DNA of 64,000 nucleotides. Origin: Gammaproteobacteria bacterium. GTDB taxonomy: Bacteria > Pseudomonadota > Gammaproteobacteria > Ga0077536. Made by a program: the position numbers and the translations under genes. Where the stretch lies: positions 1-64,000 of the forward strand of contig JACQWY010000047.1 in NCBI GenBank assembly GCA_016209015.1, read 5' to 3'. Within the stretch, counting starts at the first letter, position 1, and each line of letters starts with the position of its first letter. The notes beneath the pieces were generated by a model. That model saw only the letters and a program-made list of their open reading frames with translations. It was not told the DNA's origin and did no database searches. This document shows positions 1 through 64,000 of this stretch, piece after piece.

Positions 1-1
1 C

Positions 2-1234
2 AGCAGCGACGCGGACCAGTACCTCATCGATCTGGAACGACGTGAACGCGCGCGTACGGGCATCGGCACGCTCAAGGTCGGCTATAACCGCGTCCATGGC
101 TATTACATCGAGCTCGGCCGCTCGCACGCCGACTCGGTGCCGGCGGATTACATGCGTCGCCAGACCCTCAAGGGCGCCGAGCGCTATCTCACGCCGGAGC
201 TAAAGTCCTTTGAATCCAAGGTGCTCGGGGCGCGCGAACGCGCGCTCGCACGCGAACGCCAGCTCTATGAATTGCTGCTCGGGGAGCTCGCGTCCGAAAC
301 GGCTTATCTGCAGGCCTGCGCTGCGGCGCTCGCCGAGCTCGACGTGATCGGCGCATTCGCGGAACGGGCCGAGACGCTCAGGCTCGCGGCCCCGCAGTTC
401 TCCGCCGAGCCCGTGCTCGACATCCGCGGCGGCCGCCATCTCGTCGTCGAGCAGATGATCGAGGAGCCGTTCGTAGCGAACGATCTCACGCTCGATGCTG
501 GGCGGCGCATGCTCATCATCACGGGCCCGAACATGGGTGGCAAATCGACGTTCATGCGCCAGACCGCGCTGATCGTCATCCTCGCCCACATCGGCAGCTT
601 CGTGCCGGCCGATGCAGCCGAGATCGGACCCATCGACATCATTTTTTCGCGCATCGGCGCTTCCGATCAGCTTGCTCGCGGCCAGAGCACATTCATGGTC
701 GAGATGACGGAGACCGCGAACATCCTGCACAACGCGACTCCGGAGAGTCTCGTCCTCGTCGATGAAATCGGCCGCGGGACGAGCACGTTCGACGGACTGT
801 CACTCGCCTTCGCCGCAGCCGAGCATCTCGCGCTCACGAACCGTTCTTTCACGCTGTTCGCGACCCACTACTTCGAGATCACGGCGCTTGCCGAGGAGAT
901 CCCGGAGGTGGCGAACGTGCGGATGGACGCCGTGGAGCATGGCGACCGGGTGATCTTCATGCATGCGGTGAAGGAAGGTCCGGCGAGCCAGAGTTACGGG
1001 CTCGCGGTCGCGCTGCTCGCCGGTGTACCCAGGAACGTCGTCGCGCGCGCTCGCGCCCGACTCGACACCATGACGACGGAACATGCGCGCACGACCCCGG
1101 CCCCGCAGCTGCCCCTCGCGCCCGCGCCTGTGCCCGATCCGCTGCTCGTCGAACTCGCCGCACTCGACCCCGATGCGCTGAGCCCGCGGGACGCTCTCGC
1201 ATTCCTGTACGCGTTGAAAGCGCGCCTCCGGTAA
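2..1234 (+). CDS. mutS: DNA mismatch repair ATPase MutS, C-terminal part (gene starts before the window)
   Basis: The reading frame is open from base 2, so the 5' part lies outside the window. The visible 410 residues cover the end of the core and clamp ([22 protein letters not shown]) and the ABC-type ATPase domain. Walker A is GPNMGGKST, the Walker B region ends in [14 protein letters not shown], and ATHYFEIT follows. The C-terminal tail carries an Ala/Pro-rich linker and a short helix ([18 protein letters not shown]) typical of the MutS tetramerisation tail. The protein recognises mismatches and recruits MutL. The following gene is fdxA, 123 bp downstream. Identification is secure. Confidence 0.97.
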
Positions 1235-1317
1235 CGAGCGAGAACGTCGCGCACGTAAGGCTTCGCGTGAGCCCGTGACCTTCGCGCCCCAGGTAGTGTT
1301 ACGGCCGTCCCTGTAGC

Positions 1318-1323
1318 TATAAT
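1318..1323 (+). promoter_or_regulatory. Candidate sigma-70 -10 box for fdxA
   Basis: A perfect TATAAT hexamer lies 35 bp before the fdxA start, giving an expected leader of about 28 nt. No convincing -35 element stands at 17 bp, so the promoter may be weak or activator-dependent. Confidence 0.45.
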
Positions 1324-1357
1324 TGCCGCCACCTTCCCCAACACCCTTTGAAAAGCC

Positions 1358-1681
1358 ATGACTTTTGTAGTTACCGAAAACTGTATCAAGTGTAAGTTCA
1401 CCGACTGTGTCGAGGTTTGCCCGGTCGACTGCTTCCACGAAGGCCCGAACTTCCTGGTGATCGATCCGGACGAATGCATCGACTGCACGCTGTGCGAGCC
1501 CGAGTGCCCGGCCGAGGCGATCAAGTCGGAGGACGATCTGGCGGACGACGAGCAGCAGTTCCTCAAGATCAACGCGGATCTCGCGAAGAGCTGGCCGACG
1601 ATCAACGAAATGAAGGAACCGCCACCGGACGCCGAAGAGTGGAAAGGCGTTGCGGGCAAGCTTCAGTACCTCGAAAAGTAA
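1358..1681 (+). CDS. fdxA: 7Fe ferredoxin FdxA
   Basis: This 107-residue protein has the Azotobacter FdxI-type layout. An N-terminal C-x2-C-x4-C-x3-C cluster region (residues 9-25) holds a [3Fe-4S] and part of a [4Fe-4S] centre. A second [12 protein letters not shown] motif (about residues 40-51) completes the latter. An acidic tail of about 45 residues follows, as in other FdxA proteins. It is a soluble cytoplasmic one-electron carrier. It is monocistronic, with a TATAAT -10 upstream and a hairpin downstream. Its position next to mutS is common in gammaproteobacteria (general knowledge of the family, not checked here). Confidence 0.95.
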
Positions 1682-2146
1682 GCGCCGCGAGCGCCCTACC
1701 CGAAAACGAGAACGGCGGTCGGACTCTCGTCCGACCGCCGGCTGAGGAACCCGGGCCATCCCTGGCCCGACCTCTCGGTCCCGAGGCTCCTCCGACTACC
1801 GGCGGCCTGTGCGACCGTCCCTGGGCACCGCCACCGACGCTACGTCCCTGTCGCGCAATTCCAGGCTAGCGGAGCCAACCAACCGGCCAAAGTGGTCCGG
1901 CGCTGCGTCACAGCCGCTGTTCTGGCGCGGAATTTCAAGGCATTCAACGAACTCCGTTCCGACGGCAATTTCATTGCGCGACTTTCCGCCTAACGCGCGG
2001 GACGAAATCCCGGGGCCGACTGCGAAGTCGTGATTTTTTTCCTCATCCGCAGAGCCCGGTCCGCGTCGCACGTCTGGCCGGATGTAGTGCCCGGACCTAT
2101 ACTTCACGACGGCCATGGCATGGCACGGTCCGGTCACGGGAAAACT
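1682..2146. other. Intergenic region between fdxA and the DUF4124 gene
   Basis: The 465 bp hold no convincing gene. They contain the fdxA hairpin at 1713-1740. A weaker terminator-like element lies at 2017-2040: a 5-bp stem CGACT/AGTCG with a GCGA tetraloop, then seven T residues. A possible promoter for the next gene lies at 2075-2103 (TGGCCG, 17 bp, TATACT). The short open frames here have no family features. Confidence 0.5.
1713..1740 (+). terminator. Hairpin after fdxA
   Basis: A perfect 11-bp inverted repeat (CGGCGGTCGGA / TCCGACCGCCG) with a 6-nt loop starts 32 bp after the fdxA stop. There is no T-tract on the + strand, so it may end transcription weakly or protect the mRNA 3' end. 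Confidence 0.55.
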
Positions 2147-2656
2147 ATGGACGACACACGCCAAGCGCACCGTTCAGTGACCGGTCGAACGCCCTGGAGA
2201 GGGTGGCGGTGCGCACGGTCGATTCCCCTCGTCGCGTCACTGTTGTGCGGCGGGCTCAATCCCATCGCCCTGGCGGACGACATATACAAATGGCGGGACC
2301 GGGACGGTATACATTTCGGATCGCGACCTCCCCCGGGGAGAGGTGAGATCGTCAAGCTCGGTCCCTCCGTGACGCCCGCGGCGGACGCTCAGGATCGTAA
2401 GGATCGGACTCAGCGGCTGCTCAACGCCTATGCCGACGAACGCCGGGAGCAATCGGAGGCGAGACAAAAAAAGGAATCGGAGCGCAAGGAGCGCCAACTG
2501 CATTGTCGGGATTCCAAGGCACGACAACTCGAGTACGCGTCGGCCGGTTTCATCTACGTTCCAGACGCCCAGGGCAATCGCCGTATCGTGGACGATGCCG
2601 AACGGGCGAAGATGCAGGCCGAGGCGGACGCAGAGGTGGTGAAATGGTGCCGGTGA
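2147..2656 (+). CDS. DUF4124 domain-containing periplasmic protein
   Basis: From the ATG at 2147 the product has 169 residues. A basic N-terminus and a hydrophobic stretch (IPLVASLLCGGLNPIALA) look like a Sec signal. They are followed at once by DDIYKWRDRDGIHFGSRPP, the short DUF4124 motif (YKW-D-DG-H-S-PP). The middle is a highly charged, probably coiled-coil segment rich in E, R and K (about residues 75-120), with a cysteine pair flanking the C-terminal part. The upstream frame stays open to 2030, but the signal peptide favours 2147. The function of DUF4124 is unknown. It precedes the CHASE2 kinase by 116 bp on the same strand. Confidence 0.75.
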   Translation: MDDTRQAHRSVTGRTPWRGWRCARSIPLVASLLCGGLNPIALADDIYKWRDRDGIHFGSRPPPGRGEIVKLGPSVTPAADAQDRKDRTQRLLNAYADERREQSEARQKKESERKERQLHCRDSKARQLEYASAGFIYVPDAQGNRRIVDDAERAKMQAEADAEVVKWCR

Positions 2657-2710
2657 CCGCTGGCCGATCGCGACGCCGCAAGAGTAGACCATGTGGGAGT
2701 TCGTCTACTC

Positions 2711-2737
2711 TTTACAAAAAATTCAATGTACTATAAC
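2711..2737 (+). promoter_or_regulatory. Candidate promoter of the kinase-phosphatase-FHA operon
   Basis: An AT-rich island upstream of the kinase contains TTTACA (2711-2716) and TATAAC (2732-2737) with a short 15-bp spacer. Composition contrasts with the GC-rich surroundings. The spacing is suboptimal, so the call is tentative. Confidence 0.35.
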
Positions 2738-2772
2738 CATAATCTAGAACTTACACTAACGTTGTATCGGGG

Positions 2773-5319
2773 ATGAAACAGGCATTCTGGAAGTCCGACC
2801 GGTTCGTCGGCATCGTCATTTCCCTGGTATTCCTGGTCGCCTGGCGCATGGGTGGCGGGGTTCTCGGGAGTCTCGAACGCAACGTCTACGACTTGGGTGT
2901 CCAGATCTCGAACCGGGATCCGGAGGCTCACGCGAAGATCGCCGTCGTCGCCATCGACGACACCAGCATCCAGAACATCGGACGCTGGCCGTGGTCCCGC
3001 GAAATCCACGCGAACATGATCAAGAAGCTGGCGGCTGCCGGGGCGAAGGCCATCGGCTCCACGGTGCTCTACTCGGAGCCCTCGGTGGACCCGGGTCTGA
3101 AGTATATCGATCGCATCGGCACGACGTTGAAAGACGCGAAGCTGGATGCGCAGGTCGGCGGCGAACTGCAGAAAATCATCCAGGAAGCGAAGGCAACGCT
3201 CGATACCGACGCCATCCTCGCGGACGCGATGAAGCAGGGTTCGAAGACCGTGCTCGGCATGCAGTTCACGGAGGGCTCCCCGCTGGGCAATCCCGATGCG
3301 CCGCTGCCCGATTACGTGCAGCGCTTCGTGATCCCGAAAGAGAAGATCATCGCCGATCCCTCGGGTAACGGTCCTGAAGTCCTGTCGACGAGCAAGGTCG
3401 ATCCGCCAATTCCGGCGCTCGGCCAGCAGGCCGCCGGCATCGGCCATTTGATCAATCCGCTCGACGTCGACGGCGGCGTGCGCTTCGAGCCGCTCGTCAT
3501 CCGCTACTACGACAGCTATTTCCCCTCGCTCTCCCTGATGATCGCCGCGCGCAGCCTCAACGTCGGCGTCGACGATATCAAAGTGAATCTCGGTGACAGC
3601 GTCGAGCTGAAGGGTCTGAAGATCAAGACCGACGCCGGCTCGAACATGAACACCTACTTCTACGGCAAACGCAAAGGCGATCGCCCGCCGTTCGACGTCT
3701 ATTCGTTCTACGATGTTCTGCAGGACACGATCCCGGCCGACAACTTCAAGGATCGCATCGTATTGCTCGGCGCGACGGCGTTCGGGGTGGGCACGAGCAT
3801 GCACACGCCGGTAGGCAACGCCGGAGGACCGGTACTCGTACTCGCCCACACCGTAGCGAGCATCCTGAACCAGGATTTCTTCGTGCAGCCGGGCTGGGCG
3901 CCTTTCGCCGAGTTTCTCGTATTCCTGCTCGTTGCCGGCTATCTCGTCGGCGTACTGCCGAAACTCCGTGCGGGCGCCGGCGCGATCATCAGCGCCTCCA
4001 CGCTCATCATCCTGATTGCGATCGAACTCATCCTGATGAAGTCGCAGGCGATGTGGCTGCAACTCGTCACCGCTGCGGCCCTGCTCGCCGTGGGCCACGT
4101 GCTTCTGACCACGAAACGTTTCCTCGTCACCGAGGCCAGCAAGCTGCGGCTCGACGTCGATTCCGCGACGAGCAACAAGCAACTCGCGCTGCAATTCCAG
4201 CAGCAGGGCCAGCTCGACATGGCTTTCGATTACTTCCGCAAATGCCCGGTCGACGAATCGCTGCTGGAAGCGGTCTACGGCCTCGCCGCGGATTTCGAAG
4301 CGAAGCGGAAATTCAACAAGGCGGCGGCCGTCTACCAGTACATCGCCGAGAAGAATCCGACCTTCCGCGACATCAAGGACAAGGTCAATCGCGCGAAGCA
4401 GCTCGAGGAGACGGTGCTACTCGGCGGCGCCGGGCCAAAGGCCGGTGCGACGATGCTTCTGGACGGCAGCATCTCGAAGCCCATGCTCGGACGTTACGAG
4501 GTCGAAAAGGAACTCGGCAAGGGGGCGATGGGCATCGTGTATCTCGGCAAGGATCCGAAGATCAACCGTGTGGTGGCCATCAAGACGATGGCGCTCTCCC
4601 AGGAGTTCGAAGCCGACGAGCTCGATGAGGTGAAGGCCCGGTTCTTCCGCGAGGCGGAGACCGCAGGCCGCCTGGTCCATCCGAATATCGTGACGATCTA
4701 TGACGCGGGCGAAGAACACGATCTCGCCTACATCGCGATGGAGTTCCTCGAGGGCCACGATCTCGTCCGCTACACGAAGCCGGATACCCTGCTTCCGCTC
4801 CCCATCACCATGGGCATCGTGTTCAAGGCCGCGATGGCGCTCGATTACGCCCACAAGCAGAACGTGGTCCACCGCGACATCAAGCCGGCGAACATCATGT
4901 ACGAGCCGAACAAGAAGGCCGTGAAGCTGACGGACTTCGGCATCGCGCGCATCACGGACTCGAGCAGGACCAAGACCGGCATGGTGCTGGGCACCCCGTC
5001 GTACATGTCGCCCGAGCAGCTGTCGGGCAAGAAAGTCGACGGCAGGTCCGATCTCTTCTCCCTCGGGGTGATGCTCTACCAGATGGTGACCGGTAAGCTG
5101 CCGTTCGTCGGCGAGTCCATGGCTACGCTGATGTACAAGATCGCAAACGAGCCGCACATGGACATTGGCCAGATCCGCCCCGAGCTCGCTAAGCAGAAGC
5201 CCTGCCTATCAGCGATCATCGACAAGGCGCTCCAAAAGGACGTCACGCTGCGCTACCAGACCGGCGCCGACCTGGCGCGCGACATCCAAGCGTGCGCCAA
5301 GCAGGTCGCCGCGAAGTAG
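2773..5319 (+). CDS. CHASE2 sensor Ser/Thr protein kinase
   Basis: The 848-residue protein has an N-terminal membrane anchor (about 9-27), an extracytoplasmic CHASE2 sensor domain (about 35-365) and three membrane helices (about 376-396, 403-422, 428-445). A helical, TPR-like linker (about 460-540) leads to a Hanks-type kinase domain from residue 573. Motifs are complete: glycine loop GKGAMG, the lysine in VAIK, HRDIKPAN (H700-R701-D702), DFG (721-723) and MSPEQ. An external or envelope signal probably sets phosphorylation of cytoplasmic Ser/Thr targets. The next gene, 6 bp on, is a PP2C phosphatase, followed by an FHA protein: the usual writer, eraser and reader set. The ligand of CHASE2 is unknown. 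Confidence 0.93.
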   Translation: MKQAFWKSDRFVGIVISLVFLVAWRMGGGVLGSLERNVYDLGVQISNRDPEAHAKIAVVAIDDTSIQNIGRWPWSREIHANMIKKLAAAGAKAIGSTVLYSEPSVDPGLKYIDRIGTTLKDAKLDAQVGGELQKIIQEAKATLDTDAILADAMKQGSKTVLGMQFTEGSPLGNPDAPLPDYVQRFVIPKEKIIADPSGNGPEVLSTSKVDPPIPALGQQAAGIGHLINPLDVDGGVRFEPLVIRYYDSYFPSLSLMIAARSLNVGVDDIKVNLGDSVELKGLKIKTDAGSNMNTYFYGKRKGDRPPFDVYSFYDVLQDTIPADNFKDRIVLLGATAFGVGTSMHTPVGNAGGPVLVLAHTVASILNQDFFVQPGWAPFAEFLVFLLVAGYLVGVLPKLRAGAGAIISASTLIILIAIELILMKSQAMWLQLVTAAALLAVGHVLLTTKRFLVTEASKLRLDVDSATSNKQLALQFQQQGQLDMAFDYFRKCPVDESLLEAVYGLAADFEAKRKFNKAAAVYQYIAEKNPTFRDIKDKVNRAKQLEETVLLGGAGPKAGATMLLDGSISKPMLGRYEVEKELGKGAMGIVYLGKDPKINRVVAIKTMALSQEFEADELDEVKARFFREAETAGRLVHPNIVTIYDAGEEHDLAYIAMEFLEGHDLVRYTKPDTLLPLPITMGIVFKAAMALDYAHKQNVVHRDIKPANIMYEPNKKAVKLTDFGIARITDSSRTKTGMVLGTPSYMSPEQLSGKKVDGRSDLFSLGVMLYQMVTGKLPFVGESMATLMYKIANEPHMDIGQIRPELAKQKPCLSAIIDKALQKDVTLRYQTGADLARDIQACAKQVAAK

Positions 5320-5325
5320 GCCGCC

Positions 5326-6159
5326 GTGTCGAATGCGAGGTCAATCGAGTTCGCGAACGTCTCCGACCCCGGACGGAAGCGTCCGCACAACGAGGACAGT
5401 GCGGTAACCGACATCGGACTCGGGCTCGCGCTCGTAGCCGACGGGATGGGCGGTTACAAGGCCGGCGAAGTCGCCAGCGCCATCGCCGCCAAAGTCGTGC
5501 TCGACGGAGTTCGGGCCGGAATCGACCAGCACCGCTTCGTCCGCAAACACGTCGACGGCGATCGCTCCAAGGAGTCCCTGCTCATGCAGGACTCGATCCT
5601 CGAGGCGAACCATCACATTTTTCGGACGGCCCGCGACGTGCCTCAATGCCAGGGTATGGGGACGACCATCGTGGCGATTCTGTTCACTGCGGACAAGGTC
5701 GTGGTGGCTCATGTCGGCGACTCGCGGGTGTATCGCTTCCGCAACGGTGAACTCGTCCAGCTCACGAGCGACCATTCCCTGATCCAGGAGCTCATTGACC
5801 GGGGGTTCTTCACCCCGGAAGAAGCGCACGCCAACACGCCCAAGAATCTCGTGACCCGGGCGCTGGGCATCGACGACAACGTGGTCGTCGACGTGCAGGA
5901 ACTCGACATCCTTCCAGAGGACATCTACCTCCTCTGCTCGGACGGGCTCAATGATATGGTAGATGATGAAGAAATTCGCTTAACCCTAAGTAAATATAGT
6001 GCTAATCTTGTACAAGCCGCCAACGAATTGGTGCGCCTTGCGAACGAAAGTGGCGGCAAAGACAATATTTCCGTAGTACTGGCGCGGCCTTTGAAACAGG
6101 GCGCGGCGGGGTCGGGTATTTTGGCGAAGCTAATGCGGCTTTTGACGAGGTCCAGCTGA
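5326..6159 (+). CDS. PP2C-family protein phosphatase (Stp1-like)
   Basis: The GTG at 5326 gives 277 residues. PP2C motifs are present: DPGRKRPHNEDS (first metal Asp region), LVADGMGGYKAGEVAS, GMGTTIVA, VAHVGDSRVYRF, LLCSDGLNDMV and GGKDNISVV. The enzyme is a Mn/Mg-dependent Ser/Thr phosphatase and is expected to reverse the upstream kinase. Asp/Gly-rich motifs are intact, so it should be active. The last 70 codons switch to AT-rich codons (TTA, CTA, AGT, AAT, GTA), unlike the first 200 codons of the same gene. The frame and motifs continue across this change. FHA follows 12 bp downstream. Confidence 0.93.
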   Translation: MSNARSIEFANVSDPGRKRPHNEDSAVTDIGLGLALVADGMGGYKAGEVASAIAAKVVLDGVRAGIDQHRFVRKHVDGDRSKESLLMQDSILEANHHIFRTARDVPQCQGMGTTIVAILFTADKVVVAHVGDSRVYRFRNGELVQLTSDHSLIQELIDRGFFTPEEAHANTPKNLVTRALGIDDNVVVDVQELDILPEDIYLLCSDGLNDMVDDEEIRLTLSKYSANLVQAANELVRLANESGGKDNISVVLARPLKQGAAGSGILAKLMRLLTRSS

Positions 6160-6171
6160 TAGGACAGAACC

Positions 6172-6945
6172 ATGGCTAAACTGGTACTTAGCTTGAATGG
6201 CGCGGTGCAGGGCGAGTTCCTGCTGAACAAGGAACGCATGACGATCGGCCGGAAACCCGACAACGACATCCAGATCGACAACCTGGCCGTCAGCGGCAAG
6301 CATGCCCTCATCATCACCATTCTCGACGATTCCTTTCTCGAAGACCTCGGCAGCACGAACGGGACCTACGTCAATGGCAAGCTCATCAAGAAGCATGCGC
6401 TGCGTGATGGCGATGTGGTCGGGATCGGCAAGCATGAGTTGAAGTACGTCAACGAGCACGCGACCGCTGACGACGAAGAATTCGAGAAGACCATGATTAT
6501 CCGCCCCGGCAGCGCGAGTGCTGCCGTGGCCGCGGCGAAGGCCGCCGAGGAGGCGGGTGTCGCCGCTCAGAAGCAGGAACCTCCACCAGCAGCCCGCCCA
6601 GGGCCGACGATGGCTCCCGCGGCAGCAGCGGCGCACCAGCCGGCCCCTGCCCCGGCCGCGTCCGGCATGCCGCTCGGCCGCCTGCGCGTGCTGAACGGAC
6701 CAATTGCCGGCAAGGAGCTCGAGCTCAGCAAAGCGCTCATCACGCTCGGTAAGCCCGGGGTGCAGGTCGCCGTGATATCGCGACGTCCTCAGGGCTATTT
6801 CCTGACGCACATCGAAGGCGACGGTAAGAACAACAATTTCCCCATCGTGAATGGGTCGGCGATCGGACCGCAGGCCTACACGCTCCGCAGCGGCGACATC
6901 GTGGAACTCGCCGGCATCAAGATGGAGTTCAGCCTGACCCGCTGA
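6172..6945 (+). CDS. FHA domain protein with a degenerate second FHA-like domain
   Basis: This 257-residue protein has a canonical FHA domain at about 5-90. It shows the phosphothreonine-pocket residues in GRKPDNDI, VSGKHA and GSTNGTYVNG. An Ala/Pro-rich linker (about 115-165) leads to a second FHA-like fold (about 168-255) that lacks the canonical Arg and Ser/Asn set. The intact domain should read phosphothreonine made by the upstream kinase. A threonine in EKTMIIRPG after the first domain resembles the phospho-Thr sites used for self-association in related FHA proteins (inference). It is the last gene of the rightward trio and converges on the cyclase gene 44 bp away. Confidence 0.9.
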   Translation: MAKLVLSLNGAVQGEFLLNKERMTIGRKPDNDIQIDNLAVSGKHALIITILDDSFLEDLGSTNGTYVNGKLIKKHALRDGDVVGIGKHELKYVNEHATADDEEFEKTMIIRPGSASAAVAAAKAAEEAGVAAQKQEPPPAARPGPTMAPAAAAAHQPAPAPAASGMPLGRLRVLNGPIAGKELELSKALITLGKPGVQVAVISRRPQGYFLTHIEGDGKNNNFPIVNGSAIGPQAYTLRSGDIVELAGIKMEFSLTR

Positions 6946-6989
6946 TATTCTCCTGCACCCGGGCCGCTACGGCTCGGCGTGCGACCTCC

Positions 6990-9236
6990 TCATTTCGACG
7001 TGTGCGTGAAGACGCCGTCCCAATCCTTGTTGGGCGGCTGATGCCGGAAATGGGCCACGCGCTCCACGTAGACCTTGTAGAGCCCGGGTGATCGCGAGGA
7101 GCGCGCGAGATTGAGGAAATTCATCTCCGCCATGTCCCACTCCTGCGCCCGGTACATGCGTAGTGCCTCTCTATAGAGCTTGAGCTCATCCTTCCAGCGC
7201 GCATCCAGATCATCCCTGGCGCAGAGCGGTTCGTAGATCGTGATTGGCTTGTCCTTGCCTTTGACGCGGACGCGATCGATTTCCCGATAGGCGTATTCAG
7301 GCACGGCTTCTTTCGTCGTCTCGCTCACGATGAGCGACACGCTGTAGCCCTTCGTGAGGCCCTCGAGCCGCGACCCCAGGTTCACGGCGTCGCCGAGCAC
7401 CGTATAGGCCATGCGGAACTCCGAACCCATGTTGCCGACACTCATCACACCACTATTGATGCCGACGCCGATTCGGATCTCCGGCCAGCCCTTGGCGACG
7501 AAGGCCTTGTTGATCTCCGCGACCTTCGAGAGCATTTCGAGTCCGGCCTGCAGCGCGTGCCGCGCATGTTCGCCATCCTCGAGCGGCGCACCCCAGAACG
7601 CCATGATGGCATCACCCATGTACTTGTCGATCGTGCCTCTGCGCTCGTGGATTACCCGCGTCATCGGCGTGAGGAACTCGTTCATGAGATCCGCGAGGTC
7701 CTTCGGATTGAGACCTTCGGATATCGTGGTGAAGCCGCGGACGTCGGAGAACAGCACCGTCATTTCGCGGCTCTCTGCCTCGAGGGAGTAGGCGTCCGGC
7801 CGTTTCGCCATTTCGTCGACGAGTTCCGGCGGAACATAGTGCCCGAAGAGCCCGGTGAGCTGCCGTTTGCCGCGCGTCTCCACGAAATAGCCGTACGACA
7901 TGTTCAACAAGAACATCGTGAGCAGCATGAGCACACCGGATGCAATCGGCAGCACGAAATTGCCGAATGACCACACGACGAGATTGAAGCCGACCATCAC
8001 CACGAGCAGGCCGACGGTGAGCGCGGTGGCGAGCAGCGGGCTCAGCGCGGGCGTCACGAGCAGCATCACGAGGCCGAAAAGGAGCAGCAACAGCACCTCT
8101 GCACCGAGCGTGTACTCCGGTAGCTGCTTGACGGCGTGATCGATGATGCCGGCAATCAGATTGGCATGAATCTCGACACCCGGGTACGCCTCGTCGACCG
8201 GCGTCGCGCGCAGATCGAGCAGACCCGGTGCCGTCGTGCCAACCAGCACGATGGCGTGCTCGAGGAGCTTCGAATCGGCCGCCCCGCGCAGGATGTCGGT
8301 CGCCGAGACATACGGGAAGCTGCCCCTGCGGCCGCGGTAGGGCACGAGTGATTGCACGTGCTTGTCGACCGGCAGCTCGTACTTGCCGATCTGCAGCCAC
8401 TCGAGCCCCGGATAGCCCTTCCCGCCGAACAGCGGCTCCTCGAACTTCGGCACGATTTCCGTGATCCCGAGCGCCTGTCGGACGATTTCGAGCGAAAGCG
8501 ACGCGTAATAGGCGCCGTCGTACTCGATGAGCATGGGCACGCGCCGGACCACGCCGTCCGGATCCGGCAGCGGATTGAAATGGCCGGCGCTCAACGCGCT
8601 CCCCTGCAGTTGCGCCAGGTTCGCGCCGAAGCCGTCCGCGCGCCTGAACTCGACGTTCTTGCCGGTGAACGTTCCTTTGACGAACGTGGGTTTCGGCAAG
8701 GTTCCGATTTTCGCCGTCTGCTCTTCCCCGCCGCCAAAGTTGAAGTAATAGCCGAGGATGACCGGATACTTCTGAATCGCCGCGCCGAACAGGCCATCGA
8801 AATCGAGCTTCGGCCGGACGGTCTGCAGGTGTGACTTGAAGCCCGGATCTTCCTTGAAGTCGGTCTCGGAGAGGTTCTCGAGCACTTTCAGACCGGAGCT
8901 CGTATCCGGCTCCGCGAACACGACGTCGAAGCCGACGAGTCCGGCGTGATACTTCGCGAAAAGCTGCTCGACGAGGTTCGCGAGCTTGTCGCGCCCCCAC
9001 GGCCAGCGCCCCTCGGCGGTGAGGCTCTTCTCGTCGATGTCGACGATCACGATGCGATCGTCGCGCTTGTTCGGCATCGTCAGGAGCAGGCGCGTGTCGT
9101 AGGACCAGTTCTCCATCTGGTCGATGAGGCCGATGCGCATCCACTGTGCGGCATGGGCGATGAACACGAGCAGTACGACGCCACCGAGCGCGATGCGCAC
9201 CCAGTGCTCCGAGACGCGGGTCCAGAACGAGCCCAT
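6990..9236 (-). CDS. CHASE2 domain class III adenylate/guanylate cyclase
   Basis: The 748-residue protein has an N-terminal membrane helix (about 14-31), a CHASE2 sensor (about 45-345), further membrane helices (about 370-445) and a class III cyclase domain (about 487-680). Both metal aspartates are visible: D498 in FSDVRGF and D542 in KYMGDAI. The purine-specifying lysine in IDKYMGD and the Thr in YTVLGD point to ATP rather than GTP. The transition-state Asn and Arg appear in VNLGSRLEG. It is therefore probably an active adenylate cyclase. It may feed cAMP to the CRP-type sites and the cNMP-binding protein elsewhere in this window (inference). It lies at the end of the metG-mla train. Confidence 0.92.
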   Translation of the reverse strand: MGSFWTRVSEHWVRIALGGVVLLVFIAHAAQWMRIGLIDQMENWSYDTRLLLTMPNKRDDRIVIVDIDEKSLTAEGRWPWGRDKLANLVEQLFAKYHAGLVGFDVVFAEPDTSSGLKVLENLSETDFKEDPGFKSHLQTVRPKLDFDGLFGAAIQKYPVILGYYFNFGGGEEQTAKIGTLPKPTFVKGTFTGKNVEFRRADGFGANLAQLQGSALSAGHFNPLPDPDGVVRRVPMLIEYDGAYYASLSLEIVRQALGITEIVPKFEEPLFGGKGYPGLEWLQIGKYELPVDKHVQSLVPYRGRRGSFPYVSATDILRGAADSKLLEHAIVLVGTTAPGLLDLRATPVDEAYPGVEIHANLIAGIIDHAVKQLPEYTLGAEVLLLLLFGLVMLLVTPALSPLLATALTVGLLVVMVGFNLVVWSFGNFVLPIASGVLMLLTMFLLNMSYGYFVETRGKRQLTGLFGHYVPPELVDEMAKRPDAYSLEAESREMTVLFSDVRGFTTISEGLNPKDLADLMNEFLTPMTRVIHERRGTIDKYMGDAIMAFWGAPLEDGEHARHALQAGLEMLSKVAEINKAFVAKGWPEIRIGVGINSGVMSVGNMGSEFRMAYTVLGDAVNLGSRLEGLTKGYSVSLIVSETTKEAVPEYAYREIDRVRVKGKDKPITIYEPLCARDDLDARWKDELKLYREALRMYRAQEWDMAEMNFLNLARSSRSPGLYKVYVERVAHFRHQPPNKDWDGVFTHTSK

Positions 9237-9320
9237 AGAATTCAGTCTCCCCCTCTCCCATCCATGCCCATGGCGCTCGGCCGGGCTCCCCAGTTCGCGC
9301 GTCCGTCTAACGCGGTCGGC

Positions 9321-9929
9321 TCAGCGGTCCGGTGCCGCCGCCCCGGAGAGTAACCGGTCCGAGTCTGCAGCGAAATCCCCAAACGCCGCGCCGACGCCGG
9401 TTCCCAACGCGGCCACTGCGTCGGCCACGCTGGTCGTGGCCACGTCGCTCGATTCATCGTACTCCCGTGCCAGAAGCACGCGTCCCTGCCTGCGCTCCAC
9501 GAGCACGAGCTCGAGTCCGACCCGTGCCCGGACATGCTCGCCGCTACGTTGGCGCTCGAAACGCAGGACGCGGCCCCGGACCTCGTACGCCGCGCTCTCG
9601 GCCTGACCCGCCAGTACGATCGGCGCAGCGCGCAGGGCGCGCAGATAAGCGACGAGCTCGTGAGCGATCAGATGTTCGGGGCTGTCGACCCAGAAATGAT
9701 ACGGAAGCTGCCGCAGCGCGACGCCCCGGGAGTCCGCTTCGACGATCGCCCGATCCTTCAGAAGGCCGCCCGCCTGCAGCGACTCGACTTCAATCGGCCC
9801 GGCACACCAAGGCTTGGCGAGCGGCCGCGGCGCCGGCACGGTGAGGCGGTAGAAGGTGTCGGTCGGGATCGGCGCGATCGTGCCGCAGGCCGCGAGCGAC
9901 AGGACCAGCGCGAACAGGACGCGCCTCAT
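9321..9929 (-). CDS. ABC-type transport auxiliary lipoprotein (PqiC/DUF330-like)
   Basis: The 202-residue product begins with a short lipoprotein signal (LSLAAC lipobox, Cys about residue 15) followed by the family start TFYRLTVPAPRP. It contains the conserved YHFWVDSPEHLIAHELVAYL region. Such lipoproteins partner MCE transporters and are thought to sit in the outer membrane, receiving or passing lipid. The start ATG overlaps the mlaD stop (4 bp, ATGA type), showing translational coupling. It is the last mla-type gene before the cyclase. Confidence 0.85.
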   Translation of the reverse strand: MRRVLFALVLSLAACGTIAPIPTDTFYRLTVPAPRPLAKPWCAGPIEVESLQAGGLLKDRAIVEADSRGVALRQLPYHFWVDSPEHLIAHELVAYLRALRAAPIVLAGQAESAAYEVRGRVLRFERQRSGEHVRARVGLELVLVERRQGRVLLAREYDESSDVATTSVADAVAALGTGVGAAFGDFAADSDRLLSGAAAPDR

Positions 9930-10933
9930 GGCGTGGGGCTCGCCGTTGCCGGCGCTCGGATGAGCCGCGAAGGGTTCTCGCGCAGCGCACGCGCCACCTC
10001 GTGCATTTCGCGCGTGCTGCCCTCGAGGTGGTACATCACGGAATCGATGTGCTCGTTGATCGTCGCGAGGCTCGTCTGCATGTCGGCGAGGGATCCGCGT
10101 GCGCTCTTGACGGCGGCACCGATGTCATCACGATTGTCGGTGACGAGAGCATCGACCCCGACGAGTACGTGATTCATCTGCACGCGCGTCTCGTCCAGAC
10201 GCTTGACCAGGTCGTTCATGTTGACTGCCATCTCGTCGAGATGGCTCAGGAAACCGTCGATGCGCTGCTCGTTGCGCTCGCCCAGCACGCGCTGCAGCCG
10301 GGTCGCGCTGTCGTTCAGTTTGCCGAGGACGCTCTCGGCCTCATTGAGCAGATCACCGTTCACGCGGCGATCGAGATTCGCGACGAACGGCGAAAGCTCC
10401 GTGCGGCGGAACGCGAGGATGTCCTCGGCGACCTGCGTGATGCGATGATTGAGATTCTCCATCATGGGCAGGATGCCTTCCTCGGAGAGATTCGTGAGCC
10501 CCGAGGCCGCACGGTTCAGCGACGCGAAGAGGTCGGTCTGCCGCGCCCCCTTCACCTCGCTGCCCGGCACGAGTGCTTCGGTGCTGCGACCCTCCTCGAT
10601 CTCGACGCGCACTGCCGAGATGAGTCCGGACGCGACCACGCGCGCAGTGCTGTCGCTCGGAATGCGCCAACCCCGTTCGACGCTGAAGCTCACCTTGTAG
10701 CGCATCCCGTCCGATTGTGGATCCGGCGCAATGGTCTCGACCTGACCGATGCGGTAGCCCTCGTACATGACGGCCGTTCCGAACTTGATACCCGATACGT
10801 TGCGGTAATGCGCGAAATAGCGATCGCTGGGACCGCTGCTGCCCGTCACGAAATACATGAAGACGAAGAAGCCGGCGATGGCTGCCAGCACGAAGCAGCC
10901 GACGAGCAGGTAGTTTACGTTGTCTCGTTTCAT
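9926..10933 (-). CDS. mlaD: MlaD-like MCE-domain lipid-transport protein
   Basis: The 335-residue protein has one N-terminal membrane helix (NYLLVGCFVLAAIAGFFVFMY), an MCE domain at about 40-120 (IKFGTAVMYEGYRIGQVE) and a long C-terminal helical tail. The tail (about 150-320) is probably a coiled coil. MCE proteins form hexameric rings in the periplasm that handle phospholipids with an MlaE permease and MlaF ATPase. The protein is longer than E. coli MlaD (183 residues), because of this tail, and is nearer to PqiB-like or Ttg2C-like relatives in architecture. Confidence 0.9.
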   Translation of the reverse strand: MKRDNVNYLLVGCFVLAAIAGFFVFMYFVTGSSGPSDRYFAHYRNVSGIKFGTAVMYEGYRIGQVETIAPDPQSDGMRYKVSFSVERGWRIPSDSTARVVASGLISAVRVEIEEGRSTEALVPGSEVKGARQTDLFASLNRAASGLTNLSEEGILPMMENLNHRITQVAEDILAFRRTELSPFVANLDRRVNGDLLNEAESVLGKLNDSATRLQRVLGERNEQRIDGFLSHLDEMAVNMNDLVKRLDETRVQMNHVLVGVDALVTDNRDDIGAAVKSARGSLADMQTSLATINEHIDSVMYHLEGSTREMHEVARALRENPSRLIRAPATASPTP

Positions 10934-10990
10934 TGCCGATTCACCGGCGCCCCCCCGGCGCCCTCTCCCCTGATTCCCGTCCGGCCTTCC

Positions 10991-11782
10991 TCAGCCACCC
11001 GTCAGACGCCGCAGGTAGTCGTCGGGATCGACCTCCGTCTGGCGCGAGCGCCGGTTCAGCAGTGCCTCGATGCGCGCTTCCTTCGACTCGCGCACCTCTG
11101 CGACCGTGCCGCTGAGGAGGATGTGGCCATGATCCAACACGGTGATGCGATCCGCAATCTTGAAGGCGCTCTCGAGCTCGTGAGTGACCACGACAATCGT
11201 CATGCCCATCGACGCGCGCAGCTTGAGGATCAGATCGTCGAGTTCAGCTGACACCACGGGATCGAGCCCGGCCGAAGGTTCATCGAAGAAGAGCAGCTTC
11301 GGATCCATCACGATGGCGCGGGCGAGCGCCGCCCGCTTGATCATGCCGCCGGAGAGCTGGCTCGGATGCAGATGTTCATAGCCGCCGAGGCTCACGATCT
11401 CGAGCTTGAGCCGCGTCATGATTTCGATCGTTCGATCGTCGAGACGCGTGTGCTCGCGCAGCGGCAACTGCACGTTCTCGCCGACCGTCAGCGAGCTCAG
11501 GAGCGCGCCGCCCTGGAACGCGACCCCCATGTTGCGACGGAGAACGTGCAGCTCCCGGGCTGCCATCTTCGTGATGTCCTTGCCGAGCAGGCGCACCGAG
11601 CCGCTCGTCGGCCGCTTGAGTCCGAGCAGATGACGCAGCAGCGTGCTCTTGCCCGACCCGCTGCCGCCCATGATGACGTTGATCTCGCCCTGGGCGACGC
11701 GCAGGTTCACTCCGTGCAGGATCTGCCGCGCGCCGTAGTGCGCGACGAGATTCTCGACTTCGATGACGCAATCGGCGTCCAT
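10991..11782 (-). CDS. mlaF: MlaF-like ABC transporter ATPase
   Basis: The 263 residues form a single ATP-binding cassette. Walker A is GGSGSGKST, the signature is LSGGMIKRAALARAI, Walker B is LLFFDEPSAGLDPV and the switch His is in VVTHE. The LSGGM signature is characteristic of MlaF rather than of other importers. It powers lipid transfer by the MlaE permease encoded 5 bp upstream. A 57-bp gap separates it from mlaD. Confidence 0.93.
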   Translation of the reverse strand: MDADCVIEVENLVAHYGARQILHGVNLRVAQGEINVIMGGSGSGKSTLLRHLLGLKRPTSGSVRLLGKDITKMAARELHVLRRNMGVAFQGGALLSSLTVGENVQLPLREHTRLDDRTIEIMTRLKLEIVSLGGYEHLHPSQLSGGMIKRAALARAIVMDPKLLFFDEPSAGLDPVVSAELDDLILKLRASMGMTIVVVTHELESAFKIADRITVLDHGHILLSGTVAEVRESKEARIEALLNRRSRQTEVDPDDYLRRLTGG

Positions 11783-11787
11783 GTCGC

Positions 11788-12594
11788 TCAGCGGTTCAGG
11801 AAATACGTGAACAGCATGTCGAACACGACGACGTAGGAGATGGCGAGCACGACGGCGCGCGTCGTCGCCCGGCCCACGCCCTCCGCACCGCCCGTCACGT
11901 TGAAACCGTTGCTCAGGCCCACGAGCCCGATCACGAGCGCGAACACGAGGCTCTTGAGCAAGCCCTGGTAGACGTCGTCAGCGTCCACGAACTTGACCGC
12001 GGCATCCCAGTACGGGACGTAGCCGAGGCCGAGGCCCAGCTTGCAGTACACCGAGCCGCCGGCGAGCGCCGCGAGGTCCGCCACGAAGCTCAGGCACGGC
12101 ACCATCACCAGCAGGGCGAGCAGCACGGGCGCCGCGAGGAAGCGTACGGGCTCGATGCCCATCACGCGCAGCGCGTCGATCTCCTGATTGATCTGCATGG
12201 AGCCGATGCGGGCCGCGAGCGCCGAGCCGCTGCGGCCGGCGATGAGAATGGCGGTGATGAGGGGGCCGAACTCGCGCGTGACCGACAGCGCGATGCCGAG
12301 AACGACCTGCGTCTCGGCCCCGAACTGCTGGAGCGTGTGGATGCCCTGGATGGCGAGCATGACGCCGATCGCGAACGACAGGAGCACGAGGATCGGCAGC
12401 GCCGAGAGGCCGATGGCGGCCATCTGCGCCACCGCGGCGCCCAGGCGCACCGGCTGATGCCGGAACGGCCCCGCGACGAGCCAGTACAGGCTCTCGGCGC
12501 AGAGCGCGAAGTAGTACCCGAACTCCTCGACCCAGCCGGCCGCCGTGCGGCCGAGCCGCTCGACGAGAACGCGGCTCGCGCCGGACTCAGCCAT
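11788..12594 (-). CDS. mlaE: MlaE-like ABC permease for lipid transport
   Basis: The 268-residue membrane protein has the MlaE (DUF140) fold. An amphipathic N-terminus is followed by about five to six hydrophobic segments, including VLLSFAIGVMLAIQG, TREFGPLITAILIAGRSG and the conserved EIDALRVMGIEPVRFL loop. Its start overlaps the stop of the STAS gene by 8 bp, so the two are translationally coupled. This is the layout expected if the STAS protein serves as MlaB. Confidence 0.93.
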   Translation of the reverse strand: MAESGASRVLVERLGRTAAGWVEEFGYYFALCAESLYWLVAGPFRHQPVRLGAAVAQMAAIGLSALPILVLLSFAIGVMLAIQGIHTLQQFGAETQVVLGIALSVTREFGPLITAILIAGRSGSALAARIGSMQINQEIDALRVMGIEPVRFLAAPVLLALLVMVPCLSFVADLAALAGGSVYCKLGLGLGYVPYWDAAVKFVDADDVYQGLLKSLVFALVIGLVGLSNGFNVTGGAEGVGRATTRAVVLAISYVVVFDMLFTYFLNR

Positions 12595-12919
12595 CCTGAC
12601 CGAGGCGTTCCTCGACCGAGGCGTGAATCGGGAAGACCTTGTCGAGGCGCGCGAGCTCGAGCACGCTCATGGCCGGTTCGCTCACGCCGACGAGCCCGAA
12701 TCTCAGGCCCTTCTTCTTCGCCGTCTGATAGCCCTCGACGAGGCTCGCGACGCCCGAGCTGTCGATGTAGCTGACCTGGGACAGGTCGACCAGCGTGTGC
12801 TGGGCACCGAGCAGCGCATCGAGGATCGTCTTGCGCGCTTCCGGCGAGCACGACAGATCGACGTCCCCCGCCAGGTGAACGACCGCATATCCCCCTCGCT
12901 TCGTCACTTTGTAGACCAT
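12587..12919 (-). CDS. STAS-domain protein (MlaB-like or anti-sigma factor antagonist)
   Basis: The frame opens at 12976, but the ATG at 12919 has a GGGA element upstream and starts right before the fold (MVYKVTKRGGYAVVHLAGDVDL). It gives 110 residues. The motif VDLSQVSYIDSSGVASLV contains the serine phosphorylated in SpoIIAA/RsbV-type antagonists. Two jobs are possible. As an antagonist it would be the target of the adjacent RsbW-like kinase and SpoIIE-type phosphatase. As MlaB it would regulate the MlaF ATPase. The intact DSSG serine supports the first, and the 8-bp overlap with mlaE supports the second. It could serve both. Confidence 0.85.
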   Translation of the reverse strand: MVYKVTKRGGYAVVHLAGDVDLSCSPEARKTILDALLGAQHTLVDLSQVSYIDSSGVASLVEGYQTAKKKGLRFGLVGVSEPAMSVLELARLDKVFPIHASVEERLGQDG

Positions 12920-12988
12920 GCTTGCAATCCCGTTCGCAGAAACCTGACACGTCACCCGAGAGTTGTGGCGGCCCATGCCGCCGCCGCT

Positions 12989-13408
12989 TTAGCCGATCCG
13001 TTTCATCATCCGCAGGTAGTTGCCCGTCTCGCCGTCGAGGTGGCCGTAACACAGTTCGTCCATGATCTCCTGGATGAAGTGCGTCCCGAGGCCGCCGGGC
13101 TTCAGATCGTCGAGAGCCCGCGGGCGGATTTCGTGATAGTCGATCGGTGCGGCGAAATCGGTGAGCAGTACTTCGAGCTCGGAGTCCCGGCAGTGAATCG
13201 CGAGCTCGACCTTGCCGTTCGTGTCCCCCTTGTAGGCATGCTGGATGATGTTCATGCAGGCCTCGTTGACTGCGATGATGATGTCCGCGACGGTCTTGGG
13301 CGGGCAGCCCGCGCGCTCGAGCGCCGCCTGCACCTTCTCGCGCACCGTGCGCAGTGCCTCCGGATCGGCCCGGAAGCAGAGTTCGAAGAGTGGATGCTCA
13401 ACGCCCAC
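12989..13408 (-). CDS. RsbW-like anti-sigma regulatory factor, HATPase_c_2 Ser kinase
   Basis: The 139 residues form a GHKL ATPase fold of the SpoIIAB/RsbW type. The N-box is NEACMNIIQHAY and the G2-like motif is GGLGTHFI. The usual DxGxG box is altered to DFAAPIDY, as in many environmental RsbW homologues. The expected activity is to phosphorylate the STAS protein encoded 69 bp downstream and to bind a sigma factor or another partner. No sigma factor gene is in the window. The start overlaps the phosphatase stop by 11 bp. Confidence 0.87.
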   Translation of the reverse strand: MGVEHPLFELCFRADPEALRTVREKVQAALERAGCPPKTVADIIIAVNEACMNIIQHAYKGDTNGKVELAIHCRDSELEVLLTDFAAPIDYHEIRPRALDDLKPGGLGTHFIQEIMDELCYGHLDGETGNYLRMMKRIG

Positions 13409-14684
13409 GCCCGCCCCCGTCGATGAGCAGCAGCGTCACGTCGTCCTGGAAGCGCCGGCGATCGCGCATGAGCGAGGCCAGCACGCGCGGCAGCCGCTCC
13501 GCCGCCGGCAGCTTCACTGCCGCCTCGATCGCCGCCATCAGACCATCGCGTCCGAGCGGCCGGCCCGCGGCATCGAGCGCTTCGGTCGCGCCGTCCGTAT
13601 AGAAATAGACCGTGCCGTCGGAGAGCTCGACGCGCTTCGCTTCGTAGCGGAATTCGGGCGAGATCCCGAGTGGCGGCGACTGTGCCGGGACCTCCGTGTA
13701 ATTACCGCGCGTGTGACGGACGAGCGTCGGCTGGTGACCGGCGTTCGCGAACTCGACGACGGCGTCCTCGGGATACAGGTAGCCGGCGGTGATCGTCACG
13801 AACATGCCCATGGACGAGGTTTCGCAGAGCTCGACGTTGACCTTTTCGAGAAGGTGGCCGGGATCCTGCGTGACCTTCGCGAGGCAGCGCAGCAGGCTCG
13901 TCGCCTTCGCCATCAGCAGCGCCGCGTTCATGCCCTTGCCGGAGACATCGGCGATGCTGAAGTAGATCCGTCCGTCCGGCAGGGCGAGGAAATCATAGAA
14001 GTCGCCCGACACTTCGCGGGCCGGGAAGTTGAGACCGTGCACCGGAAAGTGATCGTCCGTCGGCTGCGGCAGCAGGCTCAATTGAATGGCACGCGCGAGC
14101 TCGAGCTCCTTGCGCACGCGCTCCTGCTCGACGAGCGCCTGCGCCATGCGTGCATTGTGGATAGCGAGCGCTGCGGCCGCGGCGACGGTCGTCGCGAGAT
14201 GCATGTCGCTCTTCCCGAAGAGCCCGTCGCCGCCGCGCTTGTTCATGAGCTCGAGCGCGCCGATGCAGCGACCGCGCACGGTCAGCGGCACGCACAGCAC
14301 CGAGCGCGTCACGAAACCGGTGTCGCGATCGACGACCGCCGCAAAGCTCGGGCTCTGCGCGACGTCGCGGACGATCTGCGGTGCGTTCTCCCGCATCGTC
14401 TGGCCGACGATGCCCTGGCCGGGCTTGAGCTTGAGCCCCGTGACGTCGACCGGGCCGGCGCACTTGCGGCAGATGATCGCCTGCTCGTCCTCGTCGAGGA
14501 GGAAGATCGAGGCCGCTTCGGCACGCATCCACGACATGATTTGATCGATGGCGTTCTTCAGCGTCTCCTCGACATTGAGCGAGCTCGCGAAGCCCTGCGT
14601 TACTTCGGCGAGGAGATTCGCGACCTGCTCGTGGAGCGCGGGATCGCCGTCGGTGACCAGGCTCGTGTCGTCGGTGCTATCCAT
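13398..14684 (-). CDS. GAF domain SpoIIE/RsbU-type PP2C phosphatase
   Basis: The 428 residues contain an N-terminal GAF sensor domain (about 25-180) and a short coiled-coil linker (QALVEQERVRKELELARAIQLSLLP). A SpoIIE-type PP2C domain follows (about 215-425), with DFYDFLALPDGR, IADVSGKGMNAALLMA, FANAGHQPTLV and YFYTDGATEAL. It should dephosphorylate the STAS protein and free it, switching the partner-switch module in response to a GAF ligand. Two cysteines in AIICRKCAGP lie in the GAF domain and might hold a cofactor (inference). Confidence 0.92.
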   Translation of the reverse strand: MDSTDDTSLVTDGDPALHEQVANLLAEVTQGFASSLNVEETLKNAIDQIMSWMRAEAASIFLLDEDEQAIICRKCAGPVDVTGLKLKPGQGIVGQTMRENAPQIVRDVAQSPSFAAVVDRDTGFVTRSVLCVPLTVRGRCIGALELMNKRGGDGLFGKSDMHLATTVAAAAALAIHNARMAQALVEQERVRKELELARAIQLSLLPQPTDDHFPVHGLNFPAREVSGDFYDFLALPDGRIYFSIADVSGKGMNAALLMAKATSLLRCLAKVTQDPGHLLEKVNVELCETSSMGMFVTITAGYLYPEDAVVEFANAGHQPTLVRHTRGNYTEVPAQSPPLGISPEFRYEAKRVELSDGTVYFYTDGATEALDAAGRPLGRDGLMAAIEAAVKLPAAERLPRVLASLMRDRRRFQDDVTLLLIDGGGRGR

Positions 14685-15114
14685 ACCGTTCGAGCTCCTT
14701 CAGATCCTTCAGGTAGGCTGTTTCGTCCGGTGCGGCGCCGGCCTGTTGCGCGGCCTGCAGCGTCGCCGCGAGACAGCCCATCATGCGATGCTCCACCTGG
14801 TGACGGTCCGCCCCGGGCCCCGCTGCGAGCGCGGCGTAGATGGCGCGGATGCCGGCAGGGCGGTCGGTCTGCAGCTGCTCGTGGAGCGCGATGTGCAGAC
14901 CCATGTGGAGAAAGGGATTGACCTGCCGGCCGTCCGGATCGAATTCGTGCGAGAGCACGTTCGCGGTGTCCGTCAGGACGGCGTGGTATTCGGGATGGGC
15001 GGTAATGGTCTGGGCGATGATCGTCTCGAGCGGTTCGAGCGGCTGCCCGGCACCGGCCTTCCGCCACACTTCGCAGAAGAAGCGGCGGGCGTCGTCTCGC
15101 GATTGTACGAACAT
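14677..15114 (-). CDS. DUF1841 family protein
   Basis: The ATG at 15114 gives 145 residues beginning MFVQSRDDARRFFCEVW. The family core is evident: a run of HPEYH, VNPFLHMGLHIALHEQLQTDRPAGIRA and HRMMGCL. The longer frame to 15309 would overlap nth and is rejected. Function is unknown. The many conserved His residues suggest metal binding (inference). The gene sits between nth and the SpoIIE-type gene, overlapping the latter by 8 bp. Confidence 0.85.
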   Translation of the reverse strand: MFVQSRDDARRFFCEVWRKAGAGQPLEPLETIIAQTITAHPEYHAVLTDTANVLSHEFDPDGRQVNPFLHMGLHIALHEQLQTDRPAGIRAIYAALAAGPGADRHQVEHRMMGCLAATLQAAQQAGAAPDETAYLKDLKELERYG

Positions 15115-15127
15115 GGCGTGCCCGTCC

Positions 15128-15859
15128 CTATTCCGAGGCCGTGCGGGTGCGCGCGGCGCCGCGACGCGGTCGCCGGGCGATTGGCGCGTCAGTCCGCACC
15201 ACCGGCGCCTTGAGACTAGCACAGCAGGCCTTCTCGTCCCATTCGCAGAGATCATGGACCGGGCAGTCGCGGCACCGCGGCGAACGCGCAGTGCAGGTAT
15301 AACGGCCATGCAGGATGAGCCAGTGGTGGGCGTCCTTGCGGTAGCCGCGCGGCACGACCTCGATCAGCTTCTGCTCGACGGCGAGCGGCGTGCGTCCCCG
15401 GGCGAGGCCGGTGCGGTTCGACACGCGGAAGATGTGCGTGTCGACGGCGATCGTCGGCTCACCGAACGCGGTGTTCAGAATGACGTTCGCGGTCTTGCGT
15501 CCCACGCCCGGCAGCTTTTCGAGCGCGGCACGCTCGCGCGGCACCTCACCGCCGTGTTCCGTCTCGAGGATGCGGCAGGTCTCGAGGATGTGCTTCGCCT
15601 TCGAATTGAAGAGCCCGATCGTGCGGATGTGCTGCTTCAGGCCGTCGAGGCCGAGCGCGAGGATCGCGCGCGGCGTGTTCGCGATCGGGTACAGCGTCTT
15701 CGTCGCCTTGTTCACGCCGACGTCCGTCGCCTGCGCAGAGAGGATCACGGCGATGAGCAGTTCGAAGGGCGTCCGGTAATCGAGTTCGGTCGTGGGGTGC
15801 GGATTCGCCGCTTTGAGGCGGCGGAAGAACGTGCTGATCCGCGCCTTGTCCATGGCCAT
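15128..15859 (-). CDS. nth: Endonuclease III (Nth), DNA glycosylase/AP lyase
   Basis: The 243 residues include the helix-hairpin-helix LPGVGRKTANV with the catalytic Lys, the catalytic Asp in VDTHIFRVSNR, and the [4Fe-4S] motif C-x6-C-x2-C-x5-C near residue 205. The enzyme removes oxidised pyrimidines. A basic C-terminal extension of about 30 residues (RRPRRGAARTR) is beyond the E. coli length of 211. The start ATG at 15859 overlaps the rnfB-like stop (TGATG). The ATG at 15853 is an alternative. Confidence 0.96.
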   Translation of the reverse strand: MAMDKARISTFFRRLKAANPHPTTELDYRTPFELLIAVILSAQATDVGVNKATKTLYPIANTPRAILALGLDGLKQHIRTIGLFNSKAKHILETCRILETEHGGEVPRERAALEKLPGVGRKTANVILNTAFGEPTIAVDTHIFRVSNRTGLARGRTPLAVEQKLIEVVPRGYRKDAHHWLILHGRYTCTARSPRCRDCPVHDLCEWDEKACCASLKAPVVRTDAPIARRPRRGAARTRTASE

Positions 15860-16482
15860 CAGGCCGGGCGGGATCCGGGATGGCGCGTGCGCGCCCGCCG
15901 CACGGCCGCGTCGACCGCGGCGCGCAGGTCCGCCCCGTCGTGTCCCGCGAGATCGACGAGTTCCGGTCCCTCGCTCCGACGTCCCGCAGCGAGCCGGCGC
16001 GAGCGCGCCGCCGCGCGGGCTCGCGTCACGGCGGCGAACGATCGTTCGGCGGCACCGTGCATCGGGCGCTCGACGGCGGCGGGTACGAGCTCGATGCAAT
16101 CGACGGGGCATGGCGGCAGGCATAGCGCGCAGCCGGTACACTGCGCCGCGATCACGGTGTGCACTTGCCTGGCAGCACCGACGAGCGCGTCGACCGGACA
16201 AACGTCGAGGCATTTGACGCAGCCGATGCACTCGGCTTCGCGGATCCGTGCGAGGGCGGCCGGCGGCTCGAGGAGCGCCCCATCGCCGCGACAGCGTGGT
16301 CCGTTGCGGCCGAGCATCGCTGCGAGCGCGGCGACGAGTACCGGCCCGCCGGGTATGCAGGCATCGATCGGTGCGTCATCCGTGATGAGCGCCGCGGCAT
16401 AGGGCGCACAGCCCGCGTGCCCGCACTGGCGGCACTGCGTCTGCGGCAACAGCGCCTCGAGCTCGTCGACGCCGGCCGTCAT
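15859..16482 (-). CDS. RnfB-like Fe-S electron-transfer protein, orphan
   Basis: The 207 residues start with a GAF-less Fe-S domain: LPQTQCRQCGHAGCAPYA plus a later Cys, the four-Cys Fe4-S4 motif of RnfB. Two 4Fe-4S ferredoxin motifs follow (ECIGCVKCLDVCPVDAL and QCTGCALCLPPCPVDCI). The N-terminal membrane helix of canonical RnfB is missing, and no rnfA, C, D, E or G gene is near. An Arg/Ala-rich tail of about 65 residues follows. Its coupling to nth by TGATG suggests it may supply electrons or clusters to Fe-S enzymes (inference). Confidence 0.85.
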   Translation of the reverse strand: MTAGVDELEALLPQTQCRQCGHAGCAPYAAALITDDAPIDACIPGGPVLVAALAAMLGRNGPRCRGDGALLEPPAALARIREAECIGCVKCLDVCPVDALVGAARQVHTVIAAQCTGCALCLPPCPVDCIELVPAAVERPMHGAAERSFAAVTRARAAARSRRLAAGRRSEGPELVDLAGHDGADLRAAVDAAVRRARTRHPGSRPA

Positions 16483-16486
16483 GCGC

Positions 16487-18517
16487 TCACTTCACCCGCA
16501 TGCCCGGCTTTGCGCCGCTGTCGGGCGTGAGCAGGAAGAGATCGCTGCCGCCGGGGCCCGCCGCGAGCACCATGCCCTCGGAGACGCCGAACCGCATCTT
16601 GCGCGGCGCGAGGTTCGCGACCATCACGATGAGGCGTCCTACGAGATCCTCCGGCTCGAACGCCGACTTGATTCCGGCGAACACGCGCTTCTTCACGGAC
16701 CCGACTTCGAGTTCTAGCTCGACGAGCTTGTCCGCGCCCTCGACGTGGCGGGCGGTGGCGATGCGCGCGACGCGCAAATCGATTTTCGCGAAGTCCTCGA
16801 TGCTGATCTCGGGCGCGATGGGATCCATGTCGGGCACCGCGGGCGCGGCCATCTCGGCAGCGGGCGGCGGCGCCTCCGTTCCTGTGTGCGTCATTGCTTT
16901 CACCTGTTCGGACTCTATTCTCTGCATGAGCGGTTTGAAGGGCTCGATCGCGAGCGCGGGCGTGCCGGACTCGAGGTCGGCCCAGGTCAGCGCGCCGCCG
17001 CCAAGGAAGTCCTCGGCCTCCGCCGCCATGCGCGGCAGCACGGGTTTGAGCAGCGCCATCAGCAGGCGGAACGCGGCGATGCCGGTCGTGCACACGGCCT
17101 GCAGCTCGGCGTCCGCGGCCGCGGCTTTCGCGATGATCCAGGGCTTGCGGCGGTCGACGTACTGATTCACGCGATCGGCGAGTGCCATCACCTCGCGCAT
17201 CGCGCGGGCGTAGTCGCGCGCCTCGTAGCCAGCCGCTATCGAGGGCGCCGCGGCGCGAATGGCTTCGAGCAGCTCCGGCGCGTCCGGCGTCGCCGAAAGC
17301 CGGCCGTCGAAGCGCTTCGTGAGGAAGCCCGCACAACGGCTCGCGATGTTCACGACCTTGCCGACGAGATCGGCGTTCACGCGCGCCTGGAAGTCCTCGA
17401 GGTTCAGGTCGATGTCCTCGATTTCCGGGCCGAGCTTCGCCGCGAAGTAATAGCGCAGGTATTCCGGCCGCAAGCGTTCGAGATACTCGCGCGCGGTGAT
17501 GAACGTGCCGCGCGACTTCGACATCTTCTGGCCGTCGACCGTCAGGAAACCATGCACGAAGACGTTCGTCGGCAGGCGCAGGTTCGCGCCCTTCAGCATC
17601 GCGGGCCAGAACAGCGTGTGGAAGTACGTGATGTCCTTGCCGATGAAGTGATACATCTCCGCTTCGCTGTCCGGGCCGCAGAACGCTTCGAAATCCACGC
17701 CCGTCCGATCGCAATAATTGCGGAAGCTGCCGAGATAGCCGATAGGCGCATCGAGCCAGACGTAGAAATACTTGCCGGGATGATCCGGGATCTCGAAGCC
17801 GAAGTACGGCGTGTCACGCGAGATGTCCCAATCCTGCAGGCCGGCCTCGAACCATTCCTGCAGCTTGTTCACCACACCGCTCTGCAGCTCGTGTTCCTCG
17901 AGCCAGGTCTTCAACACGTTCTCGAAATTGCCGAGCCGGAAGAACAGATGCTCCGAGGAGCGCTGCTCGGGCCGCGCGCCGGAAAGCGCCGAAACCGGAT
18001 CGATGAGATCCGTCGGCGCGTACGTCGCGCCGCAGACCTCGCAGCTGTCGCCGTACTGGTCCGTCGACTTGCAGCGCGGGCAGGTGCCGCGGATGAAACG
18101 ATCCGGCAGGAACATGCCCTTCACGGGATCGTAGGCCTGCTGGATGCTGCGCTTCACGATGTGCCCGCCATCGCGCAGGCGCTCGTAGATGAGCGTCGCG
18201 ACGGCGCGATTCTCGGGCGAGTGCGTCGAGTGGTAGTTGTCGAAGGAGATCGCGAAGTCCGCGAAATCCGCGCGATGAGACGCACCGATGCGCTCGATGA
18301 GCTGCTCGGGCGTCAGTCCCTCCTGCTCGGCCTTGAGCATGATCGGCGTACCGTGCGCGTCATCCGCACAGACGTAGTAGATCTCGTGGCCCCGCATGCG
18401 CTGGAACCGGACCCAGATGTCGGTTTGGATGTACTCCACCAGATGGCCGAGGTGGATCGGGCCGTTCGCGTAGGGTAGCGCGCTGGTGACGAGGATTTTT
18501 CGCTGGTCCTGGAGCAT
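16487..18517 (-). CDS. metG: Methionyl-tRNA synthetase
   Basis: The 676 residues contain HIGH-like HLGH in [10 protein letters not shown], the zinc knuckle with four Cys ([17 protein letters not shown]), KMSKS and a C-terminal EMAP/tRNA-binding domain (about 570-676) for dimerisation. It charges initiator and elongator tRNA-Met. It is the first gene of the leftward train and is divergent from mrp. Confidence 0.97.
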
Positions 18518-18674
18518 GGTCGGGGGATACTCGTGGCAGATCGTAGCGGCCCGGGCCGCAAGGACGGATTCCTCTGGGAGAGCTGTCGGAAGACGCTAAG
18601 TTAACACTCTACGCTGCATCGTGTCATGGCGCGGGCCGGCTTGTGTACAATGGCCGTCCTCTGCCACGGGACAC

Positions 18675-19766
18675 ATGATGAACATTACCAAGCAGGCTAT
18701 CGAAGAAGCGCTCCGCAGCTACCTCGACCCGTATCTCGCGACGGACGTGGTGAGCGCGGGCATGGTCAAGATCGCGGCCGCCGAACAGCACCGCGTCAAG
18801 GTGCAGATCGACACCGGATTCCCGCTCGCCCGCTACGGTGAGACGCTGCGCGCGAGACTGACCGAGGCACTCGCGAAACTTCCCGGCGTGGAAAGCGTGG
18901 ACCTCACGCTGACCGGCAACGTGGTTGCGCACACGGTCCAACGCGGCGTCAAACCCCTGCCCGGCGTGCGGAATACGATCGCGGTCGCCTCCGGCAAGGG
19001 CGGAGTAGGGAAATCGACGACCGCCGTGAATCTCGCGCTCGCGCTCCGCGACGAGGGCGCGAACGTCGGGCTCCTCGATGCCGACATCTACGGCCCGAGC
19101 CAGCCGCGCATGCTCGGCACACACGGCCGCCCGGAATCACGCGACGGCAAGACCATGGAGCCCAAGGTCAGCTACGGCATCCAGTCGATCTCGATCGGCA
19201 ATCTCATCGAAGAAGACACGCCGATGATCTGGCGCGGACCGATGGCGACCGGCGCGCTCGAGCAGCTCATCAAGGATACGAACTGGGAGGACATCGATTA
19301 TCTCGTCATCGATCTCCCGCCCGGCACGGGCGACATCCAGCTCACGCTCTGCCAGAAGCTGCCGGTCAGCGGCGCCGTGATCGTCACGACCCCGCAGGAC
19401 ATTGCACTGCTCGACGCGCGCAAGGCGTTGCGCATGTTCGAGAAGGTCGACGTCCCGGTGCTCGGCATCGTGGAAAACATGAGCGTGCACGTCTGCAGCA
19501 ACTGCGGCCATGCCGAGCACATCTTCGGCACCGGCGGCGGCGAGACCATGGCCAAGGATTACGGCGTCGAGCTCCTGGGCGCACTGCCGCTCGACATCCG
19601 CATCCGTGAGGGCGTCGATTCCGGCAAGCCGACCGTGGCTACCGATCCCGACAGTCCCGCCACGACCGCGTACCGCGAGATCGCGCGCAAGACTGCGGCG
19701 AAGCTCGCGCTCCGCGCGAAGGACTATTCCGCGAAATTCCCGAACATCGTGATTCAAAACACCTAG
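18675..19766 (+). CDS. apbC: Iron-sulfur cluster carrier protein Mrp/ApbC
   Basis: The 363-residue protein combines an N-terminal DUF59 (MIP18) domain (about 1-85) with a deviant Walker A P-loop ATPase (GKGGVGKSTTAV). The CXXC motif VCSNCG binds a bridging [4Fe-4S] cluster. It delivers clusters to apo-proteins in the cytoplasm. The ATG at 18675 (or 18678) follows a CACGGG element. The longer frame from 18621 lacks the family start. A TACAAT at 18646-18651 could be its -10. Its position divergent to metG is common in gammaproteobacteria. Confidence 0.96.
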   Translation: MMNITKQAIEEALRSYLDPYLATDVVSAGMVKIAAAEQHRVKVQIDTGFPLARYGETLRARLTEALAKLPGVESVDLTLTGNVVAHTVQRGVKPLPGVRNTIAVASGKGGVGKSTTAVNLALALRDEGANVGLLDADIYGPSQPRMLGTHGRPESRDGKTMEPKVSYGIQSISIGNLIEEDTPMIWRGPMATGALEQLIKDTNWEDIDYLVIDLPPGTGDIQLTLCQKLPVSGAVIVTTPQDIALLDARKALRMFEKVDVPVLGIVENMSVHVCSNCGHAEHIFGTGGGETMAKDYGVELLGALPLDIRIREGVDSGKPTVATDPDSPATTAYREIARKTAAKLALRAKDYSAKFPNIVIQNT

Positions 19767-19805
19767 GTCCCGCCGGGACCCGGGTCAGCGCTACGGACGA
19801 GCAGC

Positions 19806-20372
19806 ATGCCGATCAAAGCCGATACCTGGATCAAGCACATGGCCAAGCAGCACGGCATGATCGAGCCGTTCGTGTCCGATCAGGTGCGGGAAGTGCAAGG
19901 TCGACGGGTGATTTCCTACGGAACGTCGAGCTATGGGTACGACATACGCTGCGCGCCGGAATTCAAGGTGTTCACGAACATCAACTCGGTCATCGTGGAC
20001 CCCAAGGACTTCGATTCCGGCAGCTTCGTCGATATTCAGTCCGACGTCTGCATCATCCCGCCGAACTCCTTCGCGCTCGGCCGAACCATCGAGTATTTCC
20101 GGATCCCGCGCAACGTGCTGACGATCTGCCTCGGCAAATCGACTTACGCGCGCTGCGGCATCATCGTGAACGTGACCCCGCTCGAGCCGGAATGGGAAGG
20201 GCACGTCACGCTCGAATTCTCGAATACCACGCCGCTCCCCGCGAAGATCTATGCGAACGAGGGCGTGGCCCAGGTGCTGTTCCTGGAGTCCGATCAGGTC
20301 TGCGAGACCTCCTACCGTGACCGCGGCGGCAAGTATCAGGGCCAGCGCGGCGTGACGCTGCCCAAGGCCTGA
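19806..20372 (+). CDS. dcd: dCTP deaminase
   Basis: The 188 residues match Dcd in length and motifs: [43 protein letters not shown] and [13 protein letters not shown]. It converts dCTP to dUTP, feeding thymidylate synthesis. ThyA is encoded at 45.4-46.2 kb. It is 39 bp downstream of mrp and probably co-transcribed. Confidence 0.97.
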
Positions 20373-20382
20373 TCGGCGCCGC

Positions 20383-20784
20383 TCAGGCGCCTTCGGCCGG
20401 ACGGAATTTGAGACATACCGAATTGATGCAGTAACGCAGCCCCGTCGGCGGTGGACCGTCGGGAAACACGTGGCCCAGGTGCGCGTCGCAAACGGCGCAT
20501 AGCACCTCGGTACGCACCATGCCGTGGTCGCGGTCCGTATGCGTCGCGATGTTCGCGGGATCCGCGGGTTCCCAGAAGCTCGGCCAACCTGAACCCGAAT
20601 CGTACTTCTCCCCCGCCCGGAACAGCAGCGTGTCGCAGCACGTGCAGTAATAATCGCCGGGGGTGTGGCAATCGTAATAGCAACCGGTGAACGCGCGCTC
20701 CGTGCCGTGTTCCCGGCAGACCGCGTATTCTTCCGGGGTCAAGATTTCGCGCCATTCGGCCGCTGACTTTTCGACTCGACGCAT
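20383..20784 (-). CDS. msrB: Peptide methionine-R-sulfoxide reductase MsrB
   Basis: The ATG at 20784 gives 133 residues from MRRVEKSAAEWREILTPEEY. Two CxxC zinc motifs (CTCC, CAVC), SGWPSFWEP, HLGHVF and the catalytic Cys in RYCINS are present. The usual Ser of RYCxNSxSL is Cys here (NSVCLKF). It repairs R-methionine sulfoxide. It is divergent from the response regulator gene. Confidence 0.94.
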   Translation of the reverse strand: MRRVEKSAAEWREILTPEEYAVCREHGTERAFTGCYYDCHTPGDYYCTCCDTLLFRAGEKYDSGSGWPSFWEPADPANIATHTDRDHGMVRTEVLCAVCDAHLGHVFPDGPPPTGLRYCINSVCLKFRPAEGA

Positions 20785-20981
20785 GTGATTTGGGCTCCTG
20801 AAGCGGGGACAGGGACTCGTCGGACGCAAAGGCCGGCCGCGCAATCCGGGCAATGTCACTGCCCCGATCGCAATGGCCGCCTCCGACGCTATTGGCTATT
20901 ATAAGGGCGCGCTCGCTCCGCCGGTTCGCCCTCGAACGGTCGCCGTGCGACGTACCAGGGACAGTAAAGAGGAGACAGGCT

Positions 20982-21674
20982 TTGAGAATCGCTCTGCTCG
21001 AAGACGACCAGGACCAGGCCGCGTTGTTCACGGAGTGGCTCAAAGCGGCCGGACATACGTGCGAACACTTCAAGTCCGGCAAGGCCTTCATCCACAACAT
21101 CAAGCGCGACAGCTACGACGCACTGATCCTCGACTGGATGGTCCCGGACATGGACGGCTACGAAGTGCTGGGCTGGGTCCGCGAGAATTTCGATTGGCCG
21201 ATTCCGGTCGTGTTCGTGACCGCGCGCGACGAAGAAGATGACATCGTGCGCGCGCTCGAGCAAGGGGCCGACGACTACATCGTCAAGCCCGCTAAGCAGC
21301 GCGAGCTCGCTGCCCGCATCGCGGCCGTCGTCAGGCGGGTCGCGCCCGTCGAGGACGGACAGAACCTCATCGATTTCGATCCCTTCCACATCGATCTCGC
21401 GAACCACGAGGTCAAGCGCGACGGCCAGCGGATCGACGTGACGCAGAAGGAGTACGAGCTCATCGTCTTCCTGTTCAGGAACATCGGCCGGGTGCTGTCG
21501 CGCGCGCACATTCTCGAAAGCGTGTGGGGCCGTAACCCGGACATCAATACGCGGACCGTGGACACCCACGTCAGCCGCATCCGCACGAAGCTCGGCCTCG
21601 CGCCGGAAATGGGCTGGAAGCTGAGCTCGATCTATCAGCACGGCTATCGGCTGGAGCGTCTCAGCGCCACCTGA
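20982..21674 (+). CDS. OmpR/PhoB-family response regulator
   Basis: The start is a TTG at 20982, preceded 8 nt upstream by a strong AGGAG, and gives LRIALLEDDQDQAAL directly. The upstream in-frame extension to 20853 is not protein-like. The 230 residues have a receiver domain (acidic EDD, phospho-acceptor Asp in LILDWMVPDMDG, Lys in VKPAK) and a winged-helix DNA-binding domain (about 130-228). No histidine kinase is adjacent, so the partner is encoded elsewhere. TTG starts are rare in this window and suggest low expression. Confidence 0.93.
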   Translation: MRIALLEDDQDQAALFTEWLKAAGHTCEHFKSGKAFIHNIKRDSYDALILDWMVPDMDGYEVLGWVRENFDWPIPVVFVTARDEEDDIVRALEQGADDYIVKPAKQRELAARIAAVVRRVAPVEDGQNLIDFDPFHIDLANHEVKRDGQRIDVTQKEYELIVFLFRNIGRVLSRAHILESVWGRNPDINTRTVDTHVSRIRTKLGLAPEMGWKLSSIYQHGYRLERLSAT

Positions 21675-21716
21675 TCGCGGCCTCGACGAATTCGTCGCTG
21701 TCGACCGACCCCGGGC

Positions 21717-21774
21717 AAAAAAAACTCGGGGTTGCTCGCTTGGGGGAGGGAGGGGGGGAGAGCAACCACCGAGT
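21717..21774 (-). terminator. Strong intrinsic terminator, leftward, with C-rich loop
   Basis: Read on the - strand, ACTCGG and GGTTGCTC (one bulged base at 21768) pair with GAGCAACC and CCGAGT, a 14-bp stem. It is followed at once by seven T residues (21717-21723). The 22-nt loop is almost all C on this strand. On the + strand the loop has four or more G-runs of three or more (21742-21758), so G-quadruplex formation in the DNA is possible. Confidence 0.85.
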
Positions 21775-21811
21775 CCATCAAGCGCATCGTTGAGAGGCGA
21801 CGTGTAATGGT
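21717..21811 (-). ncRNA. Predicted CRP-controlled small RNA with C-rich (anti-Shine-Dalgarno) loop
   Basis: The convergent gap between the response regulator and the ROK kinase should need no promoter. Yet it has two perfect CRP-type palindromes, a TACACT hexamer at 21818-21823 and the leftward terminator at 21717-21774. If transcription starts at A21811, the nearer CRP site is centred at -41.5 and the hexamer lies exactly at -12 to -7, the class II arrangement. The RNA would be about 95 nt: a mostly single-stranded 5' part and a terminator hairpin. Its loop of C-runs could pair with GGGAGG-like ribosome binding sites. C-rich loop sRNAs such as Xanthomonas sX13 act this way (established for that RNA, homology not tested). 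An alternative is that the hairpin only ends ROK transcripts. Confidence 0.6.
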
Positions 21812-21818
21812 GCTCGAA

Positions 21819-21836
21819 GTGTAGTTGCTGCTACAC
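21819..21836. promoter_or_regulatory. Third palindrome GTGTAG-N6-CTACAC overlapping the sRNA -10
   Basis: A perfect 6-6-6 inverted repeat has the same 5-6-5 geometry as the CRP sites but a different core (TGTAG/CTACA). It covers the proposed -10, a position suited to a repressor. The binding protein is unknown. Confidence 0.45.
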
Positions 21837-21844
21837 ACGTCGGT

Positions 21845-21860
21845 TGTGATTGCGTTCACA
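21845..21860. promoter_or_regulatory. Perfect CRP-type site, proximal
   Basis: TGTGATTGCGTTCACA is a full TGTGA-N6-TCACA palindrome. Its centre (21852.5) is 41.5 bp from the proposed sRNA start. It matches the E. coli CRP and Xanthomonas Clp consensus arms exactly. Confidence 0.75.
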
Positions 21861-21883
21861 CCACCCCGAGCGCCAGAGAGGCG

Positions 21884-21899
21884 TGTGATCGCGATCACA
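21884..21899. promoter_or_regulatory. Perfect CRP-type site, distal
   Basis: TGTGATCGCGATCACA is a second exact TGTGA-N6-TCACA site, and its spacer is itself palindromic. It is centred 39 bp from the proximal site, at about -80.5 of the proposed sRNA. Confidence 0.75.
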
Positions 21900-21918
21900 G
21901 AGATCCGGCAAGAGCCTC

Positions 21919-22848
21919 TCAGCAGGACGCGAGCGAAGCGGGCTCACCGCTCGCATTCCACAGCCATGCCGCACCCCGCACGCCGCTGCTGTCGCCGTGC
22001 CGTGCAGGATGGATTTCCGTCACGAGATGGTCGGAAAACGCGTATTCCCGCAGCAGCCTGGGCACGTCGCGATAGAGCGCCCCGATGTTCGAGAGCCCGC
22101 CACCGAGCACGATGACCGCCGGGTCGATCACGTTGACCACGTTCGCGAGGCCGCGTGCGAGTTGATCGGCATAGCGCCCCAGGGCCTCTTCGGCCAGGGC
22201 TTCGGCGGCAGCGGCACGTGCCGCGACCTCACTGGCGTCACACCCGGTGCCCCCGATATCCCGATAAGTACGGACGAGGCCCGCGCCGGAGAGGAAGGTT
22301 TCCAGGCAACCCGACTTGCCGCAATAGCAGGGACGGCCCGCGAGTTCGTCGGCCGCTGGCCACGGCAGAGGATTGTGTCCCCACTCGCCGCCGATGGCAT
22401 TCGCCCCCCGCAATACCCGGCCGCCGACGACGATACCCCCGCCGGTCCCCGTGCCGATTATCACGCCGAAAACGGGGTCCGCCCCCGCCGCCGCACCGTC
22501 ACGCGCCTCGGACAGGGCGAAGCAGTTCGCGTCGTTTTCGACGATGACGGGGCGGGCGAGTTCGGCGGCGAGATCCCCGGCGAATGGTTTCCCGATGAGG
22601 ACCGTCGTATTTGCGTTCTTCACGCCGCCGGTCAGTGTCGAGATGGCGCCCGGCATGCCGATGCCAACGGGACAGGCCATGCCGGCTTCCGCGTCGAGCG
22701 TGGCGACCAGCCCGGCCACGGTGTCGACGATTGCCGCGTAGTCCCTGGCAGGCGTCGGGACCCGGTGTCGCGCGAGCTCCCTGCCACGGGCGTCGATGAG
22801 TATGCCCTCGGTCTTCGTGCCGCCGAGGTCGATGCCTATGCGTTTCAC
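21919..22848 (-). CDS. ROK-family sugar kinase (fructokinase / N-acetylglucosamine kinase type)
   Basis: The GTG at 22848 follows a TAGGGA element and gives 309 residues starting VKRIGIDLGGTKTEG, the phosphate-1 motif of ROK kinases. The zinc motif CYCGKSGCLE, the catalytic region ENDANCFALSEA, GTGTGGGIV and GGEWGHNPL are present. The enzyme phosphorylates a hexose or amino sugar with ATP. The exact substrate cannot be read from sequence. The in-frame extension to 22977 is not protein-like and overlaps the ispG promoter area. It is divergent to ispG and its 3' end faces the CRP-controlled sRNA region. Confidence 0.9.
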   Translation of the reverse strand: MKRIGIDLGGTKTEGILIDARGRELARHRVPTPARDYAAIVDTVAGLVATLDAEAGMACPVGIGMPGAISTLTGGVKNANTTVLIGKPFAGDLAAELARPVIVENDANCFALSEARDGAAAGADPVFGVIIGTGTGGGIVVGGRVLRGANAIGGEWGHNPLPWPAADELAGRPCYCGKSGCLETFLSGAGLVRTYRDIGGTGCDASEVAARAAAAEALAEEALGRYADQLARGLANVVNVIDPAVIVLGGGLSNIGALYRDVPRLLREYAFSDHLVTEIHPARHGDSSGVRGAAWLWNASGEPASLASC

Positions 22849-22997
22849 CGTAATCCCTACCGCTCGTGGCCCGCAGTCTCCACAGGCCGGGCACGGTAAT
22901 TTCGAGGCCACTTCTACGTTAGAATTGCGCCGGTCCGTCGCCAGCGACCGTACGAGGCGGCCGGACGCCCGCTCCACTCTATCGAAATGGCTGGAAA

Positions 22998-24254
22998 ATG
23001 ATAGGAAACCCCAACTACCGCCGCCGCGCCTGCGTGGGCGTCAAGGTCGGCCCGATCACCATCGGCGGCGATCATCCGATCGTCGTGCAGTCGATGACGA
23101 ACACCGACACCGCGGACGTCACGTCGACCGTCAAACAGGTACAACAGCTCGCCGCCGCCGGTTCCGAGCTCGTGCGACTGACGGTGAATACCGAAGAGGC
23201 CGCGCAGGCCGTGCCGCGGATCCGCGAGCGGCTCGATGCGCTCGGCTGCCGCGTGCCGCTGATTGGAGACTTCCATTACAACGGGCACCTGCTGCTCTCG
23301 AAATACGAGGCCTGTGCGGAGGCGCTCGCGAAATACCGGATCAATCCGGGTAACGTCGGTTTCGGCCGCAAGAAAGACGCTCAGTTCGCGACGATGATCG
23401 AAGTCGCAGCCCGTCGCGACAAGCCCGTACGCATCGGCGTCAACTGGGGCAGCCTCGATCCGGCGCTCGTCGTCGAGATGATGGATGCGAACGCAAAGCT
23501 CGCGGAGCCGAAGGACGTAAACGCGGTGACACGCGAGGCGCTGATCCGGTCCGCGCTCGTCAGCGCCGCGAAGGCCGAAGAGCTCGGGCTTGCCCGGGAT
23601 CGCATCGTGCTGAGCTGCAAAGTCAGCGGCGTGCAGGATCTCATCACGGTCTACGCAGACCTCGCCGGCCGCTGCGATTACGCCCTGCACCTGGGCCTGA
23701 CCGAGGCCGGCATGGGATCGAAGGGCATCGTCGCGTCCGCCGCCGGCATGGGCTATCTGCTCCAGCATGGCATCGGCGACACGATCCGCGTCTCGCTCAC
23801 CCCCGAACCCGGCGGCGATCGCACGCGGGAGGTCGTAGTCGCTCAGGAGCTGCTGCAGACCATGGGTCTGCGCTCGTTCACTCCGCTTGTGACGGCCTGT
23901 CCGGGCTGCGGCCGCACCACGAGCACCGTCTTCCAGGAACTCGCGGAGAACATCCAGGCTTTCGTGCGCTCGCAGATGCCGATCTGGCGCGAGCACTATC
24001 CGGGCGTGGAGGACATGACGCTCGCGGTGATGGGCTGTGTCGTGAACGGTCCCGGCGAGAGCAAGCACGCGAACATCGGCATCAGCCTGCCGGGCACCGG
24101 CGAAGCGCCGTCTGCGCCCGTGTTCATCGATGGCGAAAAATTCACGACGCTGCGCGGGGAGAAAATCGCCGAGGAGTTCAAGCAGATCATGCTGGATTAC
24201 GTCGCGCGCCACTACGGCGGGCAGCACGCGACGGCCGACGCGGCACCGCACTGA
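22998..24254 (+). CDS. ispG: 4-hydroxy-3-methylbut-2-enyl diphosphate synthase IspG
   Basis: The 418 residues show GcpE/IspG motifs: [22 protein letters not shown], the TIM barrel, and the C-terminal [4Fe-4S] ligands in ACPGCGRT and [10 protein letters not shown]. It makes HMBPP in the MEP isoprenoid pathway. The MEP route is relevant to the RuBisCO-like/cupin operon at 60-62 kb, whose proposed product is the MEP-pathway precursor DXP. Confidence 0.97.
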
Positions 24255-24329
24255 ACGCCTGGCCGCCCGGGACATGACCGGCGGCCTCTGCCCCCGTCAC
24301 CGCGCGAAACCGGCGACCTCCGGCGCGCC

Positions 24330-24869
24330 GTGATGGATGAGCTGGGCGTGCTCGGCAGAGCATTCTGGGGCGTGTGCGTCCTGCGCACGCGACCGCAGGA
24401 CTTCCCGGCATCGCGAACGCTTTATCTCCTGCTGCTCGGCCTCTACACCGTGCTGAATCTCGCCGTGCAGACGTTCGGCCCGAGCGCGCTCGAAGCGCTG
24501 CTCTCGAGCCTGCTCGAGAGCGCGCTGCTGGTGGCGCTCACGCGCTGGCTGCTCGGCATGCGCGGCCTCGGCGCACGCGCCACGCAGACCCTCATCGCCT
24601 TGTTGGGTGCCGGCGTGGTGATGACGCCGCCCGCGCTCGCGCTGCGGCTCTGGTTCCTGACGCTCGAACGGGCCCAGACGCACTCGGAGCTCGCGAACGC
24701 ACTCTGGATCGCATTCTTCGTCTGGAACCTGTTCGTCACCGCGCATGTGCTGCGCCATGCGCTCGAAGTCCGCCTGTTCGTCGGCTTCTCGATCGCGCTC
24801 TCCTACGTCATGATCCTGCTCACGACAGTGGTCGCCCTGCATCAGGCGGCTTTCCAGACCGCGACGTGA
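24330..24869 (+). CDS. Inner-membrane protein of unknown function
   Basis: The 179 residues begin with GTG-ATG (24330/24333) and have four to five hydrophobic segments: about 28-50, 55-75, 85-108, 122-145 and 150-172. Composition is Leu/Ala-rich with few charges. I do not recognise the family. It lies between ispG and mpl, all rightward, 75 bp after ispG and 29 bp before mpl. It may be co-transcribed and act in the envelope. Confidence 0.7.
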   Translation: MMDELGVLGRAFWGVCVLRTRPQDFPASRTLYLLLLGLYTVLNLAVQTFGPSALEALLSSLLESALLVALTRWLLGMRGLGARATQTLIALLGAGVVMTPPALALRLWFLTLERAQTHSELANALWIAFFVWNLFVTAHVLRHALEVRLFVGFSIALSYVMILLTTVVALHQAAFQTAT

Positions 24870-24898
24870 GCGGTCCCCACATTCGAACTGGACCGCGC

Positions 24899-26281
24899 AT
24901 GCACATACACATCCTCGGGATCTGCGGCACGTTCATGGGCGGAATTGCGCAGATTGCGCGCGAGCTCGGCCATCGTGTCACGGGCTCGGACGCGAATGTC
25001 TACCCGCCGATCAGCACATACCTCCGCGACGCGGACATCGAGATCGCCGACGGCTATCGTCCCGAGCACCTCTCCCCACGCCCTGACTTGGTCATCGTCG
25101 GCAACGCCCTGAGCCGCGGCAACCCGGCCGTCGAACACCTGCTCAACGAGCGTATCCCGTTCACGTCCGGTCCTGCCTGGCTCGCCGAGGCGGTACTGCG
25201 CCACCGTCGCGTCATCGCGGTCGCCGGGACACATGGCAAGACGACGACCACGAGCCTGCTGGCCTGGATGCTGGAGCACGCCGGGCTCGAGCCGGGCTTC
25301 CTCGTCGGCGGCATTCCCAAGAACTTCGATTGTCCGGCGCGCCTCGGCCGGGGGGGGTGGTTCGTCATCGAGGCCGATGAATACGACACGGCGTTCTTCG
25401 ACAAGCGTTCGAAGTTCGTGCATTACCTGCCCTGGGTGCTGCTCGTGAACAACGTGGAATTCGACCATGCCGACATCTTCCCCGACCTCGCCGCCATCGA
25501 GACCCAGTTCCACCACGTCGTGCGCACCGTGCCCGGCCTCGGCTGCGTCGTCGCAAACCATGACGACCGGAACGTCGCGGACGTGCTGGCGCGCGGCTGC
25601 TGGAGCCGGCGCGCGACATTCGGGGCCGGCGAAGGCGCGGACTGGCGGCTCCTGCCGCGCGTGCCAAATCACGGCGGCTACCGGTTGGCTGCCCCCGACG
25701 GTACGACGCACGCTCTGCCGACCCCACTCCTCGGCGATCACAATGCCTTGAACGCGCTCGCGGCGGTCGCCGCAGCCGCTGCCGGTCCGCTCGCCCCGGA
25801 AGTGGCCTTGCGCGCGCTGCCTGAATTCGCCGGGGTCAAACGTCGCCTCGAACGTCTCGGCACTGCCCGCGGTGCGGTGCTCTACGACGATTTCGCGCAT
25901 CATCCGACAGCTATTGCCGCGACGATCGCGGCCTTGCGCGAGCACGCGGGACGCGCGCGCGTCGTCGCGGTCATGGAGCCGCGCTCGAACACGATGCGCG
26001 GCGGCGCGCACCAGGCCGGGCTCGCCGCGGCATTCGCCGGCGCCGACGAAGTCCTCGTCTACGCGCCGCCCTCGCTCGCCTGGGATGCCGCGGCCGCGCT
26101 CGGACCACTGGGCTCGCGGGCCCGAGCGCTCCCCTCCACGGAGGCTGTCCTCGATGCACTCGACGTGATGGTCACCGCCGGTGACCACGTGCTGTTCATG
26201 AGCAACGGCGGGTTCGAGAACATCCACCAGCGCGCGCTGGCACGCCTCGCCGCCGCTGAGCCCGGGACCACTGCGCCGTGA
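24899..26281 (+). CDS. mpl: Murein peptide ligase Mpl
   Basis: The ATG at 24899 gives 460 residues starting MHIHILGICGTFMGGIAQIA. The Mur ligase P-loop GTHGKTTTTS, EADEYDTAFFDKRSKFVHY, NNVEFDHADIF, DHNALNALAA and the Mpl-type DDFAHHPTAI and EPRSNTM motifs are all present. It rejoins recycled L-Ala-gamma-D-Glu-meso-DAP tripeptide to UDP-MurNAc. It overlaps the next gene (GTGA). Confidence 0.97.
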   Translation: MHIHILGICGTFMGGIAQIARELGHRVTGSDANVYPPISTYLRDADIEIADGYRPEHLSPRPDLVIVGNALSRGNPAVEHLLNERIPFTSGPAWLAEAVLRHRRVIAVAGTHGKTTTTSLLAWMLEHAGLEPGFLVGGIPKNFDCPARLGRGGWFVIEADEYDTAFFDKRSKFVHYLPWVLLVNNVEFDHADIFPDLAAIETQFHHVVRTVPGLGCVVANHDDRNVADVLARGCWSRRATFGAGEGADWRLLPRVPNHGGYRLAAPDGTTHALPTPLLGDHNALNALAAVAAAAAGPLAPEVALRALPEFAGVKRRLERLGTARGAVLYDDFAHHPTAIAATIAALREHAGRARVVAVMEPRSNTMRGGAHQAGLAAAFAGADEVLVYAPPSLAWDAAAALGPLGSRARALPSTEAVLDALDVMVTAGDHVLFMSNGGFENIHQRALARLAAAEPGTTAP

Positions 26282-26850
26282 GCGCGCTCGCCCTGTTTCC
26301 GCTCCATACGGTGCTCTATCCCGGCGGCACGCTGCCGCTGAAGATTTTCGAAGCGCGTTATGTCGATCTCGTCAGCGCCTGCCTGCGCGACGACGCCGGG
26401 TTCGGCGTCGCTCCCATACTCCGAGGGCGGGAGGTCGGCATGCCAGCCGAGACGCATCCGATCGGGACGATCGCGCGCATCACGGATTGGGACCAGGGCG
26501 AGGACGGTCTGCTGCACGTCACTGCGCTCGGCACCGCCCGCTTTCGGATATCGTCCGTGAGCCACCGTCCGAACGGGCTGATCGAGGCCCAGATCGAGCA
26601 CTTCGACGACGGCGCCGACCCGGCGCTGTCCGCCGCTCACGCGCATCTCGCCGAGCTGTTCGATGCGCTCTGGCAACAATTCGCGCCGCTGCGTCCCTCG
26701 CCCGCGCCGCTCGCGGCGCGGAGCCTCTGCTACCGTCTCGCAGAGCTCCTGCCTTTCGAACCCGCAACCCGTGTGGCCGTGCTGGCCGCCGAGGACGTCG
26801 AGCTCCAACTGCGTCTCGTCGAACGCGAGATTCGCGCGATTTTTCGCTAG
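26278..26850 (+). CDS. LON substrate-binding (N-terminal) domain protein
   Basis: The 190 residues begin with GTG overlapping the mpl stop and correspond to a free-standing LON N-terminal domain: LFPLHTVLYPGGTLPLKIFEARYVDL, DDAGFGVAPILRG and HPIGTIARITDW. There is no ATPase or protease part. The family (YcbY/ybbN-unrelated, COG2802) is thought to recognise protein substrates but has no set function. Confidence 0.9.
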   Translation: MSALALFPLHTVLYPGGTLPLKIFEARYVDLVSACLRDDAGFGVAPILRGREVGMPAETHPIGTIARITDWDQGEDGLLHVTALGTARFRISSVSHRPNGLIEAQIEHFDDGADPALSAAHAHLAELFDALWQQFAPLRPSPAPLAARSLCYRLAELLPFEPATRVAVLAAEDVELQLRLVEREIRAIFR

Positions 26851-26981
26851 CGGCGCTTGACGTCGCGTCCCTTTGCGGGGTGGTTTCCGACGCCCAGCTC
26901 GCAACCTCCGCCGCGGTTGAAGCCCCATCGGATCTGTGCGATTTTAGGCGGACGCTGGTTCACATAAAGCATCCATGAGCG

Positions 26982-29210
26982 ATGCGACAAACAACGATAT
27001 TAATAATTGCCCTGCTTGCGGGTGTTCAGGACGTTACCGCCGCATCGTCGCGCGTCGCCGACCGTGACTACTGGTGGCTGTGCCCGATCGCCCGGACGAT
27101 GCCGATCCGGCCGATTTATTCGAACATCCGCACCGATCCACGCAGCACCGAAGTCCGCTCCGACAGCACCCGCATCGTGGATCGACGAACCACGCTGTTC
27201 GTCGGCAACGTCGAGTTCGTGCATGGAGACCAATCCGCGGTTGCCGACGAGGTGCTCTACGACCAGGATGCGTCGACGGCGAACCTGGAAGGCCGCACCA
27301 GCCTCTGGGGTCCTGGCCTGATCTGGCAGGGCGAGAAGGCGTTCTTCAACCTCGATACGAAATACGGCAAGCTCGAATCCGGCCAGTATTGGCTCGTGGA
27401 CAGCCCGGCGCGCGGTTTCGCCGAGGAAATTCGCGAGAGTCAGCGGGAAAAGGTCTCGCGACTCTTCCGCGTCGACTATACGACCTGTCCCGAAGGTGCG
27501 GAGCGCTGGAAATTCTCGGCGAGCAAGATCAAGCTCGATCGCAACAACGATCGGGGCTACGCAACGAACGCGCTGTTGAAGGTGCTCGACGTTCCGGTCT
27601 TCTATTTCCCGTATATGAGCTTCCCGCTCAGCGACAAGCGGAAGTCCGGGTTCCTGACGCCGACTTTCGGCTCGTCCACGCGTGCGGGCACGGACGTGCG
27701 GATCCCGTACTACGTCAATCTCGCACCGAATTACGACCTCATCGTCGAGCCGCGCATCGTCTCCGAGCACGGCATGATGCTGGGTGGCGAGGCGCGCTAT
27801 CTCACCGAGCACGCCCGCGGCAATCTGAACGCCGAATTCCTGCCGAGCGACAACCTCAACAACGGCGCCAATCGCTACGTCATCCGCTTCCAGCATCAGC
27901 AGAGCTTCGATTCGGGTCACGGCGGAATGTACGCACTCTACGAGACGGCGTCCGACAAGCGGTACTTCGAGGACTTCGGCAACAGTCTCGCCGTCTCGAG
28001 CCAGGTCTTCCTCGATCGCCGCATCCAGACGAGCTACGTCAACAACTACGTCTACCTGACCGGGCTCCTGCAGGATTACCAGAGCATCGACACGGCGATT
28101 CCCGGCTGGGCGAATCCGTACAGCCGCCTGCCCCAGGTGTATGCGCAGACGATGATGCCGATGGTGAGCATGCGCCCGTACTTCTTCGCGTCGTCGGAGG
28201 TCACCTACTTCGATCGTCCCGACAGCGTGACGGGCGCACGAGTCGAGGTTCTGCCGTCGATCTCGCTGCCCTGGATCAAGCCCTACGCGCTCATCAAGCC
28301 GACGCTGACGCTGCGGCAGGCGAACTACATGCTGACGAATACCGGGAACTTTCCGGGCGAGATCTCGCGTACCATTCCGTATTTCAGCGTGGATTCGCAG
28401 TTCTTCCTGGAACGCCGGCTCGATTTGTTCGGCCTGAAGATGCTGCAGACTTTCGAGCCCCGCGCCTACTACCTGATCGTACCGAAGGTGCATCAGCACG
28501 ACATCCCGATTTTCGACACGGCGATGTACGACTTCTCGTTCCTCACGTTGTTCCTCGACAACCGCTTCGCGGGCAGGGATCGCGTCGGCGATACGAATCA
28601 ACTCGCGATGGGACTTACATCGCGCTTCGTCGGCCTCGATTCCGGCCGCGAACTCGTGCGGGCGAGCCTCGGCCAGATCTACTATTTCAAGGAGCCGTCG
28701 GTTGCCTTGCCGAACACCGTCGCGCCGAGCCACAGCACCTCGGATCTCATCGGCGAGCTGTCCTCCAATCTGACTGAGGACCTCTCGGCACGCGTGACCG
28801 CCCTGTGGGATCCGAACAGCTCGGACATCAACAAAGCGGCGCTGACTTTGCGCTACCGTCCCACGGCGCGTGCGGTCGTGAACGCGAGTTACCGCCTCAA
28901 TCGGGCGGTCACGGACGTCGACCAGACGGATTTCTCGTTCCGGATGCCGCTGACCGACACGCTCGCGGCCGTGGGGCGTTGGAACTATTCACTGAAGACC
29001 GCACAGACGCTCGAGTATGTCGGCGGCCTCGAGCTCGAAAGCTGCTGCTGGGGACTGCGTCTCGTGACCCGGCGCTACATCTTCAACGCCCAGGGCCAGT
29101 TCGACACCGCGGTATTCGTTCAAGCCGAACTCAAGGGTTTGTCCGGCTATGGTCGCGGCGCCGTCAGCTTCCTGCGCAAGAGTGTCCCAGGCTACGAGTC
29201 GTACTTCTGA
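26982..29210 (+). CDS. lptD: LPS assembly outer-membrane protein LptD
   Basis: The 742 residues have a signal peptide (TILIIALLAGVQDVTAAS), an N-terminal beta-jellyroll (about 60-200) and a C-terminal barrel ending in an aromatic residue (SYF). Four cysteines occupy the LptD pattern: one in DYWWLCPIAR, one in DYTTCPEGAE and a pair in LESCCWGLR. They would form the interdomain disulfides needed for activation. It inserts LPS into the outer leaflet with LptE. It starts the conserved lptD-surA-pdxA-rsmA series. Confidence 0.96.
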   Translation: MRQTTILIIALLAGVQDVTAASSRVADRDYWWLCPIARTMPIRPIYSNIRTDPRSTEVRSDSTRIVDRRTTLFVGNVEFVHGDQSAVADEVLYDQDASTANLEGRTSLWGPGLIWQGEKAFFNLDTKYGKLESGQYWLVDSPARGFAEEIRESQREKVSRLFRVDYTTCPEGAERWKFSASKIKLDRNNDRGYATNALLKVLDVPVFYFPYMSFPLSDKRKSGFLTPTFGSSTRAGTDVRIPYYVNLAPNYDLIVEPRIVSEHGMMLGGEARYLTEHARGNLNAEFLPSDNLNNGANRYVIRFQHQQSFDSGHGGMYALYETASDKRYFEDFGNSLAVSSQVFLDRRIQTSYVNNYVYLTGLLQDYQSIDTAIPGWANPYSRLPQVYAQTMMPMVSMRPYFFASSEVTYFDRPDSVTGARVEVLPSISLPWIKPYALIKPTLTLRQANYMLTNTGNFPGEISRTIPYFSVDSQFFLERRLDLFGLKMLQTFEPRAYYLIVPKVHQHDIPIFDTAMYDFSFLTLFLDNRFAGRDRVGDTNQLAMGLTSRFVGLDSGRELVRASLGQIYYFKEPSVALPNTVAPSHSTSDLIGELSSNLTEDLSARVTALWDPNSSDINKAALTLRYRPTARAVVNASYRLNRAVTDVDQTDFSFRMPLTDTLAAVGRWNYSLKTAQTLEYVGGLELESCCWGLRLVTRRYIFNAQGQFDTAVFVQAELKGLSGYGRGAVSFLRKSVPGYESYF

Positions 29211-29404
29211 CAGCGCCGGGGGACAGGTTGACGCCCAAGGCAGGCCACCCCAGGCCGTTCCCCGGGAGCTGCGCCTTCCAGGCCCGATATGCGTTAGAAT
29301 GCGGGGCCCGCCGCAACGGAACTCGGGCTCTTTCTTCGAATCACTAACCCAATGCCGTGGCACCCCAACGCCGGGTGCCGAGACGGAATGACGATCACCT
29401 CGCG

Positions 29405-30685
29405 ATGCTCTTACGACTGATACTGATTTGTGGACTATTGCTCGCCGCGACCGAAAGTTTCGCGATGGAGTTGGATCGCATCATCGCCGTCGTCGACGAA
29501 GACGTGGTCATGCAGAGCGAGCTCGATTTGCAATTGCGCAAGGTGCGCAACGAACTGCGGCATCAGGGCACCGAAGTGCCGCCCACGAGCGTGCTCGAAC
29601 GGCAGGTCATGGAACGCCTCGTGCTGCAGAAGATCCAACTCCAGCAGGCGAGCCGCTCGAAGATCGAAGTCACCGACGACGCGCTCGATCGGACCATCGA
29701 GGACATCGCCAAGCGCAACAAGGTGTCGATTGCCCAGTTCAAGGAGATTCTCGAAGCGGATGGCTACGCCTTCGACAAGTTCCGCGAGGAAATCCGCAAC
29801 GAGATCACCATCGCGCGGCTCCGCAAACAGGAAGTCGAGAACCGGGTCCAGGTCACCGACGCGGAGGTCGACGCTTATCTGAAGAACGAATCCCAGCAGA
29901 CCGGCGACGAATCGGAAATTCGTCTTTCGCACATTCTCGTCTCGGTGCCGACGAACGCGACGGAGACTGAACGCCAGAACGCCAAGTCGAAAGCCGACGC
30001 CGTGTACGCGCGTCTGGAGTCCGGAGAGGATTTCGGCCAGGTGGCCATTGCCGCGTCCGATGCGCCCGACGCGCTCGAGAAAGGTGACCTCGGCTGGCGC
30101 AAATCGGATCAGGTGCCGAGTCTCTTTGCCGATGCGGTACGTTCGCTCGAAATCGATCACTACAGTCCCGTCATCACGAGCCCGACCGGCTATCACATCG
30201 TGAAATTGACGGGAAGCCGCCAAGGCGACCGCATCATGGTCGACCAGACCCATTGCCGCCACATCCTGATCACGCCGAATCAGCGCGTCAGCGAGCAGGA
30301 TGCCGTGAGCCGGCTCCAGCAACTGCGCATGCGCCTCGAGGCAGGCGACGATTTCGCGACGCTCGCGAGAACCCATTCCGACGATCGCGGCTCCGCGCTG
30401 GAGGGCGGCGATCTGGGCTGGGTTAGCAAGGGACAGATGGTGCCGGATTTCGAAGAGGTGATGCTGCTCACCGAGCCGGGCGAAATCAGCAAACCCTTCC
30501 GCACACAATTCGGCTGGCACATTGTCCAGGTGCTCGAACGCCGCTCGTACGACGGGACCGACGAAGTCCGCCGTTCGAAGGCGCGTGAAGCAATCGGGCA
30601 GCGCAAGAAAGACGACTTCCTGCAGGAATGGCTAAGACGGCTCCGCGACGAAGCCTATGTCGAAATCCGCGTCGACGAACCATGA
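29405..30685 (+). CDS. surA: Periplasmic chaperone/prolyl isomerase SurA
   Basis: The ATG at 29405 gives 426 residues with a signal peptide (LLRLILICGLLLAATESFA), the SurA N-terminal chaperone domain, two parvulin PPIC domains (about 165-265 and 275-375) and a C-terminal helix. It escorts outer-membrane proteins such as LptD. Its 3' end overlaps pdxA by 29 bp. Confidence 0.96.
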   Translation: MLLRLILICGLLLAATESFAMELDRIIAVVDEDVVMQSELDLQLRKVRNELRHQGTEVPPTSVLERQVMERLVLQKIQLQQASRSKIEVTDDALDRTIEDIAKRNKVSIAQFKEILEADGYAFDKFREEIRNEITIARLRKQEVENRVQVTDAEVDAYLKNESQQTGDESEIRLSHILVSVPTNATETERQNAKSKADAVYARLESGEDFGQVAIAASDAPDALEKGDLGWRKSDQVPSLFADAVRSLEIDHYSPVITSPTGYHIVKLTGSRQGDRIMVDQTHCRHILITPNQRVSEQDAVSRLQQLRMRLEAGDDFATLARTHSDDRGSALEGGDLGWVSKGQMVPDFEEVMLLTEPGEISKPFRTQFGWHIVQVLERRSYDGTDEVRRSKAREAIGQRKKDDFLQEWLRRLRDEAYVEIRVDEP

Positions 30686-31676
30686 GCGGCTTCCGGCGAT
30701 CGCCCTCACGCCCGGAGAGCCCGCCGGCATAGGCCCCGACATCGCGTTGCGCCTGGCGCGCGAAGCGATCCCCGCGCGCGTCGTAATCGTCGCCGATCCC
30801 GCCATGCTGGAAGCGCGCGCCCGACTCCTCGGCGAGCATATCGAAATCATCCTCGCAGACGGTAATGTCCCTCCGCCGCATCGCCCCGGAACGCTCTGCG
30901 TGCTGCCGGTCGCCGGTGCGGCGAACGCCGTTCCAGGGGTGCTAGACGTCCGTCATGCGGAGTACGTGGTGAAGTGCCTGTCGGAGGCTGCGGACGGCGC
31001 GCTCAAGGGACGATTCGATGCGATCTGTACCGGGCCCGTGCACAAGGGCGTCATCAACGACGCGGGAATACCTTTCACAGGACACACCGAGTATTTCGCC
31101 GCGCGCTGCGGAGACGTCCGACCCGTCATGATGCTGCTGGCGAAGAATCTGCGCGTCGCGCTCGTAACGACCCACCTGCCATTGCGGGCGGTGCCCGACG
31201 CAATTTCGACGACGCTCGTCAGCTACACCATCGAGGCCGTCGCGAGGGCGCTGCGCGACTGGTTCGGGATCGCCGCGCCCCGGATTTCAGTCTGCGGTCT
31301 CAATCCTCACGCCGGCGAAGGCGGACATCTCGGACTCGAGGACGACGCGGTCATTGCGCCGGCGATAGCAGGGGCCCGGGCGCAGGGTCTGCACGTGACC
31401 GGCCCGCTCCCCGCGGACACAGCGTTTACGCCGCACGCGCTGGCCAATGTCGACGCGGTGGTCACCCAGTACCACGATCAGGGCCTCCCGGTGCTGAAGG
31501 CGGTCGGCTTCGGCCATGCCGTGAATCTCACGCTCGGACTGCCCATCATCCGGACCTCAGTCGACCATGGTACGGCTGTCGATCTGGCGGGCAGGGGTAC
31601 CGCGGACTTCGGCAGTCTGGGTGCGGCCATGGCTCTCGCCATCCAGCTCGCCCGGGGGCGCCAGCGTGCGACCTGA
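30657..31676 (+). CDS. pdxA: 4-hydroxythreonine-4-phosphate dehydrogenase PdxA
   Basis: The 339 residues have PdxA motifs: ALTPGEPAGIGPD, TGPVHKGVINDAGIPFTGHTE, GLNPHAGEGG and YHDQGLPVLKAVGFG with the metal-binding His residues. It acts in the DXP-dependent pyridoxal phosphate pathway. The first residues overlap the end of surA, suggesting coupling, and the end overlaps rsmA by 11 bp. Confidence 0.96.
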   Translation: MSKSASTNHERLPAIALTPGEPAGIGPDIALRLAREAIPARVVIVADPAMLEARARLLGEHIEIILADGNVPPPHRPGTLCVLPVAGAANAVPGVLDVRHAEYVVKCLSEAADGALKGRFDAICTGPVHKGVINDAGIPFTGHTEYFAARCGDVRPVMMLLAKNLRVALVTTHLPLRAVPDAISTTLVSYTIEAVARALRDWFGIAAPRISVCGLNPHAGEGGHLGLEDDAVIAPAIAGARAQGLHVTGPLPADTAFTPHALANVDAVVTQYHDQGLPVLKAVGFGHAVNLTLGLPIIRTSVDHGTAVDLAGRGTADFGSLGAAMALAIQLARGRQRAT

Positions 31677-32466
31677 AACGCAATCCTCGGGGCATCGCCC
31701 GAGAAAGCGGTTCGGGCAGCATTTCCTGCGCGATCGGGCCGTCATCGACGCCATCGTCGCCATCATTGCGCCGCAGCCGGGCGATCACCTCGTCGAGATA
31801 GGTCCGGGCGAGGGCGTCCTGACGCGACCGTTGCTTGCGAGCCGGGCCCGCGTCGATGCCGTGGAGCTGGACAGGGACCTCGTGCGTCAACTGGCCGTGC
31901 GCTTCGGCGAAACGGCGGCCTTTCGGCTCCATGCCGGTGATGCGCTCGCCTTCGATTTCGCGGAGCTCGCGGCGCCCGGGGAAACCCTGCGCATCGTGGG
32001 CAACCTGCCCTACAACATTTCCACCCCGCTGCTGCTGCGCTTGATGTTCCACTACGGGCCCTGGCTCCGGGACATGGTGTTCATGCTGCAGCAGGAGGTC
32101 GTCGACCGGCTCGCTGCAGCCCCGGGGAACGGGGACTATGGTCGCCTGTCGGTAATCACGCAGGCCTTGTGTTCCGTCGAACCGGTGCTGGTCGTCCCTC
32201 CGACCGCTTTCGAGCCGCCCCCGAAAGTGATGTCTGCGGTGGTTCGCCTCACGCCGCTTCCTGCGGCTCTGCCGACCAAGTTGCGGGAATCGCTGGAACG
32301 ACTCGTGAAGCTCGCTTTCGCACAGCGCAGGAAGACCTTGAGACACACGCTCGGTAAAGCGCTCGACGCGGAACTCCTGGCAAGTTCCGGGATTGGCCTC
32401 CAGCAACGAGCAGAGGAAATTCCCGTCGCGTCCTATGTCAGGCTCGCGCAGTTGAGCTGCCGGTAG
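31666..32466 (+). CDS. rsmA: 16S rRNA dimethyladenosine transferase RsmA (KsgA)
   Basis: The GTG at 31666, after a GGGGG element, gives 266 residues. RKRFGQHFLRD, VEIGPGEGVLT, VELDRDL, GDAL and the NLPYNIS motif IV are present. It dimethylates two adenosines near the 16S rRNA 3' end. In E. coli apaG-apaH follow directly; here they lie 8.9 kb further on. Confidence 0.96.
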   Translation: MRPETQSSGHRPRKRFGQHFLRDRAVIDAIVAIIAPQPGDHLVEIGPGEGVLTRPLLASRARVDAVELDRDLVRQLAVRFGETAAFRLHAGDALAFDFAELAAPGETLRIVGNLPYNISTPLLLRLMFHYGPWLRDMVFMLQQEVVDRLAAAPGNGDYGRLSVITQALCSVEPVLVVPPTAFEPPPKVMSAVVRLTPLPAALPTKLRESLERLVKLAFAQRRKTLRHTLGKALDAELLASSGIGLQQRAEEIPVASYVRLAQLSCR

Positions 32467-32805
32467 ATCGCCGAGCGGGCCGGTCGGACGCGCTCATCGC
32501 GGCATCATTCCGGGCCTGTGCGAACCGTCTCGAACCGCACGAGGAGTTACCCACAGAACCTGTGGACAACTTTGTGGAATAGCGGCGCCGAAACCTCGCC
32601 AGAGCGCCGAATCGTTAAGGAATCGTCAAATCGGTGAAATATTGAGCAGACCACTCGTCTCTTATATACATCAACTACTTATGATATTTTCTCTCGGAAT
32701 TACATAAAAAAATTCCGGTAAAGTCGGACGGTACTGCGGCGGGCATCCGGCGGTGTGCATAAGCGGTCAAAAATCGGTTCTGCGCGTCTCGATTTTGGAG
32801 CCGTT
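32467..32805. other. AT-rich convergent intergenic region with a DnaA-box-like cluster
   Basis: The 339 bp lie between the 3' ends of rsmA and aroE. At 32547-32581 there are three DnaA-box-like 9-mers: TTACCCACA (32547-32555), TGTGGACAA (32561-32569, complement TTGTCCACA) and TGTGGAATA (32573-32581). The first two form an inverted repeat CCACAG-AAC-CTGTGG. About 60 bp on, an AT-rich stretch (32620-32720) contains TTGAGC-17 bp-TATACA (32642-32670), a possible rightward promoter. It also has a 7-bp inverted repeat CGGAATT/AATTCCG (32695-32717). No convincing gene is present. Confidence 0.55.
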
Positions 32806-33672
32806 CTAGGACGGGGACGCAGTCGCCATCAGACTCCTGATCGCCTCGATTACCGGCCGGGTCCGGGGCTCCCGGTCATGCCAGATCGCGAAAGCCAGCG
32901 CCGCCTGTTCCACGAGCATCCCGAGGCCGTCGACACACCGTTTCGCGCCGAGACGCGCTGCGTCGCGCAGGAATGGGGTGGGCTCGGCGGCATAAACCAT
33001 GTCGTAACACGACGTGTGGCGACCGACGGCGCCCTGCCCGAGCGGAGCGCACTCGCCGGTGAGACCGGTAGAGGTCGCATTGATGATGAGGTCATAGGGC
33101 TCGCTCGCCGCTACACCGAGTGCTTGCGCGGTGATATTGCCGAGCGACTTGAAGCGCTCAGCCACTTCCTGCGCTTTTGCGAGAGTACGATTCGCGAGGA
33201 GCAGCGCAGCCGGGCCGGACCGCAGGATCACCGGCAGCACGCCTCGCGAGGCCCCGCCGGCACCGATGACGAGAATCCGTTTGCCGGCCATGCGGATGCC
33301 GAGATTCTGGTCGAGGTCGCGCAGTAAACCCGCGCCGTCGGTATTGTCCGCGACCAGGACACCGCCGTCCTCGAACCACAAGGTGTTCGCCGCGCCCGCT
33401 TCAGCGGCTGCCGGCTGCATGCGATCCGCGAGTCTGCATGCCTCTTCTTTCAGCGGAACGGTGACATTCATTCCTTGGCCGCCGAGCGCGCGAAATTGCC
33501 GGACCGCCCCGGCTAGATCGCCGGGCTGGACCTCTACCCGCTCGTACGTCAAGCGCAAGCCGAGCTGCGCTGCGAACAGGGCATGGATCTGTGGCGACCG
33601 GCTATGCGCGATGGGACTGCCGACGACGCAGAAATACGGCACGCCGGGCTCGGGATGGAATAGGCCCGTCAT
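32806..33672 (-). CDS. aroE: Shikimate 5-dehydrogenase AroE
   Basis: The 288 residues show GSPIAHSRSPQIH, NVTVPLKE with the catalytic Lys, DNTDGAGLL and the NADP-binding GAGGASRGVLP plus NRT. It reduces 3-dehydroshikimate in aromatic amino-acid synthesis. It is 50 bp downstream of the cNMP-rhodanese gene on the same strand. Confidence 0.96.
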   Translation of the reverse strand: MTGLFHPEPGVPYFCVVGSPIAHSRSPQIHALFAAQLGLRLTYERVEVQPGDLAGAVRQFRALGGQGMNVTVPLKEEACRLADRMQPAAAEAGAANTLWFEDGGVLVADNTDGAGLLRDLDQNLGIRMAGKRILVIGAGGASRGVLPVILRSGPAALLLANRTLAKAQEVAERFKSLGNITAQALGVAASEPYDLIINATSTGLTGECAPLGQGAVGRHTSCYDMVYAAEPTPFLRDAARLGAKRCVDGLGMLVEQAALAFAIWHDREPRTRPVIEAIRSLMATASPS

Positions 33673-33722
33673 ATCGTCGCCAGGGCGGATTCACGGAGAC
33701 GACGGGCAGACCGTCGGGTGGC

Positions 33723-34772
33723 TCATTTCTGGTGTTCTACCGTGCCGCCCTTCAGGACGTAGGCATGGAAGCCACGCTCATTGAGCAGGAATGCCGCAGC
33801 CGAGCTGCGACGACCGGTGTCGCAATACACGATGTAAGGGACGCGCGCGTCGAGAGAATCGGCTTTGAGCCGAAGCATGAACAAGGGAAGGTTCATGCTG
33901 CCCGGGATTCCAGTGTTCGCATGCTCGCTCTCGAGTCGCACATCGAGCCACTTCGCGCCGGCCTTCACCTTCTCCCTCGCCTCTTCGAGCGTCACCCAGC
34001 TCAACATGGGCTCCTTGAGCAAGGCGTTGAAGTCGTCCTTCGAGAGCCGCATCAATACCCCATCCCCGTCCATAGTGATGGTGGCGTTGCGCTTTGCCTC
34101 CGAGAGGAGCGCCTCCTCGCCGAACGCATCGCCATCCTTGAGGTGTGCGAGAACGAGTTCGGCGCCCGTCTTCGTCGCCCGCGTGACCTTCGCCTTGCCC
34201 GCTTTGATGATGTAGTAGAAGTCGCCTTCTTCACCCTGCCGGATGACGACCTCTCCAGCGCGTACCGGAACTTCCTGCATGCGCATGAACATCGCTTGAA
34301 TGTTCGCAGGCGGAATCTGCAGGAATGCCTGCGATCGCAGGATGCGCGTCATCCAATCGCTATCCTCGTCACCACCTTCATCGACCTGGATTTCCGTCAC
34401 CTCGATTCCGGAGAGCTGGTCCCAGGTGAGCAGAATATCCAGCAGATCACTGTCGAAGCGCGTGATCTTGCAGTCCGACTTCGCTTTGGCGATGTGCTGT
34501 CTCGGCTGGTGGCTCGCAAGCGCGTGCTTGGTCGCGTCTGTGCCGCCCGTGACGGTGACCGTGTTGCCCCCCGAGTCCGTCAGAATCACCTGCCCTTCGA
34601 GCAGGTACACTGCTTTCCGATCGTGGTCGCCGATCTTGAAAATCGTCTTGCCGGCTGCGACCTCTTCGACATAGGCCTTTCCGGCCAACTCCTGGAAATT
34701 CTCGGCGTTTAGGGCGTTGGCCGGAACGAGCGATTTCAGTACCGCTTTGTCTACGAGTTTGCCTTCGGCCAT
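33723..34772 (-). CDS. Double cyclic-nucleotide-binding domain protein with C-terminal rhodanese domain
   Basis: The 349 residues contain a degenerate first cNMP-binding fold (about 20-125) and a second, better one (about 145-255), with EVVIRQGEEGDFYYIIKAG and GDAFGEEALLSEAKRNATI. A rhodanese domain follows (about 258-349), with the active-site loop starting at Cys in YCDTGRRSS. No helix-turn-helix is seen, so it is not a transcription factor. It could couple cyclic nucleotide level to sulfur transfer or persulfide handling (inference). A -10-like TACAAT at 34919-34924 would give a leader of about 140 nt. Confidence 0.88.
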   Translation of the reverse strand: MAEGKLVDKAVLKSLVPANALNAENFQELAGKAYVEEVAAGKTIFKIGDHDRKAVYLLEGQVILTDSGGNTVTVTGGTDATKHALASHQPRQHIAKAKSDCKITRFDSDLLDILLTWDQLSGIEVTEIQVDEGGDEDSDWMTRILRSQAFLQIPPANIQAMFMRMQEVPVRAGEVVIRQGEEGDFYYIIKAGKAKVTRATKTGAELVLAHLKDGDAFGEEALLSEAKRNATITMDGDGVLMRLSKDDFNALLKEPMLSWVTLEEAREKVKAGAKWLDVRLESEHANTGIPGSMNLPLFMLRLKADSLDARVPYIVYCDTGRRSSAAAFLLNERGFHAYVLKGGTVEHQK

Positions 34773-35144
34773 GTTGGGTCGCTGCTAATCTGTGGTCGAT
34801 ACCGACGAGTGTTGAATCCAATGACGCTGCCGTTCGGCGAGCATCGCAATGCGCCCGTCTCCCCCACTGTTCGAACGTTGCTGAACCGGACCGTGTGCAC
34901 AGCGGACGCGCTGCTCGTATTGTATGCATTCGCCTTTCGCAAAAAAAGCTTAGCGAAAATATCTCGGCAATCCCTGACGATTTTTTGCGTGCCCGGCAAA
35001 CCAACTCCCCGGCGCCTCGACCAGAAGGAGCGACATGACGCGAGAGATGCGGGTCTACGGGAACGGTAGAAGTTGAGGGGCGTCGCACGCGACGCAAGGA
35101 GCGCGCGGACCGGCCTGCCACCGGTCCGCGTTGCAATCGAGAAC
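34773..35144. other. Intergenic region upstream of the cNMP-rhodanese gene
   Basis: The 372 bp hold the torF terminator (35104-35130), an inverted repeat TTTCGC-N12-GCGAAA (34935-34958) with a seven-A run between the arms, and a weak leftward -10 (34919-34924). I see no gene. Confidence 0.5.
35104..35130 (-). terminator. Terminator hairpin after torF-type porin gene
   Basis: A perfect 10-bp stem CGCGGACCGG/CCGGTCCGCG with a 7-nt loop lies 14 bp past the porin stop on the - strand. There is little T downstream, so efficiency may be moderate. Confidence 0.65.
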
Positions 35145-36026
35145 TCAGAAGGAGCGGGATACCTGGAATACGACACGGCCTTCGATAAGATCGCGCGGAT
35201 TGCCACCACCCGGCAAGACGATGTCCGCATAGGCGTCCTTGAGGTCCCGTGGCTCATCCGTACCCTGATAGCTGACGTCGAACTTGAAACCTTTGACCGT
35301 CTTGTTCAAGCCCACGGCGAAATAGACGTAGTCGTAGCCGTTGTGGTACGGAGTCGGCGCCCAGAGGCCGGCGTTACGCGCGGCATTGCCGGTGATTTCG
35401 TCGCCTTCGATTTCCTGATAACCGACGTTGCCGTAGAGACCGATCTCGTAGGGGAGCGTGAAACCGAGGCTGCCCTGAACCGCGTGCGCGTCGCTTTCGG
35501 AACCGAACGAGTCGGGTGAGTAGTTGTATTGAACGCCGATGGACGGCGCCAGCGGCGCATTCGTGAAGGTGTAGCTCGCTCCGATCAGCGCTTCGAAGTA
35601 ATCAGCATCAGGCCCGAGCACCGAACCCGGATCGAAACCTTCACTCAGATGTTTGTGTTCGCCGGGGTACGTATAGTAAATCCCGCCGACGTTGAACCCG
35701 ATGTCCGCCCACGTCCACTTGTAGCCGCCGTAGTAGTCGATCTCGAAATTGCTATCCGAAAATTCCGTATTCGACGCCCAGGCACCGAGGTAGAAGCCAT
35801 TGTACGTCCAGTCCAGGCTGCCCTGGATGGCGGGACCGTCGGAGTTCGAAATACCGCGGAACATGTAATCCGTGGTCAGCCAAATGGTGGTCGAGAAGTT
35901 CTTGGTTGCGAACAGACCGGTTTCTTCGGGAGCCGGCGCCGTAGCCGCCTCTTGCGCCAGCACTGACGCGCTAGTGGTGAGAGTCGCAAAGGCAAGCGCC
36001 ACTGCACCAGAAACTCGCTTATTCAT
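35145..36026 (-). CDS. TorF-family putative outer-membrane porin
   Basis: The 293 residues have a signal peptide (VSGAVALAFATLTTSASVLAQ) and a barrel rich in alternating aromatic strands, starting TTIWLTTDYMFRGISNSDGPAIQGSLDW and ending in F. These are hallmarks of the TorF (TIGR02001) family. The family often lies beside amtB and glnK, as here, and may admit small nitrogen compounds (inference from context). It has its own sigma-70 promoter with an 86-nt leader. Confidence 0.88.
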   Translation of the reverse strand: MNKRVSGAVALAFATLTTSASVLAQEAATAPAPEETGLFATKNFSTTIWLTTDYMFRGISNSDGPAIQGSLDWTYNGFYLGAWASNTEFSDSNFEIDYYGGYKWTWADIGFNVGGIYYTYPGEHKHLSEGFDPGSVLGPDADYFEALIGASYTFTNAPLAPSIGVQYNYSPDSFGSESDAHAVQGSLGFTLPYEIGLYGNVGYQEIEGDEITGNAARNAGLWAPTPYHNGYDYVYFAVGLNKTVKGFKFDVSYQGTDEPRDLKDAYADIVLPGGGNPRDLIEGRVVFQVSRSF

Positions 36027-36118
36027 GTGATGTGTCTCCTAACGGGAAGCAGGAACTTGGGCCTTGGAATACCGATTTCACGGCGCATCCACGCCCTGTT
36101 GAATCAATGCATGTTGTT

Positions 36119-36147
36119 TTTATACAGCACCGAACTGGCCAATTCAA
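36119..36147 (-). promoter_or_regulatory. Sigma-70 promoter of the TorF-type porin
   Basis: On the - strand TTGAAT (36142-36147), a 17-bp spacer and TATAAA (36119-36124) form a good consensus promoter. The expected start is near 36112, giving an mRNA leader of about 86 nt. Confidence 0.65.
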
Positions 36148-36660
36148 GCTTTCACGCCAAATTCAGTAGAAGTCTGCGAACGCTTCGTAACCAAGCACCA
36201 CTAAAGAGCTTTTCATAAAAGGTGCCCTTTTTTAATGCGGCGCCACAATGCTTTGGGACGCCGAAACGTATCGCTACGCAACATACTTGTATGCTTTTTA
36301 CAACACCAAGGGCATGCGATTCCGGAGCGGGAGGCGACCTCCGCGCCCGGTGTGCATCTTCGCGTGAAGGAACCACCCCAGGCTGCCTGGTGGTTGCCAA
36401 GCAATTCGTGTGCCATCGCCTCGAGGAGGCGCCTGAGCTGGAAGGAATCTCAACATCCTTCAGCAAGCCGCTGAGCACGCGAGGATGCTGTGCTGGGACA
36501 CGACTATTCGACAGATCCGACGGCTCGTTGAATGATGCGATGAAAGTGATACGGCGGGCTGATTTGCCCGGCTTTCGTGCTGGGACGAGCCAAGATGATG
36601 CATACGACCACCGGCGGACGGCTGCCGCGACCGTTTGTCACGCCGCCGCAACAACGCCAA

Positions 36661-36697
36661 GGACGTGAGGCTCGGCACTTGTCCCAGCCTCACGTCC
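36661..36697 (-). terminator. Terminator hairpin after amtB
   Basis: A perfect 12-bp inverted repeat GGACGTGAGGCT/AGCCTCACGTCC with a 13-nt loop lies 7 bp past the amtB stop. On the - strand it is followed by a mildly T-rich stretch. Confidence 0.7.
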
Positions 36698-36704
36698 CGA
36701 GTGC

Positions 36705-38003
36705 TTACAAGATGTAGGCACGTTCCCCGTGATCCGCCAGATCCAGGCCCTCTGTCTCCTCATCGGCGGCCACGCGAAGTCCGATCGTCGCATCGATGGC
36801 TTTCAAAATCGCAAAGGTCAACGCTGCGCACCATGCGAGCGTGGCCAGCACCCCCAGTGTCTGAATCCCGACTTGGTGGAGCATGGTCGTCTCGCCCGCG
36901 AAGCCTACGCCGCCGAGTTCCCGGGCGGCGAAAACCCCTGCCGCAAGGGTGCCGATGATTCCCCCGACGCCGTGAACGGGGAAGACGTCCAGAGAATCGT
37001 CGATGATCAGCACCCGTTTGATCATATGAGTCGCCGTATAGCAGATGAAACCGGCCGCCAAGCCGATGGCAATTGCACCGGCGGGACCGACATAACCCGA
37101 GGCCGGCGTGATGGTGCCGAGACCGGCGACCATCCCCGTGACGATACCGAGCACGCTCGGTTTGCCATATCGATACCACTCTATCGCCATCCACGCCACC
37201 GAGCCGGAAGCAGCCGACAAGTGAGTCACCAACATCGCCATCCCGGCATTGCCATTCGCGGCGACCGCGCTGCCCGCATTGAACCCGAACCAGCCCACCC
37301 ACAGCATCGCGGCCCCGGCTACCGTGAGCGTCATGTTGTGCGGAGGCATGGCGGTATGCGGGAAGCCTCGTCGATTCCCGAGGACCAGCGCTGCGACGAC
37401 GGCGCCGACGCCGGCATTGATGTGAACGACCGTTCCACCGGCGAAATCCAGCAATCCGAGCTTCGCCAGCCATCCACCGCCCCACACCCAATGACACACG
37501 GGAAGGTAGACGGCGAGGAGCCAGAGAATGCTGAATGCGATCACTGCGGAGAACCGCATCCGCTCTGCGACTCCTCCAATGACGAGCGCCGGAGTGATGA
37601 TCGCGAACGTCATTTGGAACATGGCGAATACGGTTTCGGGAATCGTGCCTACGACGCTCTCGCGCGTGACGTCGGCCATGAACCAGTGACCACTGCCGAG
37701 CCACGCTTGCGCGGCGCCGCCATCGCCGAACGCGAAGCCATAGCCGCAGATGAACCAGACCAGTGTCGTCAGGCAGGTGATGGCGAAGCACTGCATCAGG
37801 ATGGACAGCGCATTCTTGCTTCGGACCAGGCCGCCGTAGAAAAACGCGAGACCCGGCAACGTCATGAATAACACGAGCGCGGTGGCTACGAGCATCCACG
37901 CCGTATCGCCCGCATTCGTGGCCGGCAGTTCTGCGCCCCACGCGGACGCACTCGCGCCGAGCATCGTCGCGGTGCACGCGACGTTGTGCTTCTTGTAGTT
38001 CAA
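36705..38003 (-). CDS. amtB: Ammonium transporter AmtB
   Basis: The 432 residues have a cleavable signal-like N-terminus ending about residue 24 and eleven predicted membrane helices. Amt motifs are GLAFFYGGLVRSKNALS, the first pore His in VVHINAGVGA and the second in FPVHGVGGIIGT, plus DDSLDVF. It conducts ammonium and is gated by GlnK. It is separated from glnK by 444 bp holding a terminator and a sigma-54 promoter, so it forms its own transcript, unlike the usual glnK-amtB operon. Confidence 0.95.
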   Translation of the reverse strand: MNYKKHNVACTATMLGASASAWGAELPATNAGDTAWMLVATALVLFMTLPGLAFFYGGLVRSKNALSILMQCFAITCLTTLVWFICGYGFAFGDGGAAQAWLGSGHWFMADVTRESVVGTIPETVFAMFQMTFAIITPALVIGGVAERMRFSAVIAFSILWLLAVYLPVCHWVWGGGWLAKLGLLDFAGGTVVHINAGVGAVVAALVLGNRRGFPHTAMPPHNMTLTVAGAAMLWVGWFGFNAGSAVAANGNAGMAMLVTHLSAASGSVAWMAIEWYRYGKPSVLGIVTGMVAGLGTITPASGYVGPAGAIAIGLAAGFICYTATHMIKRVLIIDDSLDVFPVHGVGGIIGTLAAGVFAARELGGVGFAGETTMLHQVGIQTLGVLATLAWCAALTFAILKAIDATIGLRVAADEETEGLDLADHGERAYIL

Positions 38004-38190
38004 GGTTTTTTCTCCCCTTGGGATGTATCGCCGGCAAGCGCGCGGGGCGGTGCGCCTGCTCCGGTCGTCATCCCTCAGTCGTGGCTTTCGGACGGTGCAT
38101 CTCGTCCCCTGGCCGCGCGTATAGCGAAGTTTCGCGTGGCCGAGTTACGCGATTGTGCTGCATTGAAGGTCATTCGCCCCAATATAGTGC

Positions 38191-38206
38191 TGCAGAATCC
38201 GTGCCA
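38191..38206 (-). promoter_or_regulatory. Sigma-54 (-24/-12) promoter upstream of amtB
   Basis: The - strand reads TGGCACGGATTCTGCA, matching TGGCACG-N4-TTGCA at every conserved position but one (C for the first T of TTGC). GG and GC spacing is exact. Nitrogen control of amtB by NtrC/sigma-54 is established in many proteobacteria. Confidence 0.75.
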
Positions 38207-38404
38207 CGGGCCGAACTACGCCATTTTCAGCGGCTTGCACAACCTTGCGAGCGACTACAACCGTCATCGTGCGATTTATCGCTCCAATTGAGTGCTTTCA
38301 AAACGGGAAACGCCCACTTGGAGAGCGATTTTCGGCGTGCGCCAGAATGCGCGGGCAGCATTTCACCGCGCGAGTAACGGGGCAGAACCAGGAGCTACCG
38401 GAAA

Positions 38405-38437
38405 CCCCGGCGTGTCGCGGCGACGAGCACGCCGGGG
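38405..38437 (-). terminator. Terminator hairpin after glnK
   Basis: A perfect 10-bp stem CCCCGGCGTG/CACGCCGGGG with a 13-nt loop lies 10 bp past the glnK stop. It is followed on the - strand by TTTCC. Confidence 0.65.
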
Positions 38438-38447
38438 GGAAGAGAAT

Positions 38448-39256
<809 letters not shown>

Positions 39257-39502
39257 ATGGACGCCCGCAAGCTCGAGGATCTCGCCGAGCACATCCGCAA
39301 TCTGCTTCCGAGCGGCGCCTCGGAACTGCGCGACGAAGTGAAGATGAACCTCCGTGCCGCGTTCGGCGCAGCGCTCGCGCGCATGGATCTCGTGACACGC
39401 GAAGAATTCGACGCTCAGAGTGCACTGCTCGCGAGAACCCGCGAGCGCCTCGAAAAGCTCGAAGCGACCGTGCAGGAGTTGGAGCGTCGCGCGTCGGTCT
39501 GA
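39257..39502 (+). CDS. ubiK: Ubiquinone biosynthesis accessory factor UbiK (BMFP family)
   Basis: The 81-residue product MDARKLEDLAEHIRNLLPSG has the YqiC/BMFP layout: an amphipathic N-terminal helix and a C-terminal coiled coil (about 45-78, LARTRERLEKLEATVQELE). UbiK binds UbiJ and lipids in ubiquinone synthesis. GAGGAG lies 12 nt before the ATG and 9 nt before an in-frame GTG (39254), so either start is possible. Confidence 0.88.
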   Translation: MDARKLEDLAEHIRNLLPSGASELRDEVKMNLRAAFGAALARMDLVTREEFDAQSALLARTRERLEKLEATVQELERRASV

Positions 39503-39693
39503 GCGCTGGCCCGGCATGCGCGCCGTGCGCGTTTGCCGACGCGTCGCAAGGTCGGTGAATGACGCTCCGGCACGACGCCCGGTCTGCGGGGGCGCCGTCC
39601 CCGGTCGCGACGGATGCGCCGGAACCCAGCCGATCCCGCTCGGCATTGTCCACACTGCGGCGACAGGACGTTGCCGCGACAGAGGAGAAAGGG

Positions 39694-41211
39694 ATGTCTC
39701 TCGCAGTCGCCTACAGCAGGGCGCGCGACGGTTTGCGCGCACCCCTCGTCAGTATCGAAACCCACCTCACGAACGGCCTTCCGGCGTTCAATCTCGTCGG
39801 CTTGGCAGAAGCCGCGGTCAAGGAAAGCCGCGAAAGGGTGCGCTCGGCCATCCTGAATTCAGGATTCGAGTTTCCGGGCCGGCGCATCACGGTCAATCTC
39901 GCGCCCGCCGACCTGCCGAAAGAAGGCACACGGTTCGACCTCGCGATCGCTCTCGGCATTCTCGCCGCTTCAGGGCAGATACCCGCGGCGCGCCTGCAGG
40001 ACGTGGAATGCGTGGCGGAGCTCGCGCTCTCGGGAGAGCTGCGCCCCGTACGCGCCGTGCTGCCCGCGGCGCTCGCGACACGCGCGGCGGTCCGCGAGCT
40101 GGTCGTCGCGGCGGAGGATGCCGGCGAAGCCTCGCTCGTGGACGACCTCGTGGCGTATGGCGCGCCGACCCTGACCGCGGCGTGCGGACACCTGATCGGC
40201 ACCGCGCCGCTGCTGCGCTTGCAGCCGTTGCGCGGCGAGCGAGCCATCGACAATCCCGACGCGCCTGATCTGGCCGATGTGTTCGGCCAGTATCGCGCGA
40301 AACGTGCGCTCGAAGTGGCGGCGGCCGGGGGGCATCACCTGCTCCTCGTCGGTCCGCCCGGCACGGGGAAGACGATGCTCGCGATGCGTCTGCCCGGCCT
40401 GCTCCCGCCGCTCACTGACGAGGAGGCTTTCGAATCGGCCGCCGTCCGCTCGCTCGCGGTCCAGGGCTTCGACGTCGCGGCCTGGCATCACCGTCCGTTT
40501 CGTGCACCACATCATACGAGCTCGGCAGCGGCGATCATCGGAGGCGGAGCCATTCCGCGTCCCGGCGAAGTCTCGCTCGCGCATCATGGCGTGCTCTTCC
40601 TCGACGAACTGCCGGAATTCGACAGGCGGGTGCTCGAAGTGCTGCGCGAGCCGCTCGAAACACGCCACGTCACCGTCTCGCGCGCGGCGCGCCAGGCGGA
40701 ATTTCCCGCCGGCTTCCAGCTCGTCTGCGCGATGAACCCCTGTCCCTGCGGATACGACGGGGACTCGTCGGGCCGTTGCCGATGTCACGGCGACGCGATC
40801 AAGCGCTACCGCGAAAGAATCTCCGGACCGCTCCTCGATCGCATCGATCTCCAAATCGAAGTGCCGCGACAGGCCGACTGGAGCCATCAGCATCAGCATG
40901 CGCGCGGCGAATCGAGCGCCGATGTGCGCAGGCGCGTGGCCGCCGCTCGTGCCGTACAGATCGCGCGTCAGGGATATGTGAACCAGCGGCTCAGCACCCG
41001 CGAGCTGCAACGCGTCGCCACGCTCGACGAACCCGGTTGGCGTCTGCTCGAGGCGGCCGTGCAACGCTTCGGACTCAGTGCGCGGGGTTACCACCGCATC
41101 CTCAAGCTCGCGCGCACGCTCGCCGATCTCGAGGCCCGCAGTGCCATCGTCACGGACGATCTCGCCGAAGCATTGAGCCTGCGTTGCCTCGAGCGATCGG
41201 CTTCCCGCTGA
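39694..41211 (+). CDS. comM: ComM/YifB-type Mg chelatase-like AAA+ ATPase
   Basis: The ATG at 39694 follows AGAGGAG and gives 505 residues. An N-terminal Lon-protease-like fold (about 15-175) precedes the AAA+ module with GPPGTGKTM, FLDELPEF and MNPCPCGY followed by a zinc-like Cys/His cluster. ComM is a hexameric branch-migration helicase used in natural transformation. No other competence gene is in the window. Confidence 0.95.
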   Translation: MSLAVAYSRARDGLRAPLVSIETHLTNGLPAFNLVGLAEAAVKESRERVRSAILNSGFEFPGRRITVNLAPADLPKEGTRFDLAIALGILAASGQIPAARLQDVECVAELALSGELRPVRAVLPAALATRAAVRELVVAAEDAGEASLVDDLVAYGAPTLTAACGHLIGTAPLLRLQPLRGERAIDNPDAPDLADVFGQYRAKRALEVAAAGGHHLLLVGPPGTGKTMLAMRLPGLLPPLTDEEAFESAAVRSLAVQGFDVAAWHHRPFRAPHHTSSAAAIIGGGAIPRPGEVSLAHHGVLFLDELPEFDRRVLEVLREPLETRHVTVSRAARQAEFPAGFQLVCAMNPCPCGYDGDSSGRCRCHGDAIKRYRERISGPLLDRIDLQIEVPRQADWSHQHQHARGESSADVRRRVAAARAVQIARQGYVNQRLSTRELQRVATLDEPGWRLLEAAVQRFGLSARGYHRILKLARTLADLEARSAIVTDDLAEALSLRCLERSASR

Positions 41212-41393
41212 ATCCCCTGCGACACCGGCCGCCGATGACTTTACCCGCCGGCCGCGCTTGCCTTAGAGTCGCCGGACGGGTGCGGCCGCGCCGCACCGGT
41301 GGGCGCCGACGAAGGAGCGTCGGCGTAACACGGCAACGGACGGGCGCCCGCATGACGGCTCGCAGGAACGCGCGCCGCGCAAGAGCCGGGTGC

Positions 41394-41786
41394 ATGGCAG
41401 ACATCGTGAGCGAAGCGACATATCAAATCACCGTCGGCGTGAGCACGACTTACGTCGAGGACCAGTCACAACCCGAGCAGAACCGCTACGTGTTCGCGTA
41501 TACCGTCACGCTCAGGAATACCGGCCGCACCGCGGCCCAGCTCATGACCCGGCACTGGATCATCACCGACGCAACGGGCCAGGTTCAGGAAGTGCGTGGC
41601 GACGGCGTCGTCGGGGAACAGCCGCGCCTGGAGCCCGGCGAATCCTACCGCTACACCAGCGGTGCCGTGATCGAAACGCCGGTCGGCACCATGACGGGCA
41701 GTTATCACATGATCGCGGACGACGGTGTCGGCTTCGAGGCACCGATTCCGATGTTCCGGCTCTCCGTGCCGAACGTTCTGCACTGA
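41394..41786 (+). CDS. apaG: ApaG family protein
   Basis: The 130 residues match ApaG (DUF525): [41 protein letters not shown] and [20 protein letters not shown]. The fold is fibronectin III-like. Its biochemical role is unknown. It is paired with apaH 14 bp downstream, as in other gammaproteobacteria. Confidence 0.95.
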
Positions 41787-41800
41787 ACGCCGCGCGCGAC

Positions 41801-42646
41801 GTGGCGACCTACGCGATCGGCGATCTGCAGGGCTGCTACGACGAGTTGCAGGCATTGCTCGTCGCTTGCGGATTCGACGAGCGCCGCGACACGCTGTGGT
41901 TCGTCGGCGATCTCGTGAACCGCGGCCCAGCCTCGCTCGAGGTGCTGCGCTTCGTGCGTGCGCTCGGCGATCGCGCCGTCGTCGTGCTCGGCAACCATGA
42001 TCTGCACCTCGTCGCCTGCACGATGGTGCCGAATGCGCGCCCGAAAGCACGCGACACGCTCGACGCGGTGCTGGAAGCGCCGGATCGCAAGGAGCTCGTC
42101 GACTGGCTCCGCACGCGACCGCTCGCCCATCACGACGCGACTTTGGGATTTCTCATGGTCCACGCCGGCGTCGTGCCGCAATGGTCGGTCGAGCAGACGC
42201 TCGCGTGCGCGCGCGAGGTCGAGGCGGTGGTCGGCGGCGCGGACTGTCGCCCCTTCCTCGAACGCATGTACGGCGACGGTCCGGCACGGTGGGACGACGC
42301 CTTGCGCGGCGTGCAACGCCTGCGCTTCATCGTCAACTGTCTCACGCGCCTGCGCTACTGCTCGCGTGACGGTGAAATCGACCTGAAAGCGAAAGGCGCA
42401 CCCGGATCGCAGCCGGCGCGACTCCTGCCCTGGTATGCGCTGCCGACACGCGCGACGCGGACGGTGGACGTCGTCTTCGGCCATTGGTCGACGCTCCGGC
42501 TCTCCGCCGCAGAGGAGACCGCGCATCGCGTGCATGCGCTCGACACCGGTGCGGTGTGGGGCGGCGCGCTCACGGCGCTCAGACTCGAGGATCGCACCAC
42601 GTTCCAGGTGCCGAGCCGCACCGCCGTACCCATCGAGGGAGAATGA
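41801..42646 (+). CDS. apaH: Symmetrical diadenosine tetraphosphatase ApaH
   Basis: The GTG at 41801 starts [20 protein letters not shown] and gives 281 residues, the family length. The metallophosphatase motifs [19 protein letters not shown] and VHAG are complete. It splits Ap4A into two ADP and removes Np4N caps from RNA. No clear RBS precedes the GTG, consistent with coupling to apaG. Confidence 0.95.
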
Positions 42647-42661
42647 ACGACGCGCGGCGCC

Positions 42662-43453
42662 CTAGTGGCCCTCGCCGTCGCGCGCGAGGGCGCCGGGGCG
42701 GGCATTCGCGAGTTCCCGAGCGACGTCGCTCTCGTCCTTCAACTGCACGCCGGAGAGCCGGCGCACGAACGCTGCCCGCAACAGCCACGCCAGTCTGAAC
42801 GCCGCCTCCGCAGGAGCGAGCCCGCCGGCCCGGATGTTCGACACGCAGTTCCGCTCCGCATCGCGCCGCCCGACGCGCGGGGCGTAGGTGAGGTAAGCGC
42901 CGAGGCTGTCGGGTGAGGACAGTCCGGGCCGCTCGCCGATCAACATGAGCACGGCGCGCGCACCGACGCTCTCCGCCACCTCGTCGCCGAGCGCGACACG
43001 GGCCTGCGCTGCGAGCACGATCGGTCCCAGCGTCCAGCCGCCGTCCTGCACGAGGCGGAGCAACGCCGCGACGAGCCCCGGCGCGTTCGCCGCGACGCCC
43101 GTCGACGACAAGCCGTCACCGATCACGATCAGCAACTCCCGCGGCTCCGGACAGGCGGCGACGACGCGTTCGCGCGAGGCTGCGGCGAGCCGCCGGCCGA
43201 GATCGGGCCGGCGCAGGTAGACGTCGCGATCCGGCGCCGCGCTCGCGACGTGCACGCAGCGCTGGCCGAGCGCCGCGAGGGCCGCTTCGAGGACGTCCCA
43301 CGCGAGCGGCGTTCTCACCGCGTCGCGGGCGAGCGCGTGCGCCATGGCGAAGTCGAGCACCGCGCGCGTGGTCTGTGCGGAGCCCGAGCGACCGAGGCCG
43401 ATGCGGGCGGCCGTGACGCCGCGCAGCGCGCGCCAGGCGTCTTCGGCGCTCAT
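42662..43453 (-). CDS. eutC: Ethanolamine ammonia-lyase small subunit
   Basis: The 263 residues show EutC motifs: ARIGLGRSGSAQTT, YLRRPDLGRRL, IVIGDGLSSTGVAANA, GERPGLSSPDSLGAYLTY and RNCVSNIR with the redox-sensitive Cys. Together with EutB it forms the adenosylcobalamin enzyme releasing ammonia and acetaldehyde. The start overlaps the eutB stop by 4 bp. Confidence 0.96.
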   Translation of the reverse strand: MSAEDAWRALRGVTAARIGLGRSGSAQTTRAVLDFAMAHALARDAVRTPLAWDVLEAALAALGQRCVHVASAAPDRDVYLRRPDLGRRLAAASRERVVAACPEPRELLIVIGDGLSSTGVAANAPGLVAALLRLVQDGGWTLGPIVLAAQARVALGDEVAESVGARAVLMLIGERPGLSSPDSLGAYLTYAPRVGRRDAERNCVSNIRAGGLAPAEAAFRLAWLLRAAFVRRLSGVQLKDESDVARELANARPGALARDGEGH

Positions 43454-44835
43454 GGCGCGAGACCACCGACGTGTTCCAGCAGGCGCCGCGTCGGCGCCTC
43501 GGGCAACAGGCGTCCGGCGTCGTCGGCGATGCCCATGCGCGCGAGCCAGGCCGCGAACTCCGGCGCCGGCCGCAAGCTGAGAACGTCGCGCAGATAGAGC
43601 GCATCGTGGAACGAGGTCGACTGGTAGTTCAGCATGATGTCGTCCGCGCCCGGCACGCCCATGACGAACGTCACGCCCGCCGCGCCGAGCAGCGTCAGCA
43701 GCACGTCCATGTCGTCCTGATCCGCTTCGGCGTGATTCGTGTAGCAGACATCGCAGCCCATCGGCAGCCCGAGCAGCTTGCCGCAGAAGTGATCCTCGAG
43801 ACCGGCACGGATGATCTGCTTGCCGTCGTAGAGATACTCCGGCCCGATGAAGCCGACGACGGTATTCACGAGCAGGGGTGCGAAACGGCGTGCCACCGCA
43901 TAGGCGCGCGCCTCCAGCGTCTGCTGATCGACGCCATGGTGCGCGTCCGCCGACAGCGCCGAGCCCTGCCCCGTCTCGAAGTACATGACGTTGTCACCGA
44001 CGGTGCCGCGCCGCAGTGCGAGCGCAGCCGCGCGCGCTTCCTCGAGCAAGGCGAGCGTCACGCCGAACGAGGTGTTCACGGCCTGCGTGCCGCCGATGGA
44101 CTGAAAGACGAGATCGACCGGCGCGCCGCGCCCGATGGCCTCGAGCGTCGTCGTCACGTGCGTCAAAACGCAGCTCTGGGTCGGGATCGCGAAGCGCGCG
44201 ACGATGTCGTCCAGCATGCACAAGAGCTCGACGATCCTCCCGACGTTGTCGCTCGCGGGATTCACGCCGATGACGGCATCGCCGCAGCCGTAGAGCAGTC
44301 CATCGACGATCGAGGCCGCGATGCCGCGCCGATCGTCGGTCGGATGGTTCGGCTGCAAACGCACCGAGAGGCGGCCCGGCAAGCCTATCGAATTGCGGAA
44401 GCGCGTGACGAGGTGCACCTTGCGCGCAGCGAGGATCAGGTCCTGGTTGCGCATGATCTTCGAGACCGCCGCGACCATTTCCGGCGTGAGGCCCGGCGCG
44501 AGCGCGCCGAGCACGGCGCCGTCCACGGCGTCGGACAACAACCAGTCGCGGAAACCGCCGACGGTGAGATGCGAGACCGGCGCGAACGCCGCGGCATCGT
44601 GGCCGTCGATGATGAGCCGCGTGACCTCGTCCTCCTCGTAGGGCACGACCGCTTCGCAGAGGAAACGCGCGAGCGGGACGTCGGCAAGCGCCATCTTCGC
44701 CGCGACGTTCTCCGTCGCGGAGCGTGCCCCGATCCCGGCGAGCGCGTCGCCCGCCCGCGGCGGCGTGGCCTTCGCCAGCAGCTCTCTCAGGTCTGCAAAT
44801 TCGTACGAGACGTGATGCCAGCGCGCGCGATACAT
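43450..44835 (-). CDS. eutB: Ethanolamine ammonia-lyase large subunit
   Basis: The 461 residues match EutB: TRFRNSIGLPGRLSVRLQPNHPTDD, DAVIGVNPASDN, FQSIGGTQAVNTSFGV, FETGQGSALSADAHHGVDQQT and GLPMGCDVCYTNHAEADQDD. No eutA reactivase, transporter or microcompartment gene lies nearby. The enzyme may serve nitrogen scavenging rather than carbon growth (inference). No cobalamin riboswitch could be recognised in the 70 bp upstream. Confidence 0.96.
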   Translation of the reverse strand: MYRARWHHVSYEFADLRELLAKATPPRAGDALAGIGARSATENVAAKMALADVPLARFLCEAVVPYEEDEVTRLIIDGHDAAAFAPVSHLTVGGFRDWLLSDAVDGAVLGALAPGLTPEMVAAVSKIMRNQDLILAARKVHLVTRFRNSIGLPGRLSVRLQPNHPTDDRRGIAASIVDGLLYGCGDAVIGVNPASDNVGRIVELLCMLDDIVARFAIPTQSCVLTHVTTTLEAIGRGAPVDLVFQSIGGTQAVNTSFGVTLALLEEARAAALALRRGTVGDNVMYFETGQGSALSADAHHGVDQQTLEARAYAVARRFAPLLVNTVVGFIGPEYLYDGKQIIRAGLEDHFCGKLLGLPMGCDVCYTNHAEADQDDMDVLLTLLGAAGVTFVMGVPGADDIMLNYQSTSFHDALYLRDVLSLRPAPEFAAWLARMGIADDAGRLLPEAPTRRLLEHVGGLAP

Positions 44836-44905
44836 GGCGGCTCCCGCTTCATGACGAGGCCCGCACTATATAGCGCCGCGGGGTCCGCGTCCGCCGGCCC
44901 CGCGC

Positions 44906-45391
44906 TCAGCGGCGCGCGAGGACGACGAAGCTGTAGGCGTGCGCGTGGCGCCCGTCGGCCGGACGATCCTCGCGCGCGACTTCATGGAAGGCCGCGCGGT
45001 CGAACGCCGGAAAGACGGTGTCGCCGCCGACCGTCGCGTGCACTTCGGTCAGATAGATGCGCCCGGCGTGAGGCAACGCGGCGCGATAGAGCGCGACGCC
45101 GCCGATGACGAAGGCCGTCGGGACAGCCGCGACGAGCGCGAGCGCCGCGTCGAGCGAGCCGGCGGTCTCGCAACCGGGTGCCTCGTAGCCCGGCGTCGTA
45201 GTGACGACGATATTGCGACGACCCGGCAGCGGCCGGCCAATCGACTCGTACGTGCGGCGTCCCATGAGGATCGGGCTGCCCATCGTGATGGCCTTGAAGC
45301 GCTTCAGGTCCTCGGGCAGGTGCCAGGGCAGGCCGCCGTCGCGGCCGATCACGCCCTGATCATCCATCGCGACGACGAGACCGAGCTCCAC
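44906..45391 (-). CDS. folA: Dihydrofolate reductase
   Basis: The 161 residues begin MELGLVVAMDDQGVIGRDGGLPWHLPEDLKRF and contain GRRTYESIGRPLPGRRNIVV and the FVIGG cofactor motif. It regenerates tetrahydrofolate consumed by ThyA, encoded 8 bp upstream in the same operon. Confidence 0.96.
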   Translation of the reverse strand: MELGLVVAMDDQGVIGRDGGLPWHLPEDLKRFKAITMGSPILMGRRTYESIGRPLPGRRNIVVTTTPGYEAPGCETAGSLDAALALVAAVPTAFVIGGVALYRAALPHAGRIYLTEVHATVGGDTVFPAFDRAAFHEVAREDRPADGRHAHAYSFVVLARR

Positions 45392-45399
45392 GGCGTGCC

Positions 45400-46194
45400 C
45401 TAGACTGCGATCGGTGCGGCGATCGACGGATGCGCGGTATAGCCCTCGAGCACGAAGTCCTCGTACTCGAACTCGAAGAGCGAGCGCACGTCGGGATTGA
45501 GCTTCATCACGGGCAAGGCATGCGGCGTACGCGTGAGCTGGAGCTCGGCCTGCTCGAGATGATTGAGGTAGAGGTGCGCGTCACCGAGCACGTGCACGAG
45601 CTCGCCGGGCGCGAAGCCGCAGACCTGCGCCATCATCATCGTCAGCAGCGCATAGGAAGCGACGTTGAACGGCACCCCGAGGAAGATGTCGGCGCTGCGT
45701 TGATACATCAGGCACGACAGCCTGCCGTCCGCCACGTAGAACTGGAAGAGGCAGTGACAGGGCGCGAGCGCCATCGCACCCAGCTCGCCGACGTTCCACG
45801 CGCTCACGACGTGGCGCCGCGAATCGGGATCGCGTTTGAGGGCCGTGACGACTTCGCTCATCTGATCGATCACCCCGCCGTCCGCCGTGCGCCAGGAGCG
45901 CCACTGCGCGCCGTAGACCGGCCCGAGCTCGCCGCGCTCGTCGGCCCATTCGTCCCAGATCGTCACGCCATGCTCGCGCAGGTATTTCACGTTCGTCTCG
46001 CCGCGCAGGAACCACAGGAGCTCGTAGACGATGGACTTCAGGTGCAGCTTCTTCGTCGTCAGCAGCGGGAAGCCAGCGGCGAGATCGAAACGCATGGGAT
46101 AGCCGAGCACGCTCAGCGTTCCCGTACCCGTGCGGTCGCCCTTGCGCACACCGTGCTCGCGAACGTGCCGCAGCAGGTCGAGATAAACCTTCAT
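45400..46194 (-). CDS. thyA: Thymidylate synthase ThyA
   Basis: The ATG at 46194 gives 264 residues, the E. coli length, starting [11 protein letters not shown]. It has [31 protein letters not shown], the catalytic Cys in [13 protein letters not shown] and DAHLYLNH. It makes dTMP from dUMP. The ATG overlaps the lgt stop (ATGA). The longer frame to 47136 is the shadow of lgt. Confidence 0.97.
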
Positions 46195-47003
46195 GTCCTG
46201 ACCTCGCGCGCCGACGCGCCGTGTTTGAGACCGAAAGCGAGAATCGCGAGCCCGGCGAGGATCATGGGTGCGGACAGCAGCTGTCCCATGGTGAGCCAGC
46301 CCCAGGCGAGATAGCCGATGGGCGCATCCGGTTCGCGGATGAATTCGACGGCGAAGCGCGCGAGACCGTAGCCGATGAGGAACGCCGCGGAGACCACGGC
46401 ACGCGGCGGCCGCTTCGCACGCAGCACGTTCAGCACGACGAACAGCACGAGCCCTTCGAGTGCCGCCTCGTAGAGCTGCGAGGGATGGCGCGGCACCCCG
46501 CCCGCCGTCGGGTTCGTGAAGACGACGCCCCACGGCAGGGTCGTCGGCGCACCCCACAGCTCCTGGTTCACGAAATTCGCGATGCGTCCCGTCAGGAGAC
46601 CGAGCGGCACGACCGGCACGACGAAGTCCGTCGCCTCGAAGAACGCATGCCCACGGCGATGCGCGTACCAGCCCATTGCCGTGACGAAGCCGAGCACGCC
46701 GCCGTGGAACGACATCCCGCCGTGCCACACCGCGAACGCTTCGAGCGGATTCGCGAGCACCGCCCCGAGGTTGTAGAACAGCACATAACCGACGCGTCCG
46801 CCGAGCACGGCGCCGAGCGCGCTGTAGAAGACGAGATCCGATACCTCCTCGACCGTCCAGCCGCCGGCGTCGCCGCGCGCGGCGCGTCGGTGCAGCAGCC
46901 ACCAGCCGAGGCCGATGCCGACCACGTAGGCGAGACCGTACCAGTGGACTGCGAGCGGGCCGATCCGGACGGCGACGGGATCGATGTCGGGGAAGGTCAG
47001 CAT
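46191..47003 (-). CDS. lgt: Prolipoprotein diacylglyceryl transferase
   Basis: The 270-residue membrane protein has about seven helices and Lgt signatures: [32 protein letters not shown] and the C-terminal REPD. It adds diacylglycerol to lipoprotein precursors such as the PqiC-like lipoprotein here. lgt-thyA-folA is a conserved order. Confidence 0.96.
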
Positions 47004-47089
47004 GGGCCGTGGATTCTAGCAGGCGTCCCCGCCGCCGACAGCCGGCGCGGACCGTGGATCTACAATGGAGCGAATCGCGAGGACAGCCC

Positions 47090-49159
<2,070 letters not shown>

Positions 49160-49254
49160 CCCCTCGCTCACCGTGGCCCGGGCGATGGGCCGGGCACCCG
49201 GCTCCGATCCTGGATGAAGCGCTGAACAGCCCCCCGCCGGACCCGCGAGCAGCT

Positions 49255-49325
49255 TCCTTAAATCAGTTTCTACAAAGTATTCGTATTTCTATGAAATTAA
49301 AGTATATTTAGATCCATCTACATTA
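49255..49325 (+). promoter_or_regulatory. AT-rich promoter region of the GT2 polysaccharide operon
   Basis: A 70-bp stretch of very low GC lies just before the YaiO-like gene. It contains TATATT (49307-49312) with TTCGTA 17 bp upstream. The contrast with the neighbouring sequence suggests a regulated promoter or a target for nucleoid silencing. Confidence 0.45.
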
Positions 49326-49342
49326 GCTTTCGGAGCCGGATC

Positions 49343-50152
49343 GTGGGGACCTTGGGGGAGAATGGCAGCCAACGTGGTGCACAGCGTCCGAGCCGGGTGC
49401 GGGCGGCGCTCGCGTTCGGCGCTCTCACCGCGAGCGCCCCCGCCGCCGCGAATCAGCTCGAGCTCGGCGGCATGTACTACGACCTGAGCGCGGGCTACGC
49501 GCCGACGAGCGCCGTCTACAGTCGGGGGCGCGTGAATTCCAGCGCGCTGAACGAATGGCTGGGCGAGGTCGTGCGCATGAACCGCTTCGACGACAGCGGC
49601 ACATTCGTCGGCCTGGGCAACATCCATCACTTCAACGATCGCTGGTTCTCGAACGTCGCGCTCGGCACGAGCAGCGGCGGCTTCTTCTTCCCGGAAGTGC
49701 GTATCGACAGCTCGCTCAGCCGCAAGTGGCTCGACGGCCGCAATCTCGTCACGACCGTCGGCGTCGGTTACTACCAGGCGAAGGATCAGCATCGCGACAC
49801 GAGCCTGCTCGCCGAGGCTTCGTACTACTTCGCGGCGCCCTGGGTCCTGCAGGCGGGCACGACGCTGAACAACAGCGATCCCGGCAGCACGGCCTCGGCG
49901 TCCGGACGCGTCGCGCTGTCCTATGTCCGCGACAAGCAACGCATCGTCAGCGCGCAGGTCGGCGGCGGCAACCAGGCTTATCAGGCGATCACGGCGCAGC
50001 GCGCGCAGATCGATTTTCCCTATTACTCGGTGCGGCTGAACATGAAGCAATGGTGCGGTTACGACTGGGGCTTCAGCGTCAGTGCCGAGAGCTATCAGAG
50101 CCGGGTCTACGACCAGCGCGGGATCGAGTTCGGCCTGTTCAAGGAATTCTGA
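49343..50152 (+). CDS. YaiO-family outer-membrane beta-barrel protein
   Basis: The GTG at 49343 has GGAG 8 nt upstream and gives 269 residues. A signal peptide ends near residue 36 (ALTASAPAAA). Then come alternating aromatic strands, including YYDLSAGYAPTSAVYSR and VALSYVRDKQRIVSAQVGGG, and a final Phe (FGLFKEF), typical of outer-membrane barrels. YaiO-type proteins accompany glycosyltransferases and may export or anchor a polysaccharide (inference). Its stop overlaps the next start (TGATG). Confidence 0.85.
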   Translation: MGTLGENGSQRGAQRPSRVRAALAFGALTASAPAAANQLELGGMYYDLSAGYAPTSAVYSRGRVNSSALNEWLGEVVRMNRFDDSGTFVGLGNIHHFNDRWFSNVALGTSSGGFFFPEVRIDSSLSRKWLDGRNLVTTVGVGYYQAKDQHRDTSLLAEASYYFAAPWVLQAGTTLNNSDPGSTASASGRVALSYVRDKQRIVSAQVGGGNQAYQAITAQRAQIDFPYYSVRLNMKQWCGYDWGFSVSAESYQSRVYDQRGIEFGLFKEF

Positions 50153-50952
50153 TGGCGGGGAAGCTCCGGGACCTTCCCAAAGGCCTCTTGAGCGCACTGC
50201 GTTACCAGAGCCATTCGGGACGTCTCATCCGCCAGCACCGGGCGCTGCGCCGGCTGAATTTTCAACGCGCGAACGTCCTGCATCCGATAGTGCTCGTCGC
50301 GGCGAGCTATACCGCGCTCTACCTGCTCCTGCCCGAGATCACCCGGGCCTGGGGCCTGCTCTTCGGTTTCTGGCTCGACGTGCTCGGCCGGCCGGCGCTG
50401 CTCACGACGATCCCCGAGGACGTGTTCGGCATCTTCCTCTTCGCGCTCGCGGTTCCGGAGACCGTCGCGCGACAACCGGACGTGGCGGAAATCGGCATCG
50501 CGGCCTCGCTCGCGCTCGGCGCGATGCTCGCGAGCTATCTCGCCGGCCGCCGCCGCTGGCTGCCGCTCGTCTATTTCGTGTGGGGCTGCGCCGCGATCCA
50601 GCTCGTCGCCTGCGCGTACTTCTACGTCGCGCCTTACCGCTATCCGCATACGCTGGCGAGCCACGTCGCGGACGGCCTGCGCGCGGGCACGTCGCTGCTG
50701 CTGGTCCTGCCGCTGCTCCTGTCGTTCACGTACTACGTCTTCGATCACTCGCTGCCGAAGAAGCTGCTCGGCACGATCGTCATCTTCGCCGCGCTCGCGA
50801 TCTGCATTCCCGTGCTGTACCTCGCGCACGTCGTGCTCGTGGTCGGCTGCTCGCTCGTGATCATGCCGTTGCTCTTCACCGTGCTCGGCACGCTCTACCA
50901 GATTGCGCTCTTCGTCGCGCTCTACGCCTGGGTCGTCAGTTGGGAGCCGTGA
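50152..50952 (+). CDS. Multi-pass membrane protein of the GT2 operon, unknown family
   Basis: The 266 residues have a basic cytoplasmic N-terminus (about 1-40) and six to seven hydrophobic segments (about 45-60, 68-85, 95-108, 120-137, 143-162, 185-205, 208-265). I do not recognise a family. Tight overlap with the barrel gene before and the glycosyltransferase after (TGATG, GTGA) argues for one complex in the inner membrane. Confidence 0.75.
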   Translation: MAGKLRDLPKGLLSALRYQSHSGRLIRQHRALRRLNFQRANVLHPIVLVAASYTALYLLLPEITRAWGLLFGFWLDVLGRPALLTTIPEDVFGIFLFALAVPETVARQPDVAEIGIAASLALGAMLASYLAGRRRWLPLVYFVWGCAAIQLVACAYFYVAPYRYPHTLASHVADGLRAGTSLLLVLPLLLSFTYYVFDHSLPKKLLGTIVIFAALAICIPVLYLAHVVLVVGCSLVIMPLLFTVLGTLYQIALFVALYAWVVSWEP

Positions 50953-52373
50953 ACGAAGCGCGGACGCGGCGGCGACCGGTCGCGGCCGTCCTGCTGCTGC
51001 TCGCCTTCGCGAGCGGCATCCTGCTCCCGCTGGCGGGAATCGCCGCGGCCTGGCTGCCGGTCCTCGCGCCACGGGACGGCGGCGTGCCCGAAGCCTGGTA
51101 CGAATTCCTCGTGGGCGCGCTGCGGATCATGCTGATGACCGTCGCGGCCATCGTCGTCGTCTACACCGTCCGCCACGTCGTCTTCACGCTGAACCGCATG
51201 TTCGGCCATCAGCGCCATCCCTATCTCGATGTCGATACCGCGGACTGGCCGCGCGTCGTAGTGCTCATCCCCGCGCACGACGAGGCCGCCGTGATCGCGC
51301 ACGCGCTCGAAGCCCTCGTCGACGTCGACTATCCGCGCGAGCGCCTCCGGATCATGCCGATCGACGACCGCTCGACCGACGGCACCTGGGCCATCATCAC
51401 CGACTACGCCGGGCGCCATCCCGGCCTCGTCACGCCGCTCAAGCGCACCACCGGCCGCCCCGGCAAGGCCGCCGTGATCCGTGACGCGACGGAGAGCGTG
51501 CGCGAGGACGTCATCATCGTCTTCGATGCGGATTACGTGCCGGGACGCGGCCTCATCAAGCAGCTCGTCGCGCCGTTCTTCGACGCCGAAGTCGGTGCGG
51601 TGATGGGCCGCGTCGTGCCGCACAACACCGCGCGCAATCTGCTCACGCGACTCCTCGATCTCGAACGCGCCGGCGGCTACCAGGTCGATCAGCAGGCGCG
51701 CATGAACCTGCGCCTCGTGCCGCAGTACGGCGGCTCCGTCGGCGGCGCGCGCACCTCGGCACTGCGCGCGGTCGGCGGCTGGCGCGACGACGCGCTCGCC
51801 GAGGACACGGACCTCACGTATCGCCTGCTGCTCCACGGTTACAAGACGGTCTACGAGAACCGCTGCGAGTGCTACGAGGAAGTGCCCGAGGTCTGGCAGG
51901 AGCGCAACCGCCAGATCATGCGCTGGGCGAAGGGTCACAATCAGGCGGCGCTGCGCTATTTCGTGCCGCTGCTCCTGAGCCGGCGCCTGAACCTGCTCGA
52001 GAAGATCGACGGCCTGCTGCTGCTCGGCGTCTACGTCGTCGCGCCGCTCCTCATCATGGGCTTCCTGTGCGCGTTCGCGCTCTACCTGCTCGGCGAGCGC
52101 GTGCTGCCGCCGGCACTCGGCATCGTGCTCGGGCTCGCGACGTTCTCCTCGCTAGGCAATTTCGCGGCGTTCTTCGAGATTGCCGCCGCGCTGCACATCG
52201 ACGGCTCGCGCCATCGGATCCGCATCGTGCCGCTGAACTTCATCGGCTTCCTCGTCAGTCTCGTCAACATCACGCGCGCCTGTCTCTCGCTCGTCGTGGA
52301 GGATCTGCTGATCGGCAAGGAGCTGCGCTGGGAGAAGACGGCACGCTATCGCAACGGGCCGCCAGCCTCATGA
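50949..52373 (+). CDS. Processive family 2 glycosyltransferase (polysaccharide synthase)
   Basis: The GTG at 50949 gives 474 residues. Two N-terminal helices (about 12-38, 55-80) precede a GT2 domain: VLIPAHDE (105-112), DD (139-140), the metal-binding DAD (193-195), EDTD (285-288) as catalytic base motif, and QIMRW (322-326), the QxxRW of processive synthases. Two or more C-terminal helices (about 350-440) would form the export channel. This set resembles cellulose and hyaluronan synthases and NfrB/YaiP-like enzymes. The sugar cannot be told. No PilZ domain is present. Confidence 0.9.
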   Translation: MNEARTRRRPVAAVLLLLAFASGILLPLAGIAAAWLPVLAPRDGGVPEAWYEFLVGALRIMLMTVAAIVVVYTVRHVVFTLNRMFGHQRHPYLDVDTADWPRVVVLIPAHDEAAVIAHALEALVDVDYPRERLRIMPIDDRSTDGTWAIITDYAGRHPGLVTPLKRTTGRPGKAAVIRDATESVREDVIIVFDADYVPGRGLIKQLVAPFFDAEVGAVMGRVVPHNTARNLLTRLLDLERAGGYQVDQQARMNLRLVPQYGGSVGGARTSALRAVGGWRDDALAEDTDLTYRLLLHGYKTVYENRCECYEEVPEVWQERNRQIMRWAKGHNQAALRYFVPLLLSRRLNLLEKIDGLLLLGVYVVAPLLIMGFLCAFALYLLGERVLPPALGIVLGLATFSSLGNFAAFFEIAAALHIDGSRHRIRIVPLNFIGFLVSLVNITRACLSLVVEDLLIGKELRWEKTARYRNGPPAS

Positions 52374-53500
52374 TTTCCCACGCGCTGTTCTGGCTGTTCT
52401 GCGCGACGGTGCTGGGATTGCCGCTGCTGCCTGCGCTCGGCGAATGGTGGCGCAAGACGGACGCCGCGCCGCTGCGCGTCGTGCGCGAGCAGGACACGAA
52501 CATCCGGCACTTCGCGCATTCCTTTCACGATCACGTCTGGAATCTGTTCGCGGCCGAGGGCATCGACACGGAAGCGCCGCCCGCGCCCTACTCCGGCCAG
52601 TTCCGACCGGGGGAGACGTTCCTGTTCCTCGGGCACGAGAGCCGTCCGGTGTGGCCGCCCGAGGTCGCGACGACGCGCGCCGTGCGCGACGTCGTGATCG
52701 GACTCGGCGACCTGCTGCTCGAGGGCAATCTCGTGTTCACACAGGAAATCTATTGCGGCGGCCAGATCTATGCCGGCGGGCATTCGACGTTCCGCGCGAT
52801 CTATGCCGGTACGGATCTGATCCTCGGTCCGAACTGCGTCGTGGCGCGCTGGCTGCACTCGCAGGGCCACGTGCACGTCGGACCGGATTCGCGGATCTAC
52901 GGCCGCGTCTCGAGCGGCACGTCGATCACGCTCGGCCTGGGCACGCGTTTCGAACGCCTGAACGCGCCGGAGATCCGCTTCACGTCCGACGACGCGGTGA
53001 CGGCGCGGCCGGCCGCGGGCGGCGACGCGCCGCAGCAGTGGTGGCCCGACGAGCGTTTCCGCGCACTCGATCCGCTTACCTACACGACACGTATACGCCA
53101 GGTCGCGGTCCCGGCGGCGATGGCGCTGATCGTCTCGCTCGTCGCGCCCGGCGAGCTCGTGATCGGCGAAGGCTCGCAGGTGACCGGCAGCCTCAAAGCG
53201 AACGGCAGACTCCGGCTCGGCGCGAACTGTGTCGTGCATGGTGCGATCGTGAGCGCTGGCCCGATCGAGATCGGCAGCGGCTGCGTCATCAAAGGGCCGG
53301 TCATTTCGGAGGAGTCGATCATCGTCGCGAGTGCCTGCATCCTCGGTACGCCCGAACTGCCGACGAGCGTGACGGCGCCCGTCGTGCACGTCGCGGCGGG
53401 CAGCAAGGTCTGCGGCACCCTGTGGGCGGCGCGCGAGGGTCTCGTCGCGCCGGAGACAGCCATGTCGATGCCGGACGGGAAAGTGCAAAAAATCGTTTAA
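52370..53500 (+). CDS. Membrane-anchored bactofilin-like beta-helix protein of the GT2 operon
   Basis: The ATG at 52370 overlaps the synthase stop (ATGA). The 376 residues have one N-terminal membrane helix (about 4-22) and two blocks of short hydrophobic beta-helical repeats at about 100-180 and 255-350. Examples are LVIGEGSQVTGSLKANGRLRLGANCVV and IEIGSGCVIKGPVIS. They resemble polymer-forming cytoskeletal (bactofilin) or hexapeptide-type folds. A second hydrophobic stretch lies near 238-256. It may scaffold the synthase complex (inference). Confidence 0.75.
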   Translation: MISHALFWLFCATVLGLPLLPALGEWWRKTDAAPLRVVREQDTNIRHFAHSFHDHVWNLFAAEGIDTEAPPAPYSGQFRPGETFLFLGHESRPVWPPEVATTRAVRDVVIGLGDLLLEGNLVFTQEIYCGGQIYAGGHSTFRAIYAGTDLILGPNCVVARWLHSQGHVHVGPDSRIYGRVSSGTSITLGLGTRFERLNAPEIRFTSDDAVTARPAAGGDAPQQWWPDERFRALDPLTYTTRIRQVAVPAAMALIVSLVAPGELVIGEGSQVTGSLKANGRLRLGANCVVHGAIVSAGPIEIGSGCVIKGPVISEESIIVASACILGTPELPTSVTAPVVHVAAGSKVCGTLWAAREGLVAPETAMSMPDGKVQKIV

Positions 53501-53551
53501 TTCGCGGGCCGGGACATGAAACCCTGCCGGCTACGCGTTAAGGTGCCTGCC

Positions 53552-55111
53552 ATGCCAAATTGCGCGTTCGCGATTATGAAGAACCTGTCCCGGGCGGTTG
53601 CCGCTCTCTGCCTCGCCGCCGGCTGTCTGCCCGCCCACGCCGATCTCGCCTGGAGCGGCGCCGACGGCGCCTGGGACGACGCGAGCCAATGGTCGTCGGG
53701 CAGCGTGCCGACCGCGGCCGATTTCGTCCGCATCGACTACATCGGCGCAGTCACGCTTGCCGGCCCCGCCGATGCGGCGAAGGAACTGACGAGCCACGCG
53801 GCGTTGTCGCAGCACGGCGGCCATTTCCAGGTCGTCGGCACGGCGGATCTCTTCGGCAGCTACGATCTCGGCGGCACGGCACAGGCCGACGTCGGCCGCA
53901 TCTACGTACAGGCCGCGGGGCGCCTCGGACTCACCGGCTCCGGCGCCTCGCTCGCCGTCGTCGAAGGCATTTTCAGCAGCGGGGAATTTGCGGTCGACGC
54001 GGGCGCGACGGTCGGCGCAGAGAGCATCGACAACTACGCGCACATGAGCGTCGACGGCGCGAGTGTCAGCGCGAACAGCATGATCAACCATCCGGCTGCG
54101 GCGCTGACGGTCAGCGGTGCAGGCGGACAGCTCACGATCAACGGCGCGCTCACGAACCAGGGTAGCGTCACCGCGAGCGACGCCGGCAGGATCGCCGTGC
54201 ACAGCCTCGACAACCACGCGAGCGTCGAAGTGAACGCCGGCCGCTTCGAATTCGTCAGCATGAAGAATTTCGGCACGCTCGCCGTACAGCAGGCGGGCGG
54301 CGCGCTCGTCGGCACGGACAATCTCACGAACGGCGGCACACTCACCGTCGACAACGGCGCGGAAGCCGCGCTCGACACGATCGACAACGACGGCGAGTTC
54401 GTCGCGTCAGGCAACGCCGCGGTGTCGCTCGTCAGCATGGACAATCGGGCGAGCGGCGTGGTCCGGCTGCTCGATACGGCGACGTTCTCGAGCGTGGATT
54501 CGATCGTGAATCGCGGGCGCTTCACCGCCGCCGCCGGCACGCAGGTGAGCGTCGGTCAATTTCAGCAGTTCGCCGGCACGACTGCGCTCGGCGGCGGCCG
54601 CTTCGAAACGACGAATGGTCGCGGCCTCATCCTCGCGGGCGGTACACTCGAAGGGCGCGGCGACATCACGGGTCTCCTGAAGACGGAAGCCGGAGCGACC
54701 TTGACGCCCGGCGACGCCGGTGCGCCGGTCGGCACTTTCGCGATCGCGGGCGATCTCGTGCTGGGCGGCCTGTTCGATGTGCAGCTCGCCGGCCTCGGCG
54801 GCACGGCCATCGATCATCTGACGGCGACGGGCCACGCGACGCTCGGCGGCACGCTCGCGGTGTCGCTGCTCGGCGGTTTCGATCCCCTGGCCGGCGACGC
54901 CTTCGACCTGATCACGGCGAACGGCTTCGACGGCGCGTTCGCGCAGGTCCTGCTGCCGGCGCTCGGCGGCGGACGCCGGTTCGAGCTCGGCATCGCCGGC
55001 AACGTGCTGCGCCTGAAGGTCGCTGCCGTGCCTCTGCCCGCAACGGCCCTGCCCTTCCTGCTCGGCGGGCTCGCGACGATCCTCGGCGCGCGACGCCGCG
55101 TCTGCGCCTGA
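53552..55111 (+). CDS. Secreted beta-helical surface protein with VPLPA-CTERM sorting signal
   Basis: The ATG at 53552 has AAGGTG 7 nt upstream and gives 519 residues; 53516 and 53576 are alternatives. A signal peptide (RAVAALCLAAGCLPAHA) leads to about 14 short repeats with an N-x-G/A-x-L/V pattern (examples SIDNYAHMSV, SMKNFGTLAV, NLTNGGTLTV), predicting a parallel beta-helix. The C-terminus has VPLPATALPFLLGG, a hydrophobic helix and ARRR: the VPLPA variant of the PEP-CTERM signal processed by an exosortase. No exosortase is in the window. It follows the polysaccharide operon by 51 bp, which fits a link between PEP-CTERM proteins and exopolysaccharide. Confidence 0.82.
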   Translation: MPNCAFAIMKNLSRAVAALCLAAGCLPAHADLAWSGADGAWDDASQWSSGSVPTAADFVRIDYIGAVTLAGPADAAKELTSHAALSQHGGHFQVVGTADLFGSYDLGGTAQADVGRIYVQAAGRLGLTGSGASLAVVEGIFSSGEFAVDAGATVGAESIDNYAHMSVDGASVSANSMINHPAAALTVSGAGGQLTINGALTNQGSVTASDAGRIAVHSLDNHASVEVNAGRFEFVSMKNFGTLAVQQAGGALVGTDNLTNGGTLTVDNGAEAALDTIDNDGEFVASGNAAVSLVSMDNRASGVVRLLDTATFSSVDSIVNRGRFTAAAGTQVSVGQFQQFAGTTALGGGRFETTNGRGLILAGGTLEGRGDITGLLKTEAGATLTPGDAGAPVGTFAIAGDLVLGGLFDVQLAGLGGTAIDHLTATGHATLGGTLAVSLLGGFDPLAGDAFDLITANGFDGAFAQVLLPALGGGRRFELGIAGNVLRLKVAAVPLPATALPFLLGGLATILGARRRVCA

Positions 55112-55123
55112 GGCGGCACGCGC

Positions 55124-55588
55124 TCAGCCGCGCTCCGCGACGACGACCTCCGTGCGGATGGAGTTCGCGATGAAGCACTCCTCGTGCGCGAGATGGTGGA
55201 GCTCGGCGATCTGTTCCGAGGTCGGCGCCGCGCCGGCACCGTAGACGATCTCCGGGTTCAGGCTCACCCGGCTCACCCAGTACTTGCCCCGCTCGTTCTT
55301 CGTCATCACGCCCACGGCGTCGTCGGCATAGCGCTCGACGAGGAAGCCGCGCTTCGAGGCGAGGTGCAGAAACGTCAGCATGTGGCAGCTCGCCACCGCG
55401 GCCACGAAGGCCTCCTCCGGATCGACACCCGCAGGATTCGAAAACGGCGCCGGAACGACGGACGGCGACGGCGAGGCGGGCACGGTCACGCCGCCGTCGA
55501 AACGCCAGGTGTGCTCGCGGGAATAACGGCCGCGCCGGAAGTCGGCGCCGCTGAACGACCAGTGCACGCTCGCACGATGCTCGGACAT
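55124..55588 (-). CDS. OsmC/Ohr-family protein
   Basis: The 154 residues have the OsmC fold with the two peroxidatic cysteines in ASCHMLTFL and EECFIANSI, and PFSNPAGVDPEEAFVAAVASCHML. It probably reduces organic hydroperoxides. It converges on the VPLPA-CTERM gene with a 12-bp gap. Confidence 0.92.
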   Translation of the reverse strand: MSEHRASVHWSFSGADFRRGRYSREHTWRFDGGVTVPASPSPSVVPAPFSNPAGVDPEEAFVAAVASCHMLTFLHLASKRGFLVERYADDAVGVMTKNERGKYWVSRVSLNPEIVYGAGAAPTSEQIAELHHLAHEECFIANSIRTEVVVAERG

Positions 55589-55767
55589 GGCTGCACCTCG
55601 GAGAGGGAAACGGGCACGGAATCATAGCCCCGGCGGCGGCGGCGCGACATCGGACGCCCGCGCGGACAGCGTGCTCTCAGCCCACAGCGCCCGGCACGCG
55701 GTACCCTCTGACCTGGCCTTTCCGCTTCGTGATCCGGATGAGCTTCGAGCACCGATCTTGCGTGCGA

Positions 55768-58251
55768 TCAACGCCGCTCCGCCGCGCCCATCCGCAGCTC
55801 CGCGACGTAGCGCCGGCCTTCGCGATCGGTGAGCCAGCACCCGTCGGGGCCCGGCAGCATTTCGACGACGGAGATCGACGCCGCCGGCGACGCGGCGCGC
55901 ACGCCGTCGGCGAACTGCTCGGCATAGACGAGGCTGTCGAGATCGAGGAAGAACGGCTTGCCCTCGCCTTCGAGACGATAGAACGCGTGCCGCGGAATGC
56001 CGAGATCGCGCGCCCAGCGCCGCAGCCCGAGGTAGCGCGCGGCGCGATCGTGCAGGCGCACGAAGGGCAGCTCCGCGGCGCACACGCGCCAGGACTCGCG
56101 CTGCACGACGAGCCTGTCGATGCAGACGCGTGGCAGATGCGCATCGAGCCGGAACGGCTTGAACTCGCTCATGCCCAGGATGCGGACCTGCGGCCCGAGA
56201 AACTGCACGAGCGGCCAGCACCGGCCGTCGCGCGCGACGACGAGGGGGGCCGCGCCGTCGAGCGCGAGCGCGAGGTCGGCGATGCGCACCGGCGCGCCCG
56301 ACCCGGCCGGCGCTGCGTTCGCGCCGTGGAGCACCGGCACGTCGTGGGCGAGCGGCAACTGGTAGGCGGCGCGCTGCCCCTTGCCTTCGAGACCTGCGAC
56401 CGGCACGAGCTCGGGCACGTTCTGCACGGCGGCGACGGCGGCGAGGAGCTCGGCCGGCGCGGGACAGAATTTCGCGAACAGGCGCTGCGCCGTGAGATTC
56501 GTGCCCGGATGCACTTCGCCGAGTACGGCGAGCCAGTCCGGATCGTCGAACGAGCGCGCGGCGAACATGAGATCGGGCGAATGCCAGCGCGCGCCCGACC
56601 ACGACGCCTCGCGCCAGGCGAACCGCCCGGCAAGGCGCGGCAGGACGGCACCGCTCGCGAACGCGACGGCGCGCGCTGCAGGGTCGAACCCGAGTGCCTC
56701 GCGCCAGCGCGCCTGCAGATCCGCCGTGACCGCGGCCGCGAGCGCAGTCGCCTCGGCATGGGCCTCCGCGAGAGCCGCCCACAGCGCCGCCAGCGGGACG
56801 ATCGCGCCGCACTCGCTGCGCAGCGTCGCGCATCGGGCATTCGCGAAATCGAGATAGCGTACGAGCAGCGTATTCGAGAACCAGCGCGCGCTGTCGAGCA
56901 CGCAGGACAAGGCCGGCGCGAGCGCGGCGACGCGCGCCTCGTCGAGCACGAGCTCGACGTCGCGCACGGCGTCCGGATAGAGCGGCGTGCGGCCGGCGTA
57001 AGCCTTGCCGGCGTGACGGCGGGCCGCATCACCGGTGACCGCGACATACTCCGCATCGAACGCCGCGAGTGTCGCGGCCAGCGTCTCCGGCGTCGCCTGT
57101 GCGGCCGCGTCGCGAGCCCGTTCGAGCCGCGCGAGCAGACTCCGTGCGGGCGCACGGACCCCCTGCGGCAGCGCATCGAGCGCGGCGCGGAATGCCCGCT
57201 CCGGCTCCGGTTCGACGGCGACCGGCACCCGCCAGTCGATCACGCCGCTGGCCGCGAGCTCGTCGAGCAGGGCTTCGACGGTGGGCGCATCGGCACCGCG
57301 CGCGGGTTGACCGAATTGCGCGATGAGTGCGGCCGCCGGCGTGCGCCCGTCGCAGGCCGCGAGGAATTCGCTCTGCAGCGCATCGAGCGGCAGCTCCCCG
57401 TCCGGCAGCACGAGCCGGCCCGCCACGAGCGCTGCCTCCGCCGCGAGGCGCGGCGCGAGCGCGAGCCGGAACGGGCGCACGGCCGAGAGCCGGCGCGCGA
57501 GCGCCTGCAGCGTCCAGCATTCGAAGTAGGTACGCTCTTCGGCGATCACGGCCGGCCCGGGTTCGAGCCGCGCGCCCGGCCCGACGAGCGCGTATGCGAC
57601 CGGGCCGAAATGTCCGATGCTCTCGTTCTTCGCGAGATAGCGTTGCAGGTAGCGCGCCGCGACGCGGCGCAGCGGGCGGGTCGAGGCGGATCCGGCGAGC
57701 CAGGCGCCGAGTCCGTCCGACCAGAGATCGCGGTTCTGCCAGATTACCGCGGTGCGCAGCGCGGGATCCGCGAAGGCCGCGCGCAGGCGCTCGTCGATCG
57801 TCGCAGCGGCGACCTGTAGTGCCGCGGCGAGCGCCGCTGCGGCGGCCGCACGCCGCGCCTGGGCCTCGGCCAGCGCGGCACACGCTTCGCGCGCCGCAGG
57901 CTCGGCGACGAGCATTTCGGGGATCCGGCCGACGCGGAGCCGCTTCAGTCCGAGCTGCCAGGGACGGGGTTCGAGATCCGTCGCGATCCGCTGCATGCAG
58001 ATCGCGCGGAGCGATCGGCTGGCCGCCTCGCAGGACTCATCGGAAGCAGCGAAGTCGCGCCACGCCGCGGCGAGCCCGGCGTCGGCGAGCTCGTCGAGGC
58101 CGGCGACGGGGAAGCCCGCGGAGCGCAGGCAGCAGACGCGCGAGAGCACCCAGTCCGCGTCGAGTGCGAGCGGGCGCTCGAGCGCGGCGACGAGGGCGGT
58201 GCGATCGAACACGGCAGACGCGCTCAGCGCCGGACCGGGCCCGGTCCACAA
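55768..58251 (-). CDS. Orphan LanB-like lantibiotic dehydratase domain protein
   Basis: The 827-residue frame resembles the N-terminal (glutamylation) domain of class I lanthipeptide dehydratases. Signs are an opening WVLSRVCCLRSAGFP, NESIGHFGPV (about 210), WREASWSGARWHSPDLMFA and LGEVHPGTN. The late segment runs RRWARDLGIPRHAFYRLEGEGKPFFLDLDS near the C-terminus. No separate elimination domain, cyclase or precursor peptide was found nearby. It could be a tRNA-dependent amino-acid ligase on a protein substrate (inference). The frame starts with TTG at 58251, next to a terminator; GTG at 58212 is equally plausible. Neither has a good RBS. Confidence 0.75.
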   Translation of the reverse strand: MWTGPGPALSASAVFDRTALVAALERPLALDADWVLSRVCCLRSAGFPVAGLDELADAGLAAAWRDFAASDESCEAASRSLRAICMQRIATDLEPRPWQLGLKRLRVGRIPEMLVAEPAAREACAALAEAQARRAAAAAALAAALQVAAATIDERLRAAFADPALRTAVIWQNRDLWSDGLGAWLAGSASTRPLRRVAARYLQRYLAKNESIGHFGPVAYALVGPGARLEPGPAVIAEERTYFECWTLQALARRLSAVRPFRLALAPRLAAEAALVAGRLVLPDGELPLDALQSEFLAACDGRTPAAALIAQFGQPARGADAPTVEALLDELAASGVIDWRVPVAVEPEPERAFRAALDALPQGVRAPARSLLARLERARDAAAQATPETLAATLAAFDAEYVAVTGDAARRHAGKAYAGRTPLYPDAVRDVELVLDEARVAALAPALSCVLDSARWFSNTLLVRYLDFANARCATLRSECGAIVPLAALWAALAEAHAEATALAAAVTADLQARWREALGFDPAARAVAFASGAVLPRLAGRFAWREASWSGARWHSPDLMFAARSFDDPDWLAVLGEVHPGTNLTAQRLFAKFCPAPAELLAAVAAVQNVPELVPVAGLEGKGQRAAYQLPLAHDVPVLHGANAAPAGSGAPVRIADLALALDGAAPLVVARDGRCWPLVQFLGPQVRILGMSEFKPFRLDAHLPRVCIDRLVVQRESWRVCAAELPFVRLHDRAARYLGLRRWARDLGIPRHAFYRLEGEGKPFFLDLDSLVYAEQFADGVRAASPAASISVVEMLPGPDGCWLTDREGRRYVAELRMGAAERR

Positions 58252-58256
58252 ACGAA

Positions 58257-58280
58257 AACGGGATGGTCGCCCATCCCGTT
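58257..58280 (-). terminator. Intrinsic terminator after the PEP-CTERM gene
   Basis: On the - strand a perfect 10-bp stem AACGGGATGG/CCATCCCGTT closed by a GCGA tetraloop is followed by TTCGTTTG. It lies 38 bp beyond the PEP-CTERM stop and just before the LanB-like start, so the two genes are probably separate transcripts. Confidence 0.75.
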
Positions 58281-58317
58281 CGCGTCGCGAGCTGCCGGCA
58301 CGCGCCGGACCCGGGGT

Positions 58318-59145
58318 TCAGTCCGCTTGGCGGCGGCGCGCGCAGCGCAGCGCGGCGAGGCCGAGACCCAGCAGCGCGAGGCTGCCCGGCTCCGGCACCG
58401 GCTGGTTCGTGCGGGCCGCCTGCAGGATCGGGTTGTCGGCGACGGCCAGCGGGAAGTCCGGGTCGCCCGTGCGACGGGTCATGTCCGTCCACGACGCCTG
58501 GTACGGCGCGGCCGTTTCGCCGAACGGCGAGACCAAGCCGAAACCGTCACGGAAATCGTCCGGCCAAATCGAGTCGCCGCCGCCGCAGCTGAACTCCGAC
58601 GAGCCGCCTTCGCAGGCGCCGGTGTAGAAGTGCAGCACGTGGCTGACGGTATTGAACGGGTTGTTCGAGGCGCCGCCGTAGAGCGCGTCGAAGATGTCCT
58701 TCAGCGGATCCCCATCGGTCTGCCAGTCGGCAACGCCGTCCCAGCCGGTCGCGACATTCGCCTCACCGATCGTCTCGATGGCGTAGTTCCAGCCTTCGGG
58801 AACGATGACGTTCGTGATCTGCGAGGCATCGCTGCCGTCCGCCTGACCGTCGGTGCCCGTGCCGAAGTACGGCAGCTCCCAGTCGCGGAGGACTTCGATC
58901 ACCGGCGCTTCGCGATTGACGGAATTCGAGGTGTTGCACACCCGGAAGTCGTAAGTGAACGTGCCGTTACCGTTGTCCGTGACCGCCGAGGTGACGGCCG
59001 AGGTGTGCGAACCGCTCACGCCCGGGCAACTCGGCAGCGGATCGGTCGCCACGATCGCGTGCGCGACGCCCGAGAAGGCCGTCAGTCCCAGCGCCCCGAA
59101 GAGGGCCAACGCCGAGACACGATTGTGATTGTTGAAGTGCTTCAT
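58318..59145 (-). CDS. PEP-CTERM sorting-domain surface protein
   Basis: The 275 residues have a signal peptide (VSALALFGALGLTAFSGVAHA), an extracellular domain of about 210 residues with six Cys and repeated Asp/Gly/Trp, and the classic C-terminal signal QPVPEPGSLALLGLGLAALRCARRR. PEP is followed by a hydrophobic helix and a basic end. AGGAGG lies upstream of the ATG. It would be exported and processed by an exosortase, probably into an exopolysaccharide matrix. The domain itself I do not recognise. It has a sigma-54 promoter. Confidence 0.9.
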   Translation of the reverse strand: MKHFNNHNRVSALALFGALGLTAFSGVAHAIVATDPLPSCPGVSGSHTSAVTSAVTDNGNGTFTYDFRVCNTSNSVNREAPVIEVLRDWELPYFGTGTDGQADGSDASQITNVIVPEGWNYAIETIGEANVATGWDGVADWQTDGDPLKDIFDALYGGASNNPFNTVSHVLHFYTGACEGGSSEFSCGGGDSIWPDDFRDGFGLVSPFGETAAPYQASWTDMTRRTGDPDFPLAVADNPILQAARTNQPVPEPGSLALLGLGLAALRCARRRQAD

Positions 59146-59218
59146 CGAAATTTTCCTCCTGGAACTGACGGCTCTGGACAGGCGCTCCCCACCTTGTCAC
59201 GAGTGCTGCATGGCATTG

Positions 59219-59234
59219 AGCAACATCCGGGCCA
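59219..59234 (-). promoter_or_regulatory. Sigma-54 promoter of the PEP-CTERM gene
   Basis: The - strand reads TGGCCCGGATGTTGCT, matching TGGCACG-N4-TTGCW with one change (C for A). GG/GC spacing is exact. The start would be near 59207 with a leader of about 62 nt. PEP-CTERM genes are known to need RpoN and the PrsK/PrsR system in some beta- and gammaproteobacteria. Confidence 0.75.
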
Positions 59235-59300
59235 GGAAACCTAATCCCCGCATTTTCCAGGGGTTTGGGAGCGCGGAGGCGTCGAGCTCCGCAGCTCGTT

Positions 59301-59317
59301 GTAAAAATTACCGACAG
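59301..59317. promoter_or_regulatory. Candidate enhancer-binding (PrsR-like) box upstream of the PEP-CTERM promoter
   Basis: TGTAAAAATTACCGACA lies about 100 bp upstream of the predicted start, the usual place for a sigma-54 activator site. A related copy TGTAAAAAAACTGGACG is at 59399-59415. The link to PrsR rests on my memory of TGTAA...CCGACA-like motifs upstream of PEP-CTERM genes and needs checking. Confidence 0.5.
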
Positions 59318-59419
59318 GGGCCCGGCGGGACGAATGTGACGGAAGTCCGCGGGCTGGCGTAAGTGCTTGATGCTCGATTGCGAAGCGGTGCCGCGCGCTG
59401 TAAAAAAACTGGACGCGGC

Positions 59420-60220
59420 TCAGGAATGGCCGGGCAGCGCGATCGTCTCCGTCCAGGTCTTGCCTTTCGAATCCGAGACTTCGGCGGTCAGGTGCTTGTG
59501 AGGCGTCGCGCCGACGAAGAACCGGAAGCTCGGGTCCTCGCTGATCGCGATCCCGGTCTCGGCCGTCAGCAGCGGCGTGCCGTCGGCGCTGATCTTCACG
59601 GTCTTCACGTAATGCGCCGGACGCACGGCGTAGATCCGATAGTCCATCTGCATGCCGGTGATGTTCGGATGCTTGATCTGGAGCTGCGCGACGAGCCCGC
59701 CGTCCGCCTCGTCGGGCGGCGCGCCGAGCGTCTTCAACTGCATCGTGCCGAGGTGCGACATCGCGCGATCGTAGTCCGTCGCGAGCGGCGCGGCACAGCC
59801 GCCGGCGGCCTTCACGAAATTCGCGACCATGTGGTGCTCGCCGTTGTTCATGACCGCGACGGCGCGCACGTTCGTGTACTTGTCGATGCGCGCCCGCAGC
59901 GCGAGGTCGGCGCGCCCGACGGCCGGCGTGAACGTGAAGCGGCCGACGAGCGGTTCGGGATTGTTGTCGACGAAGAGGTAGATCGTCTCGATGTAGCGCT
60001 CCGGCGTCTGCGGGACGAGCGCCTTGATGCGGACCGGCGTCATCGCGGCGTCCTCGGCGCGATAGGGCGTCACGAGATCGATGACCTGCTTGTCTTCCGC
60101 GATCGTCTTGTCGGGGAAATAGTGCGGCTTCAGGAGCGTCGCCCAGACGTCGACCGGCGACTGCTCGGCGCGCACGGCGGTCATGGCGAAGGCGACGAGC
60201 AGGGTCAGGAGCATTTTCAC
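59420..60220 (-). CDS. SoxYZ-like sulfur carrier fusion protein
   Basis: The GTG at 60220 has AGGA 6 nt upstream; an ATG at 60214 is the alternative. The 266 residues have a signal peptide (KMLLTLLVAFAMTAVRA), a SoxY-like domain (about 25-150) ending in GGC with Cys142 as the likely carrier thiol, and a SoxZ-like domain (about 165-265). The fusion matches the quinoprotein dehydrogenase-associated SoxYZ-like family. It is periplasmic and probably holds a sulfur or C1-sulfur adduct. No quinoprotein gene is near; instead it follows a cupin and a RuBisCO-like gene. Confidence 0.85.
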   Translation of the reverse strand: MKMLLTLLVAFAMTAVRAEQSPVDVWATLLKPHYFPDKTIAEDKQVIDLVTPYRAEDAAMTPVRIKALVPQTPERYIETIYLFVDNNPEPLVGRFTFTPAVGRADLALRARIDKYTNVRAVAVMNNGEHHMVANFVKAAGGCAAPLATDYDRAMSHLGTMQLKTLGAPPDEADGGLVAQLQIKHPNITGMQMDYRIYAVRPAHYVKTVKISADGTPLLTAETGIAISEDPSFRFFVGATPHKHLTAEVSDSKGKTWTETIALPGHS

Positions 60221-60222
60221 GT

Positions 60223-60681
60223 TCAGTCCTCCGCGGCGTCGAGGAAGGCGGCGACCGCGGGCACCGTCGTGAGCGCGCACAGATCCTCCGCGCCCGGCAG
60301 CTCCGGCCGGTCGCGTTCGCGGTTCACCATGCAGAGGAAGCCGAGCGGTTCGGGGCCACCGGCGCGGAATTGATGCCAGGTGCGCGCGGGCACGGTCACG
60401 AGATCCTGGGGACCGACTTCGCGCACCGTCGTGCCGAGGAGACACCGGCCCGCGCCCCGCACGACGACGACGGCGTGCACGTGCTCGTGGCGTTCGAGCG
60501 TGGTGTGGCCGCCCGGTGCGACCTCGAAATAACGGAGCTGACAGCCGAGCTCGACCTCGTCGAACAGCACCTGCCGCGTGACGTTCAGAAACGGCGCCGA
60601 GCCGTCCTGCTTGTACTCGAGCACGGACACTCGATCCCAGCGGAACGGCGCGGTCTGGCGGCGCAGGAGGTCTTCTCTCAT
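60223..60681 (-). CDS. Cupin protein, candidate methylthioxylulose-5-phosphate sulfurylase-like
   Basis: The ATG at 60681 gives 152 residues with one cupin_2 barrel. Metal ligands are visible in GGHTTLERHEHVHA (H59, H65, H67, E63 or H69) and H103 in TWHQF. In Rhodospirillum rubrum a cupin encoded next to a RuBisCO-like protein releases methanethiol from 1-methylthioxylulose 5-phosphate to give DXP. The gene is 10 bp from a RuBisCO-like gene here, so the same role is plausible (inference from context and size, not proven). Confidence 0.8.
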   Translation of the reverse strand: MREDLLRRQTAPFRWDRVSVLEYKQDGSAPFLNVTRQVLFDEVELGCQLRYFEVAPGGHTTLERHEHVHAVVVVRGAGRCLLGTTVREVGPQDLVTVPARTWHQFRAGGPEPLGFLCMVNRERDRPELPGAEDLCALTTVPAVAAFLDAAED

Positions 60682-60691
60682 CACTCGATAC

Positions 60692-61795
60692 TCACGTGGC
60701 GGATGGGCCATGCGCCGCGACGGTGGCGACGAATTCGCGGCTGCGTTCGAACAGTTCGTCCCCGGCGGACAACAGCGCACCGCCGATGAGCAGCATGGTA
60801 TCGCGTCCGTAGAGCGCGAGCATCTCCGGGACGCGCGCGACGTTCATGCCGCCCGCCGGCACCGGCAGACAGGCCCGGAGGTGACCGTGCGGCGCGCGCG
60901 CCCCATCAGTCAGCTCGACGCAGAGCTCGCGGCTGTAGCTGAAGCGGCCGCCGTAGTTCGGGAAGATCGTCGCGTCCGCGCCGCACAGCCGGAACAGCCG
61001 CCCGCAGAGGAGCGGCGGATGGATGCGCGAGACGCCACCGAGCGCGGGATGCGCGATCACGGGAACCTCGATCGCCGCGACGAGCTCCGCGAACGTCGGC
61101 AGGCCCATCACCATCGGCGCGGCGAGCAGCGCGCCGACGCCCTCGTCGCGCGCGATCCGCACCTGCTCGGCGAGCTGTCGCGGCCCGCCCGAGAGGCTCG
61201 GTGCATAGACGGCGCGGCGCCCGGTTTCGCGATTCGCGGCGGCCACCGCACGCTGACAGGCCGCGACGCGCGCCGCGAACGGCGCATAGCGCTGGTTCGC
61301 GATGCCGTGATCGTCTTTGATGACGTCGAGCCCCGCGCGCGCGAACGTCCCGGCGAGCGCGGCGAGCTCGGAAGGCGGCAGGCCCTGAGGCTTCAGCGCC
61401 GTGCAGGTCAGCGCGCGGCCGTGTGCGTCGAGGCGCTCACGCAGGCCCGCGATGCCGAAGCGCGGTCCGGGGAACGCGCCGAGCAGCGCCGGCGGCAGCG
61501 CGACGTCGACGAGTTGGACGTCGTCCTGCAACGAGCAATTGCCGAAGAGCATGTTCATGAGCTGGCCGATCTCCGAGCCGGTCGTCTCGACCGCGAGCTC
61601 GAGCGCGACGCGAAAGCCGCCGGCGGGCAACGGCGCGACGTCGGCGACGCGCGCGACGATTTCCTCGCGCACGTAATCCGAGCGCACGGCGGCGAGCGGC
61701 ATCTCGATGCTCTGCTCGAGCGCGAGCGCCGCGGCGCGCGCCGCGACGTCGGCCGGCGAGGCCGCGAGGTGATAGAGGACAGTCAGGCAATCCAC
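60692..61795 (-). CDS. RuBisCO-like protein (form IV), candidate methylthioribulose-1-phosphate isomerase
   Basis: The GTG at 61795 gives 367 residues. RuBisCO large-subunit landmarks remain: TALKPQGL (K135), the carbamate-lysine region with K160 in IKDDHGIANQ, HPALGG, FPNYGGRFSY and PVPAGGM. The KDDE of true carboxylases is KDDH, and several substrate residues differ, so it should not fix CO2. Together with the cupin it recalls the R. rubrum 5-methylthioadenosine-isoprenoid shunt, where the RuBisCO-like enzyme isomerises 5-methylthioribulose 1-phosphate. No RBS is evident. Confidence 0.88.
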   Translation of the reverse strand: MDCLTVLYHLAASPADVAARAAALALEQSIEMPLAAVRSDYVREEIVARVADVAPLPAGGFRVALELAVETTGSEIGQLMNMLFGNCSLQDDVQLVDVALPPALLGAFPGPRFGIAGLRERLDAHGRALTCTALKPQGLPPSELAALAGTFARAGLDVIKDDHGIANQRYAPFAARVAACQRAVAAANRETGRRAVYAPSLSGGPRQLAEQVRIARDEGVGALLAAPMVMGLPTFAELVAAIEVPVIAHPALGGVSRIHPPLLCGRLFRLCGADATIFPNYGGRFSYSRELCVELTDGARAPHGHLRACLPVPAGGMNVARVPEMLALYGRDTMLLIGGALLSAGDELFERSREFVATVAAHGPSAT

Positions 61796-61932
61796 GGGTG
61801 CGTGCCGGTTCGAAGGGGAGCGACATGATAGCGGATCCGCGCTCCGGGGCCGTCGGCCGATGTCGGCCCAGAGGACGAGCGGTTATGATCCGGCGCAGCA
61901 CACCGTCGTGCCGCCGCCGGGGAGGGACGCTC

Positions 61933-62760
61933 GTGACCATCACCGTCAAACCGCTCGATGCGCCGCTCGGCGCCGAAGTGTTCGGCGTCGATCCCACGCG
62001 GCCGCTCACCGAGGCGGAGTTCGCGATCATCGAGAACGCGATGCTCGAGCACCTCGCGATCGTGATCTCCGATCTGCCCGAGAACCTCGACTGGCTGCTC
62101 GGCCTCGGCCGGCGCTGCGGGCCGCTCGTGCCGCACGTGCTGTCGCAATACCATCACCCCTGTACGAGCGACATCTCGATCATCGCCTCGAACATGGACA
62201 GCGCCGAATCACGGCGCACCGCGAAACCCGCGGGTGCTTTCTGGCATTCGGACCTCTCCTACACCGCGAAACCGTCGGACGCGATCTTCCTCTACTCGAC
62301 GATCATCCCGGACGACGGCGGCGAGACGGACGCGGCGAACATGTATCTGGCCTACGACACGCTGCCGGCCGCGACGAAGGCGCGCATCGCGGATCTGCGC
62401 GCCGTGCACCGCTACGGGTGGAACGGCGGCGGCGCGATCGTCGAGCTCACCCCCGAGCAGCGCGCGCGATATCCGGACGTCGTGCACCCGGTGGTGCGCG
62501 TCCACCCGCGCACGGGCCGCAAGTGTCTGTTTGTGAGTCCGGGTTACACGATGTGCATCGTCGGCATGCGGCAGGACGAGAGCGAGGGGCTTCTCGAGGA
62601 GCTCTTCGCGCACCAATTGCGCCCCGAGTTCAAGTACACCCACCGCTGGCAGGTGAACCAGCTCGTCGGCCTCGACAACCGCCCGACGATCCACCGCGCC
62701 GTCGCGGGCTACACGAAACCGCGACGCATGCTGCGCATGATCGTCAACGGCACGGAATGA
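61933..62760 (+). CDS. TauD/TfdA-family Fe(II)/2-oxoglutarate dioxygenase
   Basis: The GTG at 61933 with GGAGGG 6 nt upstream gives 275 residues. The Fe ligands are H-x-D in FWHSDLSY and the distal His in PTIHRAV; an Arg in YTKPRRMLR would bind 2-oxoglutarate. The family opens sulfonates such as taurine or ether-linked herbicides. It is divergent from the RuBisCO-like operon (137 bp), which may point to organosulfur substrates (inference). Confidence 0.92.
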   Translation: MTITVKPLDAPLGAEVFGVDPTRPLTEAEFAIIENAMLEHLAIVISDLPENLDWLLGLGRRCGPLVPHVLSQYHHPCTSDISIIASNMDSAESRRTAKPAGAFWHSDLSYTAKPSDAIFLYSTIIPDDGGETDAANMYLAYDTLPAATKARIADLRAVHRYGWNGGGAIVELTPEQRARYPDVVHPVVRVHPRTGRKCLFVSPGYTMCIVGMRQDESEGLLEELFAHQLRPEFKYTHRWQVNQLVGLDNRPTIHRAVAGYTKPRRMLRMIVNGTE

Positions 62761-62766
62761 CTTGCC

Positions 62767-62852
62767 CACAGGGGTCGGAGGGACTTTTCCCGATCTGCCG
62801 ACTTATGCACAGGGGTCGGAGGGACTTTTCGAAAAGTCCCTCCGACCCCTGT
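62767..62852. repeat. REP-like repeat: two direct copies and one inverted copy of a 23-bp unit
   Basis: CACAGGGGTCGGAGGGACTTTTC-type units lie at 62767-62789 and 62808-62830, and an inverted copy at 62831-62852. The last two abut and form a perfect palindrome of 22-bp arms without a loop. It sits between the dioxygenase and carbonic anhydrase genes and could also act as a terminator. No transposase is near. Confidence 0.85.
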
Positions 62853-62882
62853 TGATAACCCGGGACCACACGAGAGGTAGTG

Positions 62883-63419
62883 ATGATTTATCAGCTGGAC
62901 GATCGGCGCGTGCGTGCCGAGGGCGAGTACTGGGTCGCGGACTGCGCGACGCTGATCGGCGCGGTGCTCCTGAAGCACGAAGCGAGTGTTTGGTTCAACG
63001 CGGTACTGCGCGGCGACAACGAGCTCATCACCGTCGGCGAGGGTTCGAACGTACAGGAGTGCGCCGTGCTGCACACCGATCCCGGCTGCCCGCTCGTCAT
63101 CGGCCGCAAGGTCACGGTCGGCCACCAGGTCACGCTGCATGGCTGCACGGTCGGCGACAACACGCTCATCGGCATCAACGCCGTCGTGCTCAATCGCGCG
63201 CGCATCGGTCGCAACTGCCTCATCGGCGCGAACGCGCTCGTCCCCGAGGGCAAGGACATCCCGGACAACAGCCTCGTCGTCGGATCGCCGGGCAAGGTCG
63301 CGCGTGTGCTGACGGAAGATCAAATCGCCGGGCTCACGCGCTCGGCCGACGGCTACATCGCCCGCTGGCGCCGCTATCGCGCAGGGCTCGCCGTGCAGCC
63401 CGCGATCGACCCGGCATGA
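62883..63419 (+). CDS. Gamma-class carbonic anhydrase family protein
   Basis: The ATG at 62883 (GTG at 62880 possible) with GAGAGG upstream gives 178 residues of left-handed beta-helix hexapeptides. The zinc His residues occur in HTDPG and VGHQVTLHGC, and LRGDNELITVGEGSNVQECAVLH matches YrdA/PaaY-type proteins. It may hydrate CO2 or act as a thioesterase-linked protein. The downstream crotonase gene is 20 bp away. Confidence 0.93.
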   Translation: MIYQLDDRRVRAEGEYWVADCATLIGAVLLKHEASVWFNAVLRGDNELITVGEGSNVQECAVLHTDPGCPLVIGRKVTVGHQVTLHGCTVGDNTLIGINAVVLNRARIGRNCLIGANALVPEGKDIPDNSLVVGSPGKVARVLTEDQIAGLTRSADGYIARWRRYRAGLAVQPAIDPA

Positions 63420-63439
63420 CGACGACAGGAAAGGCAGAC

Positions 63440-64000
63440 ATGCTCGAACTCGACACCCTCCTCCTCTCCCTCGACGAGCGCGGCGTCGCGCGCCTCGAGC
63501 TCAATCGCCCGGCGAAAGCGAACGCTGCCGACGGCCTCGTGTGGAAGGAGCTCGGTCAGGCCTTTGCCTGGCTCGACGCCACGCCCGCGGCGCGTGTCGG
63601 CATCCTGGGCGGGCGCGGCAAGCATTTCTGCGCGGGCATCGATCTCGCGTTTCTCGCTGCGCTGAAGGCCGAGGTCCTGCCGCTGCCCGACGGCCATCGC
63701 CAGGAGCGGCTGCGCGCCATCATCGGCGGGCTGCAGGGCGCGGTGAGCGCGATCGAGCGCTGCCGCAAGCCCGTGATCGTGGCGATCCAGGGTGCGTGTC
63801 TCGGCGGCGCCATCGACATCGTCACGGCCTGCGATCTGCGCTACGCGACGCGCGAAGCGCGCTTCGCGGTGAAGGAGATCGATCTCGCGATCGTCGCGGA
63901 CCTCGGCACGCTGCAACGCCTGCCGCGCCTCGTCGGCGAGGGCCGTGCGCGGGAGCTCGCGCTCACGGGTCGCGAATTCGACGGCGAGGAAGCGTTCGCG
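63440..64000 (+). CDS. Crotonase-family protein, dienoyl-CoA isomerase-like (cut by the window end)
   Basis: The frame is open to base 64000, 187 residues. The first oxyanion-hole motif is HFCAGIDLAFL, the second GACLGGAIDIVTACDLRYA, and KEIDLAIVADLGTLQRLP follows. The Asp in ADLGTLQRLP and the acidic residue in GAIDIV match delta3,5-delta2,4-dienoyl-CoA isomerase (ECH1) rather than hydratase glutamates. AGGAAAGG precedes the ATG. Confidence 0.88.
   Translation, partial: MLELDTLLLSLDERGVARLELNRPAKANAADGLVWKELGQAFAWLDATPAARVGILGGRGKHFCAGIDLAFLAALKAEVLPLPDGHRQERLRAIIGGLQGAVSAIERCRKPVIVAIQGACLGGAIDIVTACDLRYATREARFAVKEIDLAIVADLGTLQRLPRLVGEGRARELALTGREFDGEEAFA

Follow-up and report, generated by a model that had tools for sequence, protein, structure and literature searches.

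The 244-bp gap between two convergent genes in a 64,000-nt stretch of gammaproteobacterial DNA (contig JACQWY010000047.1, positions 1 to 64,000; hereafter the window) very likely holds an autonomous gene for a small RNA, which cAMP-CRP would activate at a class II promoter and which would act in trans by pairing its C-rich loops with Shine-Dalgarno (SD) sequences. We assign this reading a probability of roughly 0.82. The gene itself, the geometry of its promoter, its structure and its fixed C-rich loops rest on sequence and on comparison among homologues; transcription, activation by CRP, the need for Hfq, pairing with SD sequences, the targets and the sign of regulation are all inferred.

The convergent gap

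Two 3' ends bound the gap: that of a response-regulator gene, at 21674, and that of a ROK-kinase gene, at 21919 (Table 1). This convergence, described in the first-pass annotation of the window, is confirmed by Pfam. The exact palindrome TGTGAN6TCACA occurs at four sites in the whole 5.7-Mb genome, and two of them lie inside the 244-bp gap; a CCCYCCC run followed within 10-38 nt by seven T is found at only two places genome-wide. The architecture of the gap is far above chance.

The nearest CRP protein of this genome shares about 60% identity with that of E. coli; its recognition helix reads CSREMVGR, as against CSRETVGR. Because the recognition helix is kept, TGTGA half-sites are the expected target. 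The genome also encodes hfq, and the predicted small RNA has a U-tail; dependence on Hfq is an inference. The CHASE2 cyclase that had been reported in the window is real, and a second CHASE2 protein is encoded close to it. A further exact CRP site, at G000 C39:21936-21951 (L173), lies 23 nt ahead of a TATAGT hexamer, within a long leader that precedes an open frame, and is possibly part of a second CRP promoter.

Table 1. Positions of the small RNA gene, its promoter elements and the genes discussed, numbered from the first letter of the window.
Feature	Position	Strand	Remark
CHASE2 Ser/Thr protein kinase	2773-5319	+	second CHASE2 protein, close to the cyclase
CHASE2 adenylate/guanylate cyclase	6990-9236	-	
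OmpR-type response regulator gene	20982-21674	+	convergent flank; Pfam-confirmed
Predicted small RNA, about 95 nt	21717-21811	-	full-length covariance model matches: 7 genomes of the order, as well as other families of the class
Terminator hairpin	21724-21774, then U8 at 21717-21724	-	outer 6 bp and inner 8 bp, one bulged base
Terminator loop UCCCCCCCUCCCUCCCCCAAGC	21738-21759	-	22 nt, C-rich
First hairpin, stem CGUCG / CGAUG, loop CCUCUCAA	21785-21802	-	predicted fold; smaller of the two hairpins
-10 box TACACT	21818-21823	-	most homologues have TAGACT / TANACT
Spacer between CRP site and -10 box	21824-21844	-	21 nt; length conserved, sequence variable
Proximal CRP site TGTGAACGCAATCACA	21845-21860	-	exact palindrome; centre 21852.5, that is, -41.5 from 21811 (class II)
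Upstream CRP site TGTGATCGCGATCACA	21884-21899	-	perfect palindrome at about -80.5; its centre lies 39 bp further upstream than that of the proximal site
ROK-family sugar kinase gene	21919-22845	-	small RNA lies downstream on the same strand; Pfam-confirmed

A predicted class II CRP promoter with a fixed spacing

The two exact CRP palindromes and the TACACT hexamer stand where the first-pass annotation had placed them, and the nearer palindrome has the claimed distance from position 21811. The start of transcription is inferred to lie at 21811-21815. With the start placed at 21811, the window satisfies the class II geometry: CRP, at about -41.5, takes the place of the -35 box, and the -10 box comes next. 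No -35 box is recognisable in the promoter of the small RNA. Its absence, together with a 22-nt loop that exceeds the length allowed, explains why a simple scan for promoters and terminators found nothing here.

The spacing between the CRP site and the -10 box can be compared across 38 loci. By script, 30 of them have a CRP site, with no more than one mismatch, whose end lies exactly 21 nt ahead of the -10 box; when the -10 boxes of three loci are re-registered by eye (TAATAT in L176, TAGTAT in L206 and TAGAAT in L208), the count rises to 33/38. This regularity is seen although the CRP sites had been left out of the covariance model. The background density of CRP sites in the same loci, at the same mismatch limit, is 5.1e-4 per position, which would give about 0.02 chance sites at one set offset across the 38 loci. 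The loci are related and not independent, yet the 21-nt spacing is seen in each of five families.

A second CRP site lies upstream in about 20 of the 38 loci, at a centre-to-centre distance of 32, 39-43 or 49-51 bp. These distances cluster near whole helical turns; in the window, as in L177, the distance is 39 bp. Helically phased tandem CRP sites are the layout expected for activation from one face of the DNA. Control by CRP is not universal, however: L194 (f67), a homologue in the same convergent gap between response regulator and ROK kinase, is without a CRP site, and in L178 and L200 (genus g259) the site is displaced 18 bp further upstream, to 39 nt before the -10 box and near a class I position, the RNA being otherwise intact.

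Structure of the RNA and conservation of its loops

The first-pass annotation described a 14-bp hairpin followed by a run of T. The hairpin is indeed there, as 8 + 6 bp interrupted by one bulged base, and the run is a U8 tail whose first U closes the stem. The smaller hairpin at the other end of the RNA had been overlooked. Folding of a 97-nt RNA gives -32.8 kcal/mol, compared with -18.05 +/- 2.85 in dinucleotide shuffles (z = -5.2). The loop of the first hairpin reads CCUCUC in the window and is of the CCUCC type in most homologues; 23 of the 38 homologues have a first stem with a C-rich loop, where shuffles would lead one to expect 2.65.

Covariation of the terminator stem in relatives, which had been proposed as a check, is found. 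Across 38 distinct sequences, 94.3% of the stem cells are paired, and 12 of the 13 pairs carry compensatory changes, that is, have changed on both sides. Double-changed stem cells number 109, compared with 28 in shuffles, and the covariation score is 0.637, whereas shuffles score 0.255 and slid controls never exceed 0.14. The 38-sequence alignment was fitted to the structure under test and is biased towards it; alignments of seven and of thirteen sequences agreed.

While the arms of the terminator stem vary, its loop is conserved, with CCUCC in 34/38 members and CCCCC in 35/38. CCUCC also occurs within the 5' part of the RNA in 28 of the 38, and CCUCCUUA, which resembles the 3' end of 16S rRNA, is present in four 5' regions. 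A loop that stays fixed while its stem covaries freely is what marks a pairing seed, here an accessible one that is complementary to SD sequences. A G-quadruplex function of the + strand was also considered and dropped: the homologues keep the stem and the CCUCC loop, not a regular pattern of four G-runs.

Homologues within and beyond the order

The gap diverges fast, and covariance models are therefore needed to follow the RNA; a plain nucleotide similarity search returned only one real homologue, together with two apparent chance matches, one within coding sequence (L003) and one of 25 matched bases (L004). We built the models R1 (five sequences) and R2 (seven sequences), which both cover the -10 box and the RNA, and R3 (13 sequences). 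R2 and R3 were grown iteratively from previous matches, and their weakest matches are uncertain.

Of the 36 genomes searched in the window's order, R1 found the RNA in 7, and R2 recovered exactly those seven. The RNA is thus present in three of the ten genera of this order; in the other seven, some of which have CRP, it was not found, nor was it found in LNEL01000012.1 (MAG Ga0077536), of the same family. With the response regulator as anchor, the RNA was located in the same gap between response regulator and ROK kinase in G005, G013 and G020, which belong to one other genus, and in G016; in G009 it adjoins the response regulator. Each of these five loci (JAIEQK010000018.1, JADLGE010000083.1, CAMCBY010000418.1, JAJFJQ010000025.1 and JAQCEL010000068.1) has a CRP site, the 21-nt spacing and a TANACT box. 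Two MAG records titled Klebsiella pneumoniae (L030 and L033; CAMATU010000009.1 and CAMCBY010000418.1) carry genes of this environmental family, and their titles appear to be wrong.

The homologues conserve the whole design that the first-pass annotation had proposed, namely a class II CRP promoter, a leftward RNA of about 95 nt, a C-rich loop and an intrinsic terminator, although transcription remains inferred. The same annotation held that its reading would be refuted if the gap were not conserved in relatives that keep the flanking genes, and on this point the reading stands where the gap between response regulator and ROK kinase is kept, in g6 and g10. The RNA is not universal: there is none at this site in g4 and g9, where ispG follows the response regulator, or in g8, where the ROK gene is directly adjacent.

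Beyond the order, a search of 369 genomes, a sample of the class, with R2 showed that families f12, f133 and f140 also have members with this promoter; f119 yielded one member, whose CRP site is displaced. R3 added L192 and matched 24 of the 53 genomes of f119's order; it gave no match in eleven named genomes, E. coli not being among them.

Gene contexts

The neighbours of the RNA, several of which were identified by eye, differ from family to family. Response regulator and ROK kinase flank it in f1 and in L194 (f67). Its neighbours are ispG and a pterin dehydratase gene (phhB) near cysG in f133, and msrB, a pterin dehydratase gene and cysG in f12. A Na+/H+ antiporter gene lies next to it in f140 and in much of f119, and a ketoacyl synthase gene in part of f119. 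Given such varied contexts, we conclude that the RNA is a gene of its own and not the terminator of a neighbour. The surroundings in f1, f12 and f133 have cysG, msrB or ispG in common, which suggests that these loci derive from one ancestral position.

Proposed function and alternative explanations

We propose that cAMP-CRP occupies the site at -41.5, helped by a second site at about -80.5, and that it would recruit RNA polymerase in the class II manner to a promoter that has a -10 box and no recognisable -35 box. Transcription would then run leftwards for about 95 nt and stop at the intrinsic terminator, and the RNA is predicted to fold into two hairpins whose C-rich loops are complementary to SD sequences (GGAGG, GGGGGAGG). 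Most likely, the RNA would pair in trans with G-rich ribosome-binding sites and so repress the translation of a set of messengers, probably with the help of Hfq. Repression would be expected when cAMP is high, that is, when the carbon supply is poor. C-rich seeds give many chance target matches in a G+C-rich genome.

Since the hairpin lies about 145 nt past the stop codon of the ROK gene, on the same strand, it would terminate ROK transcripts, and one could suppose that it is merely the terminator of that gene. It would then be a 3'-UTR element, the short RNA a by-product, and the CRP sites would serve some other use, such as a roadblock. We consider this very unlikely: in other families the RNA and its promoter stand beside unrelated genes in different orientations, the 21-nt distance from the CRP site to the -10 box stays constant while the neighbours change, and a conserved CCUCC-rich loop is unnecessary for termination. 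The unrelated neighbours and the other orientations also weigh against action in cis as an antisense RNA that covers the convergent response-regulator messenger at its 3' end. The genes do face each other, with only about 43 nt between the end of the RNA and the stop codon of the response regulator, but what is conserved is the loop and not any match to the neighbour. We find this explanation barely credible.

The C-rich loops might instead bind a protein or some other G-rich RNA, and not the ribosome-binding sites of messengers, in which case the RNA would be a CRP-controlled decoy or sponge. Any exposed G-rich RNA can pair with such loops, and the loop in g6, where the C-runs are interrupted by AA, is an imperfect anti-SD sequence. 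We nonetheless think a decoy or sponge improbable, in view of the CCUCC in the loops of most members, the sequence like the 16S rRNA 3' end in four 5' regions, and the fact that RNAs of the same design, CyaR and sX13, target messenger RNAs (PMC11795201, PMC3771888).

Comparison with known RNAs

Searches against Rfam, at gathering and at relaxed thresholds, gave nothing reliable for the CRP-type members, and no family reached its cut-off. The RNA closest to it in proposed mode of action is CyaR (RyeE) of Enterobacteriaceae, which is CRP-activated, Hfq-dependent and about 87 nt long, with a conserved seed and terminator loop (PMC11795201). CyaR has two C-rich anti-SD segments, the CACCUCCUUA seed (CACCUCC) and a UCUCCC terminator loop, and the new RNA also has two C-rich loops; in cyaR of E. 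coli K-12 (L198), as counted by eye, 21 nt likewise separate a TCACA half-site from the -10 hexamer, TATCAT. In the new RNA the C-runs are longer, the CRP palindrome is much stronger and a second CRP site is often present; it also differs in position: CyaR lies downstream of trhP (yegQ), whereas the window RNA is flanked by the response regulator and the ROK kinase. The Rfam CyaR model (RF00112) gives E. coli cyaR 100.7 bits in a positive control, yet at E up to 5-10 it matches neither the window nor any of the 39 homologous or related loci scanned; conversely, R3 gives E. coli cyaR only 2.9 bits. The new RNA can therefore not be classified as CyaR, although its inferred mode of action is CyaR-like.

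The sX13 RNA of Xanthomonas (RF02232) represses messengers with G-rich motifs near their start codons by means of stable hairpins with C-rich loops (PMC3771888). Unlike the new RNA, it has three stems; it acts without Hfq, and CRP/Clp is not mentioned in PMC3771888; the sX13 model has no significant match among the CRP-type members. C-rich CCUCC loops before the terminator are likewise found in ErsA / Pseudomon-1 (RF01719), the alphaproteobacterial ar14 (RF02344) and the Burkholderia anti-hemB RNA (RF02837). The models of these three gave sub-threshold matches only, the best being 43.7 bits with anti-hemB (cut-off 49.5), for L190. This locus (G099 C130:39968-40060) encodes a multi-hairpin C-rich RNA without a CRP promoter, has weak ErsA, ar14 and sX13 matches too, and is a possible link between the anti-hemB, ErsA, ar14 and sX13 families.

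In a word-based search of the literature, with partial coverage, we found no comparable sRNA under CRP control in bacteria other than enterics. Spot 42 is another CRP-controlled sRNA. Direct control by CRP, as proposed for the new RNA and sometimes with more than one CRP site, is a feature of Spot 42 and of Yersinia sRNAs; no match in Rfam sequence or structure joins such RNAs to the new one. In Yersinia, many sRNAs are under direct CRP control (PMC4376681).

Implications

CRP-activated sRNAs are best known in enteric bacteria and their close relatives. Here an RNA family that is absent from Rfam keeps one promoter geometry in five bacterial families, which suggests that the coupling of carbon status to translation by way of an anti-SD RNA is far older and wider than has been described. 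A more far-reaching view, which we regard as possible but doubtful, is that tandem phased CRP sites and a double anti-SD RNA form an ancient module of the whole gammaproteobacterial class, of which the enterobacterial CyaR is a diverged descendant. If this were true, translational control by cAMP-CRP through an anti-SD RNA would be older than the enteric bacteria. The 38 loci, with promoter, structure and loop aligned, provide a test set.

Further C-rich RNAs

Ten loci with C-rich loops and without a CRP site at the conserved spacing (L179, L182, L180, L186, L184, L185, L190, L193, L195 and L196) were left out of the family count, and L187, L188 and L189 were rejected as apparent chance matches. 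In two of the loci left out, L179 (1501-1608) and L182 (1501-1605) of family f65, the RNA follows a promoter of the TTGAC/TAAAAT type that is overlapped by a palindrome, AATATTA...TTAATATT; these are possibly RNAs of the same kind under a different regulator. A second C-rich RNA candidate in the window's own genome (L131; G000 C39, 164635-164734, - strand) has hairpin loops around GCCCCCCCAUU and CACCCUCCCCCCCCACGU, followed by T8; its neighbours, as identified by eye, are PAP2-like and azoreductase-like genes, and no CRP site was seen there. At L207 the RNA gene is duplicated in tandem (1501-1604 and 1728-1831), with a promoter-like region for each copy, the CRP site of the second copy being the weaker.

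Follow-up and report, generated by a model that had tools for sequence, protein, structure and literature searches.

The window analysed here is a stretch of 64,000 nucleotides of gammaproteobacterial DNA, within which lies a compact operon of four genes, A to D, with gene E behind it (Table 1). The four genes overlap as the original prediction had described: the stop of A and the start of B share TGATG (50150-50154), B and C share GTGA (50949-50952), and C and D share ATGA (52370-52373), all read from the sequence. Every frame is intact, and coding GC3 is 0.86-0.90 in all operon genes. The same prediction had placed an AT-rich promoter upstream. The AT-richness stands, with a GC content of 45% at 49220-49339 against 73-76% in the two flanking blocks, and the stretch is a possible promoter region, but a scan of 48900-55400 for sigma-70-type promoters returned 0 sites (shuffled sequence, mean 0.4). 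A terminator scan of the operon region found none.

Table 1 Features of the operon and its surroundings.
Feature	Position	Strand	Basis or remark
AT-rich intergenic stretch	49220..49342	+	possible promoter region, none confirmed
Gene A, YaiO-type outer-membrane β-barrel, 269 aa, GTG start	49343..50152	+	Pfam and NCBIfam models
Gene B, six-helix membrane protein, 266 aa, without known family	50152..50952	+	AlphaFold model
Gene C, processive GT2 synthase (D, DxD, ED, QxxRW), 474 aa	50949..52373	+	motifs
Gene D, N-terminal TM helix and two β-helix stretches, bactofilin-like, 376 aa	52370..53500	+	predicted structure, profile
Gene E, secreted repeat protein, PEP-CTERM-like end	53552..55111	+	sub-threshold motif

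At the head of the operon is gene A, which bears out its description as a YaiO-like barrel by exceeding the cut-offs of both Pfam PF19413 (YaiO; 106.7 bits, cut-off 23.9) and TIGR04390 (136.8 bits, cut-off 32). Its N-terminus looks signal-peptide-like by eye, and the protein (P0001) passes no Pfam model besides YaiO, with neither TPR nor NfrA_C found. Adjoining it, here and in 70 of the 73 related loci described below, is gene B, called a polytopic protein of unknown family in the original prediction, and rightly so: its AlphaFold model (pLDDT 92.2) comprises six long helices, the first two separated by a β-hairpin, and none of 58 family members matched a Pfam family. A fold search of the PDB with gene B gave 314 matches at E ≤ 10 and none at E ≤ 0.001, and none of 993 structurally aligned chains attained Z 8; such misses in the PDB are not proof of a new fold. 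The gene B alignment comprises the window protein and 57 of 73 relatives, L048 and L065 having been left out for length and others thinned.

Gene C carries the motifs of a processive GT2 synthase, as predicted: DDRSTD at 139, DAD at 193, EDTD at 285 and QIMRW at 322. All four occur together in 79 of 80 relatives, among which one copy (L071), split over two reading frames by a frame break, was counted as gene C unmended; the alignment holds 43 of the 80 and the window protein, the rest having been thinned. The top curated match is the PgaC_IcaA model, at 105.2 bits against a cut-off of 422.3, and the CelA model gives 64.6 bits against 699.1. With both cut-offs missed, the claim that this is not a standard cellulose or PNAG locus is upheld, as is the reported lack of PilZ, BcsB, BcsC and an export ATPase, no such family being matched by the operon proteins in Pfam or the curated models. 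The operon does combine an inner-membrane processive GT2 with an outer-membrane barrel, the pairing that marks synthase-dependent exopolysaccharide secretion.

Directly 3′ of gene C, in 76 of 77 loci, is gene D, for which a membrane-anchored, bactofilin-like protein had been proposed. The proposal agrees with the single TM helix and with the predicted fold, which overlays BacA (2n3d) with a Z-score of 10.9 and an r.m.s.d. of 2.5 over 102 residues, a score tied by an adhesin domain (Z 11.2). The window copy reaches 23.0 bits with the Pfam Bactofilin model PF04519, below the cut-off of 27.9, and 53 of 57 family members match that profile at E ≤ 0.01. Homologues on an Escherichia fergusonii plasmid and in E. 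coli, both annotated as polymer-forming cytoskeletal protein, score 31 bits, passing the cut-off, and 22.1 bits, failing it. More lysine and arginine residues follow the TM helix in 68 of 76 gene D proteins, and by the positive-inside rule the β-helix side is predicted to be cytoplasmic; this charge count covers 76 of the 77 proteins, the one left out being a truncated copy of 228 aa (L037), and the start of another (L088) appears wrong. Polysaccharide-active enzymes often have β-helix folds, and the alignment of gene D (56 of 77 relatives plus the window protein, the rest thinned) reveals conserved residues W161, H163 and F194, so that D might instead be an enzyme acting on the chain, such as an epimerase, lyase or acyltransferase. 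We regard this as unlikely, given the predicted cytoplasmic location, the breadth of Bactofilin matches in the family and the poor overlay (~11 Å) of left-handed hexapeptide acyltransferases on the gene D model.

Related loci in GTDB were collected through gene C, as the best 80 of 114 matches, and the set is therefore biased towards gene C relatives. Among these 80 loci, genes A and B are each present in 73, D in 77 and all four together in 73, many of them from one genus, Polaromonas, so that the loci are not independent. Within the bacterial family of the window, B and C occur in the same 5 of 36 genomes (the order-level search covered the same 36), and in a sample of 369 genomes of the class the five genomes bearing C are all among the six bearing B, the sixth B match being a 37-residue fragment. 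Genes A to D are thus a real, widespread unit, and the expectation that the four would recur together, with B and D beside the GT2 gene, is confirmed. Because named records of Cupriavidus, Duganella, Chromobacterium, E. fergusonii and E. coli contain versions of it, the system is open to study in culturable bacteria.

The downstream surface protein of the original prediction corresponds to gene E, whose PEP-CTERM-like motif scores 11.6 bits, under the Pfam cut-off of 20.7. The order A-B-C-D-E is kept within the window's family, with E after D in all four same-family loci on contigs long enough. Gene E is part of the gene set in this family, a membership that the prediction overlooked.

Also overlooked were a further partner and its absence from the window. 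WecB, the UDP-GlcNAc 2-epimerase, lies no more than 3,388 bp away in 73 of 73 loci with A to D, and in 64 of them it is at a distance of ≤350 bp or lies inside the A to D group; 22 different layouts occur. The five of 80 loci lacking it are every one cut by contig ends. WecB is the fifth core gene of the set. WecB, A, B, C and D form a single block in two genomes from other families of the class (G241 and G296) and in G019, and G020 carries W-A-B-C and C-D-E on two contigs; the HMMs used in this comparison were built without sequences outside set length ranges. As a core partner, WecB hints at the sugar, UDP-ManNAc. Full-text searches of open-access papers yielded no description of the gene set, and the expectation that it equals no described locus holds for the searchable literature and records; A to D with WecB are apparently a conserved, undescribed gene set.

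Searching the window by tblastn with three WecBs revealed no wecB or wecB remnant (best E 1.0). In the window's genome WecB is unlinked to the operon and present as two copies elsewhere, and the substrate link in this genome therefore rests on the relatives. The four residues taken as catalytic in WecB are retained in 79 of 79 sequences, including the copy on contig C56 of this genome. That copy groups with the operon WecBs of G019 and G020 (tree support 0.951, long branches) and is most likely the WecB serving the window operon (G000:C56:188912).

Two other genes recur near the 73 loci: gene X at 56 and the deacetylase-like gene Y at 37, the latter fitting an N-acetylated polymer. Gene Y matches a Pfam deacetylase model at 19.4 bits, below the cut-off, and the XrtA deacetylase model matches 11 of 15 Y members at E ≤ 0.1. 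For gene X, comparison with solved structures and NCBIfam models gave no convincing match, and its reading as a six-hairpin glycosidase, made by eye, is tentative. Neither X nor Y was found in the window's genome at E ≤ 0.001, in searches with one query protein each and no positive control there, and polymer tailoring is therefore unsupported here. Besides A to D, WecB, X and Y, every cluster is limited to 26 of the 80 loci or fewer (not all clusters are annotated), and thus no regularly linked dehydrogenase is seen. The local absence of WecB and the lack of X and deacetylase matches in the genome could indicate that the window copy is a degenerating locus that has lost wecB. We consider this very unlikely in view of the intact frames, retained motifs and coding GC3 of 0.86-0.90, the gene order preserved in the family and the two WecB copies that the genome has at other sites.

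We assign a probability of roughly 0.6 to the reading that these genes specify a synthase-dependent secretion system for a polysaccharide made from UDP-ManNAc, with A as the exit, B as a partner and D as a scaffold. The data show which genes are present, how they are conserved and linked, and which folds and motifs their products are predicted to have; the substrate, the polymer, the subunit contacts and the role of D are inferred. WecB, linked in relatives and unlinked here, would epimerise UDP-GlcNAc to UDP-ManNAc, which gene C would polymerise at the cytoplasmic face while threading the chain across the inner membrane. The product of gene B may be the inner-membrane partner of C, of A or of both, and the chain would leave through the YaiO barrel. 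Held by its single helix, with the β-helix in the cytoplasm, gene D would be a bactofilin-type scaffold fixing or clustering the synthase, and the product of gene E probably lies at the cell surface and cooperates with the polymer in the window's family.

A polymer of another sugar is rather unlikely, whether C uses UDP-GlcNAc, as for PNAG, or the WecB product is oxidised to ManNAcA or enters another pathway. Enzymes of the WecB type have roles in other glycans as well, the top curated match of gene C is a UDP-GlcNAc enzyme, and PMC8669469 describes the WecB reaction as reversible; yet the match falls far under the PgaC cut-off, WecB is linked in every locus with A to D, and neither a regularly linked dehydrogenase nor a further frequent cluster appears among the loci as annotated. 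Beyond the UDP-ManNAc system itself, we tentatively entertain a possible, though doubtful, extension: a poly-ManNAc machine apart from Nfr, cytoskeleton-coupled and spread over several phyla and a conjugative plasmid, in which a membrane-anchored bactofilin would be an obligatory core subunit positioning or clustering the synthase.

If the UDP-ManNAc reading is right, a widespread, seemingly undescribed system would join the few known synthase-dependent polysaccharides, bringing a directly testable predicted sugar, ManNAc, and two unusual core components, one a membrane protein without known family and the other bactofilin-like. Such surface glycans can form biofilm matrix and be used by phages as receptors.

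The precedent for a UDP-ManNAc-dependent synthase is E. coli NfrB with WecB, as set out in PMC8669472 and PMC8669469, the former also naming NGR as the phage N4 receptor. The NfrA-NfrB-YbcH system and the window set share a QxxRW-type processive GT2, an outer-membrane barrel and linkage to or dependence on WecB, hence UDP-ManNAc, and the profile alignment of gene C with NfrB gives 93.5% (E 2.2e-7), so the set could be a divergent Nfr (NGR) system and its family already known. That is highly improbable. The profile match is confined to the GT2 domain; the MshEN c-di-GMP domain of E. coli NfrB (52.9 bits) is missing from gene C (P0003), as are the NfrA_C and TPR matches of E. coli NfrA from the YaiO barrel A, and on these grounds we rejected Nfr membership. 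Nor does the annotation of nfrB-nfrA-ybcH show any counterpart of the additional core genes B and D.

Like Bcs, the window set has a processive GT2 with D, DxD, ED and QxxRW, but it lacks PilZ, BcsB and BcsC and stays far below the CelA cut-off. The Pga/Ica (PNAG) systems share a GT2 synthase of related type, and many relatives of the operon have a deacetylase-like gene; gene C nevertheless scores under the PgaC/IcaA cut-off, and in place of a PgaA- or PgaB-type protein in the window operon the set has WecB and D. In the uncharacterised yaiS-yaiP-yaiX-yaiO locus of E. coli K-12 a YaiO barrel likewise lies close to a GT2 gene, but WecB and B are not annotated there and YaiX is an IS-split putative acyltransferase; identity with this locus was rejected, C being 26% identical to YaiP and A giving no significant BLAST match to YaiO. 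Compared with bactofilins, the window's gene D is long, is anchored by a TM helix, contains a further β-helix and scores under the Pfam cut-off, whereas its C-terminal β-helix overlays BacA and its E. fergusonii homologue passes the Pfam model.

Encoded by genes A–D is a set that we rate as a form of synthase-dependent secretion. Listings from searches of the open-access literature, which includes few subscription papers, contain no account of this gene set. In relatives, a UDP-GlcNAc 2-epimerase of WecB type is linked to it as a fifth core gene.

Operon genes A–D and neighbouring genes in the window.
Feature	Position	Strand	Basis
Gene A, YaiO-type outer-membrane barrel	49343–50152	+	PF19413, TIGR04390
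Gene B, without Pfam family	50152–50952	+	sequence and structure model
Gene C, family 2 glycosyltransferase	50949–52373	+	motifs
Gene D, N-terminal helix and β-helix	52370–53500	+	sequence and structure model
Gene E, secreted, PEP-CTERM-like end	53552–55111	+	motif below cut-off
827-aa protein	55768–58251	-	no Pfam match at E<=0.01
Secreted protein with clear PEP-CTERM motif	58318–59145	-	28.9 bits versus 20.7
367-aa protein, RuBisCO large-chain catalytic domain match	60692–61795	-	75.1 bits

Gene A scores 106.7 bits against PF19413 (cut-off 23.9) and 136.8 bits against TIGR04390 (cut-off 32). Gene C carries the motifs DDRSTD, DAD, EDTD and QIMRW, and falls below the cut-offs for PgaC/IcaA (105.2 versus 422.3), CelA (64.6 versus 699.1) and NodC (68.9 versus 550); no Pfam family was found for B, either in the window protein or in 58 family members (0/58). 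The operon genes have a GC3 of 0.86–0.90, and the overlaps TGATG, GTGA and ATGA named in the original prediction are read in the sequence. Of the AT-rich promoter proposed there, the AT-rich stretch upstream of the operon (45% GC) holds, but a promoter scan found none.

The model of B (pLDDT 92.2) comprises six long helices, the first two separated by a hairpin, and has no clear match among known structures. The C-terminal helix of the D model (pLDDT 92.9) superposes on bactofilin BacA (Z 10.9, r.m.s.d. of 2.5, 102 residues), a match on a par with that to an adhesin domain (Z 11.2). As left-handed hexapeptide acyltransferases fit this model only at about 11 Å r.m.s.d., the D helix is predicted to be opposite-handed. 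Lysine and arginine are more frequent after the membrane helix than before it in 68 of 76 D proteins which, by the positive-inside rule, suggests a cytoplasmic β-helix. A separate small bactofilin (65.2 bits) lies downstream of one relative's locus (L061:15955–16644); its cluster, c10, occurs at 13 of the 80 loci (best 80 of 114), many from Polaromonas.

GTDB genomes searched with gene C yielded 114 relatives. The 80 best of these were taken as loci, with record titles including Gamma-, Beta- and Alphaproteobacteria, Acidobacteria and Rhodothermales. Among these best 80 of 114, A and B are each present in 73 loci, D in 77 and all of A–D in 73. D directly follows C in 76/77 loci and A adjoins B on one strand in 70/73; the set thus travels as an A-B and a C-D pair. 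Separate searches for B and C served as tests independent of the neighbourhood of C: both occur in the same 5 of 36 genomes of the window's family (Fisher p 2.7e-6), and in a class sample of 369 genomes C occurs in 5 (E<=1e-80) and B in those 5 plus G310, where the match is partial, at 37 residues (p 1.1e-10). In a Ramlibacter MAG (L071:9917–11401), gene C is split over two reading frames, reflecting either a disrupted copy or faulty assembly.

WecB lies within 3,388 bp in all 73 loci holding A–D, and at <=350 bp or between the genes in 64 of them, in 22 layouts; the five loci without it, among the best 80 of 114, are all cut by contig ends. Four catalytic residues are kept in 79/79 sequences, E. 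coli WecB included. The order WecB-A-B-C-D is shared by G019, a genome of the window's family, and two genomes of other families, G241 and G296. G020 has WecB-A-B-C on one contig and C-D-E on another, G017 has WecB after E on the opposite strand, and in G016, whose contig ends inside C, the stretch upstream of A showed no WecB. WecB is absent from the window; the genome has two copies elsewhere, one isolated on contig C56 and clustering with the operon WecBs of G019 and G020 (support 0.951, long branches), the other inside a low-GC3 polysaccharide cluster on contig C11. This polysaccharide/exosortase-like cluster (L095, G000:C11:6001–26000, gene names by eye) has a GC3 of about 0.52–0.63, versus mostly 0.8–0.9 in other stretches read, and was probably acquired by transfer.

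Two further genes are optional: gene X, of unknown fold, is close to 56 of the 73 A–D loci and the deacetylase-like Y to 37. Eight loci have neither, and a search of the window's genome found no X or Y. E follows D in 4/4 same-family loci with contigs reaching that far (the window's own genome, G017, G019 and G020), and among the best 80 of 114 it was found at just two loci, L011 and L012, corresponding to G017 and G019. Near E, the product with the clear PEP-CTERM motif is likely a second exosortase substrate; the 367-aa protein is, by sequence, possibly RuBisCO-like.

On a conjugative IncI1/B/O plasmid of E. fergusonii the order is D homologue-WecB-YaiO-B-acyltransferase-X-C, with profile matches of 578.9 (C), 244.5 (X), 97.8 (D), 77.2 (B) and 75.4 bits (A); NCBI labels the D homologue "polymer-forming cytoskeletal protein". 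Of 5,426 complete E. coli genomes searched by megablast with this plasmid DNA, 2 contain related sequence; the one read has the same gene order, and the Escherichia versions carry an acyltransferase gene. The YaiO-YaiP locus of E. coli K-12 (L094) is a distant parallel, its yaiX interrupted by IS2 according to annotation.

Most likely, WecB would make UDP-ManNAc, which C would polymerise while carrying the chain across the inner membrane, with A as the outer-membrane exit, B as a partner protein and D as a scaffold. At loci that carry Y and X, these genes may serve in trimming or deacetylation of the chain.

A precedent for such WecB-dependent synthesis is the E. coli Nfr system, for which Sellner et al. 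(PMC8669472) postulate a WecB-dependent N-acetylmannosamine polymer, and Junkermeier and Hengge (PMC8669469) report linkage of nfrB homologues to wecB. Unlike Nfr, the window set has neither MshEN nor NfrA_C, the domains of NfrB and NfrA, and C and NfrB are only distant GT2 relatives (E 2.2e-7); membership is therefore rejected, although the set is taken to work in the manner of Nfr.

What the first reader, a model, noticed from the sequence alone, without database searches (positions are those of the whole stretch)
59420..61795. RuBisCO-like protein, cupin and SoxYZ-like carrier in one operon: a possible MTA-isoprenoid shunt variant
A form IV RuBisCO-like protein (KDDH in place of KDDE) and a single-domain cupin are 10 bp apart, as in the R. 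rubrum shunt that turns methylthioadenosine carbon into DXP with release of methanethiol. Here a periplasmic SoxYZ-type sulfur carrier is added 2 bp downstream, which is not part of the known shunt. That suggests the sulfur may be passed to a carrier protein. A TauD-type dioxygenase lies divergent, and ispG of the MEP pathway is also in the window.
Basis: partly seen in the sequence, partly recalled or inferred. Interest (0 to 1): 0.75.

Follow-up and report, generated by a model that had tools for sequence, protein, structure and literature searches.

The report
Known methionine-salvage gene pair, extra neighbour
Two neighbouring genes look like the known bacterial pathway that salvages sulfur and carbon from a methionine by-product; the sulfur-carrier gene next to them is very probably a bystander, because the related bacteria examined do not keep it there.

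Summary
The genes are as described: RuBisCO-like protein (RLP, 60692-61795, -), cupin (60223-60681, -, 10 bp on) and a secreted SoxY-SoxZ fusion (59420-60220, -, 2 bp on). The RLP groups with 3qfw and with cupin-linked RLPs, apart from MtnW enolases; KDDH is clade-wide (77 of 78 rows). The cupin's best solved relative is Rru_A2000, the R. rubrum shunt enzyme. mtnP, apt and mtnA sit together elsewhere in the genome, with O-acetylhomoserine sulfhydrylases and dxs. So RLP plus cupin is an ordinary MTA-isoprenoid shunt. SoxYZ is a TIGR04557 carrier, one of three in this genome. No other RLP locus has it (0 of 81); of 56 SoxYZ loci none has RLP or cupin within about 1.5 kb. One relative (G007) has SoxYZ about 2.1 kb from the shunt cupin, but with two opposite-strand genes between. 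The 2-bp operon is thus most likely a lineage-specific junction. SoxYZ has a signal peptide and the enzymes do not, so direct sulfur hand-over from the cupin is unlikely. A third gene behind the cupin is common (28 of 69 loci) and, where it recurs, can fit methionine salvage better.

The parts
60692..61795 (-). DeepYkr-type RuBisCO-like protein, predicted 5-methylthioribulose-1-phosphate 1,3-isomerase
   Evidence: PF00016; best PDB relative 3qfw, 362 bits over residues 5-363; tree; cupin directly behind it in 73 of 81 other RLP loci
60223..60681 (-). Single-domain cupin, predicted 1-methylthioxylulose-5-phosphate methylsulfurylase
   Evidence: Best PDB relative 3jzv = Rru_A2000, 175 bits, ungapped; E63, H65, H67, H69, H103 and C117 identical in all 74 rows including Rru_A2000
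59420..60220 (-). Secreted SoxY-SoxZ fusion carrier (TIGR04557), probably co-transcribed, probably not part of the shunt
   Evidence: TIGR04557 235 bits > 140; carrier Cys142 in GGC, invariant in 6 of 6; absent from all 81 other RLP loci
60228..60232 (-). GGAGG ribosome-binding-like site of the SoxYZ gene, inside the last codons of the cupin, 7 nt before the GTG
   Evidence: Junction sequence printed; position by counting
61933..62760 (+). Divergent TauD-family dioxygenase; neighbour only, not part of the proposed function
   Evidence: PF02668; no match in any of 81 other RLP loci
58318..59145 (-). PEP-CTERM protein downstream of SoxYZ; neighbour whose relative also lies by SoxYZ in G007
   Evidence: PF07589; 53% match in L148
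55768..58251 (-). LanB-like protein next in line; neighbour whose relative also lies there in G007
   Evidence: 44% match over 834 aa in L148; the G007 relative matches Lant_dehydr_N PF04738, the window copy itself matches nothing

Best explanation
RLP and cupin are the two distinguishing enzymes of the known MTA-isoprenoid shunt. MTA is split by MtnP, MtnA makes 5-methylthioribulose 1-phosphate, the RLP isomerises it to 1-methylthioxylulose 5-phosphate, and the cupin passes the methylthio group to glutathione and releases DXP; methanethiol then goes to methionine through O-acetylhomoserine sulfhydrylase. Shown here: the genes, their orthology and the upstream and downstream genes in the same genome. 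Inferred: the activities. The SoxYZ gene is a lineage-specific third gene that ended up 2 bp behind the cupin, probably through rearrangement of a neighbourhood in which it already lay close by. It is likely co-expressed but serves a separate periplasmic thiol-carrier role, as its family is thought to do beside quinoprotein dehydrogenases.
For: RLP: 3qfw 362 bits against 132 or less for all others; group with 3qfw and cupin-linked RLPs, 78 rows at 99/93, apart from 2oek MtnW and 4nas; MtnW models far below cut-off, 126 of 513.6 and 164 of 409. Meiothermus, named in PMC4958253 as having RLP and cupin in R. rubrum-like organisation (passages), falls in the same group with the cupin adjacent. Cupin: Rru_A2000. 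mtnP 295 bits, mtnA 452 bits, both over cut-off on C39, with apt between; two O-acetylhomoserine sulfhydrylases over cut-off. Third genes are lineage-specific: 28 of 69 loci have a same-strand gene within 60 bp; a Cys/Met PLP enzyme in the 7 Opitutaceae loci. SoxYZ: 0 of 81 RLP loci; RLP or cupin: 0 of 56 SoxYZ loci.
Against: Only one genome of the window's genus is held, so a genus-level conserved trio cannot be excluded. In G007 SoxYZ lies about 2.1 kb from the shunt cupin on the same strand, so the nearness is not wholly unique. The 2-bp spacing with a good ribosome-binding site looks like real translational coupling. No enzyme activity was tested, and the R. rubrum RLP sequence itself was not in the tree.
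Confidence: 0.8

Rival explanations
1. Shunt variant: the secreted SoxYZ accepts the methylthio group (from exported S-methylthio-glutathione or methanethiol) on its Cys142 and feeds periplasmic sulfur oxidation.
For: 2-bp gap with ribosome-binding site; carrier cysteine kept; separate SoxY- and SoxZ-like matches exist at C57; a second genome has SoxYZ near the cupin.
Against: 0 of 81 RLP loci and 0 of 56 SoxYZ loci share the arrangement; different compartments; G005, G008 and G013 (92-99% complete) have RLP and cupin but no SoxYZ match at E 1e-10.
Confidence: 0.06
2. The RLP is an MtnW-type enolase of the Bacillus-style methionine salvage pathway.
For: MtnW models are the best NCBIfam matches.
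Against: Scores far below cut-off; strongly supported separation from 2oek; KDDH instead of KDDE in 77 of 78 rows; cupin partner.
Confidence: 0.03
3. SoxYZ is not even co-transcribed: it has its own promoter and merely abuts the cupin.
For: The closest SoxYZ relatives in G001, G007, G016 and G017 have opposite-strand genes on both sides, so this gene normally needs its own promoter.
Against: 2-bp spacing, ribosome-binding-like site inside the cupin's end; no sigma-70-like promoter in 58200-62800, though that scan is weak and also found none before the RLP.
Confidence: 0.15

Closest known systems
MTA-isoprenoid shunt of Rhodospirillum rubrum (Rru_A1998, Rru_A2000) and Rhodopseudomonas palustris (RPA2169, RPA2170)
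   Same: RLP next to cupin; cupin closest to Rru_A2000; mtnP and mtnA elsewhere in the genome; O-acetylhomoserine sulfhydrylase present
   Different: A SoxYZ gene follows the cupin by 2 bp; the term 'sox' does not occur in PMC5893883
TIGR04557 quinoprotein dehydrogenase-associated SoxYZ-like carrier (for example PP_2677 of the Pseudomonas putida ped cluster)
   Same: Fused SoxY-SoxZ, exported, over the model's cut-off
   Different: The window copy is not beside a quinoprotein dehydrogenase; the C56 copy of the same genome is beside a PQQ-domain protein
Thiosulfate-oxidising SoxYZ
   Same: SoxY and SoxZ domains, GGC cysteine
   Different: 65 bits against the TIGR04488 cut-off of 125 and 50 against 76 for TIGR04490; GGCAAP rather than GGCGG
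MtnW (YkrW) enolase
   Same: RuBisCO-like fold family
   Different: Different clade and KDDE; far below model cut-offs

Membership tests
MTA-isoprenoid shunt | DeepYkr-clade RLP | tested here: met
   Tree of 82 rows. Anchors are 3qfw (that it is the R. palustris RLP1 is recalled, not from a call) and Meiothermus; Rru_A1998 itself was not available
MTA-isoprenoid shunt | Adjacent cupin orthologous to Rru_A2000 with its metal and cysteine residues | tested here: met
   that these residues are the metal and catalytic ones is recalled
MTA-isoprenoid shunt | MTA phosphorylase and methylthioribose-1-phosphate isomerase in the genome | tested here: met
MTA-isoprenoid shunt | O-acetylhomoserine sulfhydrylase in the genome | tested here: met
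   two matches over cut-off
MTA-isoprenoid shunt | Isomerase and methylsulfurylase activity | not testable with these tools
   Needs assay
MtnW enolase | Score over the TIGR03332 or NF007095 cut-off | tested here: not met
   126 of 513.6 and 164 of 409
TIGR04557 SoxYZ-like carrier | Score over the curated cut-off | tested here: met
   235.4 against 140
TIGR04557 SoxYZ-like carrier | Gene beside a quinoprotein dehydrogenase | tested here: not met
   Window neighbours are cupin and PEP-CTERM protein
Shunt variant with SoxYZ | SoxYZ directly linked to RLP and cupin in more than one genome | tested here: not met
   0 of 81 loci; G007 has it about 2.1 kb from the cupin with two opposite-strand genes between

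The most novel reading that the evidence does not exclude
In this lineage the shunt ends in the periplasm: methylthio-glutathione or methanethiol made by the RLP-cupin pair is exported and the methylthio group is loaded on the cysteine of the co-expressed SoxYZ carrier for oxidation, so that methionine-derived sulfur enters a Sox-type pathway.
Probability: 0.05. Interest if true: 0.65.

Novelty: new member of a known kind. Interest (0 to 1): 0.22.

Why it matters
It extends a known salvage route to another proteobacterium and shows that the eye-catching sulfur carrier is probably a local accident. The survey made on the way is more useful: recurrent third genes behind the cupin (Cys/Met PLP enzymes in Opitutaceae, a glutathione S-transferase in two alphaproteobacterial-sample genomes) are candidates for the steps that free methanethiol from its glutathione adduct and turn it into methionine; PMC5893883 describes the release step only as proposed.

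Tried and rejected
Considered and rejected: MtnW-type enolase (cut-offs, tree); the shunt replacing Dxs, because dxs is present at 908 bits; TauD as part of the system (0 of 81 loci); ispG in the window as a meaningful link, since it is 36 kb away. A first view that SoxYZ and the shunt are never near each other was corrected when a contig-end cupin fragment turned up in G007; a follow-up search found no RLP in G007, G012, G016, G017 and G890, so the RLP of G007 is missing or lies beyond the contig end. Searches in the paper library for RLP with SoxYZ (listing only, 11 papers that hold both terms somewhere) and for the SoxYZ-like carrier (listings) showed no title or abstract start on this trio; the papers themselves were not read except as cited. 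No structure was predicted. The promoter scan found nothing.

L095 and L096 carry the same RLP sequence. Eight of 81 have no cupin match: three are cut by the contig end (L108, L109, L188), five (L144-L147, L193) are a 37-43% identical sub-clade. 69 of 73 cupin loci have at least 800 bases beyond the cupin match. The 56 SoxYZ loci are those that searches returned as loci, without the window's; matches listed without a locus were not examined. For the RLP tree four short rows and one duplicate were dropped.

Full report
What is there. On the minus strand lie, in order of transcription, an RLP (60692-61795), a cupin (60223-60681) and a SoxY-SoxZ fusion (59420-60220), 10 bp and 2 bp apart. The cupin's last codons contain GGAGG 7 nt before the GTG of the SoxYZ gene, so the third gene is well placed for coupled translation. 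A TauD-family gene is divergent (61933-62760) and ispG is at 22998-24254.

The RLP. The best solved relative is 3qfw, 362 bits over nearly the whole length; the next is 132 bits. In a tree of 82 rows the window falls among RLPs of its own family and, with 3qfw, in a 78-row group (99/93) apart from MtnW 2oek and 4nas. Long branches make the place of the genome's own Photo-type RLP and form I RuBisCO unsure, but they are not needed for this conclusion. KDDH occurs in 77 of 78 RLP rows, the exception being L036 with KDDQ, and in 3qfw. MtnW models score far below their cut-offs. PMC5893883 (abstract and passages) reports that R. palustris RLP1, of the DeepYkr clade, makes 1-methylthioxylulose 5-phosphate and that this compound builds up when the neighbouring cupin is deleted; that 3qfw is this RLP1 is my recollection, and a paper search for 3QFW was not informative.

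The cupin. Its best solved relative is 3jzv, labelled Rru_A2000, ungapped over 140 residues; PMC4958253 (passages) gives Rru_A2000 as the shunt sulfurylase and names Meiothermus among other carriers of the pair. Six residues, E63, H65, H67, H69, H103 and C117, are identical in all 74 aligned cupins. A cupin match follows the RLP in 73 of 81 other loci; three of the remaining eight are cut by the contig end and five belong to a divergent sub-clade.

Rest of the pathway. mtnP and mtnA are over cut-off on contig C39 with adenine phosphoribosyltransferase between them. A second phosphorylase at C54 is over the methylthioinosine phosphorylase cut-off. Two O-acetylhomoserine sulfhydrylases and dxs are present, so the shunt is a salvage route and not the only source of DXP.

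The SoxYZ gene. It is a TIGR04557 carrier, 235 bits against 140, and not a thiosulfate-type SoxY (65 of 125). The genome holds three such genes: the window's, one at C54, and one at C56 beside a protein with PQQ and cytochrome c domains. PMC12997753 (passages) describes such carriers beside PQQ alcohol dehydrogenases. No SoxYZ match lies in any of the 81 other RLP loci (flanks of about 1.5 to 6 kb where the contig allows), and none of 56 SoxYZ loci has RLP or cupin in flanks of about 1.5 kb. In the order, RLP is in 18 of 36 genomes including the window's; four of those 18 have no SoxYZ match at E 1e-10 (G005, G008, G013, G021; completeness 99, 92, 96 and 62). Seven genomes have a full-length SoxYZ match but no RLP at E 1e-60 (G007, G016, G017, G025, G026, G027, G035).

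A result partly against my reading. The window's SoxYZ groups with those of G007, G001, G016, G017 and G890 (SH-aLRT 100). In G007 a SoxYZ 70% identical lies about 2.1 kb from a shunt cupin that is cut by the contig end, with a ThiS/MoaD-like gene and a kinase-like gene on the opposite strand between them. Relatives of the PEP-CTERM and LanB-like genes downstream of SoxYZ are also there. So the neighbourhood is older than the window's lineage while the operon is not seen elsewhere. G001 has both genes, on different contigs. A deletion that brought SoxYZ against the cupin would explain this; an insertion in G007 would too.

What third genes look like when they recur. A same-strand gene within 60 bp of the cupin is found in 28 of 69 loci with enough sequence (crude gene calling). 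All seven Opitutaceae loci have a Cys/Met PLP enzyme behind the cupin and a second one divergent upstream; 12 loci of Burkholderiales have an enoyl-CoA-hydratase-like gene there, 8 of them followed by a glucose/sorbosone dehydrogenase-like gene. SoxYZ shows no such recurrence, with the caveat that the window's genus has a single genome here.

Verdict. RLP and cupin: a new member of a known kind. SoxYZ: probably a co-expressed bystander. Direct hand-over is also unlikely because the carrier looks exported and the enzymes show no signal peptide (by eye).

Noticed in passing
L087, L091, L097, L099, L101, L103, L107: All 7 Opitutaceae RLP-cupin loci carry a Cys/Met-metabolism PLP enzyme directly behind the cupin and a second one divergent upstream: strong genomic support for methanethiol-to-methionine salvage.
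   Followed up: partly
L179, L182 (and weakly L094): A glutathione S-transferase gene follows the cupin on the same strand; a candidate for the enzyme that acts on S-methylthio-glutathione.
   Followed up: partly
L064, L068, L071, L075, L077, L079, L081, L082, L083, L089, L102, L110: Burkholderiales loci share an enoyl-CoA-hydratase-like gene behind the cupin, in 8 of 12 followed by a PQQ glucose/sorbosone dehydrogenase-like gene.
   Followed up: partly
L144-L147, L193: A 37-43% identical RLP sub-clade with KDDH but no recognisable cupin within about 1.5 kb; function may differ.
   Followed up: no
L148:88-9612 (G007): SoxYZ, ThiS/MoaD-like gene, kinase-like gene and a contig-end shunt cupin in one neighbourhood; an LLM monooxygenase gene is nearby, and relatives of it are also near the RLP-cupin pair in L021, L023, L027, L028, L031 and L032.
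   Followed up: partly
L049:7022-8314 and L050:7191-8684: The same genome carries a Photo-type RLP close to 2qyg (708 bits) and a form I-type RuBisCO large subunit (769 bits to NF003252).
   Followed up: no
62770-62850: Three exact copies of AGGGGTCGGAGGGACTTTT, two direct and one inverted (0 expected), near an IS200-like transposase gene at contig position 64260-65117 (Y1_Tnp): looks like a REP element with its transposase.
   Followed up: partly
55768-59145: LanB-like protein followed by a PEP-CTERM protein; relatives of both lie together in G007. Unexplained.
   Followed up: no
L073: In Meiothermus luteus the cupin match is split in two reading frames: broken gene or sequencing error.
   Followed up: no
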